From contig JAMCTE010000037.1 of the NCBI GenBank assembly GCA_023381015.1, positions 3,350 through 67,349 on the forward strand: a DNA stretch of 64,000 bases, read 5' to 3'. Source of the DNA: Patescibacteria group bacterium. Lineage in GTDB: Bacteria; Patescibacteriota; Microgenomatia; UBA1406; GWC2-37-13. Under the pieces are notes generated by a model, which saw only the letters and a program-made list of their open reading frames with translations, had not been told where the DNA came from and did not search any database. The first letter of the stretch is position 1. Each line of letters opens with the position of its first letter. Of this stretch, positions 1-64,000 are shown one piece after another. The position numbers were made by a program, and so were the translations under genes.

Positions 1-16
1 TTTTCGGCAAAGGAGA

Positions 17-598
17 ATGAATAAAAAATATATTGTTTACGTTGGCGTAGTAGGCCAGATCGCTGTCGGAAAAGGAATCCTCGTTGATTATCTCATCAAA
101 AAACTTGGTTTTGTTTCATTTTCTCTGTCGTCTATTCTTCATGAAGAATTGAAGGGAAAAGGCATAAAAGGATTTACCCGTAAAACCCTCCAGGATATGG
201 GTGATGAATTAAGGAAAAAAGAGGGAGACGACATTCTGGCTCGAAAAGCAATAGAGATTCTTAAAACAAATGGTGGCAGGCACGTCGTCATCGAAGGAAT
301 AAGAAATCCGGGAGAGGTTGAATTTTTGAAAAAAAATCCGTCGTTCATCTTGATCGGAGTCAAGGCCAATAGAGAGCTTCGTTTCAAAAGGCTACTGCAA
401 AGAGCAAAGCCTTGGGATCCAAAAACCTGGAATGATTTTGTTAAAGTTGACCGCCGAGACTTAGGTGTTGGTCAAAAGAGGTCTGGCCAGCAGGTAGGTA
501 AATGTTTGGCCTATTGTGACTATGTTTTGACCAACAACGGCAGCCTGGAAGATTTCCGGAGAAAGGTCAAGGAATTGATGAAAAGGTTTTTAAACTAA
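17..598 (+). CDS. P-loop nucleotide/dephospho-CoA kinase-like AAA family ATPase
   Basis: 193 aa, Walker A-like GQIAVGKG near N-terminus, kinase-like layout. Confidence 0.6.
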   Translation: MNKKYIVYVGVVGQIAVGKGILVDYLIKKLGFVSFSLSSILHEELKGKGIKGFTRKTLQDMGDELRKKEGDDILARKAIEILKTNGGRHVVIEGIRNPGEVEFLKKNPSFILIGVKANRELRFKRLLQRAKPWDPKTWNDFVKVDRRDLGVGQKRSGQQVGKCLAYCDYVLTNNGSLEDFRRKVKELMKRFLN

Positions 599-646
599 AA
601 ATAATATTTTAAAAAATATTAAAAACTGAGAGTCAAAAAATAAAAA

Positions 647-1277
647 TTATCTCAAGGAGTACATGAATTTTTCGCCGGCGGTTTCGTAGCTAAAGAGTTC
701 TTCCGGTTTAAACCAAAGATTGACTTCTTTTTCTCCGTCTTCGACCGTATCAGAGGCGTGAATTATATTTCTCAGCGGTCGGCTTTGCTCGTTGGCCAAG
801 TCTATCGTATCGTGGCTAAAATCGCCGCGTATCGTCCCCGGAGCGGCCAGGACAGGGATGGTATTGCCGGATAGCTTGCGGACGATTTCAATGGCGTCGT
901 AGCCCTCAACAACCGCCAAAAAAACCGGTGATTCCCGCATATAGTCAACCAGCCAACCTTTGACGGTTTTTCCGATAGATACGGCATCGTCCGTTCCAAA
1001 GATTTTTTTAGCATCCAAACCTTTTTTAGCGTAGTTGGTTAGCGTTCTTTCTCCGACTTTTTTAAACCAGGCTGCCGTTGTTGGTCAAAACTCCGACTTT
1101 TTTAAACCAGGCTTCGGTTTCCGGGTAGTGGGCGATGATGTTTTCTTTGTTAGCCCATTCGAATTTGAGGCCAATTATCTTCAAACCAACCGTTTCGAAG
1201 CGGGAGACTATTTTTCCAATAAGGCCGCGTTGAACTCCGTCAGGTTTGATTATTAGTAAGGCTTTTTGTTTCTTCAT
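647..1277 (-). pseudogene. ndk: Nucleoside diphosphate kinase, disrupted by a 40-bp insertion (two ORFs 1062..1277 and 647..1018)
   Basis: N-part MKKQKALLIIKPDGVQRGLIGKIV..HYPETEAWFKKVG, C-part DAKKIFGTDDAVSIGKTVKGWLVDYM..GTIRGDFS..NIIHASD; removing 40 bp restores HYPETEAWFKKVGERTLTNYAKKGLDAKKIFG. Confidence 0.85.
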
Positions 1278-1286
1278 GGTTTTTTT

Positions 1287-1364
1287 GTCATTCCGGCGTA
1301 GGCCGGAATCTAGACATAAAATTGAACAATTTATAGACTGGATCCCGACCTTCGTCGGGATGAC
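1287..1364. repeat. BIME-like paired-hairpin repeat, copy A
   Basis: GTCATTCCGGCGTAGGCCGGAATC ... TGGATCCCGACCTTCGTCGGGATGAC; same architecture at five other loci in the window. Confidence 0.85.
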
Positions 1365-1368
1365 AAAC

Positions 1369-1947
1369 TTATTTTAAATATAATTGATCAACTTCACGTT
1401 CGTAATCTTTAAATTCTATTTTTGGAAACCAGTATTTTATCTCTCTTTCCGCTTCGTCGACCGATCCTGAGGCGTGAACAAAAGTCTTGACGACGCGATC
1501 AAGGCCGGCAGAAAGGGTAGAGGAATCAAAAGAATAATCAGAATGAAGTGTTCCTGTTTGAGCCAGTAATGGTATAGTGTGACCGCGTAATTTCCTGGCA
1601 ATTTGGATGGCGTCAGGCCCTTGCCAAACCATGACGACGATCGGCCCTTCCATCCAGTATTTAACTAAACGGTCGTAAACAAATTGTCCAAGCTCGGCAG
1701 GGTCATCCGTTCCCATCTTTTCTTTCACGTCGACTCCGGACTGTTTGAAAGACGACAACGTCTTATTGCCCATCTCGGCGATCCATTCGGGAGTACCGGG
1801 ATAGTGGTGTTTGATGACATCAGCCGACGGCTTAAGCATCTTGGCGACCATGAGTTTGAGTCCGACTTTTTCTAAAGTAGTTAGAATTGTTCCTATAAGA
1901 CCTCGTTTAACTGCGTCGGGTTTGATTATGATTAATGTTCTTTCCAT
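1369..1947 (-). CDS. ndk: Nucleoside diphosphate kinase (second, diverged copy)
   Basis: MERTLIIIKPDAVKRGLIGTI, HYPGTPEW, FVHASGSVDEAEREIKYWF; upstream ATG in the ORF lies in a repeat. Confidence 0.85.
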   Translation of the reverse strand: MERTLIIIKPDAVKRGLIGTILTTLEKVGLKLMVAKMLKPSADVIKHHYPGTPEWIAEMGNKTLSSFKQSGVDVKEKMGTDDPAELGQFVYDRLVKYWMEGPIVVMVWQGPDAIQIARKLRGHTIPLLAQTGTLHSDYSFDSSTLSAGLDRVVKTFVHASGSVDEAEREIKYWFPKIEFKDYEREVDQLYLK

Positions 1948-1956
1948 TGGTATGTT

Positions 1957-2052
1957 AAATGTCAAATCCTAGATCTCAAATCCAAAACTAAAATTTTAAA
2001 ACTTTTACATTTAAGATTTGGATTTACCATTTAGGATTTGAGTTTTGAGATT
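1957..2052. repeat. Dispersed AT-rich repeat AAATGTCAAATCC...GAGTTTTGAGATT, copy 1
   Basis: Related sequence at 42995..43102 and 53659..53735. Confidence 0.65.
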
Positions 2053-2628
2053 ATTATATATTTCTTTTGTCACTTCCTCAACCGATTTGTTTCCGTCGAT
2101 ATTGACCCATTTTGCCCAAATTTGTCCGTCGACCAATTCCTGATATTTTTTGTGGGTTTTACGTATGAATTCAAAATCTTTTTCCCGGCGGTTTTTTTCC
2201 TTAGCCTCGCCGCCTTTTCTTTGTATGGCAATGTCAGGATCGACGTTCAAATAATAAACAGCGTCAGGAACTTCTATCTTAAAATTATTGGCGTATTCCA
2301 AGGCCATTTTAATATCGATGCCTTCTAGCGTTTGGTAGCATAATGTTGTGGAAAAGTAGCGGTCGGCGATCAATATCTCATTCTGCCTTTTTTCGGCAAT
2401 CATCTGGCGGTCCATGATAAACTGCATCGTGTAAAGAAGAAATTGCTGCTCTGCAGTCAGATCCTTATTTTGATAAAGGAATTCTTTAATTAGTTTACCA
2501 ACGTTTCGTTCATAATCGGGATATTTGATAAGCGAGGCTTTTTTATTGGCGTCTTGGAGCATTTTGACGAGATTTTTACCTTGAGTTTCGCATCCGGCGC
2601 CGTCGATGCCTTCTATTACTATGAACAT
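2011..2628 (-). CDS. tmk: Thymidylate kinase
   Basis: MFIVIEGIDGAGCETQG, DRYFSTTLCYQ. Confidence 0.85.
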   Translation of the reverse strand: MFIVIEGIDGAGCETQGKNLVKMLQDANKKASLIKYPDYERNVGKLIKEFLYQNKDLTAEQQFLLYTMQFIMDRQMIAEKRQNEILIADRYFSTTLCYQTLEGIDIKMALEYANNFKIEVPDAVYYLNVDPDIAIQRKGGEAKEKNRREKDFEFIRKTHKKYQELVDGQIWAKWVNIDGNKSVEEVTKEIYNNLKTQILNGKSKS

Positions 2629-2843
2629 AAAATTATTATAAAGTAAGAAGCCTGATTATAAAAGCGAAGATACCAAATTTTTTGCGTCTTGGGAATCCGG
2701 CTTGCCCGGGGGACCCACTAATAGCAAAAAAATTCGGTATAGAGCTTTTTATTTGGTAGAATAGTAATTAGTTTCTATAGCTCAACAAATACCTTCCTTC
2801 TCCCGCTTGAGGCGGGATTCGGAAGGGCGAAGGAGCAATGTAA

Positions 2844-2915
2844 GTCCCCATAGTTCAATGGATAGAACTGACGCGTCCTAAGCGCCCGATGGTGGTCCGA
2901 TTCCGCCTGGGGACA
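2844..2915 (+). tRNA. tRNA-Arg(CCT)
   Basis: Cloverleaf by eye: acceptor GTCCCCA/TGGGGAC, D arm GTTC/GAAC, anticodon loop GTCCTAA, T arm GGTGG/CCGCC. Confidence 0.85.
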
Positions 2916-2946
2916 CAAAAAATATCAAATATTATAAACATCAAAT

Positions 2947-3699
2947 ATGAAAATGAGAAACGCTACAAAACTTCCTAGCAGGCATATTATACGTCATCAT
3001 ATTCATAGGATTACCTCAAGCGAATACTTCCGCGTTTTGACATTAAGGACGATTGGCAATTTTTTGCTTTTTTCTTCGTTGTTCATGATTCTAAGAACGA
3101 TATATCCTCCCGTCCGTGAAGAAATCAAATATTTTATCAACAACAGGCTCCAGAAAGAATATGTCGTTGCCGCCAAACCGGGCGAAGTCAAAGTCCAGGA
3201 GCCGGCAAACAAAGGATTGTTGGCTAAGGCGATTAATTTCAAGCAAATCGAAGTCCTGACTCCAAAAGACCCCCAGTTCGACATTATCATTCCCAAAATC
3301 GGCGCCAATTCCCGGGTGATGGACGCCGACCCGGCCAACGAAAGCCAGTATTTGGGCGTCCTCAAGGAGGCGGTGGCCCACGCTACCGGGACTGATTTCC
3401 CGGGAGAAGGCGGCCACATCTTCCTTTTTGCCCACTCGACCGACTATTTTTGGAATGTCAGTACGTACAATGCCGTCTTTTACCTTCTTTATAAATTGGG
3501 AGTCGGTGACGAGGTTGACCTGTTTTACAAAGGTCAACGTTATGTCTATCGGGTGATTGGTACACAGATAGTCGACCCGACCGAAGTCCAGTACTTGACC
3601 AGGAAAACCAACCGTGAGTTTTTGACTCTCCAGACCTGCTGGCCTCCAGGTACGACTTTAAAACGTCTTCTTGTTTTTGCTGTTCGTGTAGCAGAATAA
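2947..3699 (+). CDS. Sortase family protein
   Basis: FLFAHSTDYFWN (catalytic His region) and FLTLQTCWPPGTTLKRLLVFA (TLxTC..R motif), N-terminal TM. Confidence 0.85.
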   Translation: MKMRNATKLPSRHIIRHHIHRITSSEYFRVLTLRTIGNFLLFSSLFMILRTIYPPVREEIKYFINNRLQKEYVVAAKPGEVKVQEPANKGLLAKAINFKQIEVLTPKDPQFDIIIPKIGANSRVMDADPANESQYLGVLKEAVAHATGTDFPGEGGHIFLFAHSTDYFWNVSTYNAVFYLLYKLGVGDEVDLFYKGQRYVYRVIGTQIVDPTEVQYLTRKTNREFLTLQTCWPPGTTLKRLLVFAVRVAE

Positions 3700-3853
3700 A
3701 AAGCTCAATACCGATTTTCAAGTCGTAAAAGATTTGATTCTTCGCTTTTTGCAAAGACGAGGTAAGATTATTTTTTTCACTTTCGAGAGGGGCCCTTCCG
3801 CCTTGGCGGGGAGGGAGAGGTTCTCGTGTGATAAAAAATAACTTACCGAGTCT

Positions 3854-5032
3854 TTAACGAATTCCAACCAAGTAAAGGTCAGGCAGTTTATTGGCTTCCG
3901 GGTTAAGATTAACGAGGACGATGATTTTTCCGTCGGAAGTGGTCGTGAAGAAATTTGATTCGAACGGGCCAGAATAGACCGTTTGTTTATTTTCGTTGTC
4001 GTAGTCGACGATCGAGATCTTTTTGTTTTCTTCGATGACCAAGTGGCGGGAATCAAAGTACCATTGGATCGGGAAGTTGCTGTTGATTGATTTCCAGTTG
4101 CCGATAAAGTAATTTTTATCCTCTTTTTTGTCATAAACATACAGGCCGTTTTTCTTCAGGCCTCTGGTTTCGACAGTTTGGTTTGTGGCGATCATCGGCG
4201 GCGTGATCATGGCCGGCAAGGTGACGTTGTCCATGGCTTGATACAGGACTTTGGTTTCGCTTGGAGAGAAAGCAACTATTTTGAAAGAATCAGAGGCGAT
4301 TTTGGCGAAGTCTCTCGGGTAAGTCTCGAGAATTTTCTGGAAATTGTCGTCCCTTTGTTTTTGCCAGGCGTCAAGCAAGGTGGTTTTTGACGATGAAGGC
4401 AGGTTCAAAACTTCCTGGTTTTCCGTTTCCAGAGACATAAGATAAGAAACCTGGTCGGTACCGGTGCCGAATTCGAAAACGGCTTGTTTCAAGTCAGGTG
4501 AAACAGTGACCGACGCTTGGGAAAAATCAACGGTGTCTGGCAGAAGCGTTTTTTTGACGATGGTTTTTAGAGGGACAAAGAAAGGCAGTTGGTTGTGGCT
4601 GGCGTCAAAAAGATAGATGCCATCGGTGGCAAAGATAATCGTTTGATCGCTGTCATCCAGAGGAACGGCTTTGATTATGCCTAAGTTGGTTAAGGGCGAT
4701 AAGGAGGGATTGGTCGGGAAGAGAGTGGCATCGATGTTGAGGACGAGTTCTCCTTTGAGGGTGACCGACTTGCTCCAACTTGTGAAACCATCCTTTTTAA
4801 TATCGATATTATATTCTCCTGGCGGCAAGGTCAAATTAGTGTCGGTTAAACCTTTCAGTTCGTCGTTGATAAAAATTTTGGCTGTTTTTGGATTTGAAGT
4901 AACGGCAATGATTCCGGTTGAATTCAAGGAGCCTTTTTGGAAATCAAAGCGATATCCTCTAGCATAGGCAATCACTAGACCTAATACTGCCACAAATAAT
5001 AAAAAGAATATCAATCTGGATAACAATTTCAT
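3854..5032 (-). CDS. PEGA-domain membrane-anchored protein
   Basis: N-terminal TM then VTSNPKTAKIFINDELKGLTDTNLTLPPGEYNIDIKKDGF. Confidence 0.75.
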   Translation of the reverse strand: MKLLSRLIFFLLFVAVLGLVIAYARGYRFDFQKGSLNSTGIIAVTSNPKTAKIFINDELKGLTDTNLTLPPGEYNIDIKKDGFTSWSKSVTLKGELVLNIDATLFPTNPSLSPLTNLGIIKAVPLDDSDQTIIFATDGIYLFDASHNQLPFFVPLKTIVKKTLLPDTVDFSQASVTVSPDLKQAVFEFGTGTDQVSYLMSLETENQEVLNLPSSSKTTLLDAWQKQRDDNFQKILETYPRDFAKIASDSFKIVAFSPSETKVLYQAMDNVTLPAMITPPMIATNQTVETRGLKKNGLYVYDKKEDKNYFIGNWKSINSNFPIQWYFDSRHLVIEENKKISIVDYDNENKQTVYSGPFESNFFTTTSDGKIIVLVNLNPEANKLPDLYLVGIR

Positions 5033-5063
5033 ATTTTGCGCTTTATATTATACAATAAACAAT

Positions 5064-6077
5064 ATGCTCTTTCGTGGCAAAATCGGTATTGATTTGGGGA
5101 CAGCCAACACTCTTGTTTACGTAAAAAACGAAGGGATCGTTTTGAATGAGCCGACGGTCGTTGCTTATTCCTTGGAAGACAAAAAGATTCTGGCGGTCGG
5201 TGACGAAGCCAGGGAAATGCTCGGTCGGACTCCCGGATCAATTGTCGTCTCCAGGCCGATGAAAGAAGGCGTCATCGCCGACTATACCACGACTTCGGCC
5301 ATGATCACTTATTTCTTGAAAAAAGCCTTAAGAGGAAGCGTCCTGTGGCCTGAGGTGATGATTTCCATTCCCGGGGGGGCGTCGCAGGTCGAGAAAAGAG
5401 CCGTGGTAGCAGCTTGTAAACAGGCCGGTGCCAGTAACGTCTATTTGATCGAAGAGCCTTTGGCAGCCGCCATCGGTGCAAAAATTCCCATTTCCCAGGC
5501 TTCAGGGCACATGATCGTCAATATCGGCGGAGGAACGACGGAGGTGGCGGTGATTTCTTTGGGCCAGCTCGTCGTCAATAAAACAGTTCGGGTCGCCGGG
5601 ACGAAAATAGACGAAGCGATCATCAACCATCTTCGCAAAAAACACAACATCATCGTTGGCGACCGGACGGCTGAGGATATAAAAATTAAGATCGGCAATG
5701 CGTTTCTTGAGGCATCGCCAAGAGTTGCCGAAGCAAAAAAACTAGAGGTCAAAGGCAGGGATTTTCAGTCTGGACTGCCGAAAATTTTCGAAGTCGACGA
5801 GATTTCCGTCAACGAAGCACTGATCAAACCATTAAAATCCATTTTGGAAGGCATAAAAGAGGTTTTGTCGCAAACGCCTCCAGAGTTGGCTGCGGACATC
5901 GTTGACAAGGGGATAGTCTTATCCGGAGGAACGTCGCTGCTTAACAACATTGACCGATATGTGACATACTACACCGGCGTGCCCTCATTTGTGGTCGACG
6001 AACCGCTTTTTTGTGTTATTAGAGGGGTTGGCATGGCGATTGAGAATCTAGATAGCTTCAAAGAGGCGATCAGATGA
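5064..6077 (+). CDS. mreB: Rod shape-determining protein MreB
   Basis: IGIDLGTANTLVYVKNEGIVLNEPTVVA; GGGTTEVAVISLG; GIVLSGGTSLLNNID. Confidence 0.95.
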   Translation: MLFRGKIGIDLGTANTLVYVKNEGIVLNEPTVVAYSLEDKKILAVGDEAREMLGRTPGSIVVSRPMKEGVIADYTTTSAMITYFLKKALRGSVLWPEVMISIPGGASQVEKRAVVAACKQAGASNVYLIEEPLAAAIGAKIPISQASGHMIVNIGGGTTEVAVISLGQLVVNKTVRVAGTKIDEAIINHLRKKHNIIVGDRTAEDIKIKIGNAFLEASPRVAEAKKLEVKGRDFQSGLPKIFEVDEISVNEALIKPLKSILEGIKEVLSQTPPELAADIVDKGIVLSGGTSLLNNIDRYVTYYTGVPSFVVDEPLFCVIRGVGMAIENLDSFKEAIR

Positions 6078-6310
6078 CCTATATTAATTAACAATTTTTT
6101 AGTTTTTAGTTTTTAGTTTTTAGTTAGTTTTTAATTTTTAATTTTTAAACTATCATATAGTATTTGTTATTGTTAAAAATGAGTTTTTGTGCGAAAATAT
6201 AATTTAAGATTATGTCAACAGTAAAAAATCAATAAAAATTATTTGAACAAAAATCAATAAAAATTAACAACTTAAAATTAATAACTTAACCCATAAGAAT
6301 TATATAAAAT

Positions 6311-7057
6311 ATGAATAAAAACAAAATCTTAGGTGTAACGATTGCTACCCAGTCTAAGTCTGATACCCTAGAGAAAATTATAAAGTACATAAGTCAACCA
6401 AAGGGATTCTATCATGTTGTTTCCTTGAATCCGGAGATACTCGTCATTGCCCAAAAGAATAAAGAGTTTAAAAATGTCGTTGAGACGGCCCAAATCAAAA
6501 TAGTCGATGGCATGGGGATTGTCCTGGCGGGCCGATTCCTCAATACCGATGTTGGTGAAAGGTTGACCGGGGTAGACCTGATGGCAAAGCTCATCGAACA
6601 GGCAGGAAAGTTGCGCTTAAGAGTGCTTCTAATCGGGGGCGAACCAAATTTAGCAAATGAACTAGTAGAGTGCTACAAGTCGAAATATCCCGAGGCTAGT
6701 TTTATAGGACTAATGGGGATAAAAAATATCAAAACCCCTCAAAAATCCGAAGAGAAGACAATATTTGATATAGTGCGCTCCCATAAGCCCCATATGATAT
6801 TTGTCTCTTTTGGTTCGCCCGACCAGGAATTATGGACAGAGCGTCACAAAAAGGAGTTCTCTAATTCGCTCGTAATGGGTGTCGGCGGCGCTTTTGACTT
6901 TCTGTCAGGAAAAACATCAAGGGCGCCTGAATTTGTAAGAAAAATAGGAATGGAATGGTTTTACCGGTTGGTCAACCAACCATGGCGCTGGAGAAGACAA
7001 CTACGCTTACTGGAATTCACCTATTTAGTTATTAGGGAAAAATGGAAAAAGATCTAG
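6311..7057 (+). CDS. WecG/TagA/CpsF family glycosyltransferase
   Basis: VVSLNPEILVIAQKNKEF, DGMGIVLAGRFL, RLTGVDLM, SFGSPDQELW, GVGGAFDFLSG. Confidence 0.9.
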   Translation: MNKNKILGVTIATQSKSDTLEKIIKYISQPKGFYHVVSLNPEILVIAQKNKEFKNVVETAQIKIVDGMGIVLAGRFLNTDVGERLTGVDLMAKLIEQAGKLRLRVLLIGGEPNLANELVECYKSKYPEASFIGLMGIKNIKTPQKSEEKTIFDIVRSHKPHMIFVSFGSPDQELWTERHKKEFSNSLVMGVGGAFDFLSGKTSRAPEFVRKIGMEWFYRLVNQPWRWRRQLRLLEFTYLVIREKWKKI

Positions 7058-7950
7058 CTTCGGTTTTTCATTATTTTGCCGTTTTCGACTACTTTCCGGA
7101 TTTTCCGACGGTTTATACCTTTTTTCCAAGGAGAATTTCCCGAAAACAGCTAAAAAAACTGTATGAGGCTCGAAAATATACTGTAGGGGAGTATAGTAAG
7201 CAAATAACAAATAATAAATATCAAATATCAAAAAAAAAGCTACAAAGCTTGCGTTTTAGATTGTATGTAAAGCTTATATCTCTATTTCCCCAAATAAAAT
7301 TGGTCGGACTGTCAGGGTCGATTTCGATGATGAACGCTAAGGAGAATGACGACATTGATTTATTTATTATTACTACAAAAAACAGACTATTTACTGGACG
7401 ATTTGTTGCCTTGGTTTTGGCACAAATTTTAGGGTTAAGACGTCATCGAGAATTACAAAAGTTCGATACCGCTTTTTTCGACCGCCACACCCCAATGGGG
7501 CCCCTGGCGATAGTCTCAAAAAGGGTATCCTCACTTTTGTATAAAGACAAAGTCTGTCTCAATTTATTTTTTGACGAACGTGAATTAAATGTTCCCGAGT
7601 TCAAGCAAACTGTCTTTGTCGGTCACGAAGTCCTCCAGATGAAGCCACTGATAAATAAATCGCATACTTATGAAAAGTTCTTAAGCGCTAATCAATGGGT
7701 ACTGTCATTCTTTCCGAACGCGGCAAAAATTTCTAATTTCAAATTTCTAATTTCAAAATTCAAAAATTATAAATTGAATAAAAATTTAGAATTAAAAAAT
7801 AAAAATTTTAGCGACTGGATTGAAAATAGCCTAAAAAAACTCCAATTAAAGCTAATCACTCGTCACCGTACCACCGAGCTCATCACTTCCACCCAGCTTT
7901 GGTTCCACCCGGACGATTTTGAAAAGACGATAAAAAGAAAACTTCGATAA
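7042..7950 (+). CDS. Nucleotidyltransferase-like protein
   Basis: GLSGSISMMNAKENDDIDLFIIT matches GS..M.NA..DDDID nucleotidyltransferase signature. Confidence 0.6.
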   Translation: MEKDLASVFHYFAVFDYFPDFPTVYTFFPRRISRKQLKKLYEARKYTVGEYSKQITNNKYQISKKKLQSLRFRLYVKLISLFPQIKLVGLSGSISMMNAKENDDIDLFIITTKNRLFTGRFVALVLAQILGLRRHRELQKFDTAFFDRHTPMGPLAIVSKRVSSLLYKDKVCLNLFFDERELNVPEFKQTVFVGHEVLQMKPLINKSHTYEKFLSANQWVLSFFPNAAKISNFKFLISKFKNYKLNKNLELKNKNFSDWIENSLKKLQLKLITRHRTTELITSTQLWFHPDDFEKTIKRKLR

Positions 7951-8054
7951 CTCTATCTTATAGTCTATTTTTTCTTCTAATATTTATATTAATATGAGGT
8001 CCTATAAGCTTGTAAAATAGGCTCAAATATGATAACCTATAATACTTTTATTAT

Positions 8055-10871
8055 ATGGCAAGAAGAGAAAATTTAGTTTCAAAATTGGAGAGGGAACACG
8101 GGGAAAGTAAGAAGCTTTGGTTTACTTCAAGTAGAGATGGTATGTTGATTGTGATCCCGTCTTTAGCAAAAAACGATTTAGCTAGCTTATTATCAAAAAA
8201 ACATCACCCAGGTGGAATTATTAAGCTCGATAGACCGCCAGAACCACATGAATTATCAAATTTTAGTGGAATAGTTGCGTTAGAATCGAATCCTGGGACA
8301 GGCGATCCATTGACAACTCGCGCGGTTTGGCAAACTAATAACGGACCAACTGCCTTAGGTGGTATTTTTACATCCCAACAGCCTTATTTAGAGCATTTTG
8401 AAACTTTATCTGGAGTTCTTTTTCCTTCACAGATAAGCTACCAAGGACCAGTTAATGGAGAGATTATTGAACCATGGATAAGAGCATTATCAAGAAATAC
8501 CACTTTGAATTTAACTAAGGTTCTCAGTTTAGACGAACAAAAAAAATCGTTAGAAAGCTTGTTACATTTAAATAGGCAGAAAAAAGTAACAATAGCAATT
8601 TACGGATTGGGTGATATTGGTAGTTTTGTGGCACAGTCCCTTTACTCTCAAAGTTCAAACGATAGTGGCATAAATAGACTCATTTTAGCTTCCAAAAGCA
8701 GAAACACTGTTGAAGCTATGAAAATTGAATTAGAGGACATCGGCCTAGAAAGGGATGCTCATCCGTCATTAATAGGTGTTACCCAAGACAATATTGAAGA
8801 AATTTTTGCCGCCGACATAATTTTATTTTTAGCCTCCGGTCCAATTCCACCGGCAGATTCGACTTCTATGAACGTGGATGTTCGTGCTGTCCAATATTCG
8901 GCCAACGTAAAAATACTAAGAGAGCTATTACAACATGCATCTAAGGTAAATTGGGGAGGAACTTTGTTAGTTGCTTCTGATCCGGTAGAACAGCTGGCTA
9001 TGGCTGCGCTTCAAAGCTCTGTTTCTTACAATCACAATAATCAACGGATTGCAGGCTTTGGAGCTGCTATTAATTATGGTCGTGCCAGACGACAAGCGGA
9101 AGAAATGGGGCTTTCAACTAATGAAGTAAGAGTGTTTGGTGCGCATGGTAAATCAGTTGTCGCTGTTCCATCTTTAAAAGGCTACGATAAAGATGCCGCG
9201 GAGAAACTTTCCTTAAGGACAGGATTACGCAATTATAGGGTTAGAGAACAGTTAAAAAAACCTTGGCGTGCACCAGCGGCCTGGATGAGTAATGCTTTAC
9301 AAAACTTGTTGAAACATGAGCAAACGTGGGCATCTTCTTTTTTACCTGGCAATGGAGGAAAAGATGATAATGGCGCTTTTTTTGGATCAAGATCTGTTGG
9401 AGATGTACATTTACATTTATGGGATGTAGGAACGGGAGGCGATTATAATCCAGACATAATGGATGTTTTAACTAGGGAACATCGTTTCATATCTTTAACT
9501 TCTAGAAACCCAGTATTTCTTTTTGTTGATCCATTCCACGGTGAATCTGATCCTAATAGAGCTAAACACATAGCATTTCATGAAGACGCTATGGAAGAAT
9601 GGCTTAATGAGGCGGGATTAAATGCGAGTTTAATAAATACAACTGATTTGGCTTTAAGTACAAGGTCTCAAGAGTTGACGATGCGAATAGAAAAAGCCAT
9701 TGTTGAGAATGATTTGGAAACAGAAAATTTAGCCAAGCAGGAATTATTAAAATTAATAGGAGCTTCTTTACATAGGTCAGAGCGTGATGTAATTGAAGAA
9801 AAAACGACTGTTATTGCCGAAGGTGTTTTGGGAGGGGAGTTATTATCAAATGTCAGTTATAGACAGCTGGCGGGAATCTGTAAGTCCATAGCTGAGAAGG
9901 TAGATATAAAATCATTGATAAATAGAACCATCTCTATATTGGGCGCAAGAAGAGAGCCAGAGGTTGATGTTATAAATTTATCCGAAGTGAAAACGACTAC
10001 TTTGCTTGAAGGGTTAAAGCACCCTCATTTGGTCAATAGGATGAAAAATTGGCAATTATTGGCACAGAGTTTGAAGGATGGGTTTGAAATTTCTCCAGCG
10101 ATGGCAAAAAAAATAATGACTTTAGTCAATTTTGGGGATGATTTTACGCTTTATCAAATATCAACTTCCGAAACTACTAACATTGAATCAGTTAAGTTTT
10201 TATATGATGCGCAGTTAGAAGTATTGAACGAAATTCATACCAGAATGAATGGGTACAATGGTGTAGAAAGTTCGGACGCAATTATTTTTGGAACTACGGG
10301 AGCTCCATTTGGTCAACATCACGTCAAAACTATCAAGAGCGGTTTTCAAGCGATTAAAGAACGTTATAGTCAAAGTCAGACAGAGGCTTTCATTGCTCTA
10401 GATGATTTTAGCCGTTCAAAAGCGGAAGCGATTGTTAACGGTCAGATTCCATCGCTGGCTTTAAGGCGGAGGATCGCCCTTTTGCAATCTATAAACGAAG
10501 ATATGATCTATTTGGTCAATCCGGCAATTCCAATCTGGTTTGATATAAACAACGTTCATTTATTGGAGCAAATTCAAAAAGAGGTCGCTGAAGGTGAAAC
10601 AGTATGGAGGTTAATTGGGGGAGACAGCTTAAAAAACTATCCAAGAAGCAATTTATACAGTAGTATTCCTCACATTGTAGACGTTAGAGGTGAAGACAGA
10701 AAGGCAATTGATTCTTTATTAAATAGGATGCGTTTTAGAGAGTACTTACTAACGGATAATGTTTTTTCATCGTCAACCCAAATTAGACAGGATTTGAAAT
10801 CAGGAATTAATTCAAAAGAAATTAACGATTTAACCGCGGCTTTTATAAAACATTACAATCTTTTTCAATAA
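8055..10871 (+). CDS. Malate/lactate dehydrogenase-like domain fused to NadD-like nucleotidyltransferase domain
   Basis: N-terminal IAIYGLGDIGSFVAQSL and VFGAHGKSVVAVPS (LDH/MDH-like); C-terminal FGTTGAPFGQHHVKTI and SSSTQIRQDLKSG (nucleotidyltransferase HxGH-like and ISSTxIR motifs). Confidence 0.55.
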   Translation: MARRENLVSKLEREHGESKKLWFTSSRDGMLIVIPSLAKNDLASLLSKKHHPGGIIKLDRPPEPHELSNFSGIVALESNPGTGDPLTTRAVWQTNNGPTALGGIFTSQQPYLEHFETLSGVLFPSQISYQGPVNGEIIEPWIRALSRNTTLNLTKVLSLDEQKKSLESLLHLNRQKKVTIAIYGLGDIGSFVAQSLYSQSSNDSGINRLILASKSRNTVEAMKIELEDIGLERDAHPSLIGVTQDNIEEIFAADIILFLASGPIPPADSTSMNVDVRAVQYSANVKILRELLQHASKVNWGGTLLVASDPVEQLAMAALQSSVSYNHNNQRIAGFGAAINYGRARRQAEEMGLSTNEVRVFGAHGKSVVAVPSLKGYDKDAAEKLSLRTGLRNYRVREQLKKPWRAPAAWMSNALQNLLKHEQTWASSFLPGNGGKDDNGAFFGSRSVGDVHLHLWDVGTGGDYNPDIMDVLTREHRFISLTSRNPVFLFVDPFHGESDPNRAKHIAFHEDAMEEWLNEAGLNASLINTTDLALSTRSQELTMRIEKAIVENDLETENLAKQELLKLIGASLHRSERDVIEEKTTVIAEGVLGGELLSNVSYRQLAGICKSIAEKVDIKSLINRTISILGARREPEVDVINLSEVKTTTLLEGLKHPHLVNRMKNWQLLAQSLKDGFEISPAMAKKIMTLVNFGDDFTLYQISTSETTNIESVKFLYDAQLEVLNEIHTRMNGYNGVESSDAIIFGTTGAPFGQHHVKTIKSGFQAIKERYSQSQTEAFIALDDFSRSKAEAIVNGQIPSLALRRRIALLQSINEDMIYLVNPAIPIWFDINNVHLLEQIQKEVAEGETVWRLIGGDSLKNYPRSNLYSSIPHIVDVRGEDRKAIDSLLNRMRFREYLLTDNVFSSSTQIRQDLKSGINSKEINDLTAAFIKHYNLFQ

Positions 10872-10875
10872 TTTT

Positions 10876-12534
10876 ATGAATATAGAGCTTTTGAATAAAA
10901 TTCCTGAGGTAAAAAAATTTTCATCTCTAGAGAAAGATGGTGTTTTTTTATTTAGACAGTTTGATCAGCTTGGCATATGGCAAGGTTTGGACAGAATTAA
11001 CAGAATAGAACCCGCTTTACGTTGTGCTACTCTCGCCACTAATGCAGCAATTAGACTCAATGAAATAGCAGAATTAGCCGGTATAGATCCTTTAGTATCT
11101 CCGAAAGCCACTTTTCTTACCGGATTGTTGTTTAAATCAGGACAAGCTATAGATGATTCTATTGTCAAACGTTATGATTTAAATCGATCCGATCCTCATT
11201 TGCTGCATTTGTATAAATTTCCGAGTTATGTGCCAGAAAGAACTATAGAAACAAGTAATGTTTTAAAATTAGCGCTATTACTTGAAAGATTAGGTCATCG
11301 CGAATATGCGGAATTAGTTTTGCACGGTCCCCATCCCAAATTTTTTGAAGAAGCCAAGTTACCAACTGTTTTGGTTTCGTTAGCTAATGCTAATCTTGGC
11401 TTAGATAAAGATAATACTTGGCATAGTTATCTTCACCCGGCGGTCAATCTATTGGCGATTGAACCTTATGCGGTCAGGTCAGACGAGCTACCACCGAGTC
11501 AAAGCAAAGATTGGATTGATAGAGTACAGATGGTGGCGATTAATACAGCTTTGCAACATGCTTTACGCATGAATGCTGGCATAAATTTTTCTGATCAGTT
11601 TTTTGGTTCTTCGCATGAGGAGATTATCGAAAGATGGGTAGTAGTTGGTGAGCTGTGTAAGCAATTAGGAATTCCTTTACCGACAGAAGAAGATTATGTC
11701 TTGCAGAATAAAAAATTGCCCCTCCTAAAACGTTGGGTTGAAGAAAACAACATAGTTGACCGTTTAAAATCAACAGAATTAGAAGGTAAACACGCATTAT
11801 ACAGTCACAGTGAGAATGTTTCAAAATTAATGTCTCATCTTGCTAAAGAAATTAATAAACTTTCGGTAGAATGTGGTGGAAAACCACTTTTAAACGAAGA
11901 ATACCTTGGTTTGATCGGATTGTGCCATGATTGTATAAAAGCTTTTGACGAAGAAGAAGTAAGATGGCTAGAACAATTTAAAGGATATGAAGTTGAATTT
12001 ATGCATACATATCCCTCAGAGGTAGTTGCAAGGGGAACGGTTTCCTTAAAAACAAGTCACGATGCTAAATTATATGCTTGGTTAAGGCATTTTGAAGATG
12101 ACAATTTGTCACCTCATGAAAGAGGAAAATCTTTAGGAATTGCGAGCGATTTCCTGTCGGGACCTTATCATCTTTCTTCTTTTGTTTCAGCATTGCTTTC
12201 GTATTCTGATTTATCCGTCACAAAAGAGGATGGCAAAACGGTATTTAAGCCCGATATTACCGAACGTTTTATAGATACGACGCTGAAATATGTTTCCGAC
12301 CAACATACAGCAATCATCAGTTATGCTAAGCTTATGACCGTTGCTGCGTCTCTTTCTTGGTATTTGCGTTTGCCTTTGCCTAAGGACGGATCAACTGATA
12401 TTTTAGATGGAGCTACAGAGGTTCTAGAAGTTTTACCGATTAATGATAGTCAAGCAGCCAAAAAAAATCTCTCGAATATTGCTCATGTGCTAAGCATTTT
12501 TGGTATAAGTTTACCTAAAGAATTAAAGCAATAA
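10876..12534 (+). CDS. HD-domain-like phosphohydrolase, divergent
   Basis: HALYSHSENVSKLMSHLAKEI...LGLIGLCHDCIKAF (H...HD). Confidence 0.5.
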   Translation: MNIELLNKIPEVKKFSSLEKDGVFLFRQFDQLGIWQGLDRINRIEPALRCATLATNAAIRLNEIAELAGIDPLVSPKATFLTGLLFKSGQAIDDSIVKRYDLNRSDPHLLHLYKFPSYVPERTIETSNVLKLALLLERLGHREYAELVLHGPHPKFFEEAKLPTVLVSLANANLGLDKDNTWHSYLHPAVNLLAIEPYAVRSDELPPSQSKDWIDRVQMVAINTALQHALRMNAGINFSDQFFGSSHEEIIERWVVVGELCKQLGIPLPTEEDYVLQNKKLPLLKRWVEENNIVDRLKSTELEGKHALYSHSENVSKLMSHLAKEINKLSVECGGKPLLNEEYLGLIGLCHDCIKAFDEEEVRWLEQFKGYEVEFMHTYPSEVVARGTVSLKTSHDAKLYAWLRHFEDDNLSPHERGKSLGIASDFLSGPYHLSSFVSALLSYSDLSVTKEDGKTVFKPDITERFIDTTLKYVSDQHTAIISYAKLMTVAASLSWYLRLPLPKDGSTDILDGATEVLEVLPINDSQAAKKNLSNIAHVLSIFGISLPKELKQ

Positions 12535-12611
12535 CAATATCAATAGATTAGTTTACGTTGCTTCGTATAATTTCTTCCAGTCTTTGTCTTTCAGCCTTTC
12601 CTTAACAGACG

Positions 12612-14354
12612 TTAGTTCATCTGTTCGATAGCCATTTTTTGCTTGTATCCTTGTGCAATGGCATAAGAATAGAAGGCTTCTTCAAGACTTAAATCGATAT
12701 TGTTTTTCCTTGCTTCTTTCATTATGCTCATTGAGATTTTGACATTTTCGTACATCAATTCTTGAATGGCTTGATCGACAAGATCCGAAGGAATTTGTAT
12801 CTCAAATAAGTTTTGCGCTTGTTCGAACCAAGAGGCAAAAACTCCTGCGGCATTTGCCAAGATTCCCGTTACGTTGTGAATGCCTCTCTTTTTGAATTCT
12901 CGAGAAGCGGCTGGCGTGACTGCGCCGTTACCACCTTGGACAACTACAGCACCTGTCGGTATATATTTGGCGTTCGTGCCATTGATTGTCATTTGGGCCG
13001 CCGAATCATCAATGTGCAAGGGAGCGTATTTTTGGAAGTAGTCGTTTGCTCCGGCGCTAATTTCTTCAGCTTGTTTTTTGCCTGATTCATGAGATTCTGC
13101 TATTATTTCTATATTTATTCCTTGCTCTTGTTTTTCTTTCGCCCAAGCGACCATATCTCCTTTTTTGTTGTATATCTGGTTCAATTCTATGATATCTTGT
13201 TCTTTGAAGCCTTCTTCGTTTCTCAAGACTACGCCGCCCCGAGCACTGGTAGCAGCGATTCCTTGAAGTTTAACGCCATATTTTATGGCTTCAATTGCCG
13301 CTCTTCTTTCAGCAGCTCCAACGCCACGTATAAACAAAGATTCCCCTTTGAGCGGAATATTATTTGCTTCACAATAAGCTTTTCTGGCAAACCAGATGCC
13401 TAGACCAGTAGCGTCGCCTCGTGCTTCAAGCCCACCAATATCTTTACCGGTAAGCATTCCATAGTGAAAATTAAGATCGACAGCTTTTCCTTGAGTCAGA
13501 GCAGCTTCTGCTTGATACTGTAAGTAACCGTCCAGTAACCACATTAAGATTGGTCTTCCGGCTAATTTTCCTCCCGACCCGACATCTCCTGAAACACGAT
13601 CGATCAAAGGTCCAATGGCACCGGCTTTTGCCAGTTGATAACCGGTTTGTTTTAAGGCATTAGCTTTTAAAAGCTCTAATTCATCTGACGAATAATCGCC
13701 TTCTTTTCCTTCAAGGGCAATATAGAGGTCGGCTTTACCGCCACCAGCTAAACTATATAATTTAGCCATTTTTAACAGCGCTTTCCTTTTTGCTTCAGGT
13801 AAATTCATCTTTCTTATGACTTTGCTTAATTGTCTTTCGAAACCAAGGCCGATATTTTTTGCACCCATCGCTATTGCTAAGCCAAGTCCTTCGTCCAAAA
13901 CGCCTTTTCTTACCTGTTTTAAGTCAGAGAAAAGTACTTCTCCTTTATCGTTTTTTGGACTCAACTCCACGAATTTTATTCTTAGACCACCGCCAGTCGG
14001 GGTGATTTTTCCGTTTTTTCGACCTTTGCTGTCGCGGTCGATGACATCAACAGCCAATCTTGTTCCAAAAAATTGGCATTTTGTTCCGGCCATAGTACCA
14101 TCTGCTAAAGTTGCAAATCCTGAAACATCTGTAATTCTTGTTGGAGTAAGCCAATCTCTAGTAAGATCTGCATTTTCCGGAAGTTTGTCTATTCCAAGAA
14201 GTTTAGTTATTGATGGATTATTGAGTTGAAGTATTTGTCTCAAAGCATCGTATCCGAGCTTATGTCTAATTTTTTCACCTTTTGCAAAACTTGTTTCACC
14301 GGGACGAAGATCAATTCTGTGCTTTGTTTCTACCTGATTTAATGCTTGCGGCAT
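12612..14354 (-). CDS. Divergent Glu/Leu/Phe/Val dehydrogenase family protein (possible C-terminal frameshift)
   Basis: AGGGKADLYIAL, GDVGSGGKLAGRP, LEARGDATGLGIWFARKAYCE, GILANAAGVFASWFEQAQN. Confidence 0.7.
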   Translation of the reverse strand: MPQALNQVETKHRIDLRPGETSFAKGEKIRHKLGYDALRQILQLNNPSITKLLGIDKLPENADLTRDWLTPTRITDVSGFATLADGTMAGTKCQFFGTRLAVDVIDRDSKGRKNGKITPTGGGLRIKFVELSPKNDKGEVLFSDLKQVRKGVLDEGLGLAIAMGAKNIGLGFERQLSKVIRKMNLPEAKRKALLKMAKLYSLAGGGKADLYIALEGKEGDYSSDELELLKANALKQTGYQLAKAGAIGPLIDRVSGDVGSGGKLAGRPILMWLLDGYLQYQAEAALTQGKAVDLNFHYGMLTGKDIGGLEARGDATGLGIWFARKAYCEANNIPLKGESLFIRGVGAAERRAAIEAIKYGVKLQGIAATSARGGVVLRNEEGFKEQDIIELNQIYNKKGDMVAWAKEKQEQGINIEIIAESHESGKKQAEEISAGANDYFQKYAPLHIDDSAAQMTINGTNAKYIPTGAVVVQGGNGAVTPAASREFKKRGIHNVTGILANAAGVFASWFEQAQNLFEIQIPSDLVDQAIQELMYENVKISMSIMKEARKNNIDLSLEEAFYSYAIAQGYKQKMAIEQMN

Positions 14355-14476
14355 ATTTTTTAAAAATTATAATATAAAAATTACTGACGTATATTATATA
14401 TAATGATCTTACAAAATACAAATATTACGTTTTTAGTGTTAGTTTGTTGTCTCGGTCCGGATTCGATTAAGCGAGG

Positions 14477-14755
14477 TCAAACTTCTTTTGTGTAGCAGGT
14501 GCCGATGCCGGCGGTTTCCATCTGGTCCATGATGGCTTCGGCACGTTTTACGTCGATCTTGAGGGCATCGGAAAGCATTTTTGAGGATATTTCGTCGTAC
14601 TTGTCCATGACTTCAAGAGCCTTGGAGAATAGGGGATCGCGATCGATTTTGGCGACGGCGGGATTTTCCTGAACCGCGCCCGGTTTTTCCAGGTCACGCA
14701 ACCGTCCGTCGATATCGTCCAGCTTTTTCAAAATCATTTTTACTGACTCGTCCAT
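14477..14755 (-). CDS. Small hypothetical protein (coiled-coil plus winged-helix-like C-terminus)
   Basis: MDESVKMILKKLDDIDGRLRDLEK..; downstream ATG preferred over ORF start. Confidence 0.5.
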   Translation of the reverse strand: MDESVKMILKKLDDIDGRLRDLEKPGAVQENPAVAKIDRDPLFSKALEVMDKYDEISSKMLSDALKIDVKRAEAIMDQMETAGIGTCYTKEV

Positions 14756-14769
14756 GGCTTTATTATACA

Positions 14770-16386
14770 TTATTTGTTCAAATAAGAAGAAACTAATTGT
14801 GACAGAGATTTGCTTTGCCTGATCATGTCGGTAATTTTTAATATCGCCGCCGCCGTCCATGATTGACGGGGCGAGCCTAGACCGGTCGAGTTACTTTTTA
14901 ATCCCTGGCCCTCTTTTTTGGCCCGGTAGTATTCGTGAAAGCCGCCTTCGACGTCGTCTTTATCAATCATGCTGATGGTATCGGCCATGATTTTCGCCGC
15001 CAGTTTTTCATGACCGTAGTAGATTAATCCTTCAATAATTAGGGTATTTACGACCGGCCAGACCGATCCTCGCCAGTAGCGGTCGGCTTCGACGATCGGA
15101 AAAGAACTGGGAACCAAATAGGTTTGCGGGGCTTGAAGCATTGTTTTAAAAAGTTGGTCGGCAAGTTGAGATGCTCTCATATACGGAATGGCCCTCGAAA
15201 ACAGTGGTGCAAACGAAGAAGTTGTTTTAACTTTTATCAGTTTTCCATCGGAAATATTTTTTGCAAAGTACAGTTTTTCTTGGTTGTCCCAGAGTGATTC
15301 CAATCCGGCTTTCGAGCTCGTTATCCAGTTTTCTATAGTTTTTGAATCTTCGGTTTTACCCAGCTGTTTGGCTATGTCAAGAAGGGCAAGGTCAGAACGC
15401 AAAAGGATGGCATTGCTTAGGGGGTCGGCAACCTTGTAGGGCGATTGATCGAGGATCTTTTTATAATCCCAGCCCCAGCGGGAATAAAGAAACATCAACA
15501 ACAAATATTTATCATAATGGTTTCCTGTCGGCCTTTGGTTAGGCGGAATTAATTTAGTGTCGATTCTTTCATAGGCAACTCCGTTGCTTTCCAACCAAGT
15601 TTTAACGAACGTGAAAATAGAATTTTCATCGAGGGGTAAGTTTGGATCAAAACCGTTAATTTTCCCGTGTTCTTGATACCATGATTTAATTTCCTGTTTG
15701 AGGACGGAATTGTCGTGGAATGCTTCGTATATCGAATCCCACTTTGGCGAGTTGTCATCACCGTTCTGCCAAGGATGGATGATTATAAATTTATTGTCTA
15801 TAAATAAATTTTCATAGATATAACTGTGATACTTGAAGAGTTTTGGGTAATATTCTTGGAGTAATTTAAGTCGGTCGGCTCTGGGGAGTTTATTGGCCGT
15901 TTCCAGGACTCCGTAGGCCGCATTCGGCGGCTGGGTTATTTTCGAGATAATTTCTCCTGTTTCAGGCAGATGGTTGTCATAATAAAGAAGGCTTGGTCCA
16001 GGAAAATAATCCGAGAGGGCAGAGCGGTTATACCTGATGTGACCGAGGAATCCGTCAGGAGTTTGTCCGGCGAAGAATTTGCTGATATCGGCAGATGATT
16101 GACCGACGTTGTTATTCCAAGCAGAGATAAAAAAAGTGTCCCAGAGCCATTGGAAAGGGTAGAGGAAACGAGGTTCAGTTTCTCCGGCGATCAATTTTTT
16201 TCCCGATGCGGCAGTGTATCCATTATCGTTTCCAGATTTCGAAACAAAAACGTTGTCTTTTAAGACCGTTTGAGCCTTGAGGATCAAGTCATCCAGATGG
16301 CGGAGGAGGTTAGGGTTAGTTGGCTTAATTTCAGATATGAAGGGTCTGTTCCATGGTGGTTGTCTTTCCCGGATTAAAATGGCCAT
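14770..16386 (-). CDS. GH63/trehalase-like glycoside hydrolase
   Basis: FQWLWDTFFISAW, YWRGSVWPVVNTLIIEGL, SPRQSWTAAAIL. Confidence 0.75.
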   Translation of the reverse strand: MAILIRERQPPWNRPFISEIKPTNPNLLRHLDDLILKAQTVLKDNVFVSKSGNDNGYTAASGKKLIAGETEPRFLYPFQWLWDTFFISAWNNNVGQSSADISKFFAGQTPDGFLGHIRYNRSALSDYFPGPSLLYYDNHLPETGEIISKITQPPNAAYGVLETANKLPRADRLKLLQEYYPKLFKYHSYIYENLFIDNKFIIIHPWQNGDDNSPKWDSIYEAFHDNSVLKQEIKSWYQEHGKINGFDPNLPLDENSIFTFVKTWLESNGVAYERIDTKLIPPNQRPTGNHYDKYLLLMFLYSRWGWDYKKILDQSPYKVADPLSNAILLRSDLALLDIAKQLGKTEDSKTIENWITSSKAGLESLWDNQEKLYFAKNISDGKLIKVKTTSSFAPLFSRAIPYMRASQLADQLFKTMLQAPQTYLVPSSFPIVEADRYWRGSVWPVVNTLIIEGLIYYGHEKLAAKIMADTISMIDKDDVEGGFHEYYRAKKEGQGLKSNSTGLGSPRQSWTAAAILKITDMIRQSKSLSQLVSSYLNK

Positions 16387-17129
16387 GATGGATATAGTTC
16401 GTACTCTGCTTGATAAGATGCTGAAATTTTCACAGTCTGTTCGCCGTAATAAACGTTGTCAGTCGGCGTGGATGGGTTGGCTTGACCTTTCTGAAGAGTT
16501 GACTGTTGATCGGCTGCCGTTCCTTTGAGCATTGGCCTGAAGATCGGTCCACTATTGTCGGTAACAGATAAAAGTTTTCCGACTTTGAGGTTATTGATTT
16601 TTGCGATCGATTCGACCTGCCTTCTGGCGTCTTCCAGGGCAGCTTCTTTGGCTTTATTCTGCCAAGTTTTTTCGTTACTGACGGAATAATAAGTATTGGT
16701 AATCTGGGTATTGGCGACCGAGTTGATGGTGGAAAAAACTTTTTCGATATTTTTCAGACTGTCAATGACAACGACAAAATTTATCGATGGCACCGCAGTA
16801 GGCCATGGTCTGGGATACATCATGACTTCGGGACCGGCAGAGCTTGAATCATAAACAGGCGGATTGTAGCTAGTTTGGGTAATACGGCTCTCCGGGATCC
16901 CTAAAGACAGCAAAGCTGATTTTAGCTTTTGCGCGGCATCTTTGTTGGTGGCTTGAATGCTGATTGTTGCTTGATCGGTTGTCGCTTCGACTTGGCCGTT
17001 GCCGGTGATGGTGACGGTCTGCTTTGGCGCTTTGTACTGTTCTTGTAATTTCATCAGTCCGATGCCGATGGCAATGCCAAGAGCGATCAGTGCGACTGTC
17101 TTGAAGACCGACTTGGGGTTAAGATACAT
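16374..17129 (-). CDS. SIMPL (DUF541) domain protein
   Basis: TITGNGQVEATTDQATISI, KEAALEDARRQVESIA. Confidence 0.85.
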   Translation of the reverse strand: MYLNPKSVFKTVALIALGIAIGIGLMKLQEQYKAPKQTVTITGNGQVEATTDQATISIQATNKDAAQKLKSALLSLGIPESRITQTSYNPPVYDSSSAGPEVMMYPRPWPTAVPSINFVVVIDSLKNIEKVFSTINSVANTQITNTYYSVSNEKTWQNKAKEAALEDARRQVESIAKINNLKVGKLLSVTDNSGPIFRPMLKGTAADQQSTLQKGQANPSTPTDNVYYGEQTVKISASYQAEYELYPSWPF

Positions 17130-17159
17130 AACTTTAATCTACTCTTTTTTTCAAAAAAA

Positions 17160-17723
17160 TCAACTTTTGAAATGAGGGATTCTTCCTAAAATTTTGTCGA
17201 ATCGTCCAGGAATCTTAAACAAAACAGGATTATGGTATTGGCGGTTTTTTGATTGTTCCAAGAAAGCGTCCATTGTCTTTTGGAAATCTATTTGGCCCGG
17301 ACATTCCGAGGCGGTCAGGTGACCATCGTTTTGATAGCCGGGAATTTGGTCGGATGAACCAAATCCGAATTTGAAATTCGGCTTATTGGTTCTTTTGCCG
17401 CTTTCGTCATATTCGACTATTGTCAGGGCTTTGCTATTTTTTTTTACTTTGCCGTTATCTGGAGTGACAAAAAGTCTGATCGTGTAAGTAGTCCGTTGCT
17501 CTTTGGGAAAATGCTTGCGGATTAACAACATGATTGGCGCATTTTTTCCGTTGAGGCTGAGTGATTCGGATTGGAACTCGTGTTCTAGTTTTTCGTCTGG
17601 TTGACGCTCCCGGCCTTCCCCGGTCAAGTAAATGAAATTCCTTGGACCCGATTCGTCTTCGATTTTGACCCAACTGTCATTTTTGATCCATTCGGCGCCC
17701 GAGGTTTCTTTTAGACTGGACAT
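17160..17723 (-). CDS. Hypothetical protein
   Basis: 187-aa ORF in otherwise empty interval. Confidence 0.5.
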   Translation of the reverse strand: MSSLKETSGAEWIKNDSWVKIEDESGPRNFIYLTGEGRERQPDEKLEHEFQSESLSLNGKNAPIMLLIRKHFPKEQRTTYTIRLFVTPDNGKVKKNSKALTIVEYDESGKRTNKPNFKFGFGSSDQIPGYQNDGHLTASECPGQIDFQKTMDAFLEQSKNRQYHNPVLFKIPGRFDKILGRIPHFKS

Positions 17724-17846
17724 ATTTGAATTATAGCGCTAATATGCCTAAAACTCAACAAGACTATAAAATTGTAAGAAGATGTGCTATAAAAATAATA
17801 AGGGCAAAAAAGTTTACAGTCCGTTAATAATTTTTACCAAACGATT

Positions 17847-18650
17847 ATGGAAAAAATTCCAGTCAACAAACTTTTGGATCTTTCGGGAAAAACCGCCATC
17901 GTCACCGGGGCGGTCGGTATCGGTTATGGAATCATTTGCCGCCTGGCCGAAGCCGGAGCCAACGTGGTCGTCGTCGGTAGGAGTCAGGAGGAGATTGACA
18001 AGACCGTTGCCGAATTGGCAGGTAAGAATCTTAAGGCCAAAGGCGTCAAGGCCGACGTGTCAATCGAAGCGGACGTGAAAAATATGATCGAAACGACGAT
18101 CAAAGAATTCGGAGGCATTGATATCCTGGTCAACAATGCCGGCATCTATCCGTCGATTCCCGTCCACCAGATGACTTTGGAAGATTTCGACAAAGTTCTT
18201 TCCATCAATTTGAAAGGAGTGTTTTTGACGTCGAAGTATGCATCCGAGCAGATGATTAAACAGGGGAAAGGCGGCAAGATAATCAATATCACCTCGATCG
18301 ACGCCCTTCATCCGTCCATGATCGGCCTAGCTCATTATGATGCTTCAAAACACGGCGTTTGGGGTTTCACGAAAAACCTGGCTTTGGAGCTGGCGCCCCA
18401 CAAAATCTGGGTCAACGCCGTTGCGCCGGGTGGAATCGCCACGCCGGGGACGACCAAGATGACCGGCGGTCAAGTCCCGTCAGCCGAGGATATGAAGAAG
18501 ATCATGGAGGCATTCTTGAGCAAAATCCCCATGCACAGGATGGGCGAGCCCGATGATATAGGGAAAGTGGTGCTGTTTCTGGCGAGCGAGATGTCATCCT
18601 ATATGACCGGCAGCCAGATCGTCGTCGACGGAGGGGTATTGTTATCCTAA
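17847..18650 (+). CDS. SDR family oxidoreductase
   Basis: GKTAIVTGAVGIGYGI, NNAGIYP, YDASKHGVWGFTKNLALELAP, GSQIVVDGG. Confidence 0.9.
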   Translation: MEKIPVNKLLDLSGKTAIVTGAVGIGYGIICRLAEAGANVVVVGRSQEEIDKTVAELAGKNLKAKGVKADVSIEADVKNMIETTIKEFGGIDILVNNAGIYPSIPVHQMTLEDFDKVLSINLKGVFLTSKYASEQMIKQGKGGKIINITSIDALHPSMIGLAHYDASKHGVWGFTKNLALELAPHKIWVNAVAPGGIATPGTTKMTGGQVPSAEDMKKIMEAFLSKIPMHRMGEPDDIGKVVLFLASEMSSYMTGSQIVVDGGVLLS

Positions 18651-18716
18651 AAGATTTCAGCGTTCTTTCAGTTAAGAAGTATAATTTTATTGTTATTAAA
18701 AATTATTTATAAAAAT

Positions 18717-18920
18717 ATGTCACACCATGACGGAGGATCGTGCGATTGTCATCATCACTGTTGTTGCTGCCACTGCGGCGGAGGTCACCACGGACAGGAA
18801 GAGGGTCACAAGATGGACTGGGAAGCTCACTTCAAGGAAATGAGCAAGGAAGAGCTTGCGATGAAAAAAGAAAAGCTCGAAAAAAAACTGGCATTGGTGA
18901 ACAAACTTTTGGGCAAATAA
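18717..18920 (+). CDS. Small His/Cys-rich putative metal-binding protein
   Basis: MSHHDGGSCDCHHHCCCCHCGGGHHGQEEGHKM... plus helical C-terminus. Confidence 0.65.
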   Translation: MSHHDGGSCDCHHHCCCCHCGGGHHGQEEGHKMDWEAHFKEMSKEELAMKKEKLEKKLALVNKLLGK

Positions 18921-18928
18921 GCTTTTGG

Positions 18929-19384
18929 CTAGTTCAACTTCCAAATAAAATAGTTGAGCAGTCCGGCAAAAGAAACCCAGAAGAAGTAGGGGAGTAATAA
19001 CCAGGATGACGGTTTATTGACTTTATAGAATTGGAAGATCATGACGATGATCAATAACCAAATGATAAAGATTATCAATAATGACAAAAACAGGTTCTTC
19101 ATCCCGAAAAACACCGGAGTCCAAATAAGGTTAAAAAACAGTTGAATAAAAAATAAACGTACGTTTAATTTCGCCTGTTTAGTTTTTTTGATCCAATTCA
19201 AATAAAGAGCCAATCCCATCAGCAAATATAAAACAAACCAGACCGGGCCAAAAACCCAGTTTGGTGGAGAGAAGGTAGGCTTATTCAAGTATCGGTACCA
19301 AGAATTAATTGAACTGATGGTAAAAAAGGCCCCAATTCCTCCGGCCAGCTGCGGCAATATCAAAGATAATGAGAGTTTTTTCAT
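18929..19384 (-). CDS. TspO/MBR family protein
   Basis: WYRYLNKPTFSPPNWVFGPVWFVLYLLMGLALYL; five hydrophobic segments. Confidence 0.9.
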   Translation of the reverse strand: MKKLSLSLILPQLAGGIGAFFTISSINSWYRYLNKPTFSPPNWVFGPVWFVLYLLMGLALYLNWIKKTKQAKLNVRLFFIQLFFNLIWTPVFFGMKNLFLSLLIIFIIWLLIIVMIFQFYKVNKPSSWLLLPYFFWVSFAGLLNYFIWKLN

Positions 19385-19404
19385 CTGTATAATGATTCTA
19401 TCGT

Positions 19405-21207
19405 ATGGAAGACAAGTTTTCCAATCGGGCAGTCAGCAGTCTTCTCAGGTCGATTGCCACGGTTTACGTCCTGAAAGACGAAAACCGTTTCCGGGTGGTC
19501 GCCTACGAAAGGGCGGCCGACGCCGTCGATCACCTTGCCCGGGAAATCAAAGACATCTGGCAAGATAAAAAACTCGAAGAAATCCCGGGGGTCGGCAAAG
19601 CGATTTCTTCTCATCTTGACGAATACTTTCGGACAGGACATTCCAGGCATTTTGACGAAATCCTCAAAAAAATCCCCGAGTCGATATTTGTCTTGATGCA
19701 GATTCCGACGATCGGGCCGAAAAAAGCTTATAAACTGGTAATGAATTTGAATCTTTTTGATAAAGATACGGCCGTTGAAGATTTAAAAAAAGCCTGTCTT
19801 CGAGGAAAAATCGCCCAAATGGAAACCTTTGGCGAAAAGTCCCAATCGGACATTCTCCAGGCGATTGGTATCTATGAAAAACGGTCGATCAAAGAAGAAC
19901 GGATGATTTTGCCTTATGCGTTTTCGATTGCCGAGCAGATAATAGATTATCTAAAACAGAAACCTTACTTCAAGAGGATCGATAAGTTGGGCAGTCTAAG
20001 GAGAATGGTGGAAACCATCGGAGACGTTGACCTGGCCGCCGTAGTCGATGTTAAATATAACCAACAGGCGATCGACCATTTCATCGCCTATCCGAAAACT
20101 ATCAAAATAGACAATGCCGGCGACAAAAAAGCTTCAATCATCGTGACGCCCAATGTGCGAGTTGACCTACGGATTCAAGAGAAAAATAGTTACGGCTCGA
20201 TGCTCCAGTATTTTACCGGAAGCAAAAACCATAACATCAGACTGAGGGAGTTTGCTTTAAAAAAGAATTATTCTCTGTCCGAGTATGGGATAACCAAAGT
20301 TGAAAGTTCCCTCTCCGTTAAAGCTACGGCGGATGAAGCAAAAATAAAAAAGTTTAACAGCGAGGAAAGATTTTACGGATATCTTGGATTAAGATGGATT
20401 CCGCCAGAAATCAGGGAAGGGACTGACGAAATCGAATTGGCAGCGAAAGGTCAATTGCCAAGTCTAGTAGATTTGAGGGACATTAAAGGTGATCTGCACG
20501 TCCATTCTAACTTTGATTTGCAGCCGTCACACGACCTGGGAGAAGACAGTTTTGAGGCAATGATCAAAAAAGCCGAAGACTTAGGTTATCAGTATGTTGG
20601 TTTCAGCGAACACAATCCGAAAAGCAGCCTGCTGGACAAGGACGTTGCTGCCATCTTGAAAAAAAGACGGCTGGTTATCGATAAAATCAAAGCAAAAAAT
20701 CCGGGCCTAAAAATCTTTAGCGGACTCGAGGTGGATATTTTGCCCAACGGCCATCTCGCCCTTCCTGAGGGATGCCCGGATTATTTGGACTATCTTATCG
20801 TCTCGGTCCACAGCGCTTTTGACCTCGATGCCGAAGCGATGACAAACCGGGTGTTGGAAGCCTTGAAAAATCCAAAAGTCAGGATACTTGGTCATCCGAC
20901 CGGAAGATATTTTGGCAAACGTGAAGGATTCGCTTTGAAATGGGAAAAAATCTTTGACTTCGTCAAAAAAAACGGAATTGCCTTGGAAGTGAATGCTTGG
21001 CCGGAAAGGCTGGATTTGCCGGATTTGCTGGTGCGTGAGGCCGTTAATACGGGAGTAAAATTGATTATTAACACCGATGCTCACGCCGCTTCTCATCTGA
21101 ATAACATGTTCTACGGAGTCGAGGTCGCCCGGCGCGGTTGGGCGCAAAATAAAAACATCGTCAACTGTCTTGATGCTTCTGACTTCAAGAACTGGCTGGT
21201 CGGTTAA
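19405..21207 (+). CDS. polX: DNA polymerase/3'-5' exonuclease PolX
   Basis: HhH EIPGVGKAIS, pol X LGSLRR..GDVDL, C-terminal PHP DLHVHSNFD..HNPKS..NTDAHA. Confidence 0.92.
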   Translation: MEDKFSNRAVSSLLRSIATVYVLKDENRFRVVAYERAADAVDHLAREIKDIWQDKKLEEIPGVGKAISSHLDEYFRTGHSRHFDEILKKIPESIFVLMQIPTIGPKKAYKLVMNLNLFDKDTAVEDLKKACLRGKIAQMETFGEKSQSDILQAIGIYEKRSIKEERMILPYAFSIAEQIIDYLKQKPYFKRIDKLGSLRRMVETIGDVDLAAVVDVKYNQQAIDHFIAYPKTIKIDNAGDKKASIIVTPNVRVDLRIQEKNSYGSMLQYFTGSKNHNIRLREFALKKNYSLSEYGITKVESSLSVKATADEAKIKKFNSEERFYGYLGLRWIPPEIREGTDEIELAAKGQLPSLVDLRDIKGDLHVHSNFDLQPSHDLGEDSFEAMIKKAEDLGYQYVGFSEHNPKSSLLDKDVAAILKKRRLVIDKIKAKNPGLKIFSGLEVDILPNGHLALPEGCPDYLDYLIVSVHSAFDLDAEAMTNRVLEALKNPKVRILGHPTGRYFGKREGFALKWEKIFDFVKKNGIALEVNAWPERLDLPDLLVREAVNTGVKLIINTDAHAASHLNNMFYGVEVARRGWAQNKNIVNCLDASDFKNWLVG

Positions 21208-21686
21208 AGAGGAGAGATGATGGTTTTTTCACTCCGAGGAATGTCTTCGAGTAGTTTTGTAATTGGTTTTTTCAAGAGCGGATGAACAAGGTTTGGTTCA
21301 AGGTCGACAATCGGCTTGAGGACAAAGTCGCGCCGCCAGGCGTCCCGGTGGGGAATGGTCAACCGTTTTGATTGGCTGACAGTTTCTCCATAAAAGATCA
21401 GATCGACGTCGATTTCCCGCGGCCCCCAGCGGATCCGTTTCCTTCGCCCGACTTTTTTTTCGACGTCTTTCACGAAATCCAGTAGTTCTTCCGGAGTCAG
21501 GTCGGTTTTTCCCGACAATGCCGTGTTGAGGAAATAAGGTTGTTTGGTATATCCCCAAGGCTTGGTCTTGTAAATCGGGGCGGTTTTGACACCGCTTAGT
21601 TTTTGCCCGATAAGAGCGGTGGCTTTTTCGATGTTGGACTTGGTGTCGCCGACGTTGGCGCCAAGAGCGAGAAAAACTTTGGTCAT
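21204..21686 (-). CDS. folK: HPPK (6-hydroxymethyl-dihydropterin pyrophosphokinase)
   Basis: LALGANVGDT, RWGPREIDVDLIFYG, IPHRDAWRRDFVLKPI. Confidence 0.92.
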   Translation of the reverse strand: MTKVFLALGANVGDTKSNIEKATALIGQKLSGVKTAPIYKTKPWGYTKQPYFLNTALSGKTDLTPEELLDFVKDVEKKVGRRKRIRWGPREIDVDLIFYGETVSQSKRLTIPHRDAWRRDFVLKPIVDLEPNLVHPLLKKPITKLLEDIPRSEKTIISPL

Positions 21687-22561
21687 CTTAATCTGTCGAT
21701 AACGGCTAAAAATTTTTTGGTCGGTAGGACGTCGTGGGTGCGGACGATTTTAGCGCCAGCCAATACGGCGAATCCTGTTTCCGCCAAACCAGCTTCCAAC
21801 CGGTCACCCGGTTCAGGAACGTAATCAAGTTTCAGACAATCTTTAAGGATAACTCCCAGATGGCTTTTCCTGGAAACGCCGACCAATAGGGGTCGGCCGA
21901 GTTTATTGAGTTTGGAAAAATTTTTGATTATTTCCAGGTTCTGTTCAACCGTTTTTCCGAAACCAATGCCCGGATCAAGGATGAAAGACGATTTTTTTAT
22001 GCCACGGCTGATCCCGAATGTCATCTGCTCTTTGAAAAAATCAGTGATTTCTTTCAAGAGATTGTCGTATTTTATTTGGCCTGTTTGCATCGAGCGCGGC
22101 TCACCCCTGATATGGTAGATGACGATCGGTACCATGTGGCGGGCGACGACGTCGGCCAGTTTTTTGTCGAACCTGAATCCGGAGAGTGAATTGACCAGGT
22201 CGGCGCCGTTTTCGAGGGTGGTCTCGGCGACCTGGGATTTGTAGGTGTCGATCGAGATAATTATCTTTTGGTTGCGTTTCCTGACGGCTCGTAAAACCGG
22301 CAGGATGCGGTCGAGTTCTTCCGGCGCCGAAACTGAGCGTGAACCAGGTCTGGTCGACTCGCCACCGATATCAATGATATCGGCGCCCTCTTCGATCATT
22401 TCATCCGCTCTCGCCGCCGCTTTATCGACGTCGTTGAAGTATTGGTTAGCGTCGGAAAACGAGTCGGGAGTGATATTCAGGATGCCCATCACCAGTGTTT
22501 TTTTACCGGACGTTAAAATTTTGTCAAAAAACGATTTTCTGTCAAATGTCGGTTTTGGCAT
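21683..22561 (-). CDS. folP: Dihydropteroate synthase
   Basis: VMGILNITPDSFSDANQY, IDIGGESTRPGS, LDPGIGFGKT. Confidence 0.93.
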   Translation of the reverse strand: MPKPTFDRKSFFDKILTSGKKTLVMGILNITPDSFSDANQYFNDVDKAAARADEMIEEGADIIDIGGESTRPGSRSVSAPEELDRILPVLRAVRKRNQKIIISIDTYKSQVAETTLENGADLVNSLSGFRFDKKLADVVARHMVPIVIYHIRGEPRSMQTGQIKYDNLLKEITDFFKEQMTFGISRGIKKSSFILDPGIGFGKTVEQNLEIIKNFSKLNKLGRPLLVGVSRKSHLGVILKDCLKLDYVPEPGDRLEAGLAETGFAVLAGAKIVRTHDVLPTKKFLAVIDRLR

Positions 22562-22574
22562 TTTTATCTCGATA

Positions 22575-23045
22575 TTAAATTTGCCACCTCATCATGTTCA
22601 AGATCAGGATAAGGAGGGAGAAGAAGTAAAGGGTGTAGAAGTAAAGCCAGGATAGTTTGAGGCGTTTGAAGACATAAAGGAATCCAAAAAAGAAATAGGC
22701 CTCGGCAAGATATACGACGATCGGCCAGCGGAAGAAAAATATGTTGATCGTCGTATAAATGACCGACAGGGGTAAGGTCAGGAAAATGTTTTTATAAAGG
22801 GTTTTCATCTTCGATTGGAAAACCGACCGGGAAACCAGAACGACGATCAAAAGAAACAGCAGGTCTTTGGCGATCGGATACCAGTGCCAAACCAGATTGA
22901 CTTCGGCTTTAAAAAAAATTCTGACGACGTCGTCGAGGAAAGTTTGGAAGATGAAGTCGACAAGATAGGTCAGGTTGATGACGATGTAGCCGAAGACCGC
23001 CACCAGCAGGGCAGACAAGATTTTTTTAACCGTCTTGTTCTTCAT
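22575..23045 (-). CDS. Hypothetical integral membrane protein
   Basis: Multiple hydrophobic segments. Confidence 0.5.
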   Translation of the reverse strand: MKNKTVKKILSALLVAVFGYIVINLTYLVDFIFQTFLDDVVRIFFKAEVNLVWHWYPIAKDLLFLLIVVLVSRSVFQSKMKTLYKNIFLTLPLSVIYTTINIFFFRWPIVVYLAEAYFFFGFLYVFKRLKLSWLYFYTLYFFSLLILILNMMRWQI

Positions 23046-23074
23046 TTTTTATATAATAAAGTTTACCAAACTTT

Positions 23075-23287
23075 ATGGTGAAAACGTTGTCAAAAGAAAA
23101 AGATTTTTTTTACCGAAGCGTTTATAACCATGTTTGGGACACGGTCGCGACTAATTTCCTGATGGAGCAGGCAGGCGGAGCAGTGACTGATTTGTATGGC
23201 GAACCTTGGACCCTAGAGTCGACTACCGTCGTTGCCGCCAGGGACCAAGACCTTCACAAAAAACTGATTGAATATCTGGCATGGTGA
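23075..23287 (+). pseudogene. C-terminal remnant of an inositol monophosphatase-family protein
   Basis: HVWDTVATNFLMEQAGGAVTDLYGEPWTL...VVAARDQDLHKKLIEYL matches the C-terminal WDxAA...EAGG..TD..G.PW block; no N-terminal part. Confidence 0.65.
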
Positions 23288-23299
23288 TAAATATCCCGG

Positions 23300-23385
23300 C
23301 GGAGAGGGTGGGATTTGAACCCACGCGAGTCTTGCGACTCAAGGGGTTAGCAACCCCTCGCTTTGGACCGCTCAGCCACCTCTCC
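23300..23385 (-). tRNA. tRNA-Ser(GCT)
   Basis: GGAGAGG/CCTCTCC acceptor, loop TTGCTAA, long variable arm. Confidence 0.93.
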
Positions 23386-23537
23386 TTTGCCCGCCGTATC
23401 TTTAGCGAAAGTCAACTTTATTATTATAAACTATCAGTGCCGCAGAGAGGACTTGTTCAACTCGCAGTTAACGATTTTATGAGTTCTACTGCGAGTTAAT
23501 CCCGCCGTTTTAGGCGGGAAACCTCTCAAAACCTTTG

Positions 23538-23620
23538 TGGGCGAGGGGGGAGTTGAACCCCCAAGAGATTGCTCTCACTAGCTCCTGAAGCTAGCGCGTC
23601 TGCCATTCCGCCACCCGCCC
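23538..23620 (-). tRNA. tRNA-Leu(CAG)
   Basis: GGGCGGG/CTCGCCC acceptor, CTAGC-TTCAGGA-GCTAG anticodon arm, long variable arm. Confidence 0.92.
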
Positions 23621-23762
23621 AACAGACTGCTCCCGCCTTCGTTTCACTTCGGCTGGGATTAACTGACAGTAATTACTCACTTTGTTCGTAAACTGTCAGT
23701 TGAACAATTCCGCCACTGCGGCCGTAGTTAAATTATATCATCTAAGTTATAATATTTAGATT

Positions 23763-24389
23763 ATGAAGAAAGCCAATGGATGCGTTCTATACCTGGTCCG
23801 TCACGGGCAGACCGAGTGGAACGTCAAAAGATTGATCCAAGGCCATATGGATATTCCTTTAAACGGTAAAGGAAGAAAACAAGCGTCGGCTTTAGCAAAA
23901 AAACTGGAGGATATCCATTTCCACGCCGTCTACTCATCAGATCTTTCACGGACGAGCGAGACAGCCGAGTTGATCGCCAGGCAACACCACCGGGAAGTCG
24001 TCACGACGACAGCTCTGAGGGAAAGGTATTTCGGCAAATTCCAGGGAATATCTTTCGGGAATAATAGGAACATACTCAAACTGATCAACGACCTGAAAAA
24101 ATCGACCGTCGACGAAAACGAAATCGAAAACGACGAAAAAATGATGAAGCGCTTTGTCGGTTGTCTTCGACAAGTCAGCCGTGCAAATTTTGGGAAAACC
24201 ATCCTCGTCGTCACCCACGCCGGGCCGATGAGGACTTTCCTGATCACGATCGGTTGGGGGAGTTATGAAAACTTGACCGAAGGCTGCATAGATAATTTGG
24301 CCTTCGTAAAATTGGTGAGCGACGGAGAAAATTTTACGGTCGAAGAGACGAGCGGAATAACAAAATTAGCCTCAAGCGCCTACCGGTAG
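23763..24389 (+). CDS. Histidine phosphatase (phosphoglycerate mutase-like)
   Basis: LYLVRHGQTEWNVKRLIQG, SSDLSRTSETAELIA, VVTHAGPMR. Confidence 0.9.
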   Translation: MKKANGCVLYLVRHGQTEWNVKRLIQGHMDIPLNGKGRKQASALAKKLEDIHFHAVYSSDLSRTSETAELIARQHHREVVTTTALRERYFGKFQGISFGNNRNILKLINDLKKSTVDENEIENDEKMMKRFVGCLRQVSRANFGKTILVVTHAGPMRTFLITIGWGSYENLTEGCIDNLAFVKLVSDGENFTVEETSGITKLASSAYR

Positions 24390-25265
24390 ATTTCTTACTG
24401 CGTTGACTATTCCTGCCAGACCGGCAATGGCAGCTCCATTAGGATGATTGGCGTAGTGTTTTATTTCATATCGGGGGGTTTGTTCTGATGCAGCCAAAAT
24501 CGTGTGGGAACCCAATTTTTCAAACATCGCCGTATCCAGCGGAATTATGTCTCCGCAAACGACTGCCGGTAATTGATTTCTTCTCGACATGACAGCGTCA
24601 TAATAGCTGCCTCTTCGTAAGTAAACCGGGCTGGGAAAACCGGAAAACATCTCCTCGTCGGTTGCAGGGACGATTTCAAGATCAGGAGTGATCTCCCATT
24701 TTCTGGCCAGGCCGATAGCATCAATTCCCTTGACATTTTCTGGACCCATAATTTTGGCAATATTCCCCTTTACCGTGTTTGGGACATGCCAATCTCCCGG
24801 ATCAGAGTTGGAAACGATGGCCAGATCGAGAGTTTCTCTAAGCGCTTCAAGTGCTGGTTTTGCGTCGTCGGCAGGGATTACGGGAAGTTGGGAATTGGTT
24901 TTAAAATGGGTTGCCCTCATCAAAGTTTCCATTGCCGCAGCATCATTCGGTAACGGTTCAGAAGTTTTAGCTTTTTCTTCCCGATACTGGTTAACGGCTA
25001 TTTCGGCAGCGGCTTGGCAGAGGAGCGACATATCCATATCGGCAGAGGCAGAGACTAGTCCATTATTACGAAGGCCGAATTGGCCAGGTGAGGCGCGTAC
25101 TATAGCCATTGCGCCGTACATCCGGTCAGCAATATCTTGTTTGGGAAGCCCATATTTTTCTGCAACAACTCCAGAAAAAATGTCGACATAAGCGTCTAAA
25201 TTAGGCCAAGTCAATAGAAATACGCCATCAAAATCAAAAACCCCGTAAGGTTTAGTTTCGGTCAT
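24372..25265 (-). CDS. HAD-like hydrolase
   Basis: YGVFDFDGVFLLTWPN, LAIVSNSDPGDW, VVCGDIIPLD. Confidence 0.65.
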   Translation of the reverse strand: MTETKPYGVFDFDGVFLLTWPNLDAYVDIFSGVVAEKYGLPKQDIADRMYGAMAIVRASPGQFGLRNNGLVSASADMDMSLLCQAAAEIAVNQYREEKAKTSEPLPNDAAAMETLMRATHFKTNSQLPVIPADDAKPALEALRETLDLAIVSNSDPGDWHVPNTVKGNIAKIMGPENVKGIDAIGLARKWEITPDLEIVPATDEEMFSGFPSPVYLRRGSYYDAVMSRRNQLPAVVCGDIIPLDTAMFEKLGSHTILAASEQTPRYEIKHYANHPNGAAIAGLAGIVNAVRNLPVGA

Positions 25266-25308
25266 AGTTTAAAGGTAATTATACTATAGGATTTACTTTT
25301 AAGCAACC

Positions 25309-25336
25309 TGATAAAAAAGGAGAAATAGCCTTTTAT
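25309..25336 (-). terminator. Candidate intrinsic terminator hairpin downstream of 25342 gene
   Basis: GATAAAAAAGGAGAAATAGCCTTTTATC inverted repeat just 3' of the minus-strand stop. Confidence 0.45.
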
Positions 25337-25341
25337 CAATG

Positions 25342-25962
25342 TTAACGGTTTATTATTTTTTTGATAACGCTGTCCAGTTTTGCCAAAAATTCTTTTTCGG
25401 TAAGATCAGAGTTTTCGATGGTTATTTTCGGGAAATCAAGCCGTTGATAGAGATCAAGCCAATAAGGATAGATGTTGTTTATCGCATGTTTATAGACAGT
25501 GAGAGAGTCGCTGATTTCTTTATCATCTGTAGTTCCTTTGGCTAGAATTCTTTGCCGGTAACTTTTTCGTTTACGGGCAAAGGAAACATTTGGAGTAATG
25601 TTTATAAAAACTATAGATGAGTTAAATTCGTTGTATATTTTGAGGAATTTGGGCAAAAACTGATTGCTCAGTTTTTTAGAACCGATAAACTGTCCGTAGA
25701 CGAGATGGAAAATGCCCATTTCCGCCACTATGATTTGATCGTAATGGTTTTCTATCTTGTGTAACTTTGCGGAAACTATTTCTAGAATTTTTCCTTCAAG
25801 TTCCGTGTCGGTATAAGCAGCTCCAGGATGATTTTTACCAATGACCGTGAATGGATTGATGTCCTCCAGAAAGAACCAATCCTGATGGTGTTTTTTGAGA
25901 TGATTCAGCGCCGTGGTTTTGCCGGAAGCTTGAGGTCCGGCGATAGTAATAAAATGGCTCAT
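25342..25962 (-). CDS. P-loop kinase-like protein
   Basis: ITIAGPQASGKTTALNHL Walker A. Confidence 0.65.
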   Translation of the reverse strand: MSHFITIAGPQASGKTTALNHLKKHHQDWFFLEDINPFTVIGKNHPGAAYTDTELEGKILEIVSAKLHKIENHYDQIIVAEMGIFHLVYGQFIGSKKLSNQFLPKFLKIYNEFNSSIVFINITPNVSFARKRKSYRQRILAKGTTDDKEISDSLTVYKHAINNIYPYWLDLYQRLDFPKITIENSDLTEKEFLAKLDSVIKKIINR

Positions 25963-25980
25963 CTGGTGTAAAATTATATC

Positions 25981-26955
25981 ATGTTTTACGAAAAGTCAAT
26001 AAAAATTATGGCCATGATCAAGGCGGCTAAGACGATTCTTCTCAACGCCCACCGCAGTCCCGACCTCGACTCTATCGGCGCTTCAACGGCAATGATGAAA
26101 GTTTTACGCCGGTTAGGAAAAAAAGTCGATATTGTTTGTCCGACGGACGTTCCTTCAGATTTTTTATTTATGGAAGGAGCAGAGGAAATCCGGACAATAG
26201 ATTTTTCCACCTTTGATTTTAAACCTTACGATCTATTTATCATCCTTGATTCGGGAAGCTATGATATCGTTACCGGTAAAAAAGAGATTAGTTTGCCTGA
26301 TATTCCGACAGTCGTCATCGATCATCACCGTAGTAATAAGTTTACGGACGTGAAATTAAAACTGGTTGAAGAAGAAGCCTCAGCAACTTGCGAAATGATC
26401 TATAAGCTGTTGACGGAATGGAAAATCAATATCGATCAAGAAATGGCAACGGCGTTATTTTCCGGCATCGCCGGCGATACGGTTTTTTTCCGGTATACCC
26501 AAAACACCAGAGAAACCTATAAAATCATTGGCCGTTTAGTCGAGCTCGGTGCGGACAAAGATTTGTTGGTTGAGAGTATGTTCAATAACTATGATTTTGA
26601 CTCTATCCGGTTGGTGGGAGAATTTCTAAAAAAAATGAAAAAAGAAAAAAACTTCGTTTGGTCGGCGATTGATCTGGAAACGTTCCGAAAATACGGGAAA
26701 CCAAAAGGGATAAGGGAGTTGAGCGCCGATTTGTTTTTCCAAAGCGTCAAAGGCGCCGGATTTGGGCTGGCCATCCTGGAGCAGGAAAAAAACAAGTTGT
26801 TTGTCAGTTTTAGATCCATAAAAGATACGGACGTTTCTAAAATAGCCAAAAGCTTGGGCGGCGGAGGCCACCGCAACGCTGCCGGTTGTACGGTCAGCGG
26901 AGAATTTACTTTAACCGTCAACAATATCATTGACAAAGTAAGAAAACTAATTTAG
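25981..26955 (+). CDS. DHH family phosphoesterase (NrnA-like)
   Basis: LNAHRSPDLDSIGAS, IDHHRSNKF, GGGGHRNAAGC. Confidence 0.9.
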   Translation: MFYEKSIKIMAMIKAAKTILLNAHRSPDLDSIGASTAMMKVLRRLGKKVDIVCPTDVPSDFLFMEGAEEIRTIDFSTFDFKPYDLFIILDSGSYDIVTGKKEISLPDIPTVVIDHHRSNKFTDVKLKLVEEEASATCEMIYKLLTEWKINIDQEMATALFSGIAGDTVFFRYTQNTRETYKIIGRLVELGADKDLLVESMFNNYDFDSIRLVGEFLKKMKKEKNFVWSAIDLETFRKYGKPKGIRELSADLFFQSVKGAGFGLAILEQEKNKLFVSFRSIKDTDVSKIAKSLGGGGHRNAAGCTVSGEFTLTVNNIIDKVRKLI

Positions 26956-26964
26956 CATGATATT

Positions 26965-27669
26965 ATGGCAAAAAGACACACAAAGGGGATCGATATCCAT
27001 CATCCAAACATGGTGAAAATGGTTTTCATTATGACGTCTTTAGGGATTTTGGCATTACTCATACTGATAGTAAAATATACCAGTTTTAAAAGCGAGCCCG
27101 AAGCAGCCGTAAGAAAAAAAGATACGTTTACCAAATCATTAACCAAAAATTTGTCGGTGTTTTCGACCTGGGACAACGCTTGTCTAAAATATTTTAACCA
27201 AAATTATCCTAATTATCACGTCCATTATGCCCAAGGCGGTGACGTTTTTGCTATCGGTTTGACAGATACCTGCGGTAATTTTGCTTCTTTTTTTCACGAA
27301 GGATATCTACCCAATGACACCGGCGGTACGGAAGATGTGAGATGTTGTGTTAACTTGAATTATGTTTATACTGCCAATGATTTACGTTGTGGCGGGCAAG
27401 TTAATTTGTCATTGCGGTGCAAACCAAACTGCAATCAACCGTATGGAAATGATTTAGGAAACCAATATAGCTATACGATGATTAATACGTCCAGTTTTAA
27501 TACTATCTGTGATACCGCTAGTCCCAATACTTCAGCTTTGTCTTTGGGAGACATCAATCAAGGAGCGGGGAATTGCTGTCTTATGCCATTGACTCCGACT
27601 CCAACCACGGCTCCACAAAATAGTCCTCAAACTTGCATAAATTATTTTTTCGGCACTTATTGTTACTGA
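26965..27669 (+). CDS. Hypothetical Cys-containing secreted/anchored protein
   Basis: N-terminal TM, multiple Cys, PTPTTAP C-terminal stretch. Confidence 0.55.
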   Translation: MAKRHTKGIDIHHPNMVKMVFIMTSLGILALLILIVKYTSFKSEPEAAVRKKDTFTKSLTKNLSVFSTWDNACLKYFNQNYPNYHVHYAQGGDVFAIGLTDTCGNFASFFHEGYLPNDTGGTEDVRCCVNLNYVYTANDLRCGGQVNLSLRCKPNCNQPYGNDLGNQYSYTMINTSSFNTICDTASPNTSALSLGDINQGAGNCCLMPLTPTPTTAPQNSPQTCINYFFGTYCY

Positions 27670-27682
27670 TTATCGGTTTTTT

Positions 27683-28060
27683 TCAAATCAGAAAGGCCTG
27701 TTTTTTTAGGATTTTTTCGATCTCTCGGTCGCTGATCTCGTGGTGCGGTCCGCGATGCGAGAGCAGGGCGCCGGAAAATGTTTTCGGGATGTGCATCAGT
27801 TCGTGGATCAAAGTCTTCATCTGCTCGCGGGGAGGCAGTCGGTCGTATCGTCTGGAGATTACCTCGATTATATAGTGTGGTTCTAGTCCGGCAACTTCTT
27901 TAAAGAGCCGGCTCATCCCCCAGATTCTTGCGTAAGCCCTGGTTTTGGCGTCGAAGGAGCGGATGCAGTGGATGTGGTTAATCTTTATGTGATCGAAATT
28001 TAATTCCTTAACTAAGGTTTTGACCTGTCTTTTGATTTCGGGGGCGAGTTTGTATTGCAT
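27683..28060 (-). CDS. Putative metallopeptidase (phage-metallopeptidase-like)
   Basis: MKTLIHELMHIPKTFSGALLSHRGPHHEISDREIE (HExxH). Confidence 0.75.
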   Translation of the reverse strand: MQYKLAPEIKRQVKTLVKELNFDHIKINHIHCIRSFDAKTRAYARIWGMSRLFKEVAGLEPHYIIEVISRRYDRLPPREQMKTLIHELMHIPKTFSGALLSHRGPHHEISDREIEKILKKQAFLI

Positions 28061-28094
28061 ATTGGTAACTAGGTTTTCTTATGATACTATATTA

Positions 28095-29762
28095 ATGATG
28101 AAAAAAATCTTCATTATTTTTTTGTTTCTTTTTGGCGCGGTTTTTTCCGTACGGGCCGAAGAGATCAAAAACTTCAATTCACAGATTTCCGTCAACAAAA
28201 ACGGCACGATCAGCGTTAAAGAAACCATCGTTTATGATTTTGGCGACGTTTATCGGCACGGCATCTATCGGACGTTGCCTTTTGTGAAAACCAACCAGGA
28301 CGGCAAACAATACCGTCTTGACTACAGCGGTTTCAATGTCAATGACGAGAGTAGTTCGCCGTATCAATTTCAGGAAACAACAAGCGGTAACGATATCAGT
28401 CTGAAGATCGGCGATCCGGCGGTGACGATTACCGGCGTCCACACTTATGTGATTGTCTACCAAGTGGCAGGAGCATTGACTTATTTTTCCGACCACGACG
28501 AACTGTATTGGAATGTCACCGGAAACGGTTGGAATATCCCAATAGACAGTACTTCGGCAGAGATCAGTTTGCCGACCGATACGGAAGGTGTTCGAGGCGC
28601 TTGCTATACCGGCGTCCTAGGGAGCAAAGATTCAAATTGCTCTTTTTCTTATCGTCTCGGCACGGAAAAGATCATGGCTAATTCTGTTTTACCCGCCAAC
28701 GAAGGTTTGACTGCTGTCGTTGGTTTTCCGAAAAATATTGTCAGCGTTCTGGAGGCCAAGCCATACACGCCGTTTTCTCAGACTTGGCTAGGAATGTTGT
28801 TGGCGGCATTTATGGTACTGGTCGGGTTTGCCTGGTATGTCGGGGCGCCGGTTCTGATAATCTATCTTTGGATTAGGTACGGACGTGACCCGAAGCCGAC
28901 GGTCGGTGAAGTGTCAGCTTGGTTTGATCCGCCAAAAAGCGTCGTGTCAAAAAGATTTTTGCTGCCGGCCGAGGTGGGAACGCTGGGTGACGAAACCGCC
29001 GATTTGAAGGACGTTTCGGCGACGATCGTCGACTTGGCAAGAAGAGGTTACCTAAAAATAGAAGAAAGAAGTAAGGGTGATTTTTATTTTGTCAAAAAGA
29101 AAGATTATGGATCAAAGTCGGGATTGCTACCTTATGAAACCACCCTTTTGGAGGCATTTTTTTCCTCTGGCACGGAGTTTCACCTGAAAGACGAAAATAT
29201 CTATAGCGACATAGAATCGGTCAAAAAACTTTTGTATAAAGACGTCGTCGACGAGAAACTTTTCGACAAAAACCCGGAAACGACGAGGACGATCTATTAC
29301 GTTATTGCCTTGGTAGCTTTATTTACGGGTAACATTCCCTTGACACTGGTAGCTTTCATTTTCGGGCGCATCATGCCGAGGAAGACCCAGGACGGCAGCA
29401 ATTCTTTCGCCGTCGCCAAGTCGCTGAAAAACTTCCTGACGACCCAGGAAAGGCAGCTTGAATTCCAGGCCGACAAACAGCTGATGTTTGAAAGGTTACT
29501 TCCTTTCGCGATCGTTTTCGGCGTAGAAAAAATCTGGGCGAAAAGATTCGCCGATTTGGAATTGAAGCCGCCGACTTGGTACCAGGGATATTACGGAGGT
29601 ACCTTTAACAGCTGGATATTTATCGGTAGTTTGAATTCTTCGTTCAACAGTTTCCAGACGGTGGCGACCCCGATGCGCAGTTCTTCTGGTTTTTCTTCGG
29701 GATTCGGAGGAGGAGGATTTTCCGGAGGCGGGGGAGGCGGAGGCGGGGGAGGAAGTTGGTAG
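28095..29762 (+). CDS. DUF2207 domain membrane protein
   Basis: Signal peptide, INKNGTISVKETIVYDFG, TM, C-terminal GFGGGGFSGGGGGGGGGGSW. Confidence 0.85.
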   Translation: MMKKIFIIFLFLFGAVFSVRAEEIKNFNSQISVNKNGTISVKETIVYDFGDVYRHGIYRTLPFVKTNQDGKQYRLDYSGFNVNDESSSPYQFQETTSGNDISLKIGDPAVTITGVHTYVIVYQVAGALTYFSDHDELYWNVTGNGWNIPIDSTSAEISLPTDTEGVRGACYTGVLGSKDSNCSFSYRLGTEKIMANSVLPANEGLTAVVGFPKNIVSVLEAKPYTPFSQTWLGMLLAAFMVLVGFAWYVGAPVLIIYLWIRYGRDPKPTVGEVSAWFDPPKSVVSKRFLLPAEVGTLGDETADLKDVSATIVDLARRGYLKIEERSKGDFYFVKKKDYGSKSGLLPYETTLLEAFFSSGTEFHLKDENIYSDIESVKKLLYKDVVDEKLFDKNPETTRTIYYVIALVALFTGNIPLTLVAFIFGRIMPRKTQDGSNSFAVAKSLKNFLTTQERQLEFQADKQLMFERLLPFAIVFGVEKIWAKRFADLELKPPTWYQGYYGGTFNSWIFIGSLNSSFNSFQTVATPMRSSSGFSSGFGGGGFSGGGGGGGGGGSW

Positions 29763-29769
29763 CTTCTTT

Positions 29770-30102
29770 TTAATGGTTAGTGATGTTTCTGGCCAGAGTA
29801 CCGAGGCCAGCTCCTGCGGCCATTGACATGCCTGACCAAACCAACATATCATGATTCGTAGCTATACCTGCAGCAGTAACAACTAAACCACCTAACATCA
29901 ATGCGAGTGAGTTTCTTGTGCTACTATAGCCGATAGCTCCACTACCTAATGTGATAATGCCATACATGATATAGGCTAGTTTGTCGATGGGGCCTAATCC
30001 TTGGTTGACTTTTTCCGTAATTCCAGTTTGCTGTAAAATTGTCGAAGCCTTTGCTCCTGCAGCTTCAAGTAATTTTGCATTCATAAGGAGCCATTTTATC
30101 AA
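29770..30102 (-). CDS. Hypothetical membrane protein
   Basis: 110 aa with hydrophobic segments. Confidence 0.5.
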   Translation of the reverse strand: MIKWLLMNAKLLEAAGAKASTILQQTGITEKVNQGLGPIDKLAYIMYGIITLGSGAIGYSSTRNSLALMLGGLVVTAAGIATNHDMLVWSGMSMAAGAGLGTLARNITNH

Positions 30103-30184
30103 AAATAGCCCGTTTTTTCAAAATAAACGGAAAGGAAAAGCGGAAAAACAGCGAAAAACCCTTGTTTGTGCTAAAATAAAATCA

Positions 30185-30256
30185 GTTCCCGTAGTTCAAC
30201 GGATAGAATAGGAGTTTGCGGAACTTCTGATGGCAGTTCAATTCTGCCCGGGAACA
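30185..30256 (+). tRNA. tRNA-Arg(GCG)
   Basis: GTTCCCG/CGGGAAC acceptor, anticodon arm GGAGT-TTGCGGA-ACTTC, T arm GGCAG/CTGCC, A20 in D loop. Confidence 0.82.
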
Positions 30257-30327
30257 CTTCGTCGCTTCGCTCCTCAGTATAAACACTAGGAAAAAAGCGT
30301 AAAGGGGTTTACCCCGAACGAAGTCGA

Positions 30328-30401
30328 GGGGGCGTAGTTCAACGGCAGAATAGAGGTCTCCAAAACCTTTGATGGGAGTTCGATTCTCTCCGCCCCTGCC
30401 A
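30328..30401 (+). tRNA. tRNA-Trp(CCA)
   Basis: GGGGGCG/CGCCCCT acceptor, loop CTCCAAA, encoded GCCA 3' end. Confidence 0.88.
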
Positions 30402-30418
30402 GGATGAATTAATGTGTG

Positions 30419-30601
30419 TTATTCGATAATATAGCCTTTTTCTTTTAATTTATTTATTAAGTTTCTACTAGAATTGTCTGCACGTCTACTTACTAGATTT
30501 ATTTCTACCAAAATTTCTGCTAATTTTTTAGGATCTAGTTGACTTTGTTTATTTGTAATCCTTTTTATCATGTCTTTGACAATAGTTTCCATTTTGATCA
30601 C
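30419..30601 (-). CDS. Small hypothetical protein
   Basis: 60 aa, preceded by AAGGAGGTGATC, likely start METIVKDM. Confidence 0.6.
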   Translation of the reverse strand: MIKMETIVKDMIKRITNKQSQLDPKKLAEILVEINLVSRRADNSSRNLINKLKEKGYIIE

Positions 30602-30666
30602 CTCCTTATTTTATATAGAGTAATTAATATAGGAATGGGAAATCAATAAGGAAGTTGTAATGTAAA

Positions 30667-31308
30667 TTACTTTATCGGTTGAGTAGCCGTGTCGCTTGGG
30701 AAATCAGGAATGGTGGGGCTTCCTGCTGGTGGCGTCGGATTGGGAGTCTCCGCAACCGGAGGCGGGACAACGTCCGTCGGTGCCGGAGTCGGGTTGACAG
30801 AGCCGGTTTGTTCTTCGAGTTTGTCAAGCACTGCTCCTAGCTGTTCGTCGGTTTTGGCAGGAGTTCCTACCGGTGTGTTTATGTCGGAGACAGACGCAGT
30901 TGCTTCATTTAGCGGAGGAGTCAGCGGTGTTTCTCCGGGGACTGATGGAGTACTCGAAACTTCTGGCGCAGGTTCAACCGGCTTTGCTTCTTCGACCTTG
31001 GGCGGTTCCGTTGCGGGAGGAACAGCAGCCGTTGTTTGGTCAGGCTGGGCAGGGGAAGCAGAAAAACCGAACGTCGTATCGAACTCTTCCTTAGTAAAAC
31101 CTTTCAGGACGGCGATCGAGCCGTCATCTTTTTCAACCCTTGTCACCGGCGTACCGGCGAAATTATTGCTGACGGCGAGCATTTCCGTCAAAAAATCTTT
31201 GTTGGTTTCAAGATTTTTTTCCTCATATTGAAGATTGTGGGAAGTCAAATATTCTTTTTCCTGTTTGGAAAACTGACATTCAGTTGTTGTATAAACAGTG
31301 ATCTTCAT
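30667..31308 (-). CDS. Glutaredoxin-like domain with Pro-rich tail
   Basis: MKITVYTTTECQFSKQEKEYL..NNFAGTPVTRV then low-complexity P/T/E tail. Confidence 0.65.
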   Translation of the reverse strand: MKITVYTTTECQFSKQEKEYLTSHNLQYEEKNLETNKDFLTEMLAVSNNFAGTPVTRVEKDDGSIAVLKGFTKEEFDTTFGFSASPAQPDQTTAAVPPATEPPKVEEAKPVEPAPEVSSTPSVPGETPLTPPLNEATASVSDINTPVGTPAKTDEQLGAVLDKLEEQTGSVNPTPAPTDVVPPPVAETPNPTPPAGSPTIPDFPSDTATQPIK

Positions 31309-31370
31309 TATAAATTCAGAATAGGGGATTGAAAAAGAAAAGTCAATATCAATTTAAAAGTTATTTTTTT

Positions 31371-31447
31371 GTCACCCCGACGGAGGTCGGGGTCCAGTCA
31401 TAAAATCGTACAATTAGGTGCTTGGATTCCGGCCTTCGCCGGAATGA
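31371..31447. repeat. BIME-like paired-hairpin repeat, copy B (arms exchanged)
   Basis: GTCACCCCGACGGAGGTCGGGGTCCAG ... TGGATTCCGGCCTTCGCCGGAATGAC. Confidence 0.85.
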
Positions 31448-31743
31448 CGAATCTGGTTTTTTTCACTCTTAATTTTCTTTTGAAAAGCATTAAGTTCTTT
31501 CAGCTTCCACATAAAAAGAGCGGCTTTATTCCTTGCGTTGGCGTCGACGACATAACGGAGAGCTTCCTCAAGGATCGGGCGGGGGATGGTTTTCGACAAT
31601 CTCATATAGAGACTTTTTCTTCGTTCGTCGTTGAGTTTTTTGGATAAATGAACTGCAAAGGCCTGGAATTCCCGTGTAATATACTTGTCTTCAAGCGGGT
31701 TGAATTTTTTTAGAATATCCTTGACGGATTGTGCGTTAGTCAT
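31414..31743 (-). CDS. Hypothetical protein with repeat-derived C-terminus
   Basis: Ends ...QIRHSGEGRNPST inside repeat copy B. Confidence 0.55.
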   Translation of the reverse strand: MTNAQSVKDILKKFNPLEDKYITREFQAFAVHLSKKLNDERRKSLYMRLSKTIPRPILEEALRYVVDANARNKAALFMWKLKELNAFQKKIKSEKNQIRHSGEGRNPST

Positions 31744-33169
31744 CCAATAGTTTATTATACAGTTTTATGTATTCTTGGGCGCTTTTTTCCCATGAGAAGT
31801 TTTTTGTCATGGCGGCAAGGACCATTTTTTTGAAGCGGGATCGATCATTATTCATGATATCAACAGCTTTTTTTAGGGTTTTTTCCAGGTCGTTTGAAGT
31901 ATATTTGTTGAATAAAAATCCGTCGACGCCATTTTTAATTGAATCCTTGAGGCCTCCGGTTGCCCTAGCAATCGGTAAAGTGCCGTAGCGCATGGCGATC
32001 ATCTGGATCAAACCGCAAGGCTCGAACTTGGACGGTATCAAAATGAAATCAGCTCCGGCGTAAATCTGCGATGCCAATCTGCTGTCAAAGATAGATACGT
32101 AGGCGACGCTTTTTTGGTAAAAACTGGCTAGCCAGTTGAATCTTTCTTCCCATTCGCTTTCTCCCTGTCCTAAGATGACGAACTGGAATTTATTAAGATT
32201 AATTCTTCTGATCATTTTATGGATCAGTTCAATTCCTTTCTGTTTTGAATCGAACCGGCCAATAAAGGCAATTAAGGGAAGTTTGTCCGATTGTGTCAGT
32301 CCCAACTTTTCCTGCAAGGATTTTTTGTTTCTTTTTTTTCCTTCGAAAGGCGAAAAAATTCCATAACCATAGTCTCCCGTCGGTTTTTCTACACTGAAAT
32401 GGGCGCTGATGTCGTCATTTTTTAAAGGAGACCGCGAGTCGTTGTCTATTCCGTTGAGGATACCATAGATTTTTTGTCTTTCATTTTTCAAAATATCTTC
32501 CAAGCCAGCACCGTATTCTTCGGTCATGATTTCTTTGGCATAGCTGGGAGAGACCGTGTTGATCAAATCGGCGTGAGTAATGCCTTCAAGAAGGCGATTG
32601 ATTTGGCGTCTTTGGATTTCCCATTTCACCACCCGGCATTTTTCAATCGGAAAACCAATTTTTTCTATCGAACTGATTGGTATTTTGCCTTGATGAGTGA
32701 GGTTATGGATGGTAAGGATGGTTTTGAAAGGCAGATTTTGATGTTTGATCAAAAGCGGTATCAGTCCTCCATGGCTGTCGTTACAATGGATAATTTGCGG
32801 TTGCCAAGAGAGGGTATTTTTTTTCAGAATTTCTATGATGGCCAGGTCGAAAAACGAAAATAAGTCAATGTTAGGCAAATCCAAAAAATTCTCGTTTTTG
32901 ACCAGATATATGGGCAGGTCGGAGTTGATAAAATGGATTTGATATACGGAAACGGTTTCTTTTTTCTTGTTGAAGACGATGCTGATTTTATTGACCAATT
33001 TCTTTCTTAGACGATGAAGTTTAAGAGATCGATAGTAAGGCAAAATTACTTTGATGTCGATGTTTTCCGAGTAAAGACTTTTAGGAAGGGATCGGGCGAC
33101 ATCACCCAAACCGCCGACCTGAAAAAAGGGTGCCAGTTCCCAGACAACAAAAAGAACCTTCATGTTCAA
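31736..33169 (-). CDS. glgA: Glycogen/starch synthase (GT5)
   Basis: VWELAPFFQVGGLGDVARSLP, HCNDSHGGLIP, KFEPCGLIQMIAMRYGTLPIARATGGL. Confidence 0.88.
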   Translation of the reverse strand: MNMKVLFVVWELAPFFQVGGLGDVARSLPKSLYSENIDIKVILPYYRSLKLHRLRKKLVNKISIVFNKKKETVSVYQIHFINSDLPIYLVKNENFLDLPNIDLFSFFDLAIIEILKKNTLSWQPQIIHCNDSHGGLIPLLIKHQNLPFKTILTIHNLTHQGKIPISSIEKIGFPIEKCRVVKWEIQRRQINRLLEGITHADLINTVSPSYAKEIMTEEYGAGLEDILKNERQKIYGILNGIDNDSRSPLKNDDISAHFSVEKPTGDYGYGIFSPFEGKKRNKKSLQEKLGLTQSDKLPLIAFIGRFDSKQKGIELIHKMIRRINLNKFQFVILGQGESEWEERFNWLASFYQKSVAYVSIFDSRLASQIYAGADFILIPSKFEPCGLIQMIAMRYGTLPIARATGGLKDSIKNGVDGFLFNKYTSNDLEKTLKKAVDIMNNDRSRFKKMVLAAMTKNFSWEKSAQEYIKLYNKLLDD

Positions 33170-33184
33170 TTATAACAAAGTAAG

Positions 33185-34447
33185 TTACTTTTTTTCTACC
33201 AATGGTACGAATTTGTCTTTAAGAATAGTTTTTAGATCGTACTCGGTCCGGCTTCTGAAGTTTAGTTTGACCCGGGAACTTTGCTCCAAGAAATCTTTGA
33301 CGATTTCGGCAGTTTGTTCGCTTTTAACGTTACGATAGTCGATGTATCTGATGAGTTCTCCTCCGATTTCCCGGAAAACTTTCAAGTCGGAGACCAAAAT
33401 CGGAGTTTTAGTCAAGGCCGATTCAAGAAGAGGCAAGCCGAAGTTTTCGCTTTTTGACAAGAAAAACACCATATCGGAAATCTGGTAGAGATCGTGGACT
33501 TCGGTTCTAGCCAAAGCCCGGCTTAAGAAATCATTAAAAAACAGGACGTTTTCTTTCAAGCCGAATTGGCTGATTGTTGTTTTTAAATTTTCAAAATAAG
33601 CTTCAGTGGAATGATGTTTTGACGGTTGACCGGTGATGACGTATTTGATGTGAGGATAGGTTTTTTTCAGGTAATGAATGATTTCGACACAATAAAGAAG
33701 ATTCTTCCGATCCATAATGTTGACGGGGGAAAGTATCAACGGGAAACTTTTTATCAATCCATATTTTTCAATAATTTCCCAGATAATATCATCTATTTCC
33801 AAAAAATGACGGATGTCTATTCCGTTGGGAATGACGACGGTATTAGCGTCGCTGAGCCCCATCAACTTTATGAACGGTTCGCGAAAACTTTCAGAAATCA
33901 AAATGTAGGTGAGGTTTTTGATTGGCGTCGTCAAGATGTCTTTTTCGAATTTTGAATTGGCGATTTTGTCGACGTCTTTGATTTTAAATTCATTAATGTA
34001 GGAATGATCATGAGTCCAGGAAAAATATTTTTTGTTAGGATATTTTTTTACGTAGTTTTTGAAAGCAGATATAAATGGCAGATTCCTGACTATCGTAATC
34101 ATGTTATGGACGATGACGGTGTCGATGCCTGACAAAGCTTTTTCCAAATCAATCTCAATGGATTCAGCCAGTTTATAAAAGTCGTTGTCAATCAGTCCTT
34201 GTTTAAGAATTTTTTCCTGCAGGAAGGGATTGAAGTTCATCACCGATTGCAGCTCCGGTATGACGACCAGTTTGATTCTGGCGTCTTTTTCTTCTCCCGA
34301 GCCGGTGATAACAGTAATGTTATAACCTAAAGCGGTCAAGATTTGGGCGTGTTCCTTGATCATGCTTTCGACGCCGCCGATATTCGGTGGATAGGCAAAA
34401 TGCATTAAAGCGATTTTTTTTGGTTCGACTGGGCTCACCACAAGCAT
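33185..34447 (-). CDS. GT4 family glycosyltransferase
   Basis: HFAYPPNIGGVESMIKEHA, IPNGIDIRHF, SENFGLPLLESALTKTPILVSD. Confidence 0.85.
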   Translation of the reverse strand: MLVVSPVEPKKIALMHFAYPPNIGGVESMIKEHAQILTALGYNITVITGSGEEKDARIKLVVIPELQSVMNFNPFLQEKILKQGLIDNDFYKLAESIEIDLEKALSGIDTVIVHNMITIVRNLPFISAFKNYVKKYPNKKYFSWTHDHSYINEFKIKDVDKIANSKFEKDILTTPIKNLTYILISESFREPFIKLMGLSDANTVVIPNGIDIRHFLEIDDIIWEIIEKYGLIKSFPLILSPVNIMDRKNLLYCVEIIHYLKKTYPHIKYVITGQPSKHHSTEAYFENLKTTISQFGLKENVLFFNDFLSRALARTEVHDLYQISDMVFFLSKSENFGLPLLESALTKTPILVSDLKVFREIGGELIRYIDYRNVKSEQTAEIVKDFLEQSSRVKLNFRSRTEYDLKTILKDKFVPLVEKK

Positions 34448-35544
34448 TATTTTCGTAAATTTATAATCTCATCATAAGTTTTTTCGTAATTATTGACCAT
34501 GGTTTCTACGGAAAAATTTTTGACGACGTGGTCGCGGCAGTCTTGCTGTTTGATCGAATTAATTTTTCCTAAAGCTTCTTTTAATCCTTCGAGCCCTTTT
34601 TCCGGAGCGACGACAAAGCCGGTTTTACCATCGAGAATTAATTCCTTGACCGAACCGCGGTCAAAGCCGATGACAGGAGTACCGCAAGACATCGCCTCAG
34701 CCATCACCAAACCGAAGGGCTCGTACCAGTTGATCGTCATCAAAAACGCTTTGGCATTTTGCATGAGGCGGGCGACTTCAGGCCGGCTTAGGGTCAATTC
34801 ACCCGATACCGCGCCGACCCATTTTATTTTATCGGATAGATGAGGTTTAACGTCTTGGTTATAGAAGTTCATGTCTTCGACGTTGCCGCCCATTAAAAGT
34901 TCTGATCCGGTGTCTTCAGCCAGCTTGATAGCCCATTTGATTCCTTTTGGATCCATAAAAGTTCCGTCCGGATTTTTTGCTTTCGATAATCGGCCCAGCC
35001 AAAGCAAATGATTGTCTTTTTTTTCCTGAAAAGAATATACGTCGGTGTCGATGCCGTTATAAACCACTTTATAGATTTTAGTTTTACGGAAAAGCTTTTT
35101 GTGGGCTTCGGAAATCGAGATGAAAAAAGTCCGGTTGAATTGGCTTAAAACGTCGTCGAGTTCGGGAGTAGCTTGTGCATGAATGGTCGTCATCACGGGT
35201 GTTTTTAACTTGCTGGCGACGAGAAGATTGATGAACTCAGGATAGGTGTGGTTATGGACGATGTCATAATCGTTGCCGATCTCTTCGATTTTTTTAGCAA
35301 GTTTTACAAGAAAAGACGTTTCCGCGTAAAACGGGTTTTCGAAAGTCGGCATTTCGACGAATGACCGGTCGATGATGGGTATGGTTTCAACTCCAGGAAT
35401 CTGACTGTCGGCGGTGCCGATCAGAGTCACTTGGTGGCCTTTTTTGACCAATCCGTTGACGATTTCGAAGATGATTTTAGGCCGCGAAGAGAGGACTTTT
35501 TCGTTGACGGCACGTTTCAGAAGGGAGGCAATCAGTATTCTCAT
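34447..35544 (-). CDS. GT4 family glycosyltransferase
   Basis: VYNGIDTDVY, EPFGLVMAEAMSCGTPVIGFDRGSVKE. Confidence 0.88.
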   Translation of the reverse strand: MRILIASLLKRAVNEKVLSSRPKIIFEIVNGLVKKGHQVTLIGTADSQIPGVETIPIIDRSFVEMPTFENPFYAETSFLVKLAKKIEEIGNDYDIVHNHTYPEFINLLVASKLKTPVMTTIHAQATPELDDVLSQFNRTFFISISEAHKKLFRKTKIYKVVYNGIDTDVYSFQEKKDNHLLWLGRLSKAKNPDGTFMDPKGIKWAIKLAEDTGSELLMGGNVEDMNFYNQDVKPHLSDKIKWVGAVSGELTLSRPEVARLMQNAKAFLMTINWYEPFGLVMAEAMSCGTPVIGFDRGSVKELILDGKTGFVVAPEKGLEGLKEALGKINSIKQQDCRDHVVKNFSVETMVNNYEKTYDEIINLRK

Positions 35545-35569
35545 AGATTAACTATACCAGGAAATGAGA

Positions 35570-36754
35570 TTATTTTGAAGTCTTGAAGTTATAGTAGGCA
35601 AATTTTTCGTAAATGTTTTCGAATCGGTGGGCGATCGCTTCCCAAGAAAATCGTTCTACGGCAATTTCCCTAGCTTTTTTGGCCATTTTTAATCTTTTAT
35701 CGTCATTTTCCAGCAAAAAATTAATCTTTTCGGCAATGTCTTTACTATTTCTGGGTCTTATAAAAAGGCCATTTTGGCCGTCCTTGACCGCCAATGGGAT
35801 GCCACCTTTCCTAGTAACGACTACAGGAGTCTCGCAGGCCATCGCCTCAAGAATTACCAAACCCAGAGGTTCGTCCCAGACCGAAGGAGCCACAAATACA
35901 TCAGCGCGGCTATAAAATTTAATCAAAAAGTCAGTGTCGGCTCCGAGGTGGCCGATGAACTGGACGTTTCCGATCTTTTCTTCTTTAACAATTTTTTCCA
36001 GGTTCTTTCTTTCCGGACCGTCTCCGAGGATCAGAACTTTGCCTTTGATTTTTTTTCCAGCGCGCACCAAATATTTTACGCCTTTATAAGCTGTCAATTT
36101 TCCGGCGAAAACGATCACTTTTTCGTTTTTGATGCCAAACATTCTGTCGATGTCCGAAGTGTTGACTTTTTTGAACTTGTCTATGTCGACACCTCCAGGA
36201 ATGACGCGGATCTGATCACGATACTCGTCGCCGAAAATTTTCAGCATCCACTCTTTGGTATAAAAAGAATTTGGAATGATGCGTCTGGCTCTCCTTAAAG
36301 CGTCCATCGTCAGGGCCAGATAGCGCTTATCTTTTTGAGCGGTCGGTAGTTCTGACCCGTGAACGGTTATGATATAGGGAATCTGATAGGTCGATTTTAT
36401 GAACCTGGCTGCCCAAGAAAAAGGAAAGGCGTGGTGGACGTGGATGATATTGGGTTTGAAATCTTCAACGGCGTCGACGGCGTGGTTCAAAAAACTCTTA
36501 TAGATCGTAAGGATTTCCCGGTGGGAAATGTCTTTGTACAATCGACAATTTTTCCATTCCGGATGGCCGGTGAAAGCAACGTAAAAAGGCATTTTGATCG
36601 GGTACATCTTTACCGTGCTGTTTTTGATTTGTCTGGAGTCGGGAGCGACCATGGCGACGTGGTGATGTTTTGATACCTCACGAGCAAGGGCTCGAGCATA
36701 AGTGCCCGAGCCAGAGCCATATAACGGGAATGTTTGTAAGTACAACACTCTCAT
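35570..36754 (-). CDS. GT4 family glycosyltransferase
   Basis: YGSGSGTYARALA, IPGGVDIDKF, DEPLGLVILEAMACETPVVVTRKGGIP. Confidence 0.9.
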   Translation of the reverse strand: MRVLYLQTFPLYGSGSGTYARALAREVSKHHHVAMVAPDSRQIKNSTVKMYPIKMPFYVAFTGHPEWKNCRLYKDISHREILTIYKSFLNHAVDAVEDFKPNIIHVHHAFPFSWAARFIKSTYQIPYIITVHGSELPTAQKDKRYLALTMDALRRARRIIPNSFYTKEWMLKIFGDEYRDQIRVIPGGVDIDKFKKVNTSDIDRMFGIKNEKVIVFAGKLTAYKGVKYLVRAGKKIKGKVLILGDGPERKNLEKIVKEEKIGNVQFIGHLGADTDFLIKFYSRADVFVAPSVWDEPLGLVILEAMACETPVVVTRKGGIPLAVKDGQNGLFIRPRNSKDIAEKINFLLENDDKRLKMAKKAREIAVERFSWEAIAHRFENIYEKFAYYNFKTSK

Positions 36755-36815
36755 ATTGGTTATAGGGAATTATATCATTTAATGACATAAATCAACTGAA
36801 GATAGAAAACAGTAC

Positions 36816-37091
36816 TCAAAGATCTTCCAAAAGTTTTCCGACCCTGATTTTCAGGACTTTGGCGATGCGATGAAGGAATTTTATCGAAGGGTTGGCTTTA
36901 CCTTCCTCAACTTCGGCCAAGTAACTCCGGTCGGTATCCGACAATATTGCCAGTTGTTGTTGGGAAAGCTTCCGTTTCGTTCTCGCTTTGATCAGGCTTT
37001 CGCCTAACCTTTTATAATAAAAATTACCCCTCATATCGAGGATCTTATTCGAATTAAGCTTCGAAGTCAGTTGGTTATAACCTAAAAACAA
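36816..37091 (-). CDS. XRE-family HTH protein
   Basis: RKLSQQQLAILSDTDRSYLAEVEEGKANPSIKFLHRIAKVL; start may be internal MRGNFYY. Confidence 0.85.
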   Translation of the reverse strand: MFLGYNQLTSKLNSNKILDMRGNFYYKRLGESLIKARTKRKLSQQQLAILSDTDRSYLAEVEEGKANPSIKFLHRIAKVLKIRVGKLLEDL

Positions 37092-37156
37092 TATAGTCTA
37101 GTTTATTTTAACAATCCATACTTTCTACTTATATCACAACGGTTATATCCAACAAT

Positions 37157-37186
37157 GCCGTACAACCTCGGAGGTTGTACAACGGC
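37157..37186. repeat. REP-like hairpin flanking RAYT, copy 1
   Basis: GCC-GTACAACCT-CGG-AGGTTGTAC-AAC-GGC. Confidence 0.8.
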
Positions 37187-37205
37187 CTTTGATAACGATC
37201 TAAAA

Positions 37206-37856
37206 TTACTCCAAAATAAGCTTTTTTATCATTCTTAATTTTTTTTGAAAATTAAGGCGATTTTCGACAAATTCTTTATAAGCTCTAGGACTTTTTATAG
37301 AAATTTCCACAACGATTTCTTTTAGTATTTTTGGGTTAGTAATAAATTCTCTATATGATGATAATTCCCAGTCTTCGGGTTTTTTAACTAAATTCTTTGT
37401 TGTAGGATTTAAATGAATATAACGAGATACATGCAAAAGCTGTTCATTATTTTTTATTCTTATTACCTTAAAGTTTGATTGCCATAATGGACCTCTCCTT
37501 TTATATTTTGTATTAAAAAATTTAGTATAACTATTTTCGACATCACCAATATATTTTGATAAGATGTTGTTTCTTAGGAGTTTCAATAATAAATGATAAT
37601 GATCGGGCATAATGTTATATGCTAAAAATTTTACTTTTGAAAAATCTACGTCTGAAATCAAACTTTTACAGGTAAAATAAGGATTTTTTCTCAAATATAG
37701 AGAAAAAGGTTTTAATATGAAAAGATCGTTATAATAAAATAGTCTTTTTATAAACTGCTGGCCGTTTTCTTTTTTGATAAAAATACCGTAATTGGCAATA
37801 CTCTTATTAAAAATATGATAGATTTGTCCTTCTTTAAATGTTTCTTTTCTTTTCAT
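37206..37856 (-). mobile_element. REP-associated tyrosine transposase-like (IS200/Y1-type) protein
   Basis: GQIYHIFNKSI, AYNIMPDHYHLLLKLL, RRGPLWQSNFKVIRI, YIHLNP. Confidence 0.88.
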
Positions 37857-37965
37857 TGAGTAATTATTTTATTTTTTAATGATTTTGTCCATGGCTTACA
37901 GTCTACATTTTTGTTATTTCGGATTATTGGGATAATATATTTTATTTAATATCCTTAAAGTTAAT

Positions 37966-37994
37966 CCCGTACAACCTCGGAGGTTGTACAAGGG
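37966..37994. repeat. REP-like hairpin flanking RAYT, copy 2
   Basis: CCC-GTACAACCT-CGG-AGGTTGTAC-AA-GGG. Confidence 0.8.
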
Positions 37995-38008
37995 CACGGT
38001 AGGAGGCT

Positions 38009-38521
38009 TTAAACGGATACAGAAAATTCGGTTTTTAGGAAAGTTTTTAGTTGCTGTAATAGTTTTGGAAAAATTTCCCGATCAAGATTTTTCCGTTCTT
38101 CCGGGGTAAAGTTTTTTAAAACGTAGTCAATACCGTTTGTCCAATTTTTTGGCGTTCTGGAATCAACTCCTATTCTAATCCTCCAAAAATCCTTATTTTT
38201 TAAGTTTTGCCCTATCGATTCCAAGCCGTTGTGGAGTTTGGGGCCAACGCCTTTTTGAATATGGAATTTACCGAGAGGAATATCAAGATCATCATGCACT
38301 ATTATCAAATTATTTATTGCGGGTTTAGCGAGTTGACGAGTTAGTTTTTTAACAAAAATACCAGACTCATTCATAAAACAATCGGTTTTAATTAGTTTTA
38401 ACCCGTTAACTCGTAAACCTGTTAACTCGCTAACTGAATAATCTACAAATAAGTGTCCTACGTTATGCCGATTATTTTGGTATTTTTTTCCGGGATTGCC
38501 TAAGCCTACTAGTAAGATCAT
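38009..38521 (-). CDS. pth: Peptidyl-tRNA hydrolase
   Basis: LLVGLGNPGKKYQNNRHNVGHLFVD, MNESG, IIVHDDLDIPLGKFHIQKG, NGLESI, RIRIGV. Confidence 0.9.
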   Translation of the reverse strand: MILLVGLGNPGKKYQNNRHNVGHLFVDYSVSELTGLRVNGLKLIKTDCFMNESGIFVKKLTRQLAKPAINNLIIVHDDLDIPLGKFHIQKGVGPKLHNGLESIGQNLKNKDFWRIRIGVDSRTPKNWTNGIDYVLKNFTPEERKNLDREIFPKLLQQLKTFLKTEFSVSV

Positions 38522-38650
38522 GGAAGATATTATAGTTGATTTTGTGTTATAGTTAAAATTGTTTATAGGAATTATTTTTTAGTTTGAAATTTTTAATTTT
38601 TATTCAAAATTTATTAAGAACTAAAAACTAAAAAGTAGAAACTGTTTATT

Positions 38651-39475
38651 ATGGCGAATTATATTTCCGATTCATCAAAAAGTCGCTGGATGGTTTCCAA
38701 TCCGAAACGCTTGACCCGCACCGGCATGGATGGGAAACCGTTCCGTTGCCCGTTTTGCGAGGGCAACGAAGGGGATACGCCACCCGAAGTATATCGGGTC
38801 GGTCCGGGGCAACAGGACAAACCGGGTTGGCAGATCAGAGTCGTTCCGAATTTATTTCCTATCACCGACATTCATGAAGTCGTCATTCATTCACCATCCC
38901 ACGAAGAAAACTTCGTTGATTTTTCGACAGAACACATAGAACTCATCATCAAGACCTATATCGACCGTTTCAACGCATTAAAAGACAAGGGAAAAGTTTA
39001 CATATTCCATAACTTTTCATTGGCGAGCGGAGCGTCCCTCATCCATCCCCATTCACAGATTTCCGTCGTACCAAACGACATCCCGACAAATACTATAGTT
39101 GTCCAGCCTATTGTCAATATAGTTGAACAGAATGACTGTTTTGTCAGTTACTGTCCAGATTATTCAGAGTGGAGTTATGAAATCTGGATTAAGGCTCTAG
39201 GACAGTTTAAATTTGGCGAATCTACAAATATACAAATAAACAAATTGGCAGTAATTTTGCAGTCGGCTATCAACAAATTAAAGAAAATACACGATAACAA
39301 CCCTCACTATGCCAAAAAACCATTTGGCTATAATTTCTATATCTATCCCTATGAAAATTTTTACCTCAGGATTATTCCGAGATTCATGGAGAGGGCAGGG
39401 TTTGAACTGTCGACCGGCATAATGGTCAACTCAGTCGACCCGAAAAAAGCTGAGGAGGATCTAAAAAAGGCATAA
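38651..39475 (+). CDS. Galactose-1-phosphate uridylyltransferase-like (HIT superfamily)
   Basis: FRCPFCEGNE, VVPNLFPI, GASLIHPHSQI. Confidence 0.82.
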   Translation: MANYISDSSKSRWMVSNPKRLTRTGMDGKPFRCPFCEGNEGDTPPEVYRVGPGQQDKPGWQIRVVPNLFPITDIHEVVIHSPSHEENFVDFSTEHIELIIKTYIDRFNALKDKGKVYIFHNFSLASGASLIHPHSQISVVPNDIPTNTIVVQPIVNIVEQNDCFVSYCPDYSEWSYEIWIKALGQFKFGESTNIQINKLAVILQSAINKLKKIHDNNPHYAKKPFGYNFYIYPYENFYLRIIPRFMERAGFELSTGIMVNSVDPKKAEEDLKKA

Positions 39476-39484
39476 AGAAGGATG

Positions 39485-40111
39485 CTACTGATATAGAAAT
39501 TTTTTCCACCAGTAATCTAAATATAATAAATTTCCCGGTCCTCCGGCTTCTTCATTTCCAAATTCATTTTGGCTTATTTTCATGATGTTTCTAAATACTT
39601 CCTTCAATCCAAAGCCCGTTCTTCCATAAGATTTTGTCGCTTTTGACATTAATGGGAAAGACTGGTCAAAAAATTTAGAGAATTCTTCGACGAGGGTATC
39701 GACAAAACCTGGATAAAATGCTCCATCGTTTAAGCCAGTCATTCTTTTTTGAAGAGCTTCTAAGACTTGTGAGGCCAGTTCTCTTTGATTTAGTGAGTAT
39801 TTATTATCAGTTGCCAATGTCTCAATATTTCCGGTCAATGCCGTAAAGATCAGTCTTTGATTATCGTTTTGATTAAATGTATTTCTGTCTCTTATCAGTT
39901 CGGCCGATTCATATTCAGCAATAGCGGCATAATTTTGTAAAATTCCAAAAAAGGGATGATTGGCTAATTCCGGGTGTATTTCGACGATCGCATCAATATA
40001 GCCATTGATAAGAATACTGTGAGGTTTGGCTATTATTTTTGACAAACCGACAACCCTTTCATTCGTTGAAAGTTGTGGAGCTGCAGGTTGAGGCTCAGTT
40101 GGCAGTATCAT
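39485..40111 (-). CDS. Hypothetical protein
   Basis: 208-aa ORF. Confidence 0.5.
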   Translation of the reverse strand: MILPTEPQPAAPQLSTNERVVGLSKIIAKPHSILINGYIDAIVEIHPELANHPFFGILQNYAAIAEYESAELIRDRNTFNQNDNQRLIFTALTGNIETLATDNKYSLNQRELASQVLEALQKRMTGLNDGAFYPGFVDTLVEEFSKFFDQSFPLMSKATKSYGRTGFGLKEVFRNIMKISQNEFGNEEAGGPGNLLYLDYWWKKFLYQ

Positions 40112-40257
40112 TGTTTATTTATGATAACATCTTGGGACCGAATAGTTCAAATATTTAAAATTAAATAATACAATAGCAAATATTTTTTAATAAAATAACG
40201 GACGTTTAATAAATCTCTCAATTATCTTCTTGACTTTCCCTTTTCAATATTGATATA

Positions 40258-40581
40258 GTGATTATTATGGACAAGGATTCCATAAAACTGGATTTAATGA
40301 AAATAAAACTTAAGGATTTGGTTTCCCGCAAAATTGTCGACATTTTAGTTAGCAACACGCTTCCTTACAAAGAAATCCAGGAAATGGCAGTCGATTTGGT
40401 TGACGCTTTGAATGAAGTAAAGACAAAAGAAGACTTAATAAAATTGATTGATGCCCTTCCGACGGTTTATCCTTATTTGAAAAATGAGGCATTTATGATG
40501 AATCAAGAGCTTAGCGAATTGAAACAACAAGCAGTCATAGGAAAACTAGAAAATTATTTTAAAAATTTTTCCCATAATTAA
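40258..40581 (+). CDS. Hypothetical protein
   Basis: 107 aa, helical; likely start MDKDSIKL. Confidence 0.55.
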   Translation: MIIMDKDSIKLDLMKIKLKDLVSRKIVDILVSNTLPYKEIQEMAVDLVDALNEVKTKEDLIKLIDALPTVYPYLKNEAFMMNQELSELKQQAVIGKLENYFKNFSHN

Positions 40582-40583
40582 TA

Positions 40584-42335
40584 ATGGCAGAGGTTACACC
40601 GGTTCCGGGAAGAATTGCCGTTGAAGCGGGCACGAACACTCCGACAGGCAAAGAGGCAAAAGCTCTAGGGAAAGAAGTCGGTAACCTATCGCTTATTACG
40701 GTAGATGCCGCTGCCGGCGGCGAGATACCAACAGGGCTCAAAGATAATCTTTTTGTCGCTTATTTTGGGGATAAAAATCCAAACAAAGTAACCGATCCGG
40801 TTTTGAAACCGTTGGCATTGGGCTTGAATCAAATAATTACTCAACTGGAAACTAATTTGAAAACAGGTGTAGGCGGGACTGGCGAATTAAACAAAGCCAT
40901 TATCGAGACGATCAGGTCGAACGAAGGTTGGAAAAAAGCTTTTGAACTATTGGATCCGAGTAAGCAGGCGGAGTTAATAAAAACTATCAGGGAGATGGGA
41001 GCGGTATCCTCAGGAAGAAAACTTTACGTTGAAAGGATGGTGGTCGCCAAAGAAGGTGGAGGTTATGAGGCTGCGAAGAGAAAATATGACGAAGTCGCCC
41101 GACAGGTCAAAGAAAAAACGGACGAGAGGGATATTTTGAGCGCACAAATAAAAGGCAAAGATCGGGCGAAAATCGTCGCCGACAAAGATGCAAAATCAGC
41201 GACTCTTGAATCCTTAAAGACGAGGAGGCAATCGTTAAAGGAAAGAAGAGATAAGGTCGAAGAAAAAATCGACGAGTTGACGGAGACTTATCGACAAAGG
41301 AATCCAAAAACCGGTACGGTCACTTTTAACAAAGCCGGCAGGGATACCGACCCGGACTACAAAAAATATAAGGGAGAATTAACAAAAATTGACGACGAGG
41401 TTAATGGCACTGCTGCCGCGGCAGGTTTGGATGCCCAGATCATCGCCGCTCAAGGGGAAGTTTCAAAAGCGGAAAAAGCCGTTGCTGCCTTTGAGAGGCA
41501 TGATGTCTTGGTGACAGATATTGGCAAGTTGAGCAAGCAGCTGATCGACGCCGAAGGAGACTTGATAACGGCCAGGACAGCTTTTGCCGACAAAATCAAT
41601 GAATTAATCAAGTCTTTGGGCGGGGTATTGCCCGAGGCCGCCAAGGAGGCGATGAATAAATATAAAGTCAGCATAGATCATGCCAATGAGGAAATGGCCA
41701 ATGCCAAGGCGGCAGAAGCTGCCAAGTCAGGAGAAGTTATCACCGGTGCGACCGCTAACGTAGAAAAATTCTATTTGTTGAAATACGTTAAAGAACAACA
41801 AAGGAGGAGTTCAAAACTGACCAACTTGTTCGGAAGGAACAAAAGCGTCCAAGAAATCGATACGGCAAGATTACAAACCGACTTTAAAAAATTACTTCGC
41901 CGTGACGCCCGGGGAGCTGCTGATTTGCTTAAGGCCGATGTCGACGCTGCTCTGGCAGCCGGTCATGGCGCTGGTTTGAGTCCTGAAGAGATAAAATATT
42001 TCAATGATAATCCACAAGCATACGCCAAATTTATCGAACAAGCGAAACAGACGGTTTTCAAAACCGTTTCCCGGCAGGCAGTTTTGCACCTTGATTTGAC
42101 GGAAACCGACATGAAGACGCTCATCGGTTCCGATGATTTCGCGACGGCGGCGGAGCAGGCAGTTGGTGATGCCCAAAAGCTTAAAGATCTCAAAGAAAAA
42201 ATCGCCGGGGCAGGATTAAAAGGCGGCACTTGGAAAGAAATTGGCGCTAAATTGGCTAAACCTGCCATGATAGGCCTTCTTATTTTTCTTTTTATTCTTT
42301 TAGGATTTGGAGTTTCCAGAATTGGTGGTCACTAG
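40584..42335 (+). CDS. Long coiled-coil protein with C-terminal TM anchor
   Basis: Charged helical central region, C-terminal MIGLLIFLFILLGFGVSRI. Confidence 0.6.
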   Translation: MAEVTPVPGRIAVEAGTNTPTGKEAKALGKEVGNLSLITVDAAAGGEIPTGLKDNLFVAYFGDKNPNKVTDPVLKPLALGLNQIITQLETNLKTGVGGTGELNKAIIETIRSNEGWKKAFELLDPSKQAELIKTIREMGAVSSGRKLYVERMVVAKEGGGYEAAKRKYDEVARQVKEKTDERDILSAQIKGKDRAKIVADKDAKSATLESLKTRRQSLKERRDKVEEKIDELTETYRQRNPKTGTVTFNKAGRDTDPDYKKYKGELTKIDDEVNGTAAAAGLDAQIIAAQGEVSKAEKAVAAFERHDVLVTDIGKLSKQLIDAEGDLITARTAFADKINELIKSLGGVLPEAAKEAMNKYKVSIDHANEEMANAKAAEAAKSGEVITGATANVEKFYLLKYVKEQQRRSSKLTNLFGRNKSVQEIDTARLQTDFKKLLRRDARGAADLLKADVDAALAAGHGAGLSPEEIKYFNDNPQAYAKFIEQAKQTVFKTVSRQAVLHLDLTETDMKTLIGSDDFATAAEQAVGDAQKLKDLKEKIAGAGLKGGTWKEIGAKLAKPAMIGLLIFLFILLGFGVSRIGGH

Positions 42336-42381
42336 TTTAATTTAGAATACCTTCTTAGCAGCATATGTTAATATAAAATAT

Positions 42382-42744
42382 ATGCTTGATGCAGGAATAG
42401 CTACAGAAATGACGCCTTTTATGCCACCGGTAAAATCTACGGAAGGCGTAGTTAAAGGCGGGTTTACTCCATTGCCAAGAGAACTTTTGGGAGCGTCTCG
42501 TCCAACCGAAATCAAACCAGCTGTAGTTGGCAGCGAAAACAGGTTAACCACTAAAGAACCAGCTACTAGTCCGGAAATAGAACAATTGATGGCGCAGATT
42601 TTGTCTCAAGGAGAGCCTAAGCCAACGAAACATCTTGCCGCCAAACCAGAAGAAATGTCAGTCCAAAAAAGGAAAACCTTGATGGATTATTTACAAAATG
42701 CCTGGCAATCATTAAAAAACTATTTTAAAAATTTGTTTACGTAA
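42382..42744 (+). CDS. Hypothetical protein
   Basis: 120-aa ORF. Confidence 0.45.
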   Translation: MLDAGIATEMTPFMPPVKSTEGVVKGGFTPLPRELLGASRPTEIKPAVVGSENRLTTKEPATSPEIEQLMAQILSQGEPKPTKHLAAKPEEMSVQKRKTLMDYLQNAWQSLKNYFKNLFT

Positions 42745-42746
42745 GT

Positions 42747-42968
42747 TTACTTTTCTTCTTCGACGCCAAGGAGTCTTAGAACAACCTCTTTACGATATCT
42801 TCTGTCACCGCGGGAGTTGATCCTAATGGCCGGAAGTTTGCCTTTTTTTCCCCAGCGCTTGATCGTCAGGGGAGAAATTCTCAGGAGTTCGGCGACCTCG
42901 CGGATGGTCATCAAGTCGGGCAGGTCGGCGAGTGATACTTTGTTAGACGATTTGCTAGAGACTGACAT
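42747..42968 (-). CDS. MerR/excisionase-type HTH protein
   Basis: LMTIREVAELLRISPLTIKRWGKKGKLPAIRI. Confidence 0.85.
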   Translation of the reverse strand: MSVSSKSSNKVSLADLPDLMTIREVAELLRISPLTIKRWGKKGKLPAIRINSRGDRRYRKEVVLRLLGVEEEK

Positions 42969-42994
42969 AGAAAGTATTATATAGAATCAATGTC

Positions 42995-43102
42995 AAATGT
43001 CAAATCCTAAAACTCAAAACAAAAGCCGCGAAACATCTTGTCCGATTCAAAAGATTTTCGATTCAAGATTTGGATTTACCGTTGAGGATTTGAGTTTTGA
43101 GA
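42995..43102. repeat. Dispersed AAATGTCAAATCC...GAGTTTTGAGAT repeat, copy 2
   Basis: Related to 1957..2052 and 53659..53735. Confidence 0.6.
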
Positions 43103-44155
43103 TATACTTTTATTGTGAAAGAGTATTTTTTGAGAAATTACAGGATTTTCCTATCAATTATTTTTTCATTCATATTTGTATTTTTTATCGTCCCGATTTT
43201 TGCGACTCCTGGCCGGTTGACCGATTTGGCGAAAAATTTTTATTCCTTATTGACTTTGAAATTTTCCCTGCAAAACAATAATCTTTCTCAAAATCAAACC
43301 AACCCTTTTAATCCGCCGACAGTCGAACCAGCACAGGTGTTACCAAACGAGCCTTCCGTAAGCTCAGATGTTGCCAACGGATCATCAGGATCGTTTGAGC
43401 CAACAACAGGTTTGATGAATCAAACCCCTACATCATCTAACCAGGTGCCGACTGCTACCCAGCCAACCAAAACACCAAAACCAACTAAACCTCCCGATGT
43501 TTTTCCGATCGACCCGTCGCTTGCTCGCCCAGGGACAACGACCGATGAAGTTTTTAATATTGCTTCGCAAAAAACCTGCGTTCCAGTACCGGTTTTAAAA
43601 GGCATTGCTTATATAGAATCAGGAAGTTTTTTTGACGTCGTCTCGCCAAAATACTTTTTACTTTATAACTCGGCCAACTGGTGGAACAGTCAATATCTGA
43701 CCGAAGAAAAGCGAGCTTGCGGTGGATACGATTATGATAATGGCAGCGGTTTAATCTTGTCAGACAGTCTTTTTGCCGGATATAACTGTCATTCCGATGG
43801 TTCAACCGGGCCTCAATCGTATATCTATGGCCCAATGCAGGTCAATGGCATAGAACAGGATCAGTTTGGACCAAAAGTCGCCAGCCTTTTAAAGGTGAAT
43901 AATGTTGACCGGAGGATTATTTTAGATGCGATTATGATCGTTGGCTTAGAAGCGAATGATAATGTAAAGCCGACGAGTTGTACCAATTGGACGGCTTGGC
44001 AGGTAGCTAAAGCAGCTTGTGGATATTATGGTAGTTGCGGATTTAAAGACGGCACTTACTACTGCAATACTTTTTGTCGCAACTACGCCAAATTCGGCGG
44101 TAAGCAAAACTGCCAAGCCGCAGTCAATCAAATGCAGGACAACTGTTGGCAATAA
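43097..44155 (+). CDS. Secreted lysozyme-like/SLT-like protein
   Basis: N-terminal TM, PTKTPKPTKPP linker, VLKGIAYIESGSF ... YGPMQVNGIEQDQ; ORF start is a non-ATG codon in a repeat, GTG at 43115 is an alternative. Confidence 0.5.
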   Translation: MRYTFIVKEYFLRNYRIFLSIIFSFIFVFFIVPIFATPGRLTDLAKNFYSLLTLKFSLQNNNLSQNQTNPFNPPTVEPAQVLPNEPSVSSDVANGSSGSFEPTTGLMNQTPTSSNQVPTATQPTKTPKPTKPPDVFPIDPSLARPGTTTDEVFNIASQKTCVPVPVLKGIAYIESGSFFDVVSPKYFLLYNSANWWNSQYLTEEKRACGGYDYDNGSGLILSDSLFAGYNCHSDGSTGPQSYIYGPMQVNGIEQDQFGPKVASLLKVNNVDRRIILDAIMIVGLEANDNVKPTSCTNWTAWQVAKAACGYYGSCGFKDGTYYCNTFCRNYAKFGGKQNCQAAVNQMQDNCWQ

Positions 44156-44263
44156 TAGTAAAAATAAACGAATACTACAAATAAACAAATCAATGAATAA
44201 ATAATTGAATGATTAAATGAATTATTACATTTGAATATTGATTTGAACTATTTGCAGATTTGT

Positions 44264-45319
44264 TTATTTGCTGTATTGATGGTAGTAGTTTATGACGTCG
44301 TCACAGTAATTTCTGCCGCTATTATTTTCCGTTACCTGACAAGAGCCATGAAATTTTGCTGCTACTGCCCTGATTGTCGAATCGGGCCAACTGTCGCAAG
44401 ACATCGGTAAGTTGCCGGCGCGGTTTATCAGCTGAACGGCGAAGATGAGAGCGCCGTCAAACAGGACTCTCCGATCGATATTTTTGGGCAGGACTTGAGA
44501 GGTGTATTTTCTGGTTGACGATTGTTCATATGCGGAGACTTGCATGAGTCCCATAATTTGCTGATCATAAGAGGCGGGAATCGGATATTCACAGACCCGT
44601 CCGGCGTCATAGCCGTCGTTCGGGACAATACCGGTCATCGTATCATAGGCGTATCCGTAGCAAGAGTCACCGCTGCCGTTTTGCCACCAACCATAAGTGT
44701 TATATATTTTTATCTTTGAAGCACTGTCATTGATAAAATTCCAGTCACCGGTTTCCTCAAGTTTAAAAGCCATGATCAGGGCTGCCGGGATGCATTCGTA
44801 TTTGGATACTTCCTGAAAAACTCCCATCAGGTTAGTTCCCGGTCTTGTATCCGACGTGATTGGCGGCAGGGGAGTCGGTTTGGGAGTCTTTGTCGGTTTC
44901 GGGGTGTTGACTGGGATAGCCTGTGTTGGGATGTCCGCCGGTAAAGTAGGCTGGATGTCTGATGTCGGTTGATTAAAGTCGGTAGCAGCTTGTTGGTCAT
45001 TGGAAGAGGAATTGACGCTGGCATTATTATCCAAAGGCAAGGCAACGGTGGGTAAATTAGTCAAACCGTTACCGCCGTTAAGATTGCCGCTTCCGAAATC
45101 GCCGTTGGGAGTAAATTGGAGGGTAAAAAGTTTCGTCAAGTTGAGGCTGGGAAATTTGATGTTGGCAAGAAGACCTTTGACGCTAGTTGTTTCTGTCGGC
45201 GCGATGAAAGGGGTAGTAGATAAACGTCCGTACAAAATGACAAAGATGAAAGCGATAGTGATTGAGGTGACAATGCGAATACGATGATTAAACATTTTTT
45301 TTAATAAACCAATAACCAA
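44264..45319 (-). CDS. Secreted lysozyme-like/SLT-like protein, paralogue of 43097..44155
   Basis: PTKTPKPTPLPP linker, ECIPAALIMAFKLEETGDW ... GLMQVSAYEQ, NIDRRVLFDGALI. Confidence 0.55.
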   Translation of the reverse strand: MVIGLLKKMFNHRIRIVTSITIAFIFVILYGRLSTTPFIAPTETTSVKGLLANIKFPSLNLTKLFTLQFTPNGDFGSGNLNGGNGLTNLPTVALPLDNNASVNSSSNDQQAATDFNQPTSDIQPTLPADIPTQAIPVNTPKPTKTPKPTPLPPITSDTRPGTNLMGVFQEVSKYECIPAALIMAFKLEETGDWNFINDSASKIKIYNTYGWWQNGSGDSCYGYAYDTMTGIVPNDGYDAGRVCEYPIPASYDQQIMGLMQVSAYEQSSTRKYTSQVLPKNIDRRVLFDGALIFAVQLINRAGNLPMSCDSWPDSTIRAVAAKFHGSCQVTENNSGRNYCDDVINYYHQYSK

Positions 45320-45461
45320 ATTCCCTGCCTGTCGTCAGGCAGGCAAGTACTCCAGACAATATTCAATCTTCAATTACCAATTGAATAAAACATATGTTTG
45401 ATTATTGAATATTGGTTATTGTAATTTGTTTGGAATACTTGTCTTATTGGTGATTGGTTAT
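45308..45461. repeat. Long imperfect palindrome (CCAATAACCAA...TTGGTTATTG) with internal CCTGCCTGTCGTCAGGCAGG hairpin
   Basis: Similar element at 54024..54148. Confidence 0.6.
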
Positions 45462-45521
45462 TTTAACTGTTTTATCCCTTGATTTGCCCTTATTATTAAT
45501 ATACATTATTAGTAAATAGTT

Positions 45522-45618
45522 GTCATTCCGGCGAAGGGACGTTTAACGTCCCGAAGGCCGGAATCCAGACGAATTATTGAACAATTTTAAATTGGATCCC
45601 GACTTACGTCGGGATGAC
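45522..45618. repeat. BIME-like paired-hairpin repeat, copy C, with nested extra palindrome
   Basis: GTCATTCCGGCGAA[GGGACGTTTAACGTCCC]GAAGGCCGGAATCCAGAC ... GGATCCCGACTTACGTCGGGATGAC. Confidence 0.85.
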
Positions 45619-45634
45619 TAGGAAAATAATTTCA

Positions 45635-47368
45635 ATGAAAAATAGGAGCGGTCAGGCGGCTGCTTTATTAACTTTAGGATTAGTCATCGTCGGCGGCCTT
45701 TTGACGATTGGGATTTCTTACTTTACCAACAGCCAGAAAATTGCCACCAATTCGAGAGCGGCGTCTTGCACGATGTATGATTGCAGTAAGCAATTCGGTA
45801 GTCAATACACCGGCTCGGTTTGTTATCAAGGATCAGATTTCTATAGTGGCACTTGTGGCGCGACGGGATGTACAGGCAGTCCTTATAGCAATGGTTGGCA
45901 TGGTGGCTGTGTTGCCAGTTCACCTGGTTCAAACCCGCCCGCAAATCCGCCGGGTAACCCTTCTCCTCCAGCTAGCGCAGGAGGTGGTAACGGTGATAGT
46001 TTGACTCCCGACAGGCTTTGCTGCAAAACATATAGCTGTGGTGCGTACGGAGCCAGTCCAAGCCAAATGATGGTCAAAGTTCTTGGTTTTACCGGCACTT
46101 ACAAGGGCGTTGATGGTTATACCAGTTGTGCGACTACCGGTTACAGCAATGTCCAGCAGTGTAGCGCCATACCTGGTGCACCGTCATCAAACGGCGCGAC
46201 AGGATTTGTTGATTGTCCTGGTGCTTCGTCTCCGCCGGGACAAGGTAGTGGTGGGGCAAACGGCAATCCCAACCCACCCGCCAATAGTGGCAACTTTGGC
46301 TACTGTTGTGTCGTTTACAAGCAGGGCCTATATACGAACGTTTATGGGTGCAGCAATTCAAGTTCATATGTGGTCAAGGCGGTCGGTTTTTACGGCACCA
46401 ATAAAGACGGCACCGAGGGATATACCAGTTGCGCGACAACCGGATATGAAAAATATTCCGGCGTACAGCAGGTTGGAGATTGTGCCAATATTTCCGGAGC
46501 AGAGTCTTTGACTTCCGGCGGAACCACGTGCGTTGCCGACGCGAATGCCACACCAGTCCAACAGGGTAGTCCGACACTTGGCGGTCAAGACGGTCCTTGT
46601 TACCCTCCAGGCGATAATCCGAACGATCAAAACAATAAAAATTTTAGCTGCGATTCTCCACTGGTTTGTTCGAGCCAAGACGGCACCGGTTCTTGCTCGA
46701 CGTCTCAAGGAGGATCTTCACAATCAGGCGGCGTACAGAATGCCGGTTTGCAATCGTCAACGTGTCCTAGTGGATTAGCATTTGATCAATGTACTTTCGG
46801 TCAAGGAGACAGTGCTTCTTACGGGCCCGCCACCTGTGGTCCAAATAAGAAAACAGAAAATAATATGCCCGGATGCAACTCTACGCCATCAGGTAAGCAA
46901 TGTAGCGATTTTACCGACATCTATTCTTGCGATGGCTCTAATCAGACATTGAGCTGCGCCTGGGATGGCAAGAAGTGTCTGGATACATCATCTAGCTCTG
47001 CCAACGGCGGAGTAACCAATACCCCCATTCCCTTAAACGTCACCAACGTCACGGTCGATAAGAGTTGCGTCAATCCTGATACTTATACAAAGTGTTCGTC
47101 ACAAAGATCAACGGTCGATGGTTCACAGTGCACCAATCCTAGTGGTTATTATTACTATAAAGGAAAATACTATTCGCCCCTTTGTACAGAGATCGATGTT
47201 CAAAACTACTGTTGCGGATCAACTGCTAACAACAATACTTTTAGCGTAATCAATACCTTCTCTTCTACCTATCATCAAGCGACTACCGATAACGGACAGA
47301 ACTGTTATATGATTCAAGATCCGTCGACCGGCCAACCGGCGTGTCTGGTCATAAATTTACAACCGTAA
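45635..47368 (+). CDS. Large Cys-rich secreted protein with pilin-like N-terminus and internal duplication
   Basis: MKNRSGQAAALLTLGLVIVGGLLTIGISY; two GYTSCATTGY-containing blocks. Confidence 0.6.
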   Translation: MKNRSGQAAALLTLGLVIVGGLLTIGISYFTNSQKIATNSRAASCTMYDCSKQFGSQYTGSVCYQGSDFYSGTCGATGCTGSPYSNGWHGGCVASSPGSNPPANPPGNPSPPASAGGGNGDSLTPDRLCCKTYSCGAYGASPSQMMVKVLGFTGTYKGVDGYTSCATTGYSNVQQCSAIPGAPSSNGATGFVDCPGASSPPGQGSGGANGNPNPPANSGNFGYCCVVYKQGLYTNVYGCSNSSSYVVKAVGFYGTNKDGTEGYTSCATTGYEKYSGVQQVGDCANISGAESLTSGGTTCVADANATPVQQGSPTLGGQDGPCYPPGDNPNDQNNKNFSCDSPLVCSSQDGTGSCSTSQGGSSQSGGVQNAGLQSSTCPSGLAFDQCTFGQGDSASYGPATCGPNKKTENNMPGCNSTPSGKQCSDFTDIYSCDGSNQTLSCAWDGKKCLDTSSSSANGGVTNTPIPLNVTNVTVDKSCVNPDTYTKCSSQRSTVDGSQCTNPSGYYYYKGKYYSPLCTEIDVQNYCCGSTANNNTFSVINTFSSTYHQATTDNGQNCYMIQDPSTGQPACLVINLQP

Positions 47369-47371
47369 AAT

Positions 47372-47794
47372 ATGTTCAATAACATCAAGATAAAAATCTT
47401 ATTGGTGTTAGTTTTTAGTTTTCTTGTCGTTAAATTTGCTTCTCCGGCAATATTTTTGGCCAATACTCCTAGAGTCAATCCTACTATTGTTGCCAACATA
47501 TTCAACGCTCCCAGCACTTTAGCCCAACTGCCAAGCAGCCTGTTTTCGCAAATAAGCAATATTAATTTGTTTAAGACTAGTCCAGCATCCAACAACAACA
47601 CCTTTGCCAATATCAAAGCCGTCGTGCCGGCCGCCAACGTCATATTCCAACCAGTCACTCAAAATGTCTCGGCGGCGGAGAACCCGACGACCGGAGAAAA
47701 ATACATCCAACTGAAAGCCGGTACAAAATATAAAATTTCCGGTTACGTGACGATTGACGGTAAACAATATCCGAAATTAGAAATTGTTCAGTAG
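47372..47794 (+). CDS. Hypothetical secreted protein
   Basis: Signal-like N-terminus, 140 aa, 3 nt after upstream stop. Confidence 0.5.
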   Translation: MFNNIKIKILLVLVFSFLVVKFASPAIFLANTPRVNPTIVANIFNAPSTLAQLPSSLFSQISNINLFKTSPASNNNTFANIKAVVPAANVIFQPVTQNVSAAENPTTGEKYIQLKAGTKYKISGYVTIDGKQYPKLEIVQ

Positions 47795-47839
47795 ATATTT
47801 GCTATTTAAAATTTAAATTTAATATTTTATATTTAATCT

Positions 47840-48136
47840 ATGTATATAGGACCTTTTTATTTGGACACTAAAGAAATTTTTTTGATTTTGGCAGCAATTC
47901 TTCTTGGTATAGCTTGGTTTTTCGGTTGGCCATTGTGGTGGTTTGACAAACGGGCCCTTTTGACTTTGGTGATTTTGATGTTGATCACCAAAGGTTTGCT
48001 GCCGTCGATCCATAATGAAGCCTTCTTTATATTGGCGATCGTGACGATATTCGTTTCTTTATATTTGCCGATTTTCCAGGTGGTATTATTTTATTTTGTT
48101 AGTTTTTTGATGTTCAGGTTTTTAAAAGTTATCTAA
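47840..48136 (+). CDS. Hypothetical membrane protein
   Basis: Three hydrophobic segments. Confidence 0.5.
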   Translation: MYIGPFYLDTKEIFLILAAILLGIAWFFGWPLWWFDKRALLTLVILMLITKGLLPSIHNEAFFILAIVTIFVSLYLPIFQVVLFYFVSFLMFRFLKVI

Positions 48137-48182
48137 ACATTTTATTGGACTGAGTCGAAAGGCTCGAATTATCAAAGTTTGT

Positions 48183-49208
48183 ATGAAAAAAATAAACAAG
48201 ATTTTTATTTTTTTATTGACGGTAGCGGTTTTTATACTGTCGACAAGGCTGGCTTACGGAGGATGCAATAGATTTGGTTGCTGTCGAAATGGAATGCCAA
48301 ACTATAATGGTAAATGCGGTACTGGTGGTGGAGGCGGAGGTGGTGGAGGTGGTGGAGGAACTGCTCCAACCAGTACACCGACGCCGACGCCAACAACAAC
48401 CCAAACGGAATCCAGTTGGAATATTGCACCGATTACTCCGGGAACCGATGATCTTTGCCAGTCGATGACCATATCGGATACCAATATCGGTCCCGGCGAA
48501 AGCTTGGTTGTCACTTCTCAGTCAACCAGTACCGACATCGTCAACTTTGGTTGGTGGCTTTACAACTTGGACAACCTGGATGCAAAAGGCAATCCATTGC
48601 CGATAAAATTTGTCAGCGGCAGCACCAACGTCGCCGGATCGATCAACAAATATCAAGTCTCCACCAATCAGTCGGCTTTGACGATCAATTTCAGCGACGT
48701 AGACAAAAGGGATTATGGTTGGAATTATTACTTGCCAAAACCAAAAAGAATCAGAGTCGACGGTTATTTCAAAAAAGTCGGAGCGACAGCCTGGTCGAAA
48801 TTCAACACCAACTGTTCGAAGAGTTTCAATGCCGCGACGGTCGATCCGACTCCGACCCCCAACGTTAATTGCGTTTGCAGCGCGGCCAATGTCTGTGCCA
48901 CCAGTTGTTTTTTTGACAAATTTGCCTCAGGCGTCACTTATTCATCTTCAATCATGTGCACTTCGCCCGGCTCATACAGTTCGACCCCGACCGACGCCCA
49001 AAAGACACAATTCTGCCGAAATTACCTGAGAACCAAGGGCGACGCCAATGGCGACGGAAAAGTCGACACGCTTGATTATTTCTATTATGTTTCTGGAACA
49101 ACGTTTGGAGCCAAACTGCCGCCGACGGTAAACCTTGATTTTAACGGCGATGGCGTCGTCAGTTCGGCTGATAAAGACATATTAATGAAAATACTGAAAC
49201 CGCAATGA
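48183..49208 (+). CDS. Secreted protein with C-terminal dockerin-like repeats
   Basis: Signal peptide, G12 run and PTPTPT linker, GDANGDGKVDTLDYFYY ... LDFNGDGVVSSADKDILMKIL. Confidence 0.7.
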   Translation: MKKINKIFIFLLTVAVFILSTRLAYGGCNRFGCCRNGMPNYNGKCGTGGGGGGGGGGGGTAPTSTPTPTPTTTQTESSWNIAPITPGTDDLCQSMTISDTNIGPGESLVVTSQSTSTDIVNFGWWLYNLDNLDAKGNPLPIKFVSGSTNVAGSINKYQVSTNQSALTINFSDVDKRDYGWNYYLPKPKRIRVDGYFKKVGATAWSKFNTNCSKSFNAATVDPTPTPNVNCVCSAANVCATSCFFDKFASGVTYSSSIMCTSPGSYSSTPTDAQKTQFCRNYLRTKGDANGDGKVDTLDYFYYVSGTTFGAKLPPTVNLDFNGDGVVSSADKDILMKILKPQ

Positions 49209-51001
49209 AAAATAACTTATTGATAAAGTTAATCGTCATCTTGGGAGTGGTGGTCATTGTTTTGGCTTGGGTGATCAACTATCTTTTCTTGAGTGGAAAA
49301 GCCGCACCGAAATCCCAAGCCGCCGGAGAAACCATTACTCTTGCTTATGATAATGCCGCTCCGACTGTTGCTTCCGGAAGCGATTTGACGGTTTTGTTGA
49401 GAATGACGCCATCGGCCAACATCTATCTTCGCGGTTATACCGTCAAGTTGAAGTTTGACCCTGCCGTTCTTCAAGCCAAGTATATTGATTATCGTTTGGG
49501 TGTGCCGAGCCCGAGCTTTGGCAACACGAGCAGTGATCTGGGGTCGATCAACGCCACCGGTACGATCAACATCCAAGGGGAGATCCAAAACAGCACCGGA
49601 CTTCTCATGGCCGGGACATCGACAGTCGATTTGGTCAGGTTGGTATTTACGGCCAAATCGGCATCGGGGACGACCGTTGCCGGTACAAACGGTAACATAT
49701 ATTATTATCCAGTGACAGGAAACGACGGGACGATCCTGGTTTATAACACGACGATTCCCGATCTGAAGATAAACGGCGGCGCAGCCGCAGCGACTTGTAC
49801 CAGTTTCAGCGATAACTTTACCGGTACGGCTTTGAATAGCGATAATTGGACTTTATGGACTAATAATGATGGGACGGCGCTCGTCGGAACAGGGTCGGCA
49901 ACCTTGAATTTACCAGCCAGCGCAGATGGAACATCAAAAGGAGTCAGTTTAAGCGATGGGGCAAATCATAGCGTCAATGGAGGAGATTATAGCGCCGAGA
50001 TAGTCTTGAATTCAGTGAGCGCTACTACAAGTGAAAAAAAATACGTCAGTTCAGGATTTGATTTACAACAAACAACAGACGATTATAAAACACTTGCTAG
50101 CATATCCCGTTATAGTGATAGCAGTAGGATTACAGGGGGAGCGTTGGTTAACGGTACGTGGGTTTCTCAAGACGTAGATATCGGTTTGACTAATAATACA
50201 CCCGTAAAGGTTAAGATAGAAAAAATTGGAACTTCGGTAAAAACATATTATGACATTATGGATGGTAAAGGTTATCAGCTGATAAAACAGTTTGACAATG
50301 TTTACAACGCTCCTAAAACCAATGTTTATTTTACCGTGGCAAACGGTTCTACCGATTTTCCACAAGGTTCGGCGAAATTCAGTAACTTCGTTTTGACCTG
50401 TGCCGGGACAGGAACAGGAGGTTCAATAAGCCCGACTCCAGGCGGCACGGTGACAGGCAATGTCAGATTGAATTTGAAGCTTAAATTCCAGGGAATCGGC
50501 AAGCAACCGGCCAGCGGTGAAAACTCGATGACCGTAGCCGTGAAAGTAAAACAAGAAGGAGCGAATACTAGCTTTATTACTTCGCAGGGGACTTTCACCG
50601 CCGACAACAACGGGGTTTGGTCGGGGACGGTCGGATTCAACATCAGCGACGTTTCCGGAAAATGGGCAGTCTATGTCAAAGGACCGCAACACATCCAAAA
50701 GAAGATCTGCGACAGCGCGCCGACAGAATCATCGCCTGGCGTATACAACTGCAGCAATGGTAATATTAACTTGGTAGCCGGCGACAACAGTTTTGATTTT
50801 TCCAAGATTGTTCTTTTGTCAGGAGATCTGAATCAGGATGGCGTCGTCGATTCGGTCGACCTGGGAATGGTAAGGAATAATCTCGGCAAAAAAGACGCCG
50901 ATACTTTGAAAAAAGCCGACATCAACCGTGACGGAATCGTCGATACCCAAGATTTTTCTTTGATTTTATCAGCTTTGTCGGTCAGGACGGATCAACTTTA
51001 A
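49205..51001 (+). CDS. Cohesin-like plus dockerin-like surface protein
   Basis: N-terminal TM; LRGYTVKLKFDPAVLQA cohesin-like; GDLNQDGVVDSVDLGMVRNNL ... ADINRDGIVDTQDFSLILSAL. Confidence 0.72.
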   Translation: MKNNLLIKLIVILGVVVIVLAWVINYLFLSGKAAPKSQAAGETITLAYDNAAPTVASGSDLTVLLRMTPSANIYLRGYTVKLKFDPAVLQAKYIDYRLGVPSPSFGNTSSDLGSINATGTINIQGEIQNSTGLLMAGTSTVDLVRLVFTAKSASGTTVAGTNGNIYYYPVTGNDGTILVYNTTIPDLKINGGAAAATCTSFSDNFTGTALNSDNWTLWTNNDGTALVGTGSATLNLPASADGTSKGVSLSDGANHSVNGGDYSAEIVLNSVSATTSEKKYVSSGFDLQQTTDDYKTLASISRYSDSSRITGGALVNGTWVSQDVDIGLTNNTPVKVKIEKIGTSVKTYYDIMDGKGYQLIKQFDNVYNAPKTNVYFTVANGSTDFPQGSAKFSNFVLTCAGTGTGGSISPTPGGTVTGNVRLNLKLKFQGIGKQPASGENSMTVAVKVKQEGANTSFITSQGTFTADNNGVWSGTVGFNISDVSGKWAVYVKGPQHIQKKICDSAPTESSPGVYNCSNGNINLVAGDNSFDFSKIVLLSGDLNQDGVVDSVDLGMVRNNLGKKDADTLKKADINRDGIVDTQDFSLILSALSVRTDQL

Positions 51002-51004
51002 ACT

Positions 51005-51604
51005 ATGGACAATACAAAACAAACCAACGCGGGGAACAGAATTTATATCTACCTTTTAGCGGCTTTTTTTGTCGTCTTTATCGCTACCGGGTTGTTTCTA
51101 TTGATCACCAACAAGCCAGCAAATCCTTCACAAAGCGCTCAGACGACAGCCACCCTGAAAGAGCAACCGACTAGTTTGCCAACGGTAGCACCAAAGAGAG
51201 GATTCGTCAATCTATCGGAAGCCACAGAGAGCGCAGGAATAGTGACGTTTAACGTCGTTGCCGATTCTGACGGCGAAAATGTTTCAGCTTATGACATTCA
51301 GATTGGTTATGATCCCTTGGCTTTTGATTTCCAGTCGGCCGTGTCCATCGACCCGTCTTTTCAAGTCTACCCATTCCATAAGGACAAACTATTGACACTG
51401 ACGGCAGTCAAGGCCACTCAGGATCAAACGCCGTCAATTTTTACCAACAAACCTGTGATAAAATTAAATTTTAAATCTAAGAAGTCTGGCAACTATACTT
51501 TTTCGGTTTTGTCGTCGATTGGCAAAGAAACGACTAAATTTGTCAACACTAAAACCCAGATAATCAATCCGCAAGTTAACGAGATGAACGTTATTGTCAA
51601 ATGA
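51005..51604 (+). CDS. Membrane-anchored cohesin-like protein
   Basis: N-terminal TM; VSAYDIQIGYDPLAFDFQS ... PVIKLNFKSKKSGNYTFSV. Confidence 0.62.
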   Translation: MDNTKQTNAGNRIYIYLLAAFFVVFIATGLFLLITNKPANPSQSAQTTATLKEQPTSLPTVAPKRGFVNLSEATESAGIVTFNVVADSDGENVSAYDIQIGYDPLAFDFQSAVSIDPSFQVYPFHKDKLLTLTAVKATQDQTPSIFTNKPVIKLNFKSKKSGNYTFSVLSSIGKETTKFVNTKTQIINPQVNEMNVIVK

Positions 51605-52230
51605 AAAATGCACTAAAAATCACCATTTTCGCGCTTCTTTTTTTCGTTTTCGTACCTTTGATGTCCCGAGAAATATTGGCCGCCTCTTTATCTTTTGACC
51701 AGACGACGGTTTCCGTTTCAAACGGCGGGACTTTCCAGATCGCCGTCAAGCTCGATCCTTCGCCTGACAGCGTCAGTTCTTCGGATATCTACGTCAACTA
51801 TGACGCAACCGCCCTCAAGGCAACCGCCGTTTCTGCCGGCACCCTTTTTCCGACGGTCACCAATGACATTTCCACATCAGGGAAAGTTTATATCGCCGGT
51901 TTGGTTAACGATACGGCCTCTTCTGTTTCCAGTGCCGGAACGGTGGCAACGATTACTTTCCAGGCATTAAAGGAATCAACGGTGACTTTGACGTTTGATT
52001 GCGCGTCTTCTAAAGTCGTCAAGAACGACGTCAACGCCACCAATGTTTTGAACTGTTCTTCAAACGGAACGAGTTCGGTGACGATCGGAACGGGAAGCAG
52101 CGGAACGACAAATCCGACTCCGACTTCAGGCACTCTGCCGCAAAGCGGCGTTTTTGATAATGTGGTAAAATTTGCTGTACCGGGGGCAATATTATTATTC
52201 CTTGGTAGTGCCTTGAGGCTGGTATTATAA
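51601..52230 (+). CDS. Cohesin-like protein with LPQSG-TM C-terminus
   Basis: SLSFDQTTVSVSNGGTFQIAVKLDPSPDSVSSSDIYVNYDATALKA; C-terminal LPQSGVFDNVVKFAVPGAILLFLGSALRLVL. Confidence 0.68.
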   Translation: MKNALKITIFALLFFVFVPLMSREILAASLSFDQTTVSVSNGGTFQIAVKLDPSPDSVSSSDIYVNYDATALKATAVSAGTLFPTVTNDISTSGKVYIAGLVNDTASSVSSAGTVATITFQALKESTVTLTFDCASSKVVKNDVNATNVLNCSSNGTSSVTIGTGSSGTTNPTPTSGTLPQSGVFDNVVKFAVPGAILLFLGSALRLVL

Positions 52231-52881
52231 ATGAACATGAATAATCCGGCTCTAAAAAAAGGTTTGGCCATCTTTATCGGAGTGATCCTTTTTATTGTTC
52301 TGGCCTTGGCGGCTTTCAGGATCTTCGGCACCAATGCCGCCGATCTCGAGCCATCGGACGTGGTTGTCGCCAATATCGACAAGAATTCAGCCCGGTTGTC
52401 TTGGGCGACCGGAGTCGATACCCAAGCCGTCGTCGAATACGGGACTTCGCCGACCGCCCTCAACTTTTTCGCTCCCGAAGCGGCTAAAGCTAAGAGTCAC
52501 ACCCTAGATCTGACTTTGCTGTCGCCGGCGACGACATACTACTTTGACGTCAGAATCGGCGACAAAAAGTACGACAACGGCGGAGTGCCTTGGACGTTCA
52601 CTACCAAAGGCGTCGACCAGTCGGTAGTAGTGCCTAGTCCGACGCCGGTTGCCTCAGGCGCAACCACCGGAACAATCTCTCCAACGCCTGTCCAAAAACT
52701 TGAGATTCCAGATAATACTTCTAGCTGTACGGAGACTGATTGTGCTCAAATAAAGGCAAAATTAGGCAAGGGTTGTTCGACTCAGGACTATTTCCTTTGC
52801 TTGAATAAGACGGCCGGTACGCCGACGCCGACAGCTTCGTCGACGGCAACCCCAACGCTCACGCCGACGCCGACTCCTTAA
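52231..52881 (+). CDS. Fibronectin type III-like anchored protein
   Basis: N-terminal TM; ARLSWATGVDTQAVVEYGTSP ... LSPATTYYFDVRIGDK; PTPT tail. Confidence 0.65.
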   Translation: MNMNNPALKKGLAIFIGVILFIVLALAAFRIFGTNAADLEPSDVVVANIDKNSARLSWATGVDTQAVVEYGTSPTALNFFAPEAAKAKSHTLDLTLLSPATTYYFDVRIGDKKYDNGGVPWTFTTKGVDQSVVVPSPTPVASGATTGTISPTPVQKLEIPDNTSSCTETDCAQIKAKLGKGCSTQDYFLCLNKTAGTPTPTASSTATPTLTPTPTP

Positions 52882-52990
52882 AAAATAAACAAATAGGCAA
52901 ATCTACAAATATTACAAATCAATATACAAATGACTAAATGATTTGATCATCGATTTGTTTGTTTGCTTATTTGTAATATTTGTTTATTAG
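52882..52990. repeat. AT-rich imperfect palindrome between convergent genes
   Basis: AAATAAACAAATAGGCAAATC...GATTTGTTTGTTTGCTTATTTG; similar at 44161..44279. Confidence 0.5.
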
Positions 52991-53661
52991 ATAATGCCCC
53001 CGCTGATAGATGTGGGAACGAGAAGTTTAAATAAGAAAGTTAAGGCTGGCTTGAGTATTCCATCAAGCATGGATGATCCGCCAATAGGGATAATTAAAAG
53101 TAACAGAAAAAAAATGCCATAGTTTTGCAGAGAATACCATTCCCTGGCTTTTTCCTCGGACAAGATTCCTCCGACGATCTTGAATCCATCCAAGGGATGA
53201 ATTGGCAGCAGATTGAATATTCCCAAAACCAAATTCATTTGAATCATTGGTAGAAAAAGTACTATTCCTATAGTGAGTAAAATATTTAGTCTAAACATTA
53301 TGAACGATCTAAGTAATATAGAAAGTATCAAGGCCAAGATAAAGTTTGACAAAGGGCCGGCAATAGAGATGAGGGCGGCGTCTTTTTGCGGATTTTTTAA
53401 ATTGTAAGGGTCAAACTGGACCGGTTTGCCCCAGCCGAAACCGAAAAGCAGCAAAAAAAGCATTCCCAGGTTATCTATATGGACAAGGGGGTTAAGATTC
53501 AGCCTTCCCTGAAGCCTTGGAGTCGGATCACCGAGGTAATCGGCTACGTAAGCATGGGAGAATTCGTGGACGGCAATCGCCACCAACAAAGAAATAATAT
53601 AAATTACGAAAAGAAGGGGATTGGTAAATAAATAGTTAATCATATCTATATTATAACTCAA
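52987..53661 (-). CDS. Site-2 protease family (M50) metalloprotease
   Basis: AIAVHEFSHAYVADYLGD, FNLLPIHPLDGFKI. Confidence 0.9.
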   Translation of the reverse strand: MSYNIDMINYLFTNPLLFVIYIISLLVAIAVHEFSHAYVADYLGDPTPRLQGRLNLNPLVHIDNLGMLFLLLFGFGWGKPVQFDPYNLKNPQKDAALISIAGPLSNFILALILSILLRSFIMFRLNILLTIGIVLFLPMIQMNLVLGIFNLLPIHPLDGFKIVGGILSEEKAREWYSLQNYGIFFLLLLIIPIGGSSMLDGILKPALTFLFKLLVPTSISGGII

Positions 53662-53735
53662 ATGTCAAAACCTAAATCTCGAAACCAAAACTAAAATCTT
53701 AGAACTTTTACATTTAAGATTTGAGTTTTCAGATT
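53659..53735. repeat. Dispersed AAATGTCAAA...TTTGAGTTTTCAGATT repeat, copy 3
   Basis: Related to 1957..2052. Confidence 0.55.
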
Positions 53736-53757
53736 CCTTATGTTATCATAAAAGACT

Positions 53758-54027
53758 ATGGAAAATGCTTGTTATCACTGCGGTAAGACGGTTCTTTTCG
53801 GCCGTTCCCATACCCATCATCGTGGCGTTGCCGGCGGTAGATGGAAAAAAAGGGCGCCGAAAACACAGCGCGTCTTCAAGGTAAACTTTGTCAGGCTTTC
53901 CATATTGGAAAACGGCGTCAAAAAGAGAGTCAAACTTTGCGCCAACTGTTTGAAAAGGGTCAGAAAGGATGTCAAGGCAGGCAGAAAACCTTTTTTAACA
54001 CTCGCTAAAAATACTTCAGCAAAATAA
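53758..54027 (+). CDS. rpmB: Ribosomal protein L28
   Basis: ACYHCGKTVLFGRSHTHHRGVAGGRWKKRAPKTQRVFKVN, CANCLKRVRK. Confidence 0.93.
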   Translation: MENACYHCGKTVLFGRSHTHHRGVAGGRWKKRAPKTQRVFKVNFVRLSILENGVKKRVKLCANCLKRVRKDVKAGRKPFLTLAKNTSAK

Positions 54028-54148
54028 CCAATAACCAAGATTACGATAACCAAACAAGCTCCAATATTCAATTATCAATGACCAAACTCCAGAGCATTGG
54101 ATATTGCTTATTGTAATTTGTTTGGATTACTTGGCTATTGGTTATTGG
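54024..54148. repeat. Long imperfect palindrome (CCAATAACCAA...TTGGTTATTGG)
   Basis: Related to 45308..45461. Confidence 0.6.
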
Positions 54149-54470
54149 AAATTAATTGGATGTCTTTCTGATCGATTACCCCATCATGATTTAAATCGCA
54201 GTCTGAAGCGTAAATAGGATTGTCTCCGGTGACGGTTTTTCCGATGACTTTGTTCCAGCAAGGGTCGGATTTTTTGCAGCCCAGGACGGAAGAAACGATG
54301 TTGGCATCCAGGGCGTCGATTTTGCCGTCCCAGTTGATGTCTTTCGGGTTTCTTTCTTGGGATTGTTGCGACGGTCCCGACGGTGAGGGAGCCAGTAATT
54401 TGGTCGATATCATGACGACGACGAATGCGAAAAAGACAATCAGGACGATAACAACAATAATATTTTTCAT
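54135..54470 (-). CDS. Membrane-anchored dockerin-like protein
   Basis: N-terminal TM; KDINWDGKIDALDANIVSSVL ... CDLNHDGVIDQKDIQLISN. Confidence 0.72.
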   Translation of the reverse strand: MKNIIVVIVLIVFFAFVVVMISTKLLAPSPSGPSQQSQERNPKDINWDGKIDALDANIVSSVLGCKKSDPCWNKVIGKTVTGDNPIYASDCDLNHDGVIDQKDIQLISNNQ

Positions 54471-54494
54471 ATTAATTTTATCTTATCACATTTT

Positions 54495-54570
54495 GTCATT
54501 CCGGCGTAGGCCGGAATCCAGTCTAAAATGTCCATCATTACGTCTGGATTCCTACTTTCGCAGGAATGAG
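54495..54570. repeat. BIME-like paired-hairpin repeat, copy D (degenerate right arm)
   Basis: GTCATTCCGGCGTAGGCCGGAATCCAGTC ... TGGATTCCTACTTTCGCAGGAATGAG. Confidence 0.8.
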
Positions 54571-54578
54571 AAAAGGGT

Positions 54579-55124
54579 TCATATCTCAATTGGTTTCAGT
54601 TCGTCGCCGACTTCCTTGTAGAGTTTCTCGCCTTGTTCCATCGACCTTTGGGTGAAGACGACGCCTTTCAAATGGTCGACTTCGTGTTGGATGATGGTCG
54701 CTTCGAAGCCTTGAAACCATCTGCGTTTCACCGCTTCGGTGTGAAAATCTTGGTATTCTAGAAGGATTTTTTTTGCCCGTTTGACTGGTCCCCATATTCT
54801 AGGGATTGATAAGCAACCTTCCAGTTTAACCGGTTGTTTTCTTCGTTTCGTCGGATTCTTGACCGAAGTCGATGGATTAAGGGTTTTCACAATCTTTGGA
54901 TTGATAAATACTTTTACCTGGCTTTTTTCCGAAGGTTTGATGATAAAAAGGGAAAGGTTTTCTCCGACCTGGTTGGCGGCGAGGCCGACTCCTTTGGGGT
55001 CTTTTTGGGCAAGGAGAGCGTTTTCCATGCCATAAACAAGCTGCTTGATTCTTTCGTCGATTTTGTCGACCGGCTGGGTCGGAGAAGAGAGGATATCGTT
55101 TGGAACTGATATGATTTTGAGCAT
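54579..55124 (-). CDS. def: Peptide deformylase
   Basis: GVGLAANQVGENL, EGCLSIPRIWG, IIQHEVDHLKGVVF. Confidence 0.93.
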   Translation of the reverse strand: MLKIISVPNDILSSPTQPVDKIDERIKQLVYGMENALLAQKDPKGVGLAANQVGENLSLFIIKPSEKSQVKVFINPKIVKTLNPSTSVKNPTKRRKQPVKLEGCLSIPRIWGPVKRAKKILLEYQDFHTEAVKRRWFQGFEATIIQHEVDHLKGVVFTQRSMEQGEKLYKEVGDELKPIEI

Positions 55125-55188
55125 AGAGATATTATATAATATTGTTGAAACCGGTTAATTTGTTAACGCGTTAACGGGTTAATGTGTT

Positions 55189-56127
55189 ATGAAGATTTCA
55201 CTGTGTATTGCTGTCTACAACGAAGAAAAAAATATCCACTACCCGCTTGATTCGGCTTACGGCATCGTCGATGAGGTCGTTATCGTCGACGGCGGCTCGA
55301 CCGACAAAACCATCGAAATCGCCAAATCTTACGGAAAGAAGGTCCGGGTAATCAGCGCCGACAACCCGACCATGTTCCACAAGAACAAACAGAAGGTGAT
55401 TGAAGCGGCCAAGGGAGAGTGGATTTTGCAATTGGATGCCGACGAAGAACTATCTGAAGAATTAAAAAAAGAAATAAAACTTGTGACGGGGCCTGTCTCG
55501 GATTCATTCCCGCCGGTGCTCAACCGGCTACAACGCCGCCGAGTCTCCGCGCCGTCTGGATCCCTTTCCCCTCGACACCCGTCACCTCCGGTTGCTTATT
55601 GGATTCCTAGGAAAAACTGGTTTTTGACGAAGTTTCTCGAAAAAGGCGGCGTTTATCCCGACTATACGATCAGGTTGTACAAAAACGGCGTTGCCAAATT
55701 TCCGTGTAAAGATGTTCATGAAAATGTAGAAATTCTTTCTTCCGTCATTCCGGCGAAGGCCGGAATCCAGACAAAAAAGGATACACTGGATCCCGACCTA
55801 CGTCGGGATGACAAACCGAAAATTGGTTATTTAAAGAATCCCTTATTACACTATGCCGACCCTAATTTCAGCCGGTATTTGATGAGATGGGACAGGTACA
55901 CGTCAGCTGAAGTCGACAGGCTTCCTAAGGGCGAAAGATTGAGTTTTTTCAAGTATTTTTGCTGGTATCCGAAAAAAACCTTTTTCCTGATGTATTTCCG
56001 GCACCTTGGGTTCAAGGACGGATTTCCAGGATTTGTGTTTGCGCTGTTTTCTTCAATTAGATTCTGGGTGATATATATAAAGTGGTTTTCTCGTCGTCAT
56101 TCCGGCGAAGGCCGGAATCCAGTCTAA
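55189..56127 (+). CDS. GT2 family glycosyltransferase containing repeat-derived segments
   Basis: ISLCIAVYNEEKNIHYPLDSAYGIVDEVVIVDGGSTDKTIEIA, LQLDADEELSEELKKEI; contains VIPAKAGIQ..LDPDLRRDD and ends RRHSGEGRNPV. Confidence 0.85.
   Translation: MKISLCIAVYNEEKNIHYPLDSAYGIVDEVVIVDGGSTDKTIEIAKSYGKKVRVISADNPTMFHKNKQKVIEAAKGEWILQLDADEELSEELKKEIKLVTGPVSDSFPPVLNRLQRRRVSAPSGSLSPRHPSPPVAYWIPRKNWFLTKFLEKGGVYPDYTIRLYKNGVAKFPCKDVHENVEILSSVIPAKAGIQTKKDTLDPDLRRDDKPKIGYLKNPLLHYADPNFSRYLMRWDRYTSAEVDRLPKGERLSFFKYFCWYPKKTFFLMYFRHLGFKDGFPGFVFALFSSIRFWVIYIKWFSRRHSGEGRNPV
55744..55812. repeat. BIME-like paired-hairpin repeat, copy E, inside CDS
   Basis: GTCATTCCGGCGAAGGCCGGAATCCAGAC ... TGGATCCCGACCTACGTCGGGATGAC. 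Confidence 0.88.
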
Positions 56128-56172
56128 AAAAATGTTCGTTTTGGTCTGGACCCCGACCTTCGTCGGGGTGAC
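56096..56172. repeat. BIME-like paired-hairpin repeat, copy F, supplies C-terminus/stop of GT2
   Basis: GTCATTCCGGCGAAGGCCGGAATCCAGTC ... TGGACCCCGACCTTCGTCGGGGTGAC. Confidence 0.88.
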
Positions 56173-56194
56173 ATCCATACGGAGAAATCACGCG

Positions 56195-57292
56195 TCACGC
56201 GTTCACCTTGAATTCCACCACCTCTCCGTCTTTCATTTCGTAATCCTTGCCAACGGTTGAGACTAATCCTCGTTCACGGGCTTTGGTCCAGCCTCCGGCC
56301 TCAACGAACTTTTCGTAAGGAATGACGTCGGCCTTGATGAAGTGTTTCTCGAAATCGGTGTGGATAGTTCCGGCCGCCTGCGGAGCCAGTGTTCCTTTGG
56401 CGATCGTCCAGGCGCGGGCTTCGATTTCGCCGGCGGTCAGAAACGAGATCAGGCCGAGGGTTTCGTAGGCTTTTTTGATCAATCTATTAAGACCGGACTC
56501 TTCCAGGTCAAACTGTTTTAAATACTCTTTTTGCTCCTCAGGGGTAAGAATGACGATCTCGCTCTCCATTTTGGCGCAAAGGTGCATGGAGTGATCCCGG
56601 CCGTTAGTCGTCTCGTCCAGTATTTCGATGATTTTTTGTCTTGTAGTTTCCTGTTTTTGCAACTGATCTTCGGAAACGTTGAAAACATAAATAACCGGCT
56701 TTAAAGTCAGAAAGTTTAAAGGTTTCAAGAGTTGTTTTTCTTCGTCAGTCAATGATTGATTTCGGACGGGGATTCCTTTATCCAAGTTATCTTTGATTTT
56801 TTTGAAAACTTCCCAAGCAGCTTTGGCTTCTTTTGAGGCGCCGTCGCCTTTTGGTTCCTTTTGTTTATTTAAAGTGTCCAAATCAGCCAAAATCAGTTCG
56901 GTTTCAATAGTTTTTATGTCGTCTTTCGCATCAATTTTGTCAGAGACATGAGCGACATTTTTATCCTCGAAAAGCCTGACCACGTGAACGATAGCGGCAA
57001 CCTCTCTAATATGGGATAAAAATTTATTGCCTAAACCAGCTCCGGTCGAAGCTCCGCGGACCAGTCCGGCAATGTCATAAAATTCGACGACGGCCGGAAC
57101 AATTTTTGTTGTGTTAACTATTTTTGCCAGAACTGGCAGTCTCTCATCCGGCACTTCGATGATTCCCACATTTGGTTCTATCGTGCAAAATGGATAGTTG
57201 GCGACATTGGCCACCTGCTTTTTTAGGAGGGCATTGAATAACGTTGATTTGCCGACGTTTGGAAGGCCGACTATGCCGATTGATAGTTTCAT
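56195..57292 (-). CDS. ychF: Obg-family ATPase YchF
   Basis: SIGIVGLPNVGKSTLFNAL, YPFCTIEPNVGIIEVPDERL, TGAGLGNKFLSHIREV. Confidence 0.95.
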   Translation of the reverse strand: MKLSIGIVGLPNVGKSTLFNALLKKQVANVANYPFCTIEPNVGIIEVPDERLPVLAKIVNTTKIVPAVVEFYDIAGLVRGASTGAGLGNKFLSHIREVAAIVHVVRLFEDKNVAHVSDKIDAKDDIKTIETELILADLDTLNKQKEPKGDGASKEAKAAWEVFKKIKDNLDKGIPVRNQSLTDEEKQLLKPLNFLTLKPVIYVFNVSEDQLQKQETTRQKIIEILDETTNGRDHSMHLCAKMESEIVILTPEEQKEYLKQFDLEESGLNRLIKKAYETLGLISFLTAGEIEARAWTIAKGTLAPQAAGTIHTDFEKHFIKADVIPYEKFVEAGGWTKARERGLVSTVGKDYEMKDGEVVEFKVNA

Positions 57293-57309
57293 AATGAATT
57301 ATTATATCA

Positions 57310-58080
57310 TCACTTTAATCTCGTAAAATTACGATTTTGAGGCTTACGGAAAACAACTAGGGTAGCTTCATCTCGATGAACATTATGGACCGGAAATTTA
57401 GTTGGATAATAAGACATATTAAGGCCGCTTTTCCTTGCGATATCTTGAAATAATTCAACAGTCGGTAACAATTTGACCTCACCATCACCAATGGCAGAAA
57501 TATCTATAATTGAATCTTTGTCTTCTGAAAGAGTTCTTTGTAATTTTTTTGTCCATTTTTTAGCTTGGGGAATCAAATCGACGACGCTTGAAATAACACC
57601 GTGGTCAGTCATTATTCTTTTAAGTTCTTTTAATAGTTTTACCTGAGAAGAAGCTGGAACGAAGTTTTGAGTATAATCCAGCCTTATATAGTCGACAGAG
57701 TTGCTTTGTATTTTTGAACTGGTTAAATCATCTTTAAAAATCTCTAACTTAATATTATCTGGAATACTTAAAGGATGATTATTGATTCGTTCAATGGCCT
57801 CGTCGTTGATATCTGTTACAAGAAGTGTCATTTGCTGATCTGGATTAAGATCCTGCATAAATTTAGCCATCGCGTTTATTGATTTTGCAGAATAACAACC
57901 ACCAATTAGAAAAGTTTTTAATTTAGATATATCGAAACCCTCAGATCTTAACTTACTAATATATTCTCGATCAAAACCAATTGAGCCAGCTATTGTCGCT
58001 TCAGAGAAGTTTCTTCTATCGCTTTCTTCATAATAAGCTTGTTTATCCACGATACCAACTTCGTAAGCCGTATCAACCAT
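57310..58080 (-). CDS. Class I SAM-dependent methyltransferase-like protein
   Basis: KTFLIGGCYSAKSINAMAKF ... LVTDINDEAIERI ... SVDYIRLDYTQNFV; N-terminus may be frameshifted. Confidence 0.55.
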   Translation of the reverse strand: MVDTAYEVGIVDKQAYYEESDRRNFSEATIAGSIGFDREYISKLRSEGFDISKLKTFLIGGCYSAKSINAMAKFMQDLNPDQQMTLLVTDINDEAIERINNHPLSIPDNIKLEIFKDDLTSSKIQSNSVDYIRLDYTQNFVPASSQVKLLKELKRIMTDHGVISSVVDLIPQAKKWTKKLQRTLSEDKDSIIDISAIGDGEVKLLPTVELFQDIARKSGLNMSYYPTKFPVHNVHRDEATLVVFRKPQNRNFTRLK

Positions 58081-58296
58081 ATCGCTATTATAGACAAATC
58101 TTCCAGGTTTTCTCTCATATCTTGATATTGGTATGGAAAAGGTGAGCTAAAAGGGGAAAAATAGCCTGTTACGTTCATTCTAAGCCGATTGAGAGTTTCA
58201 TGGTGATCTACTATACCATTGTGAGAACTCAGTATACTTTAATTTCAAGCCTATAAGGTTGAAAGTAAGAACGGATTTATATATCATGGTAATGTA

Positions 58297-59505
58297 ATGG
58301 TGCAACCAATAGTAATTGAAAACGTCGGAGCCATCCAATTTAATGAATTTGTTCCCCATGAAGTTGTCAACGGGAGACACTCTGTAATGCTTAGCTCTTC
58401 ATTAAAGCGGCGCCATATTGATAAAGGTGTGCTTACCGATGGGGAAATAGATCGATCGTCCGCGAACATTATTGCCCGGATCGCGAATACGTATTTTGAT
58501 GAAAAAGGCAAAGATCCAACCGATTTTAATAAATGGATTGAGTCGATGAATGAGGCGGTTGGTTATAGAGGTACATGGGGTAAAAAGGATATAACAGAAA
58601 AAGTTCGAAATATGCAGGACAATAATGGATTGCCAGAAGAACCTTGGGGAGCGTTAGTGGCGGGTTTGACCGCGCAGCGGATAGTCGGCGGACCGGGTAA
58701 TGCCATCAATTATTTTCTTTCCGATGATATCATAAAACACGATCAGTTGGTTATACCTGCTTTAACTGCTCTACGTGATGAATTTATTTCACTTGAAACA
58801 GGTAAGCTCCGTAACAAGCAATCTTCGCAAATAATTGAGCAAGCGTTGGCTTTTCGCGGAATTTTGATTCCGGGAGCATGGAGTCATCTGTACGATATGA
58901 GCACGAAAGTTACAGTTGATCAAGGAGAAAAGTTTCCTTTAAGGCTAGCGTTTCCTGAACTCCAAGATGCCCAGAGAAAAGTTTTAGTTCAAGGAGCCTT
59001 AAATTCTCTTGACGAAGCCGGCATATTGCCAAAAGCCGTTATCGAGCCTGCGTCGTCTGACGTCATAAAAAAAAGCGCCGGTGATTTACTTAGCGTTGAA
59101 CTTGGTTTCAGGGAAGGGGAAAGGTACAGCATTCAAAGTCACGGAAAAAAAATATCAGAAGTTCCGTTTAGCGAACTTTTTCATGATCGGATTGAGGTAG
59201 GCGGCGCTCATCCTACTTTGATCGCCGATGAACAAAAGCAAATTCTTGAGACCAAAGAAGGTAAAACGTCTTTTCTTGTCGGGGCCTTGATGAGGGCACT
59301 TGTCATACCGCCTGATTCAAAATATTATTCTGCTACGGATATTAGTCATCTTTTCCTTGGCTCATCGGAAGATAAAGCTTTGGCGACTTCTGTTCTTGAC
59401 AATCTTTCCCGTCCTTTGGAGCAGATTTTTGAAACAAAAAAGAACGATCAAGCATACCTGAGGGTTTCCAACAATATTTCTTCGTGCAGGAAAGTACTCG
59501 CCTAA
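58297..59505 (+). CDS. Hypothetical protein, no recognisable family
   Basis: 402-aa ORF without competing frame. Confidence 0.55.
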   Translation: MVQPIVIENVGAIQFNEFVPHEVVNGRHSVMLSSSLKRRHIDKGVLTDGEIDRSSANIIARIANTYFDEKGKDPTDFNKWIESMNEAVGYRGTWGKKDITEKVRNMQDNNGLPEEPWGALVAGLTAQRIVGGPGNAINYFLSDDIIKHDQLVIPALTALRDEFISLETGKLRNKQSSQIIEQALAFRGILIPGAWSHLYDMSTKVTVDQGEKFPLRLAFPELQDAQRKVLVQGALNSLDEAGILPKAVIEPASSDVIKKSAGDLLSVELGFREGERYSIQSHGKKISEVPFSELFHDRIEVGGAHPTLIADEQKQILETKEGKTSFLVGALMRALVIPPDSKYYSATDISHLFLGSSEDKALATSVLDNLSRPLEQIFETKKNDQAYLRVSNNISSCRKVLA

Positions 59506-59632
59506 TAAAAACAGAGATCTTTTTCTAGAAGCTGTTTTTTTAGATTAATTGAACAGAATATAAAAGAATATGAAAATAAAAACAAAAAAGAAATACTGAC
59601 TGATATTCATATATAAAAAATACTGAAAAGCA

Positions 59633-59695
59633 GATTAAGAGCAGATTAAAGGATCTTTAATGTGGCGGTTTTTGTGGATTAATCCGTTCTTAATC
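59633..59695. promoter_or_regulatory. Candidate response-regulator operator: inverted pair of 11-bp-phased GATTAA direct repeats
   Basis: + strand GATTAAGAGCAGATTAA (59633-59649); - strand GATTAAGAACGGATTAA (59679-59695). Confidence 0.5.
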
Positions 59696-59709
59696 TTTGA
59701 TTTATTAAT

Positions 59710-60348
59710 ATGGTGGCTATGGAAAAAAAGGTCGGTCAAGTCACTTTATCCGCTGTCGTTGTAGGATCGTTTGTAATCTATTCTTTTTTTGTCCACGCCA
59801 GCGGCATGGACAACATGCCGATATTGGACAAGAAATCACCCGATATCTCTGCCGTCAGCGCTAATGCCGCAACAACAGCTCCCCAAACCCCGACGCCGAC
59901 AGTCGCTTCGGCAAAATCAACCCAGATGCCGACGCCAACCAATGTTGTATCGACCGTGGCTCCGACGTCTCCGCCTCCTCAAGGGCAGCAATCCCAACCG
60001 GCCTTGACCGACACACCAGTACCGCAGCAGCCAGCACCGACCAGTCCTCCCCAGCAAACAGGCGCCGGCTACAAAAATGGCACCTACACGGGGAGCGTTG
60101 CCAATGCTTTTTACGGCAATGTCCAGGTCCAGGCAACTATCCAAGGAGGAAACATTACCGGCGTCCAATTTTTGCAATATCCCAATGACCGTCCTAATTC
60201 CGTCGCCATCAATAGCCAAGCCATGCCCATACTCCAGCAGGAGGCAATCCAGGCACAGAGCAATAATGTCAGCATAGTTTCCGGCGCCACCGACACCAGC
60301 CAGGCATTCATTGCCTCGTTGGGATCAGCCCTTACCCAAGCCCAATAA
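59710..60348 (+). CDS. Membrane-anchored FMN-binding domain protein
   Basis: TM, PT/PQ-rich linker, YKNGTYTGSVANAFYGNVQVQATIQGGNITGVQFLQYPNDRPNSVAIN...VSGATDTSQAF. Confidence 0.85.
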   Translation: MVAMEKKVGQVTLSAVVVGSFVIYSFFVHASGMDNMPILDKKSPDISAVSANAATTAPQTPTPTVASAKSTQMPTPTNVVSTVAPTSPPPQGQQSQPALTDTPVPQQPAPTSPPQQTGAGYKNGTYTGSVANAFYGNVQVQATIQGGNITGVQFLQYPNDRPNSVAINSQAMPILQQEAIQAQSNNVSIVSGATDTSQAFIASLGSALTQAQ

Positions 60349-60358
60349 TTAAACACAT

Positions 60359-61885
60359 ATGGAATTTATAGACAATTTTTTGAATAAGATAACGATGTAC
60401 AGACTGGTCTTGTATTACTTGATCGGTTTGACAGTGATTGCCGTCTGGTTTGGATTCCTGAAAATAATTCCTTATAGCCCGGTGTTAATCCTGTTTTCGG
60501 CGCTGATTTTCTTGGCGGTTTGCTGGGCGACCAACATCGTATTTTCCGTTGTGTTTTCCGCTTTGACCAACGTCGAATCGGTGTTTATTTCCGCCTTGAT
60601 TTTGACCATGATCGTCCCGCCCCCGAAAACTTTCAGCGACCTGACGTTCATAGGCTGGGCGGCGATTCTAGCCATGGCTTCGAAATATCTTTTGAATATC
60701 AAACATAAACACATTTTTAATCCCGTGGCGATCGCCGTGGTTTTGACGTCATTCGGATTCGGAAAATCAGCCACCTGGTGGGTGGGCAGCATTTCCCTGA
60801 TGCCATTTGTCGTCTTGGGTGGTTTATTGATCGTGAGGAAATTGAAAAAAGGGAAGATGATCAATGCTTTTTTTCTGAGCGCGGTTTTGATGGTCGCGGC
60901 GTCGTCTTATTTTCAAGGAGGAAAAGTCGCCGATATCATCACGGCCCTAAACGCGACGTTTTTCCATTCTTCCTTATTTTTTTTCGCTTTCGTCATGTTG
61001 ACCGAGCCTTTGACCATGCCGGCGACGGATTTTTTTCAGATAATTTATGGCGCGTTGGTCGGGACGTTATTCGCGCCCGAGGTTCACGTCGCCAGTATAT
61101 ATTCGACGCCGGAGCTGGCTTTGATTGCCGGCAATTTGTTTGCTTATTTGGCGAGCCCTAAGGAAAGACTGATTTTGCAGCTCAAGGAGAAGATCCGAAC
61201 GGCGCCGGACATGATTGATTTTATTTTTCCCCGTCCGAAAAATATGTCTTTTGTTCCGGGCCAATACATGGAGTGGACTTTGCCGCATGAAGATGCTGAC
61301 GACCGGGGAAACCGTCGCTATTTTACTTTGGCTTCGTCGCCTACAGAAGACAGCATCAGGGTCGGGATCAAGTTTTACCGTCAAGGCAGCAGTTACAAGA
61401 AATCGTTGGCTTCGCGAGATGGCCAATTGGTGATTGCCGCAGGCCAGAGGGCCGGTGATTTTACTCTACCGGATGATGCGTCGCAAAAGTGCGTTTTCAT
61501 GGCAGGAGGAATCGGTATTACTCCTTTTAGGAGCATGATCAAATATCTCTTGGATAAATCCGAAAAACGGGACATCATTCTTATGTATGCGAATAAGTGT
61601 GCCCCGGAGATAATTTATCGGGACGTTTTCGATCAGGCGGAAAGAAACTTAGGCATAAAAACGATCTATACTCTGACTGACGTCGATTCGATCCAACCTG
61701 ATTGGACAGGAAGAAGAGGTAGATTTGACGCCGATTCAATCAAACAGTTGGTCGGTGATTATGAAAACAGAGTCTATTATCTTTCCGGTCCGCACGAAAT
61801 GGTCAAGGGATTCGAAGCGACTCTAAAAAATTTAGGAATCAGCAAGGAAAACATCAAAACGGATTTTTTCCCCGGATTCGTATAG
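60359..61885 (+). CDS. RnfD/NqrB-like membrane domain fused to ferredoxin-NAD(P) reductase-like domain
   Basis: About 8 hydrophobic segments, then FVPGQYMEWTLP, RRYFTLASSP, CVFMAGGIGITPFRSMIKYL, YYLSGPHEMVKGFE. Confidence 0.82.
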   Translation: MEFIDNFLNKITMYRLVLYYLIGLTVIAVWFGFLKIIPYSPVLILFSALIFLAVCWATNIVFSVVFSALTNVESVFISALILTMIVPPPKTFSDLTFIGWAAILAMASKYLLNIKHKHIFNPVAIAVVLTSFGFGKSATWWVGSISLMPFVVLGGLLIVRKLKKGKMINAFFLSAVLMVAASSYFQGGKVADIITALNATFFHSSLFFFAFVMLTEPLTMPATDFFQIIYGALVGTLFAPEVHVASIYSTPELALIAGNLFAYLASPKERLILQLKEKIRTAPDMIDFIFPRPKNMSFVPGQYMEWTLPHEDADDRGNRRYFTLASSPTEDSIRVGIKFYRQGSSYKKSLASRDGQLVIAAGQRAGDFTLPDDASQKCVFMAGGIGITPFRSMIKYLLDKSEKRDIILMYANKCAPEIIYRDVFDQAERNLGIKTIYTLTDVDSIQPDWTGRRGRFDADSIKQLVGDYENRVYYLSGPHEMVKGFEATLKNLGISKENIKTDFFPGFV

Positions 61886-61889
61886 GATT

Positions 61890-62579
61890 TCAAGTAGTGT
61901 GATTTTTGAAAGTCAAAGTGACTATTGTACCTTTTCCGAGCTCCGAGTCGACCTTGACTGCGACTTTATAGATGTCACAGATTTCTTTTACGATCGACAA
62001 CCCGATCCCATGGCCGGATTCGCGGGATCTTTTTGATCGGTAAAAACGGTCAAACATCTGGCGTGTTTCTTCTTGGCTCATGCCAATGCCTTGATCAACT
62101 ATTTCCATGACAGAATTGTTTTGATCTTTTTTTACGGTAATGGCGATGGTTTTTCCGGCGGCCGAGTATTTTATGGAGTTTGACAGAATGTTGGAAACGA
62201 TTATCTCCAGATATTGAACAGGCATGGCTATCACCAAAGTTTGCGGATAAGAAGTCGTCAATTTTATTTTTTTGTCTTCTAATTTTTGTTTAAACATCTT
62301 ATTGATGCGGGAAAAAACCGTCTCCATTTTAATCAAGCGCAATGGAGAATTGCCGTTGTTGGCGTCTTTGAGTTTCGTCAAAACAAGAAGTTTGTCAAGA
62401 AGATCGTCGATGTAGAAAACGTCACTTTTGATGAGCTCAATTTCTCGTTTTGATTGTTTGGTAAAGTCGATGATTTCCAGAGAACTGACGATGCGGGTCA
62501 GAGGAGTTTTCAATTCGTGTGAGGCGTTGGCGATAAATTCTTGTTGACGGTCATTCATGTCTTTGAGTCTTTTGATCAT
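61890..62579 (-). CDS. Sensor histidine kinase, catalytic half
   Basis: QQEFIANASHELKTPLTRIVSSLE, ILSNSIKYS, GIGMSQEETRQMFDRFYRSKRSRESGHGIGLSIVKEI. Confidence 0.92.
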   Translation of the reverse strand: MIKRLKDMNDRQQEFIANASHELKTPLTRIVSSLEIIDFTKQSKREIELIKSDVFYIDDLLDKLLVLTKLKDANNGNSPLRLIKMETVFSRINKMFKQKLEDKKIKLTTSYPQTLVIAMPVQYLEIIVSNILSNSIKYSAAGKTIAITVKKDQNNSVMEIVDQGIGMSQEETRQMFDRFYRSKRSRESGHGIGLSIVKEICDIYKVAVKVDSELGKGTIVTLTFKNHTT

Positions 62580-63304
62580 TCGTTGAATTTATTGATTAAA
62601 AGCACTAATTCGTCGTGAGGGTTGCCTTCGATTTTTAAATCAGCTTCCAGACGGTCGAGGTCGATTTTTTCGACCACCTTGGTCAAATCGAGAAGAGGGT
62701 CGAGCGAGTAGCGGGCGAGCACGTATCCGACAAAATAGCTTCCAAAAAGGCTCAAAACCGCCAATGATGAAAGCATAATCACCAAAGATTTCTGCAAATC
62801 CATGATATTGCTGGTTGATTTGGCCAATATCAAAGCCCCGACCGGTTTTGAGTCGTTCAAGAGAGGTATTACCAATGACTGCAATGTCTGTTCACCCCAA
62901 ACAATCTGCTTTTCCGTCGAAGTTTTCGTCTTTGCCACTTTATTCAAGGTTGGCAGGAAATTTGTCTTGAACCTTGAATTGGATGAGTCGTCATAGATGA
63001 ATATGCCATACGTTCTTACTTCTGTCCCGTTTTTGGAAACGATGATCGCCGAGGCATTTTCGTTAAAAAGGAACTGTTTTAACGAGGCACCGGTTTTGTC
63101 TTTCCTGAAGATGATCTGATCATTATTGATGAGTAGATGATTATTGATAATTTCGTTCATGTCATCAGTCAAGTCTTTTCTCATCTGAGAGTAGGAAGCG
63201 TAGTTAAAGACGGTAAAAAACAAAGAGTAAAGAATCACGATGAAAACGCACTCATAAAGGGTGAAAATCAATGAGAACCGTTGTCTTGTCGTCAATCTGA
63301 ACAT
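62576..63304 (-). CDS. Sensor histidine kinase, sensor/TM/HAMP half
   Basis: Two TM segments flanking extracellular domain, ends in HAMP ...HDELVLLINKFNE. Confidence 0.85.
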   Translation of the reverse strand: MFRLTTRQRFSLIFTLYECVFIVILYSLFFTVFNYASYSQMRKDLTDDMNEIINNHLLINNDQIIFRKDKTGASLKQFLFNENASAIIVSKNGTEVRTYGIFIYDDSSNSRFKTNFLPTLNKVAKTKTSTEKQIVWGEQTLQSLVIPLLNDSKPVGALILAKSTSNIMDLQKSLVIMLSSLAVLSLFGSYFVGYVLARYSLDPLLDLTKVVEKIDLDRLEADLKIEGNPHDELVLLINKFNE

Positions 63305-63966
63305 AGCATATAACCTTTATTTTTAATTGTTTTGATCAAAGGTTTTTTGCGGTTAACGTCTATTTTTTGTCTCAAATATCTGATGTGGACGTCGACGGTA
63401 TTGGAAAATGGATCTATATCCTCGCCCCAAACATTGTGAAGTAGCGTCATACGGTCAATCACTTTATTTTGATGCAAAACAAGATACTCCAAAAGCGAGT
63501 ATTCCCGTGGGGCAAGATTGACAATTTTTCCGGCCAGTTTTACTTCTGTCGTATTGGTGTTTATTTCCAGATCAGCGATTTTTATGCTTGGTGAACCATT
63601 CGTGCTAGTTGCTCTCCTGATCAAGGCTTTGATCCTGACGATCAGTTCCTCTTTGGCAAAGGGTTTGGTCAGATAATCATCAGCGCCGTAAGACAAGCCC
63701 TTTATTTTATCGTCCAATTGGCTTTTTGCTGTCAGCATGAGGATGGGGACGGGATTGTTTTTTTGGCGAAGTTTCTTACAAATGTCGACTCCGCTGATAT
63801 CGGGAAGCATCCAGTCCATGACGATGGCGTCAAAATTTTCTTCTTCAGCCTGGAATAAACCGTCTTCGCCGTTTTCAGAGACCGTCGTTTGATATCCGCT
63901 CGCCTTCAACAGTATTTTTATATTTCCGGCGATTCGTTCGTCGTCTTCGATTATTAAAATATGCAT
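63292..63966 (-). CDS. OmpR-family response regulator
   Basis: ILIIEDDERIAGNIK, VMDWMLPDISGVDICKKLR, LTAKSQLDDKIKGLSYGADDYLTKPF, winged helix LAPREYSLLEYLVLHQNKVIDR. Confidence 0.95.
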   Translation of the reverse strand: MHILIIEDDERIAGNIKILLKASGYQTTVSENGEDGLFQAEEENFDAIVMDWMLPDISGVDICKKLRQKNNPVPILMLTAKSQLDDKIKGLSYGADDYLTKPFAKEELIVRIKALIRRATSTNGSPSIKIADLEINTNTTEVKLAGKIVNLAPREYSLLEYLVLHQNKVIDRMTLLHNVWGEDIDPFSNTVDVHIRYLRQKIDVNRKKPLIKTIKNKGYMLCSD

Positions 63967-64000
63967 AGTCCTATTTTATACCACCATGTTTCTATTTGTT

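Follow-up and report, generated by a model that had tools for sequence, protein, structure and literature searches.

The locus belongs to the genome of a member of Ca. Roizmanbacteria (1.06 Mb searched; 84% complete). Five open reading frames occupy positions 48183-52881 of the window, that is, of the whole 64,000-nucleotide stretch of DNA that was analysed. They sit where the original prediction had placed them, and neighbouring frames either overlap or are separated by no more than 3 nt. P1 and P2, as well as P3 and P4, are joined by ATGA overlaps, a 3-nt gap lies between P2 and P3, and at the P4/P5 junction TAA is followed by ATG without a spacer. The ORF coordinates therefore agree with the proposed coupling of the five genes by ATGA overlaps or gaps of 0-3 nt. 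The operon and the genes surrounding it are as follows:

P140, 47372-47794, + strand: protein of 140 aa with a hydrophobic N-terminus, syntenic, immediately 5' of P98
P98, 47840-48136, + strand: multi-helix membrane protein of 98 aa, syntenic with the operon
P1, 48183-49208, + strand: signal peptide, Gly-rich/TP linker, Ig-like domain and C-terminal dockerin
P2, 49205-51001, + strand: N-terminal membrane anchor, cohesin, ConA/lectin-like beta-sandwich, X-module and dockerin
P3, 51005-51604, + strand: N-terminal transmembrane anchor followed by a cohesin
P4, 51601-52230, + strand: signal peptide, cohesin, LPQSG motif and C-terminal transmembrane helix
P5, 52231-52881, + strand: N-terminal transmembrane anchor, FN3 domain and Thr/Pro-rich tail
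P6, 54135-54470, - strand: small membrane-anchored dockerin protein, the third dockerin in the genome

The original prediction did not include the lectin-like beta-sandwich and the X-module of P2, the third dockerin gene (54135-54470, - strand) or the two syntenic genes located 5' of the operon (47372-47794 and 47840-48136). Searches of the operon genes against NCBIfam returned no match.

A profile search across the 1.06 Mb revealed four cohesins and three dockerins, and no more. The dockerins of P1, P2 and P6 scored 25.0, 40.1 and 45.5 bits, respectively, against Dockerin_1 (PF00404; Pfam cut-off of 22.9 bits). In every dockerin of the window both EF-loops display the D/N/D...D pattern at positions 1, 3, 5 and 12; all three proteins combine the profile score with the two Ca-binding F-hand loops expected of type I dockerins. 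The type-I-like dockerin of P1 (49035-49196) contains the canonical Ca loops DANGDGKVDTLD and DFNGDGVVSSAD, and the Ig-like domain of the same protein maps to ~48426-48857; among relatives the dockerin is conserved and the N-terminal part is variable. In P2 the X-module (50450-50821) and the dockerin (50822-50968) constitute an X-module-dockerin unit (XDoc), the model of which resembles the X-dockerin of Clostridium thermocellum CipA (2b59_B, TMt 0.63; AlphaFold2/Foldseek). The first Ca loop of XDoc is irregular in many relatives. P6 carries a Cys-containing insert between its two loops, and its orthologues were found in 8 of the 56 relatives searched.

The cohesins of the operon are located at positions 49325-49780 (P2), 51209-51589 (P3) and 51703-52044 (P4). 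Relative to the Pfam cut-off for Cohesin (PF00963; 24.1 bits), P4 scored high (42.2 bits), P3 fell just below the threshold as a protein (23.7 bits) and reached 24.4 bits in the genome search, and the P2 match was weak yet significant (E 3.2e-5; 24.5 bits with its frame). Profile searches against PDB matched P4 to cohesins and P3 to, among others, the cohesin of C. perfringens NagJ. The original prediction had named the lack of a predicted cohesin fold as the outcome that would speak against it; instead, the P3 model matches solved cohesins, with 2vo8 (TMt 0.83) as the best hit and 2jh2 (TMt 0.80) also retrieved (AlphaFold2/Foldseek). Cohesin or cohesin-dockerin entries make up nearly all of its top 50 PDB matches, in keeping with the nine-strand jelly-roll typical of the fold. 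When the stretch comprising P2 XDoc and P3 was modelled as a read-through with AlphaFold2, both domains were well modelled (pLDDT 88.7); the pTM of 0.62 does not settle their docking. Pfam scores, PDB profile matches and Foldseek thus agree, supporting the earlier view that the cohesin and dockerin folds are genuine. Between the cohesin and X-module of P2, AlphaFold2 and Foldseek placed a ConA/lectin-like beta-sandwich (49781-50425), which, judging by the model, is possibly a sugar binder.

P4 looks like a sortase substrate and may be anchored as one. Its LPQSG motif (52135-52149) is followed by a helix and a weakly basic C-terminal tail; across 30 aligned proteins the L and G of the motif are invariant, the P is nearly so, and the adjoining helix is conserved. 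The genome contains two sortases, and sortases were also found in cohesin-free genomes. The FN3 domain of P5 (~52348-52566; Pfam Pur_ac_phosph_N/fn3) belongs to a protein that displays ~60-75% identity within the genus.

Intact frames in the same order recur in dozens of genomes at roughly 30-75% identity, which places the gene set far above chance. Loci were retrieved from related genomes with P98 only, at least 4 kb of downstream sequence being required (n=35). Both a cohesin and a dockerin lie downstream of P98 in 26 of these 35 loci, bearing out the conservation in related Patescibacteria that had been put forward for checking; some loci are reduced to cohesin and FN3 genes, or to FN3 alone. 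P98 itself is 77-92% identical in most relatives and is retained even where the locus contains no cohesin or dockerin. Neither P98 (no significant match) nor P140 could be assigned to a family in Pfam or NCBIfam, and it is uncertain whether the two proteins are members of the cohesin-dockerin system. At the level of genomes the two modules co-occur (both in 76, cohesin only in 10, dockerin only in 4, neither in 6; Fisher p 0.001), some relatives possessing a cohesin without a detectable dockerin, or vice versa.

Co-variation was expressed as partial distance correlations after background correction, the full set being small (12-13 loci) and its loci related by descent. Correlation was seen between the dockerin of P1 and the cohesin of P2 (0.44-0.48, p<=0.0005) and between the XDoc of P2 and the cohesin of P3 (0.38-0.70, p<=0.0005). 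Despite sharing one gene, the P2 cohesin and P2 XDoc gave values of -0.13 to -0.16 under all controls, and the P2 cohesin against the P2 dockerin alone gave -0.29 to -0.38. With peptidase M50 as the sole control (21 loci), P2 XDoc correlated with the P4 cohesin at 0.46-0.54 and with that of P3 at 0.38, so that the P4 cohesin is a possible alternative partner. Gene order points in the same direction: a cohesin-bearing gene follows the XDoc gene in 40 of 44 cases, compared to 18+/-3 after shuffling. For plain dockerin genes, the next gene encodes a cohesin in 18 of 33 cases, which is no excess over shuffling (p 0.16), and the argument from gene order is therefore limited to XDoc-cohesin pairs. 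The statistics support pairing of the P1 dockerin with the P2 cohesin and of the XDoc of P2 with the cohesin of P3, and predict the wiring P1 -> P2 -> P3. The self-assembly suggested originally is consistent with both lines of evidence as far as assembly within the operon is concerned; what they indicate, however, is specific pairs rather than a free-for-all.

Taken together, these observations make it reasonably likely that the products of the operon form a compact cohesin-dockerin assembly at the cell surface, one that is free of enzymes and possibly binds glycans. P1 would present an exchangeable Ig-like domain and dock onto P2, a putative mini-scaffoldin that offers a single cohesin to the P1 dockerin and also carries the lectin-like domain. 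The X-module-dockerin of P2 would in turn enter the cohesin that P3 holds at the membrane, with the P4 cohesin as a further possible site, while P5 and perhaps P6 may contribute additional anchored parts to the same surface layer. Assembly would presumably depend on Ca2+ and could involve anchoring by sortase. The likeliest task of such a structure would be to grip a glycan-bearing surface, be it a host cell, a neighbour cell or a polymer, through putative sugar binding and adhesion. More tentatively, gene order might mirror the order of assembly: the gene after each X-dockerin gene would encode the cognate cohesin, and XDoc-cohesin gene pairs would add links to a stepwise chain of exchangeable modules, P1 -> P2 -> P3/P4, that grips other cells. 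Roizmanbacteria would then possess a dedicated non-cellulosomal adhesion machine, an extension that we consider less likely than not.

The reading available in the literature is that of a minimal cellulosome breaking down polysaccharides, as stated for Roizmanbacterium and Shapirobacterales (PMC9123182). The module types are identical and the order within P2 (cohesin, sugar-binding-like fold, X-dockerin) is scaffoldin-like. However, neither Pfam nor the whole-genome search detected a catalytic domain on the three dockerin proteins of this 84% complete genome, and at the loci of relatives the 25 families listed for 86 dockerin proteins include no glycoside hydrolase. Each cohesin protein of the window genome carries one cohesin, those of related loci at most two, and neither CAZyme-bearing dockerin proteins nor a scaffoldin with several cohesins, the features defining a cellulosome, were found. 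A dockerin-bearing enzyme could be missed since the genome is only 84% complete; nevertheless, with four cohesins and three dockerins all devoid of catalytic domains, a cellulosome is very improbable. The original prediction of a scaffold without catalytic domains holds for the window set but not for all relatives, as a few dockerin proteins at related loci, two S8 (subtilase) and two M4 (thermolysin-type) among the 86, carry peptidases, the sole enzymes among the families listed. It could be argued on these grounds that relatives dock peptidases by the cell and that the window set is the enzyme-free remainder of a surface protease platform. Yet the peptidases are rare and missing from the dockerin set of the window genome, most dockerin proteins bearing Ig-like, beta-helix or no known domains, and we consider this scenario highly unlikely.

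P2 carries both a cohesin and a dockerin and could in principle polymerize head-to-tail, giving a surface fibre with P1 as its cap and P3/P4 as its anchors. The two modules do not co-vary with each other, while each co-varies with domains of other genes, which leaves little room for such a polymer. A less improbable, albeit still unlikely, alternative is that the modules have decayed or been repurposed, with cohesins serving as generic spacers of beta-sandwich fold and dockerins as caps that bind Ca, both within independent surface adhesins that do not bind each other. The proximity of the P2 and P3 cohesins to the Pfam threshold, the irregular first Ca loop of many XDocs and the genomes possessing a single partner would all be compatible with decay. 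Conversely, all dockerins of the window have perfect Ca loops, cohesins and dockerins co-occur, XDoc-cohesin gene pairs are ordered, and co-variation is pair-specific and not seen between domains of one gene.

Our literature search found no publications on surface attachment in Roizmanbacteria. The role of cohesins and dockerins beyond biomass degradation is a long-standing question, and the sets of Patescibacteria have so far been read as cellulosomes. With a self-contained inventory of four cohesins and three dockerins, and with predicted partners already named, a few recombinant domains would suffice to test the question, and confirmation would establish a conserved surface assembly in ultra-small bacteria known nearly exclusively through metagenomes.

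The clostridial cellulosome, with its CipA X-dockerin, type II cohesin anchors and ScaA/ScaB adaptors, follows the scheme proposed here of a dockerin unit inserting into a scaffoldin cohesin. P2 likewise combines a fold akin to sugar-binding modules with an X-dockerin at its end, and anchored cohesin proteins accompany it; the XDoc fold matches 2b59 and 5g5d, and profile matches include ScaB adaptors. In contrast to the clostridial system, P2 bears a single cohesin rather than an array, the set includes no dockerin-bearing enzymes and no SLH anchor that we could see, and a single short operon contains all of the parts, in a genome of only some 1 Mb. Non-cellulosomal cohesins are also found in C. 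perfringens (NagJ/X82 and GH33), and these are the closest PDB relatives of P3 in both sequence and fold (2jh2, 2vo8); they reside, however, on glycoside hydrolases, whereas the cohesins of the operon reside on membrane-anchored, enzyme-free proteins. Archaea such as ANME and Archaeoglobus possess cohesins and dockerins without presumed cellulose degradation and without a large multi-cohesin scaffoldin (PMC9012536). The operon likewise lacks such a scaffoldin, and 2xdh is among the fold matches, but the ANME proteins differ between species whereas the operon is a syntenic, translationally coupled set conserved across a family. Further precedents are the cohesin-dockerin sets of the Microgenomates Ca. 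Roizmanbacterium and Shapirobacterales, termed "cellulosomes"; a metaproteomic study reported that a related Shapirobacterales expresses cohesin and dockerin proteins (PMC9123182). Module types and bacterial group match those of the operon. Since the latter is enzyme-free and ordered, we dispute the published reading: the gene content does not fit a cellulosome and argues for a non-cellulosomal cohesin-dockerin system.

The five ORFs at 48183–52881 (+) are translationally coupled, as the original prediction held, with junctions of −4, +3, −4 and 0 nt. Their products (P1–P5), together with a further dockerin protein (P6), are as follows:

P1, in 48183–52881 (+): secreted Ig-like protein with a C-terminal dockerin
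P2, in 48183–52881 (+): predicted N-terminal anchor, cohesin, 210-residue beta-sandwich, X-module and dockerin
P3, in 48183–52881 (+): predicted N-anchored cohesin
P4, in 48183–52881 (+): cohesin, LPQSG and C-terminal helix
P5, in 48183–52881 (+): predicted N-anchored FN3
P6, 54135–54470 (−): small predicted membrane-anchored dockerin protein

The N-terminal hydrophobic segment of P2 may be an anchor or a cleaved signal. Orthologues of P6 are present, at varying positions, in eight other genomes. A search of the whole window genome (1.06 Mb, 84% complete) recovered two sortases, three dockerins (P1, P2 and P6) and four cohesins, of which three belong to P2, P3 and P4 and the fourth is encoded on another contig. 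The gene for the fourth cohesin (fetched locus L002, 1327–1887 (−); G000:C2:12219–12479), which carries an LPTSG tail, has as neighbours the genes for a protein with a SpoIID domain and for a multi-helix membrane protein that matches no Pfam family; several genomes of the genus contain cohesin frames of 186–194 aa resembling it.

The cohesin and dockerin modules proposed for these proteins are real, as judged from Foldseek matches and from PDB profile matches for P3, P4 and the X-module plus dockerin of P2 (XDoc). In the profile searches, P4 matched type II adaptor and scaffoldin cohesins (E 3e-7), P3 the Clostridium perfringens NagJ cohesin (E 0.002) and XDoc the dockerins of solved complexes (E 5e-6). 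P2 XDoc and P3, the genes of which share a frame, were modelled with AlphaFold2 as one stretch with the stop read as Q (pLDDT 88.7, pTM 0.62). The P3 part has the anticipated cohesin fold in this model, resembling solved cohesins 2vo8 (TMt 0.83), 2jh2 (0.80) and 6kgd/6kge (0.74), and the XDoc part resembles the CipA X-dockerin 2b59_B (TMt 0.63). The middle domain of P2 is predicted to adopt a lectin-like fold (pLDDT 84.9, pTM 0.85), with similarity to ConA-like lectins (ERGIC-53, legume lectins) and related lyase/glucanase sandwiches (TM ∼0.5–0.6). Each of the three dockerins contains two canonical calcium loops. The specificity of type I dockerins usually resides at loop positions 10–11, and these differ among P1 (T-L/S-A), P2 (S-V/T-Q) and P6 (A-L/Q-K).

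Among 96 genomes of relatives, 86 have cohesins (117/381 across the phylum) and 80 have dockerins, their presence being associated (76 both, 10 cohesin only, 4 dockerin only, 6 neither; Fisher p 0.001). Conservation of the operon, proposed in the original prediction as a check, was borne out in loci of Ca. Roizmanbacteria (Microgenomates) fetched via P98, the neighbouring 98-aa membrane protein gene, and thus not chosen by cohesin. Of the 35 that extend for 4 kb or more downstream, 26 contained genes for both modules, two for cohesin alone, one for dockerin alone and six for neither, the FN3 gene still being present in two of these six. The usual gene order is [dockerin proteins] - [cohesin-]XDoc - cohesin - cohesin with LPxSG/TG - FN3, and synteny on the side of M50 peptidase, deformylase, GT2 and YchF is maintained across the genus.

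P98 itself (47840–48136 (+)) is 77–92% identical in most relatives, whereas its neighbours are 30–75% identical; it has no significant Pfam or NCBIfam match, and a divergent second copy is present in some loci (L070, L073, L086). Two related exported proteins (43097–44155 (+) and 44264–45319 (−)), conserved beside the operon in the genus, have no Pfam match and by eye are perhaps lysozyme-like. Upstream of the operon, part of the genus shares a syntenic gene (45614–47368 (+)) for a 584-aa Cys-rich protein of no known family with a pilin-like hydrophobic N-terminus. An IS200/Y1 transposase-like gene (PF01797, 43 bits) is located at 37206–37856 (−).

Gene order and co-variation point to particular partners. 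An XDoc gene is directly followed by a cohesin-only gene in 37 of 44 cases (shuffled 17±3) and by any cohesin-bearing gene in 40 of 44 (shuffled 18±3), figures that do not represent a probability because the loci are related by descent. The XDoc–cohesin pair is repeated in expanded loci (e.g. L053, L060, L078, L079, L081); plain dockerin genes display no such order (18/33, p 0.16). Distance matrices were correlated against a background of FN3 and P98, or of M50 peptidase. Where all parts were present (12–13 loci), P2 XDoc and P3 cohesin correlated at 0.53–0.59; the value was 0.69–0.70 when 24 loci were used and 0.38 for 21 loci under the M50 control. P1 dockerin and P2 cohesin correlated at 0.44–0.48 (all p≤0.0005). 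Linked transfer of neighbouring DNA predicts the strongest correlation within one gene, which was not seen; P2 cohesin and P2 XDoc gave no positive value (−0.13 to −0.16). P1 dockerin and P3 cohesin were near zero or below (+0.03 to −0.15), and P1 dockerin and P4 cohesin varied with the control (+0.37 to −0.19). The pairs P1 dockerin–P2 cohesin and P2 XDoc–P3 cohesin are supported by these sequence comparisons; P4 cohesin (0.24–0.54 with XDoc) is a possible second partner of XDoc.

We infer that the exported proteins would come together on the outer face of the cell. P3 would be a socket fixed to the cell, and P4 a further one, provided that either of the sortases cleaves it. P2 would join these sockets via XDoc, presenting its lectin-like domain, which may bind sugar, and one socket, into which the P1 dockerin would enter; the P1 head would be exchangeable, and the whole might serve adhesion.

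The system is very probably not a cellulosome. None of the three dockerin proteins found in the 84%-complete genome carries a catalytic domain, in line with the prediction for the five-gene set. Dockerin_1 is matched by 60, and Cohesin by 13, of 86 dockerin proteins from related loci; the 25 families listed for them include peptidases (S8 and M4, two each), beta-helix, VWA, LamG, CARDB and Hint (the latter in 1/86), and no glycoside hydrolase. One dockerin-like protein (locus L056, 5838–8267 (−)) has a subtilase domain, and a P1 orthologue (locus L057, 10428–11855) has, by eye, a Hint-like N-terminal stretch that may be self-processing. Cohesin and dockerin proteins of a member of the Shapirobacterales, expressed according to a metaproteomic study, have been interpreted as a cellulosome, which is cited for Roizmanbacterium too (PMC9123182). 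Two essential proteins of Saccharibacteria, an envelope protein with a dockerin domain and an FN3 protein, have been proposed to target host glycans (PMC10633639).
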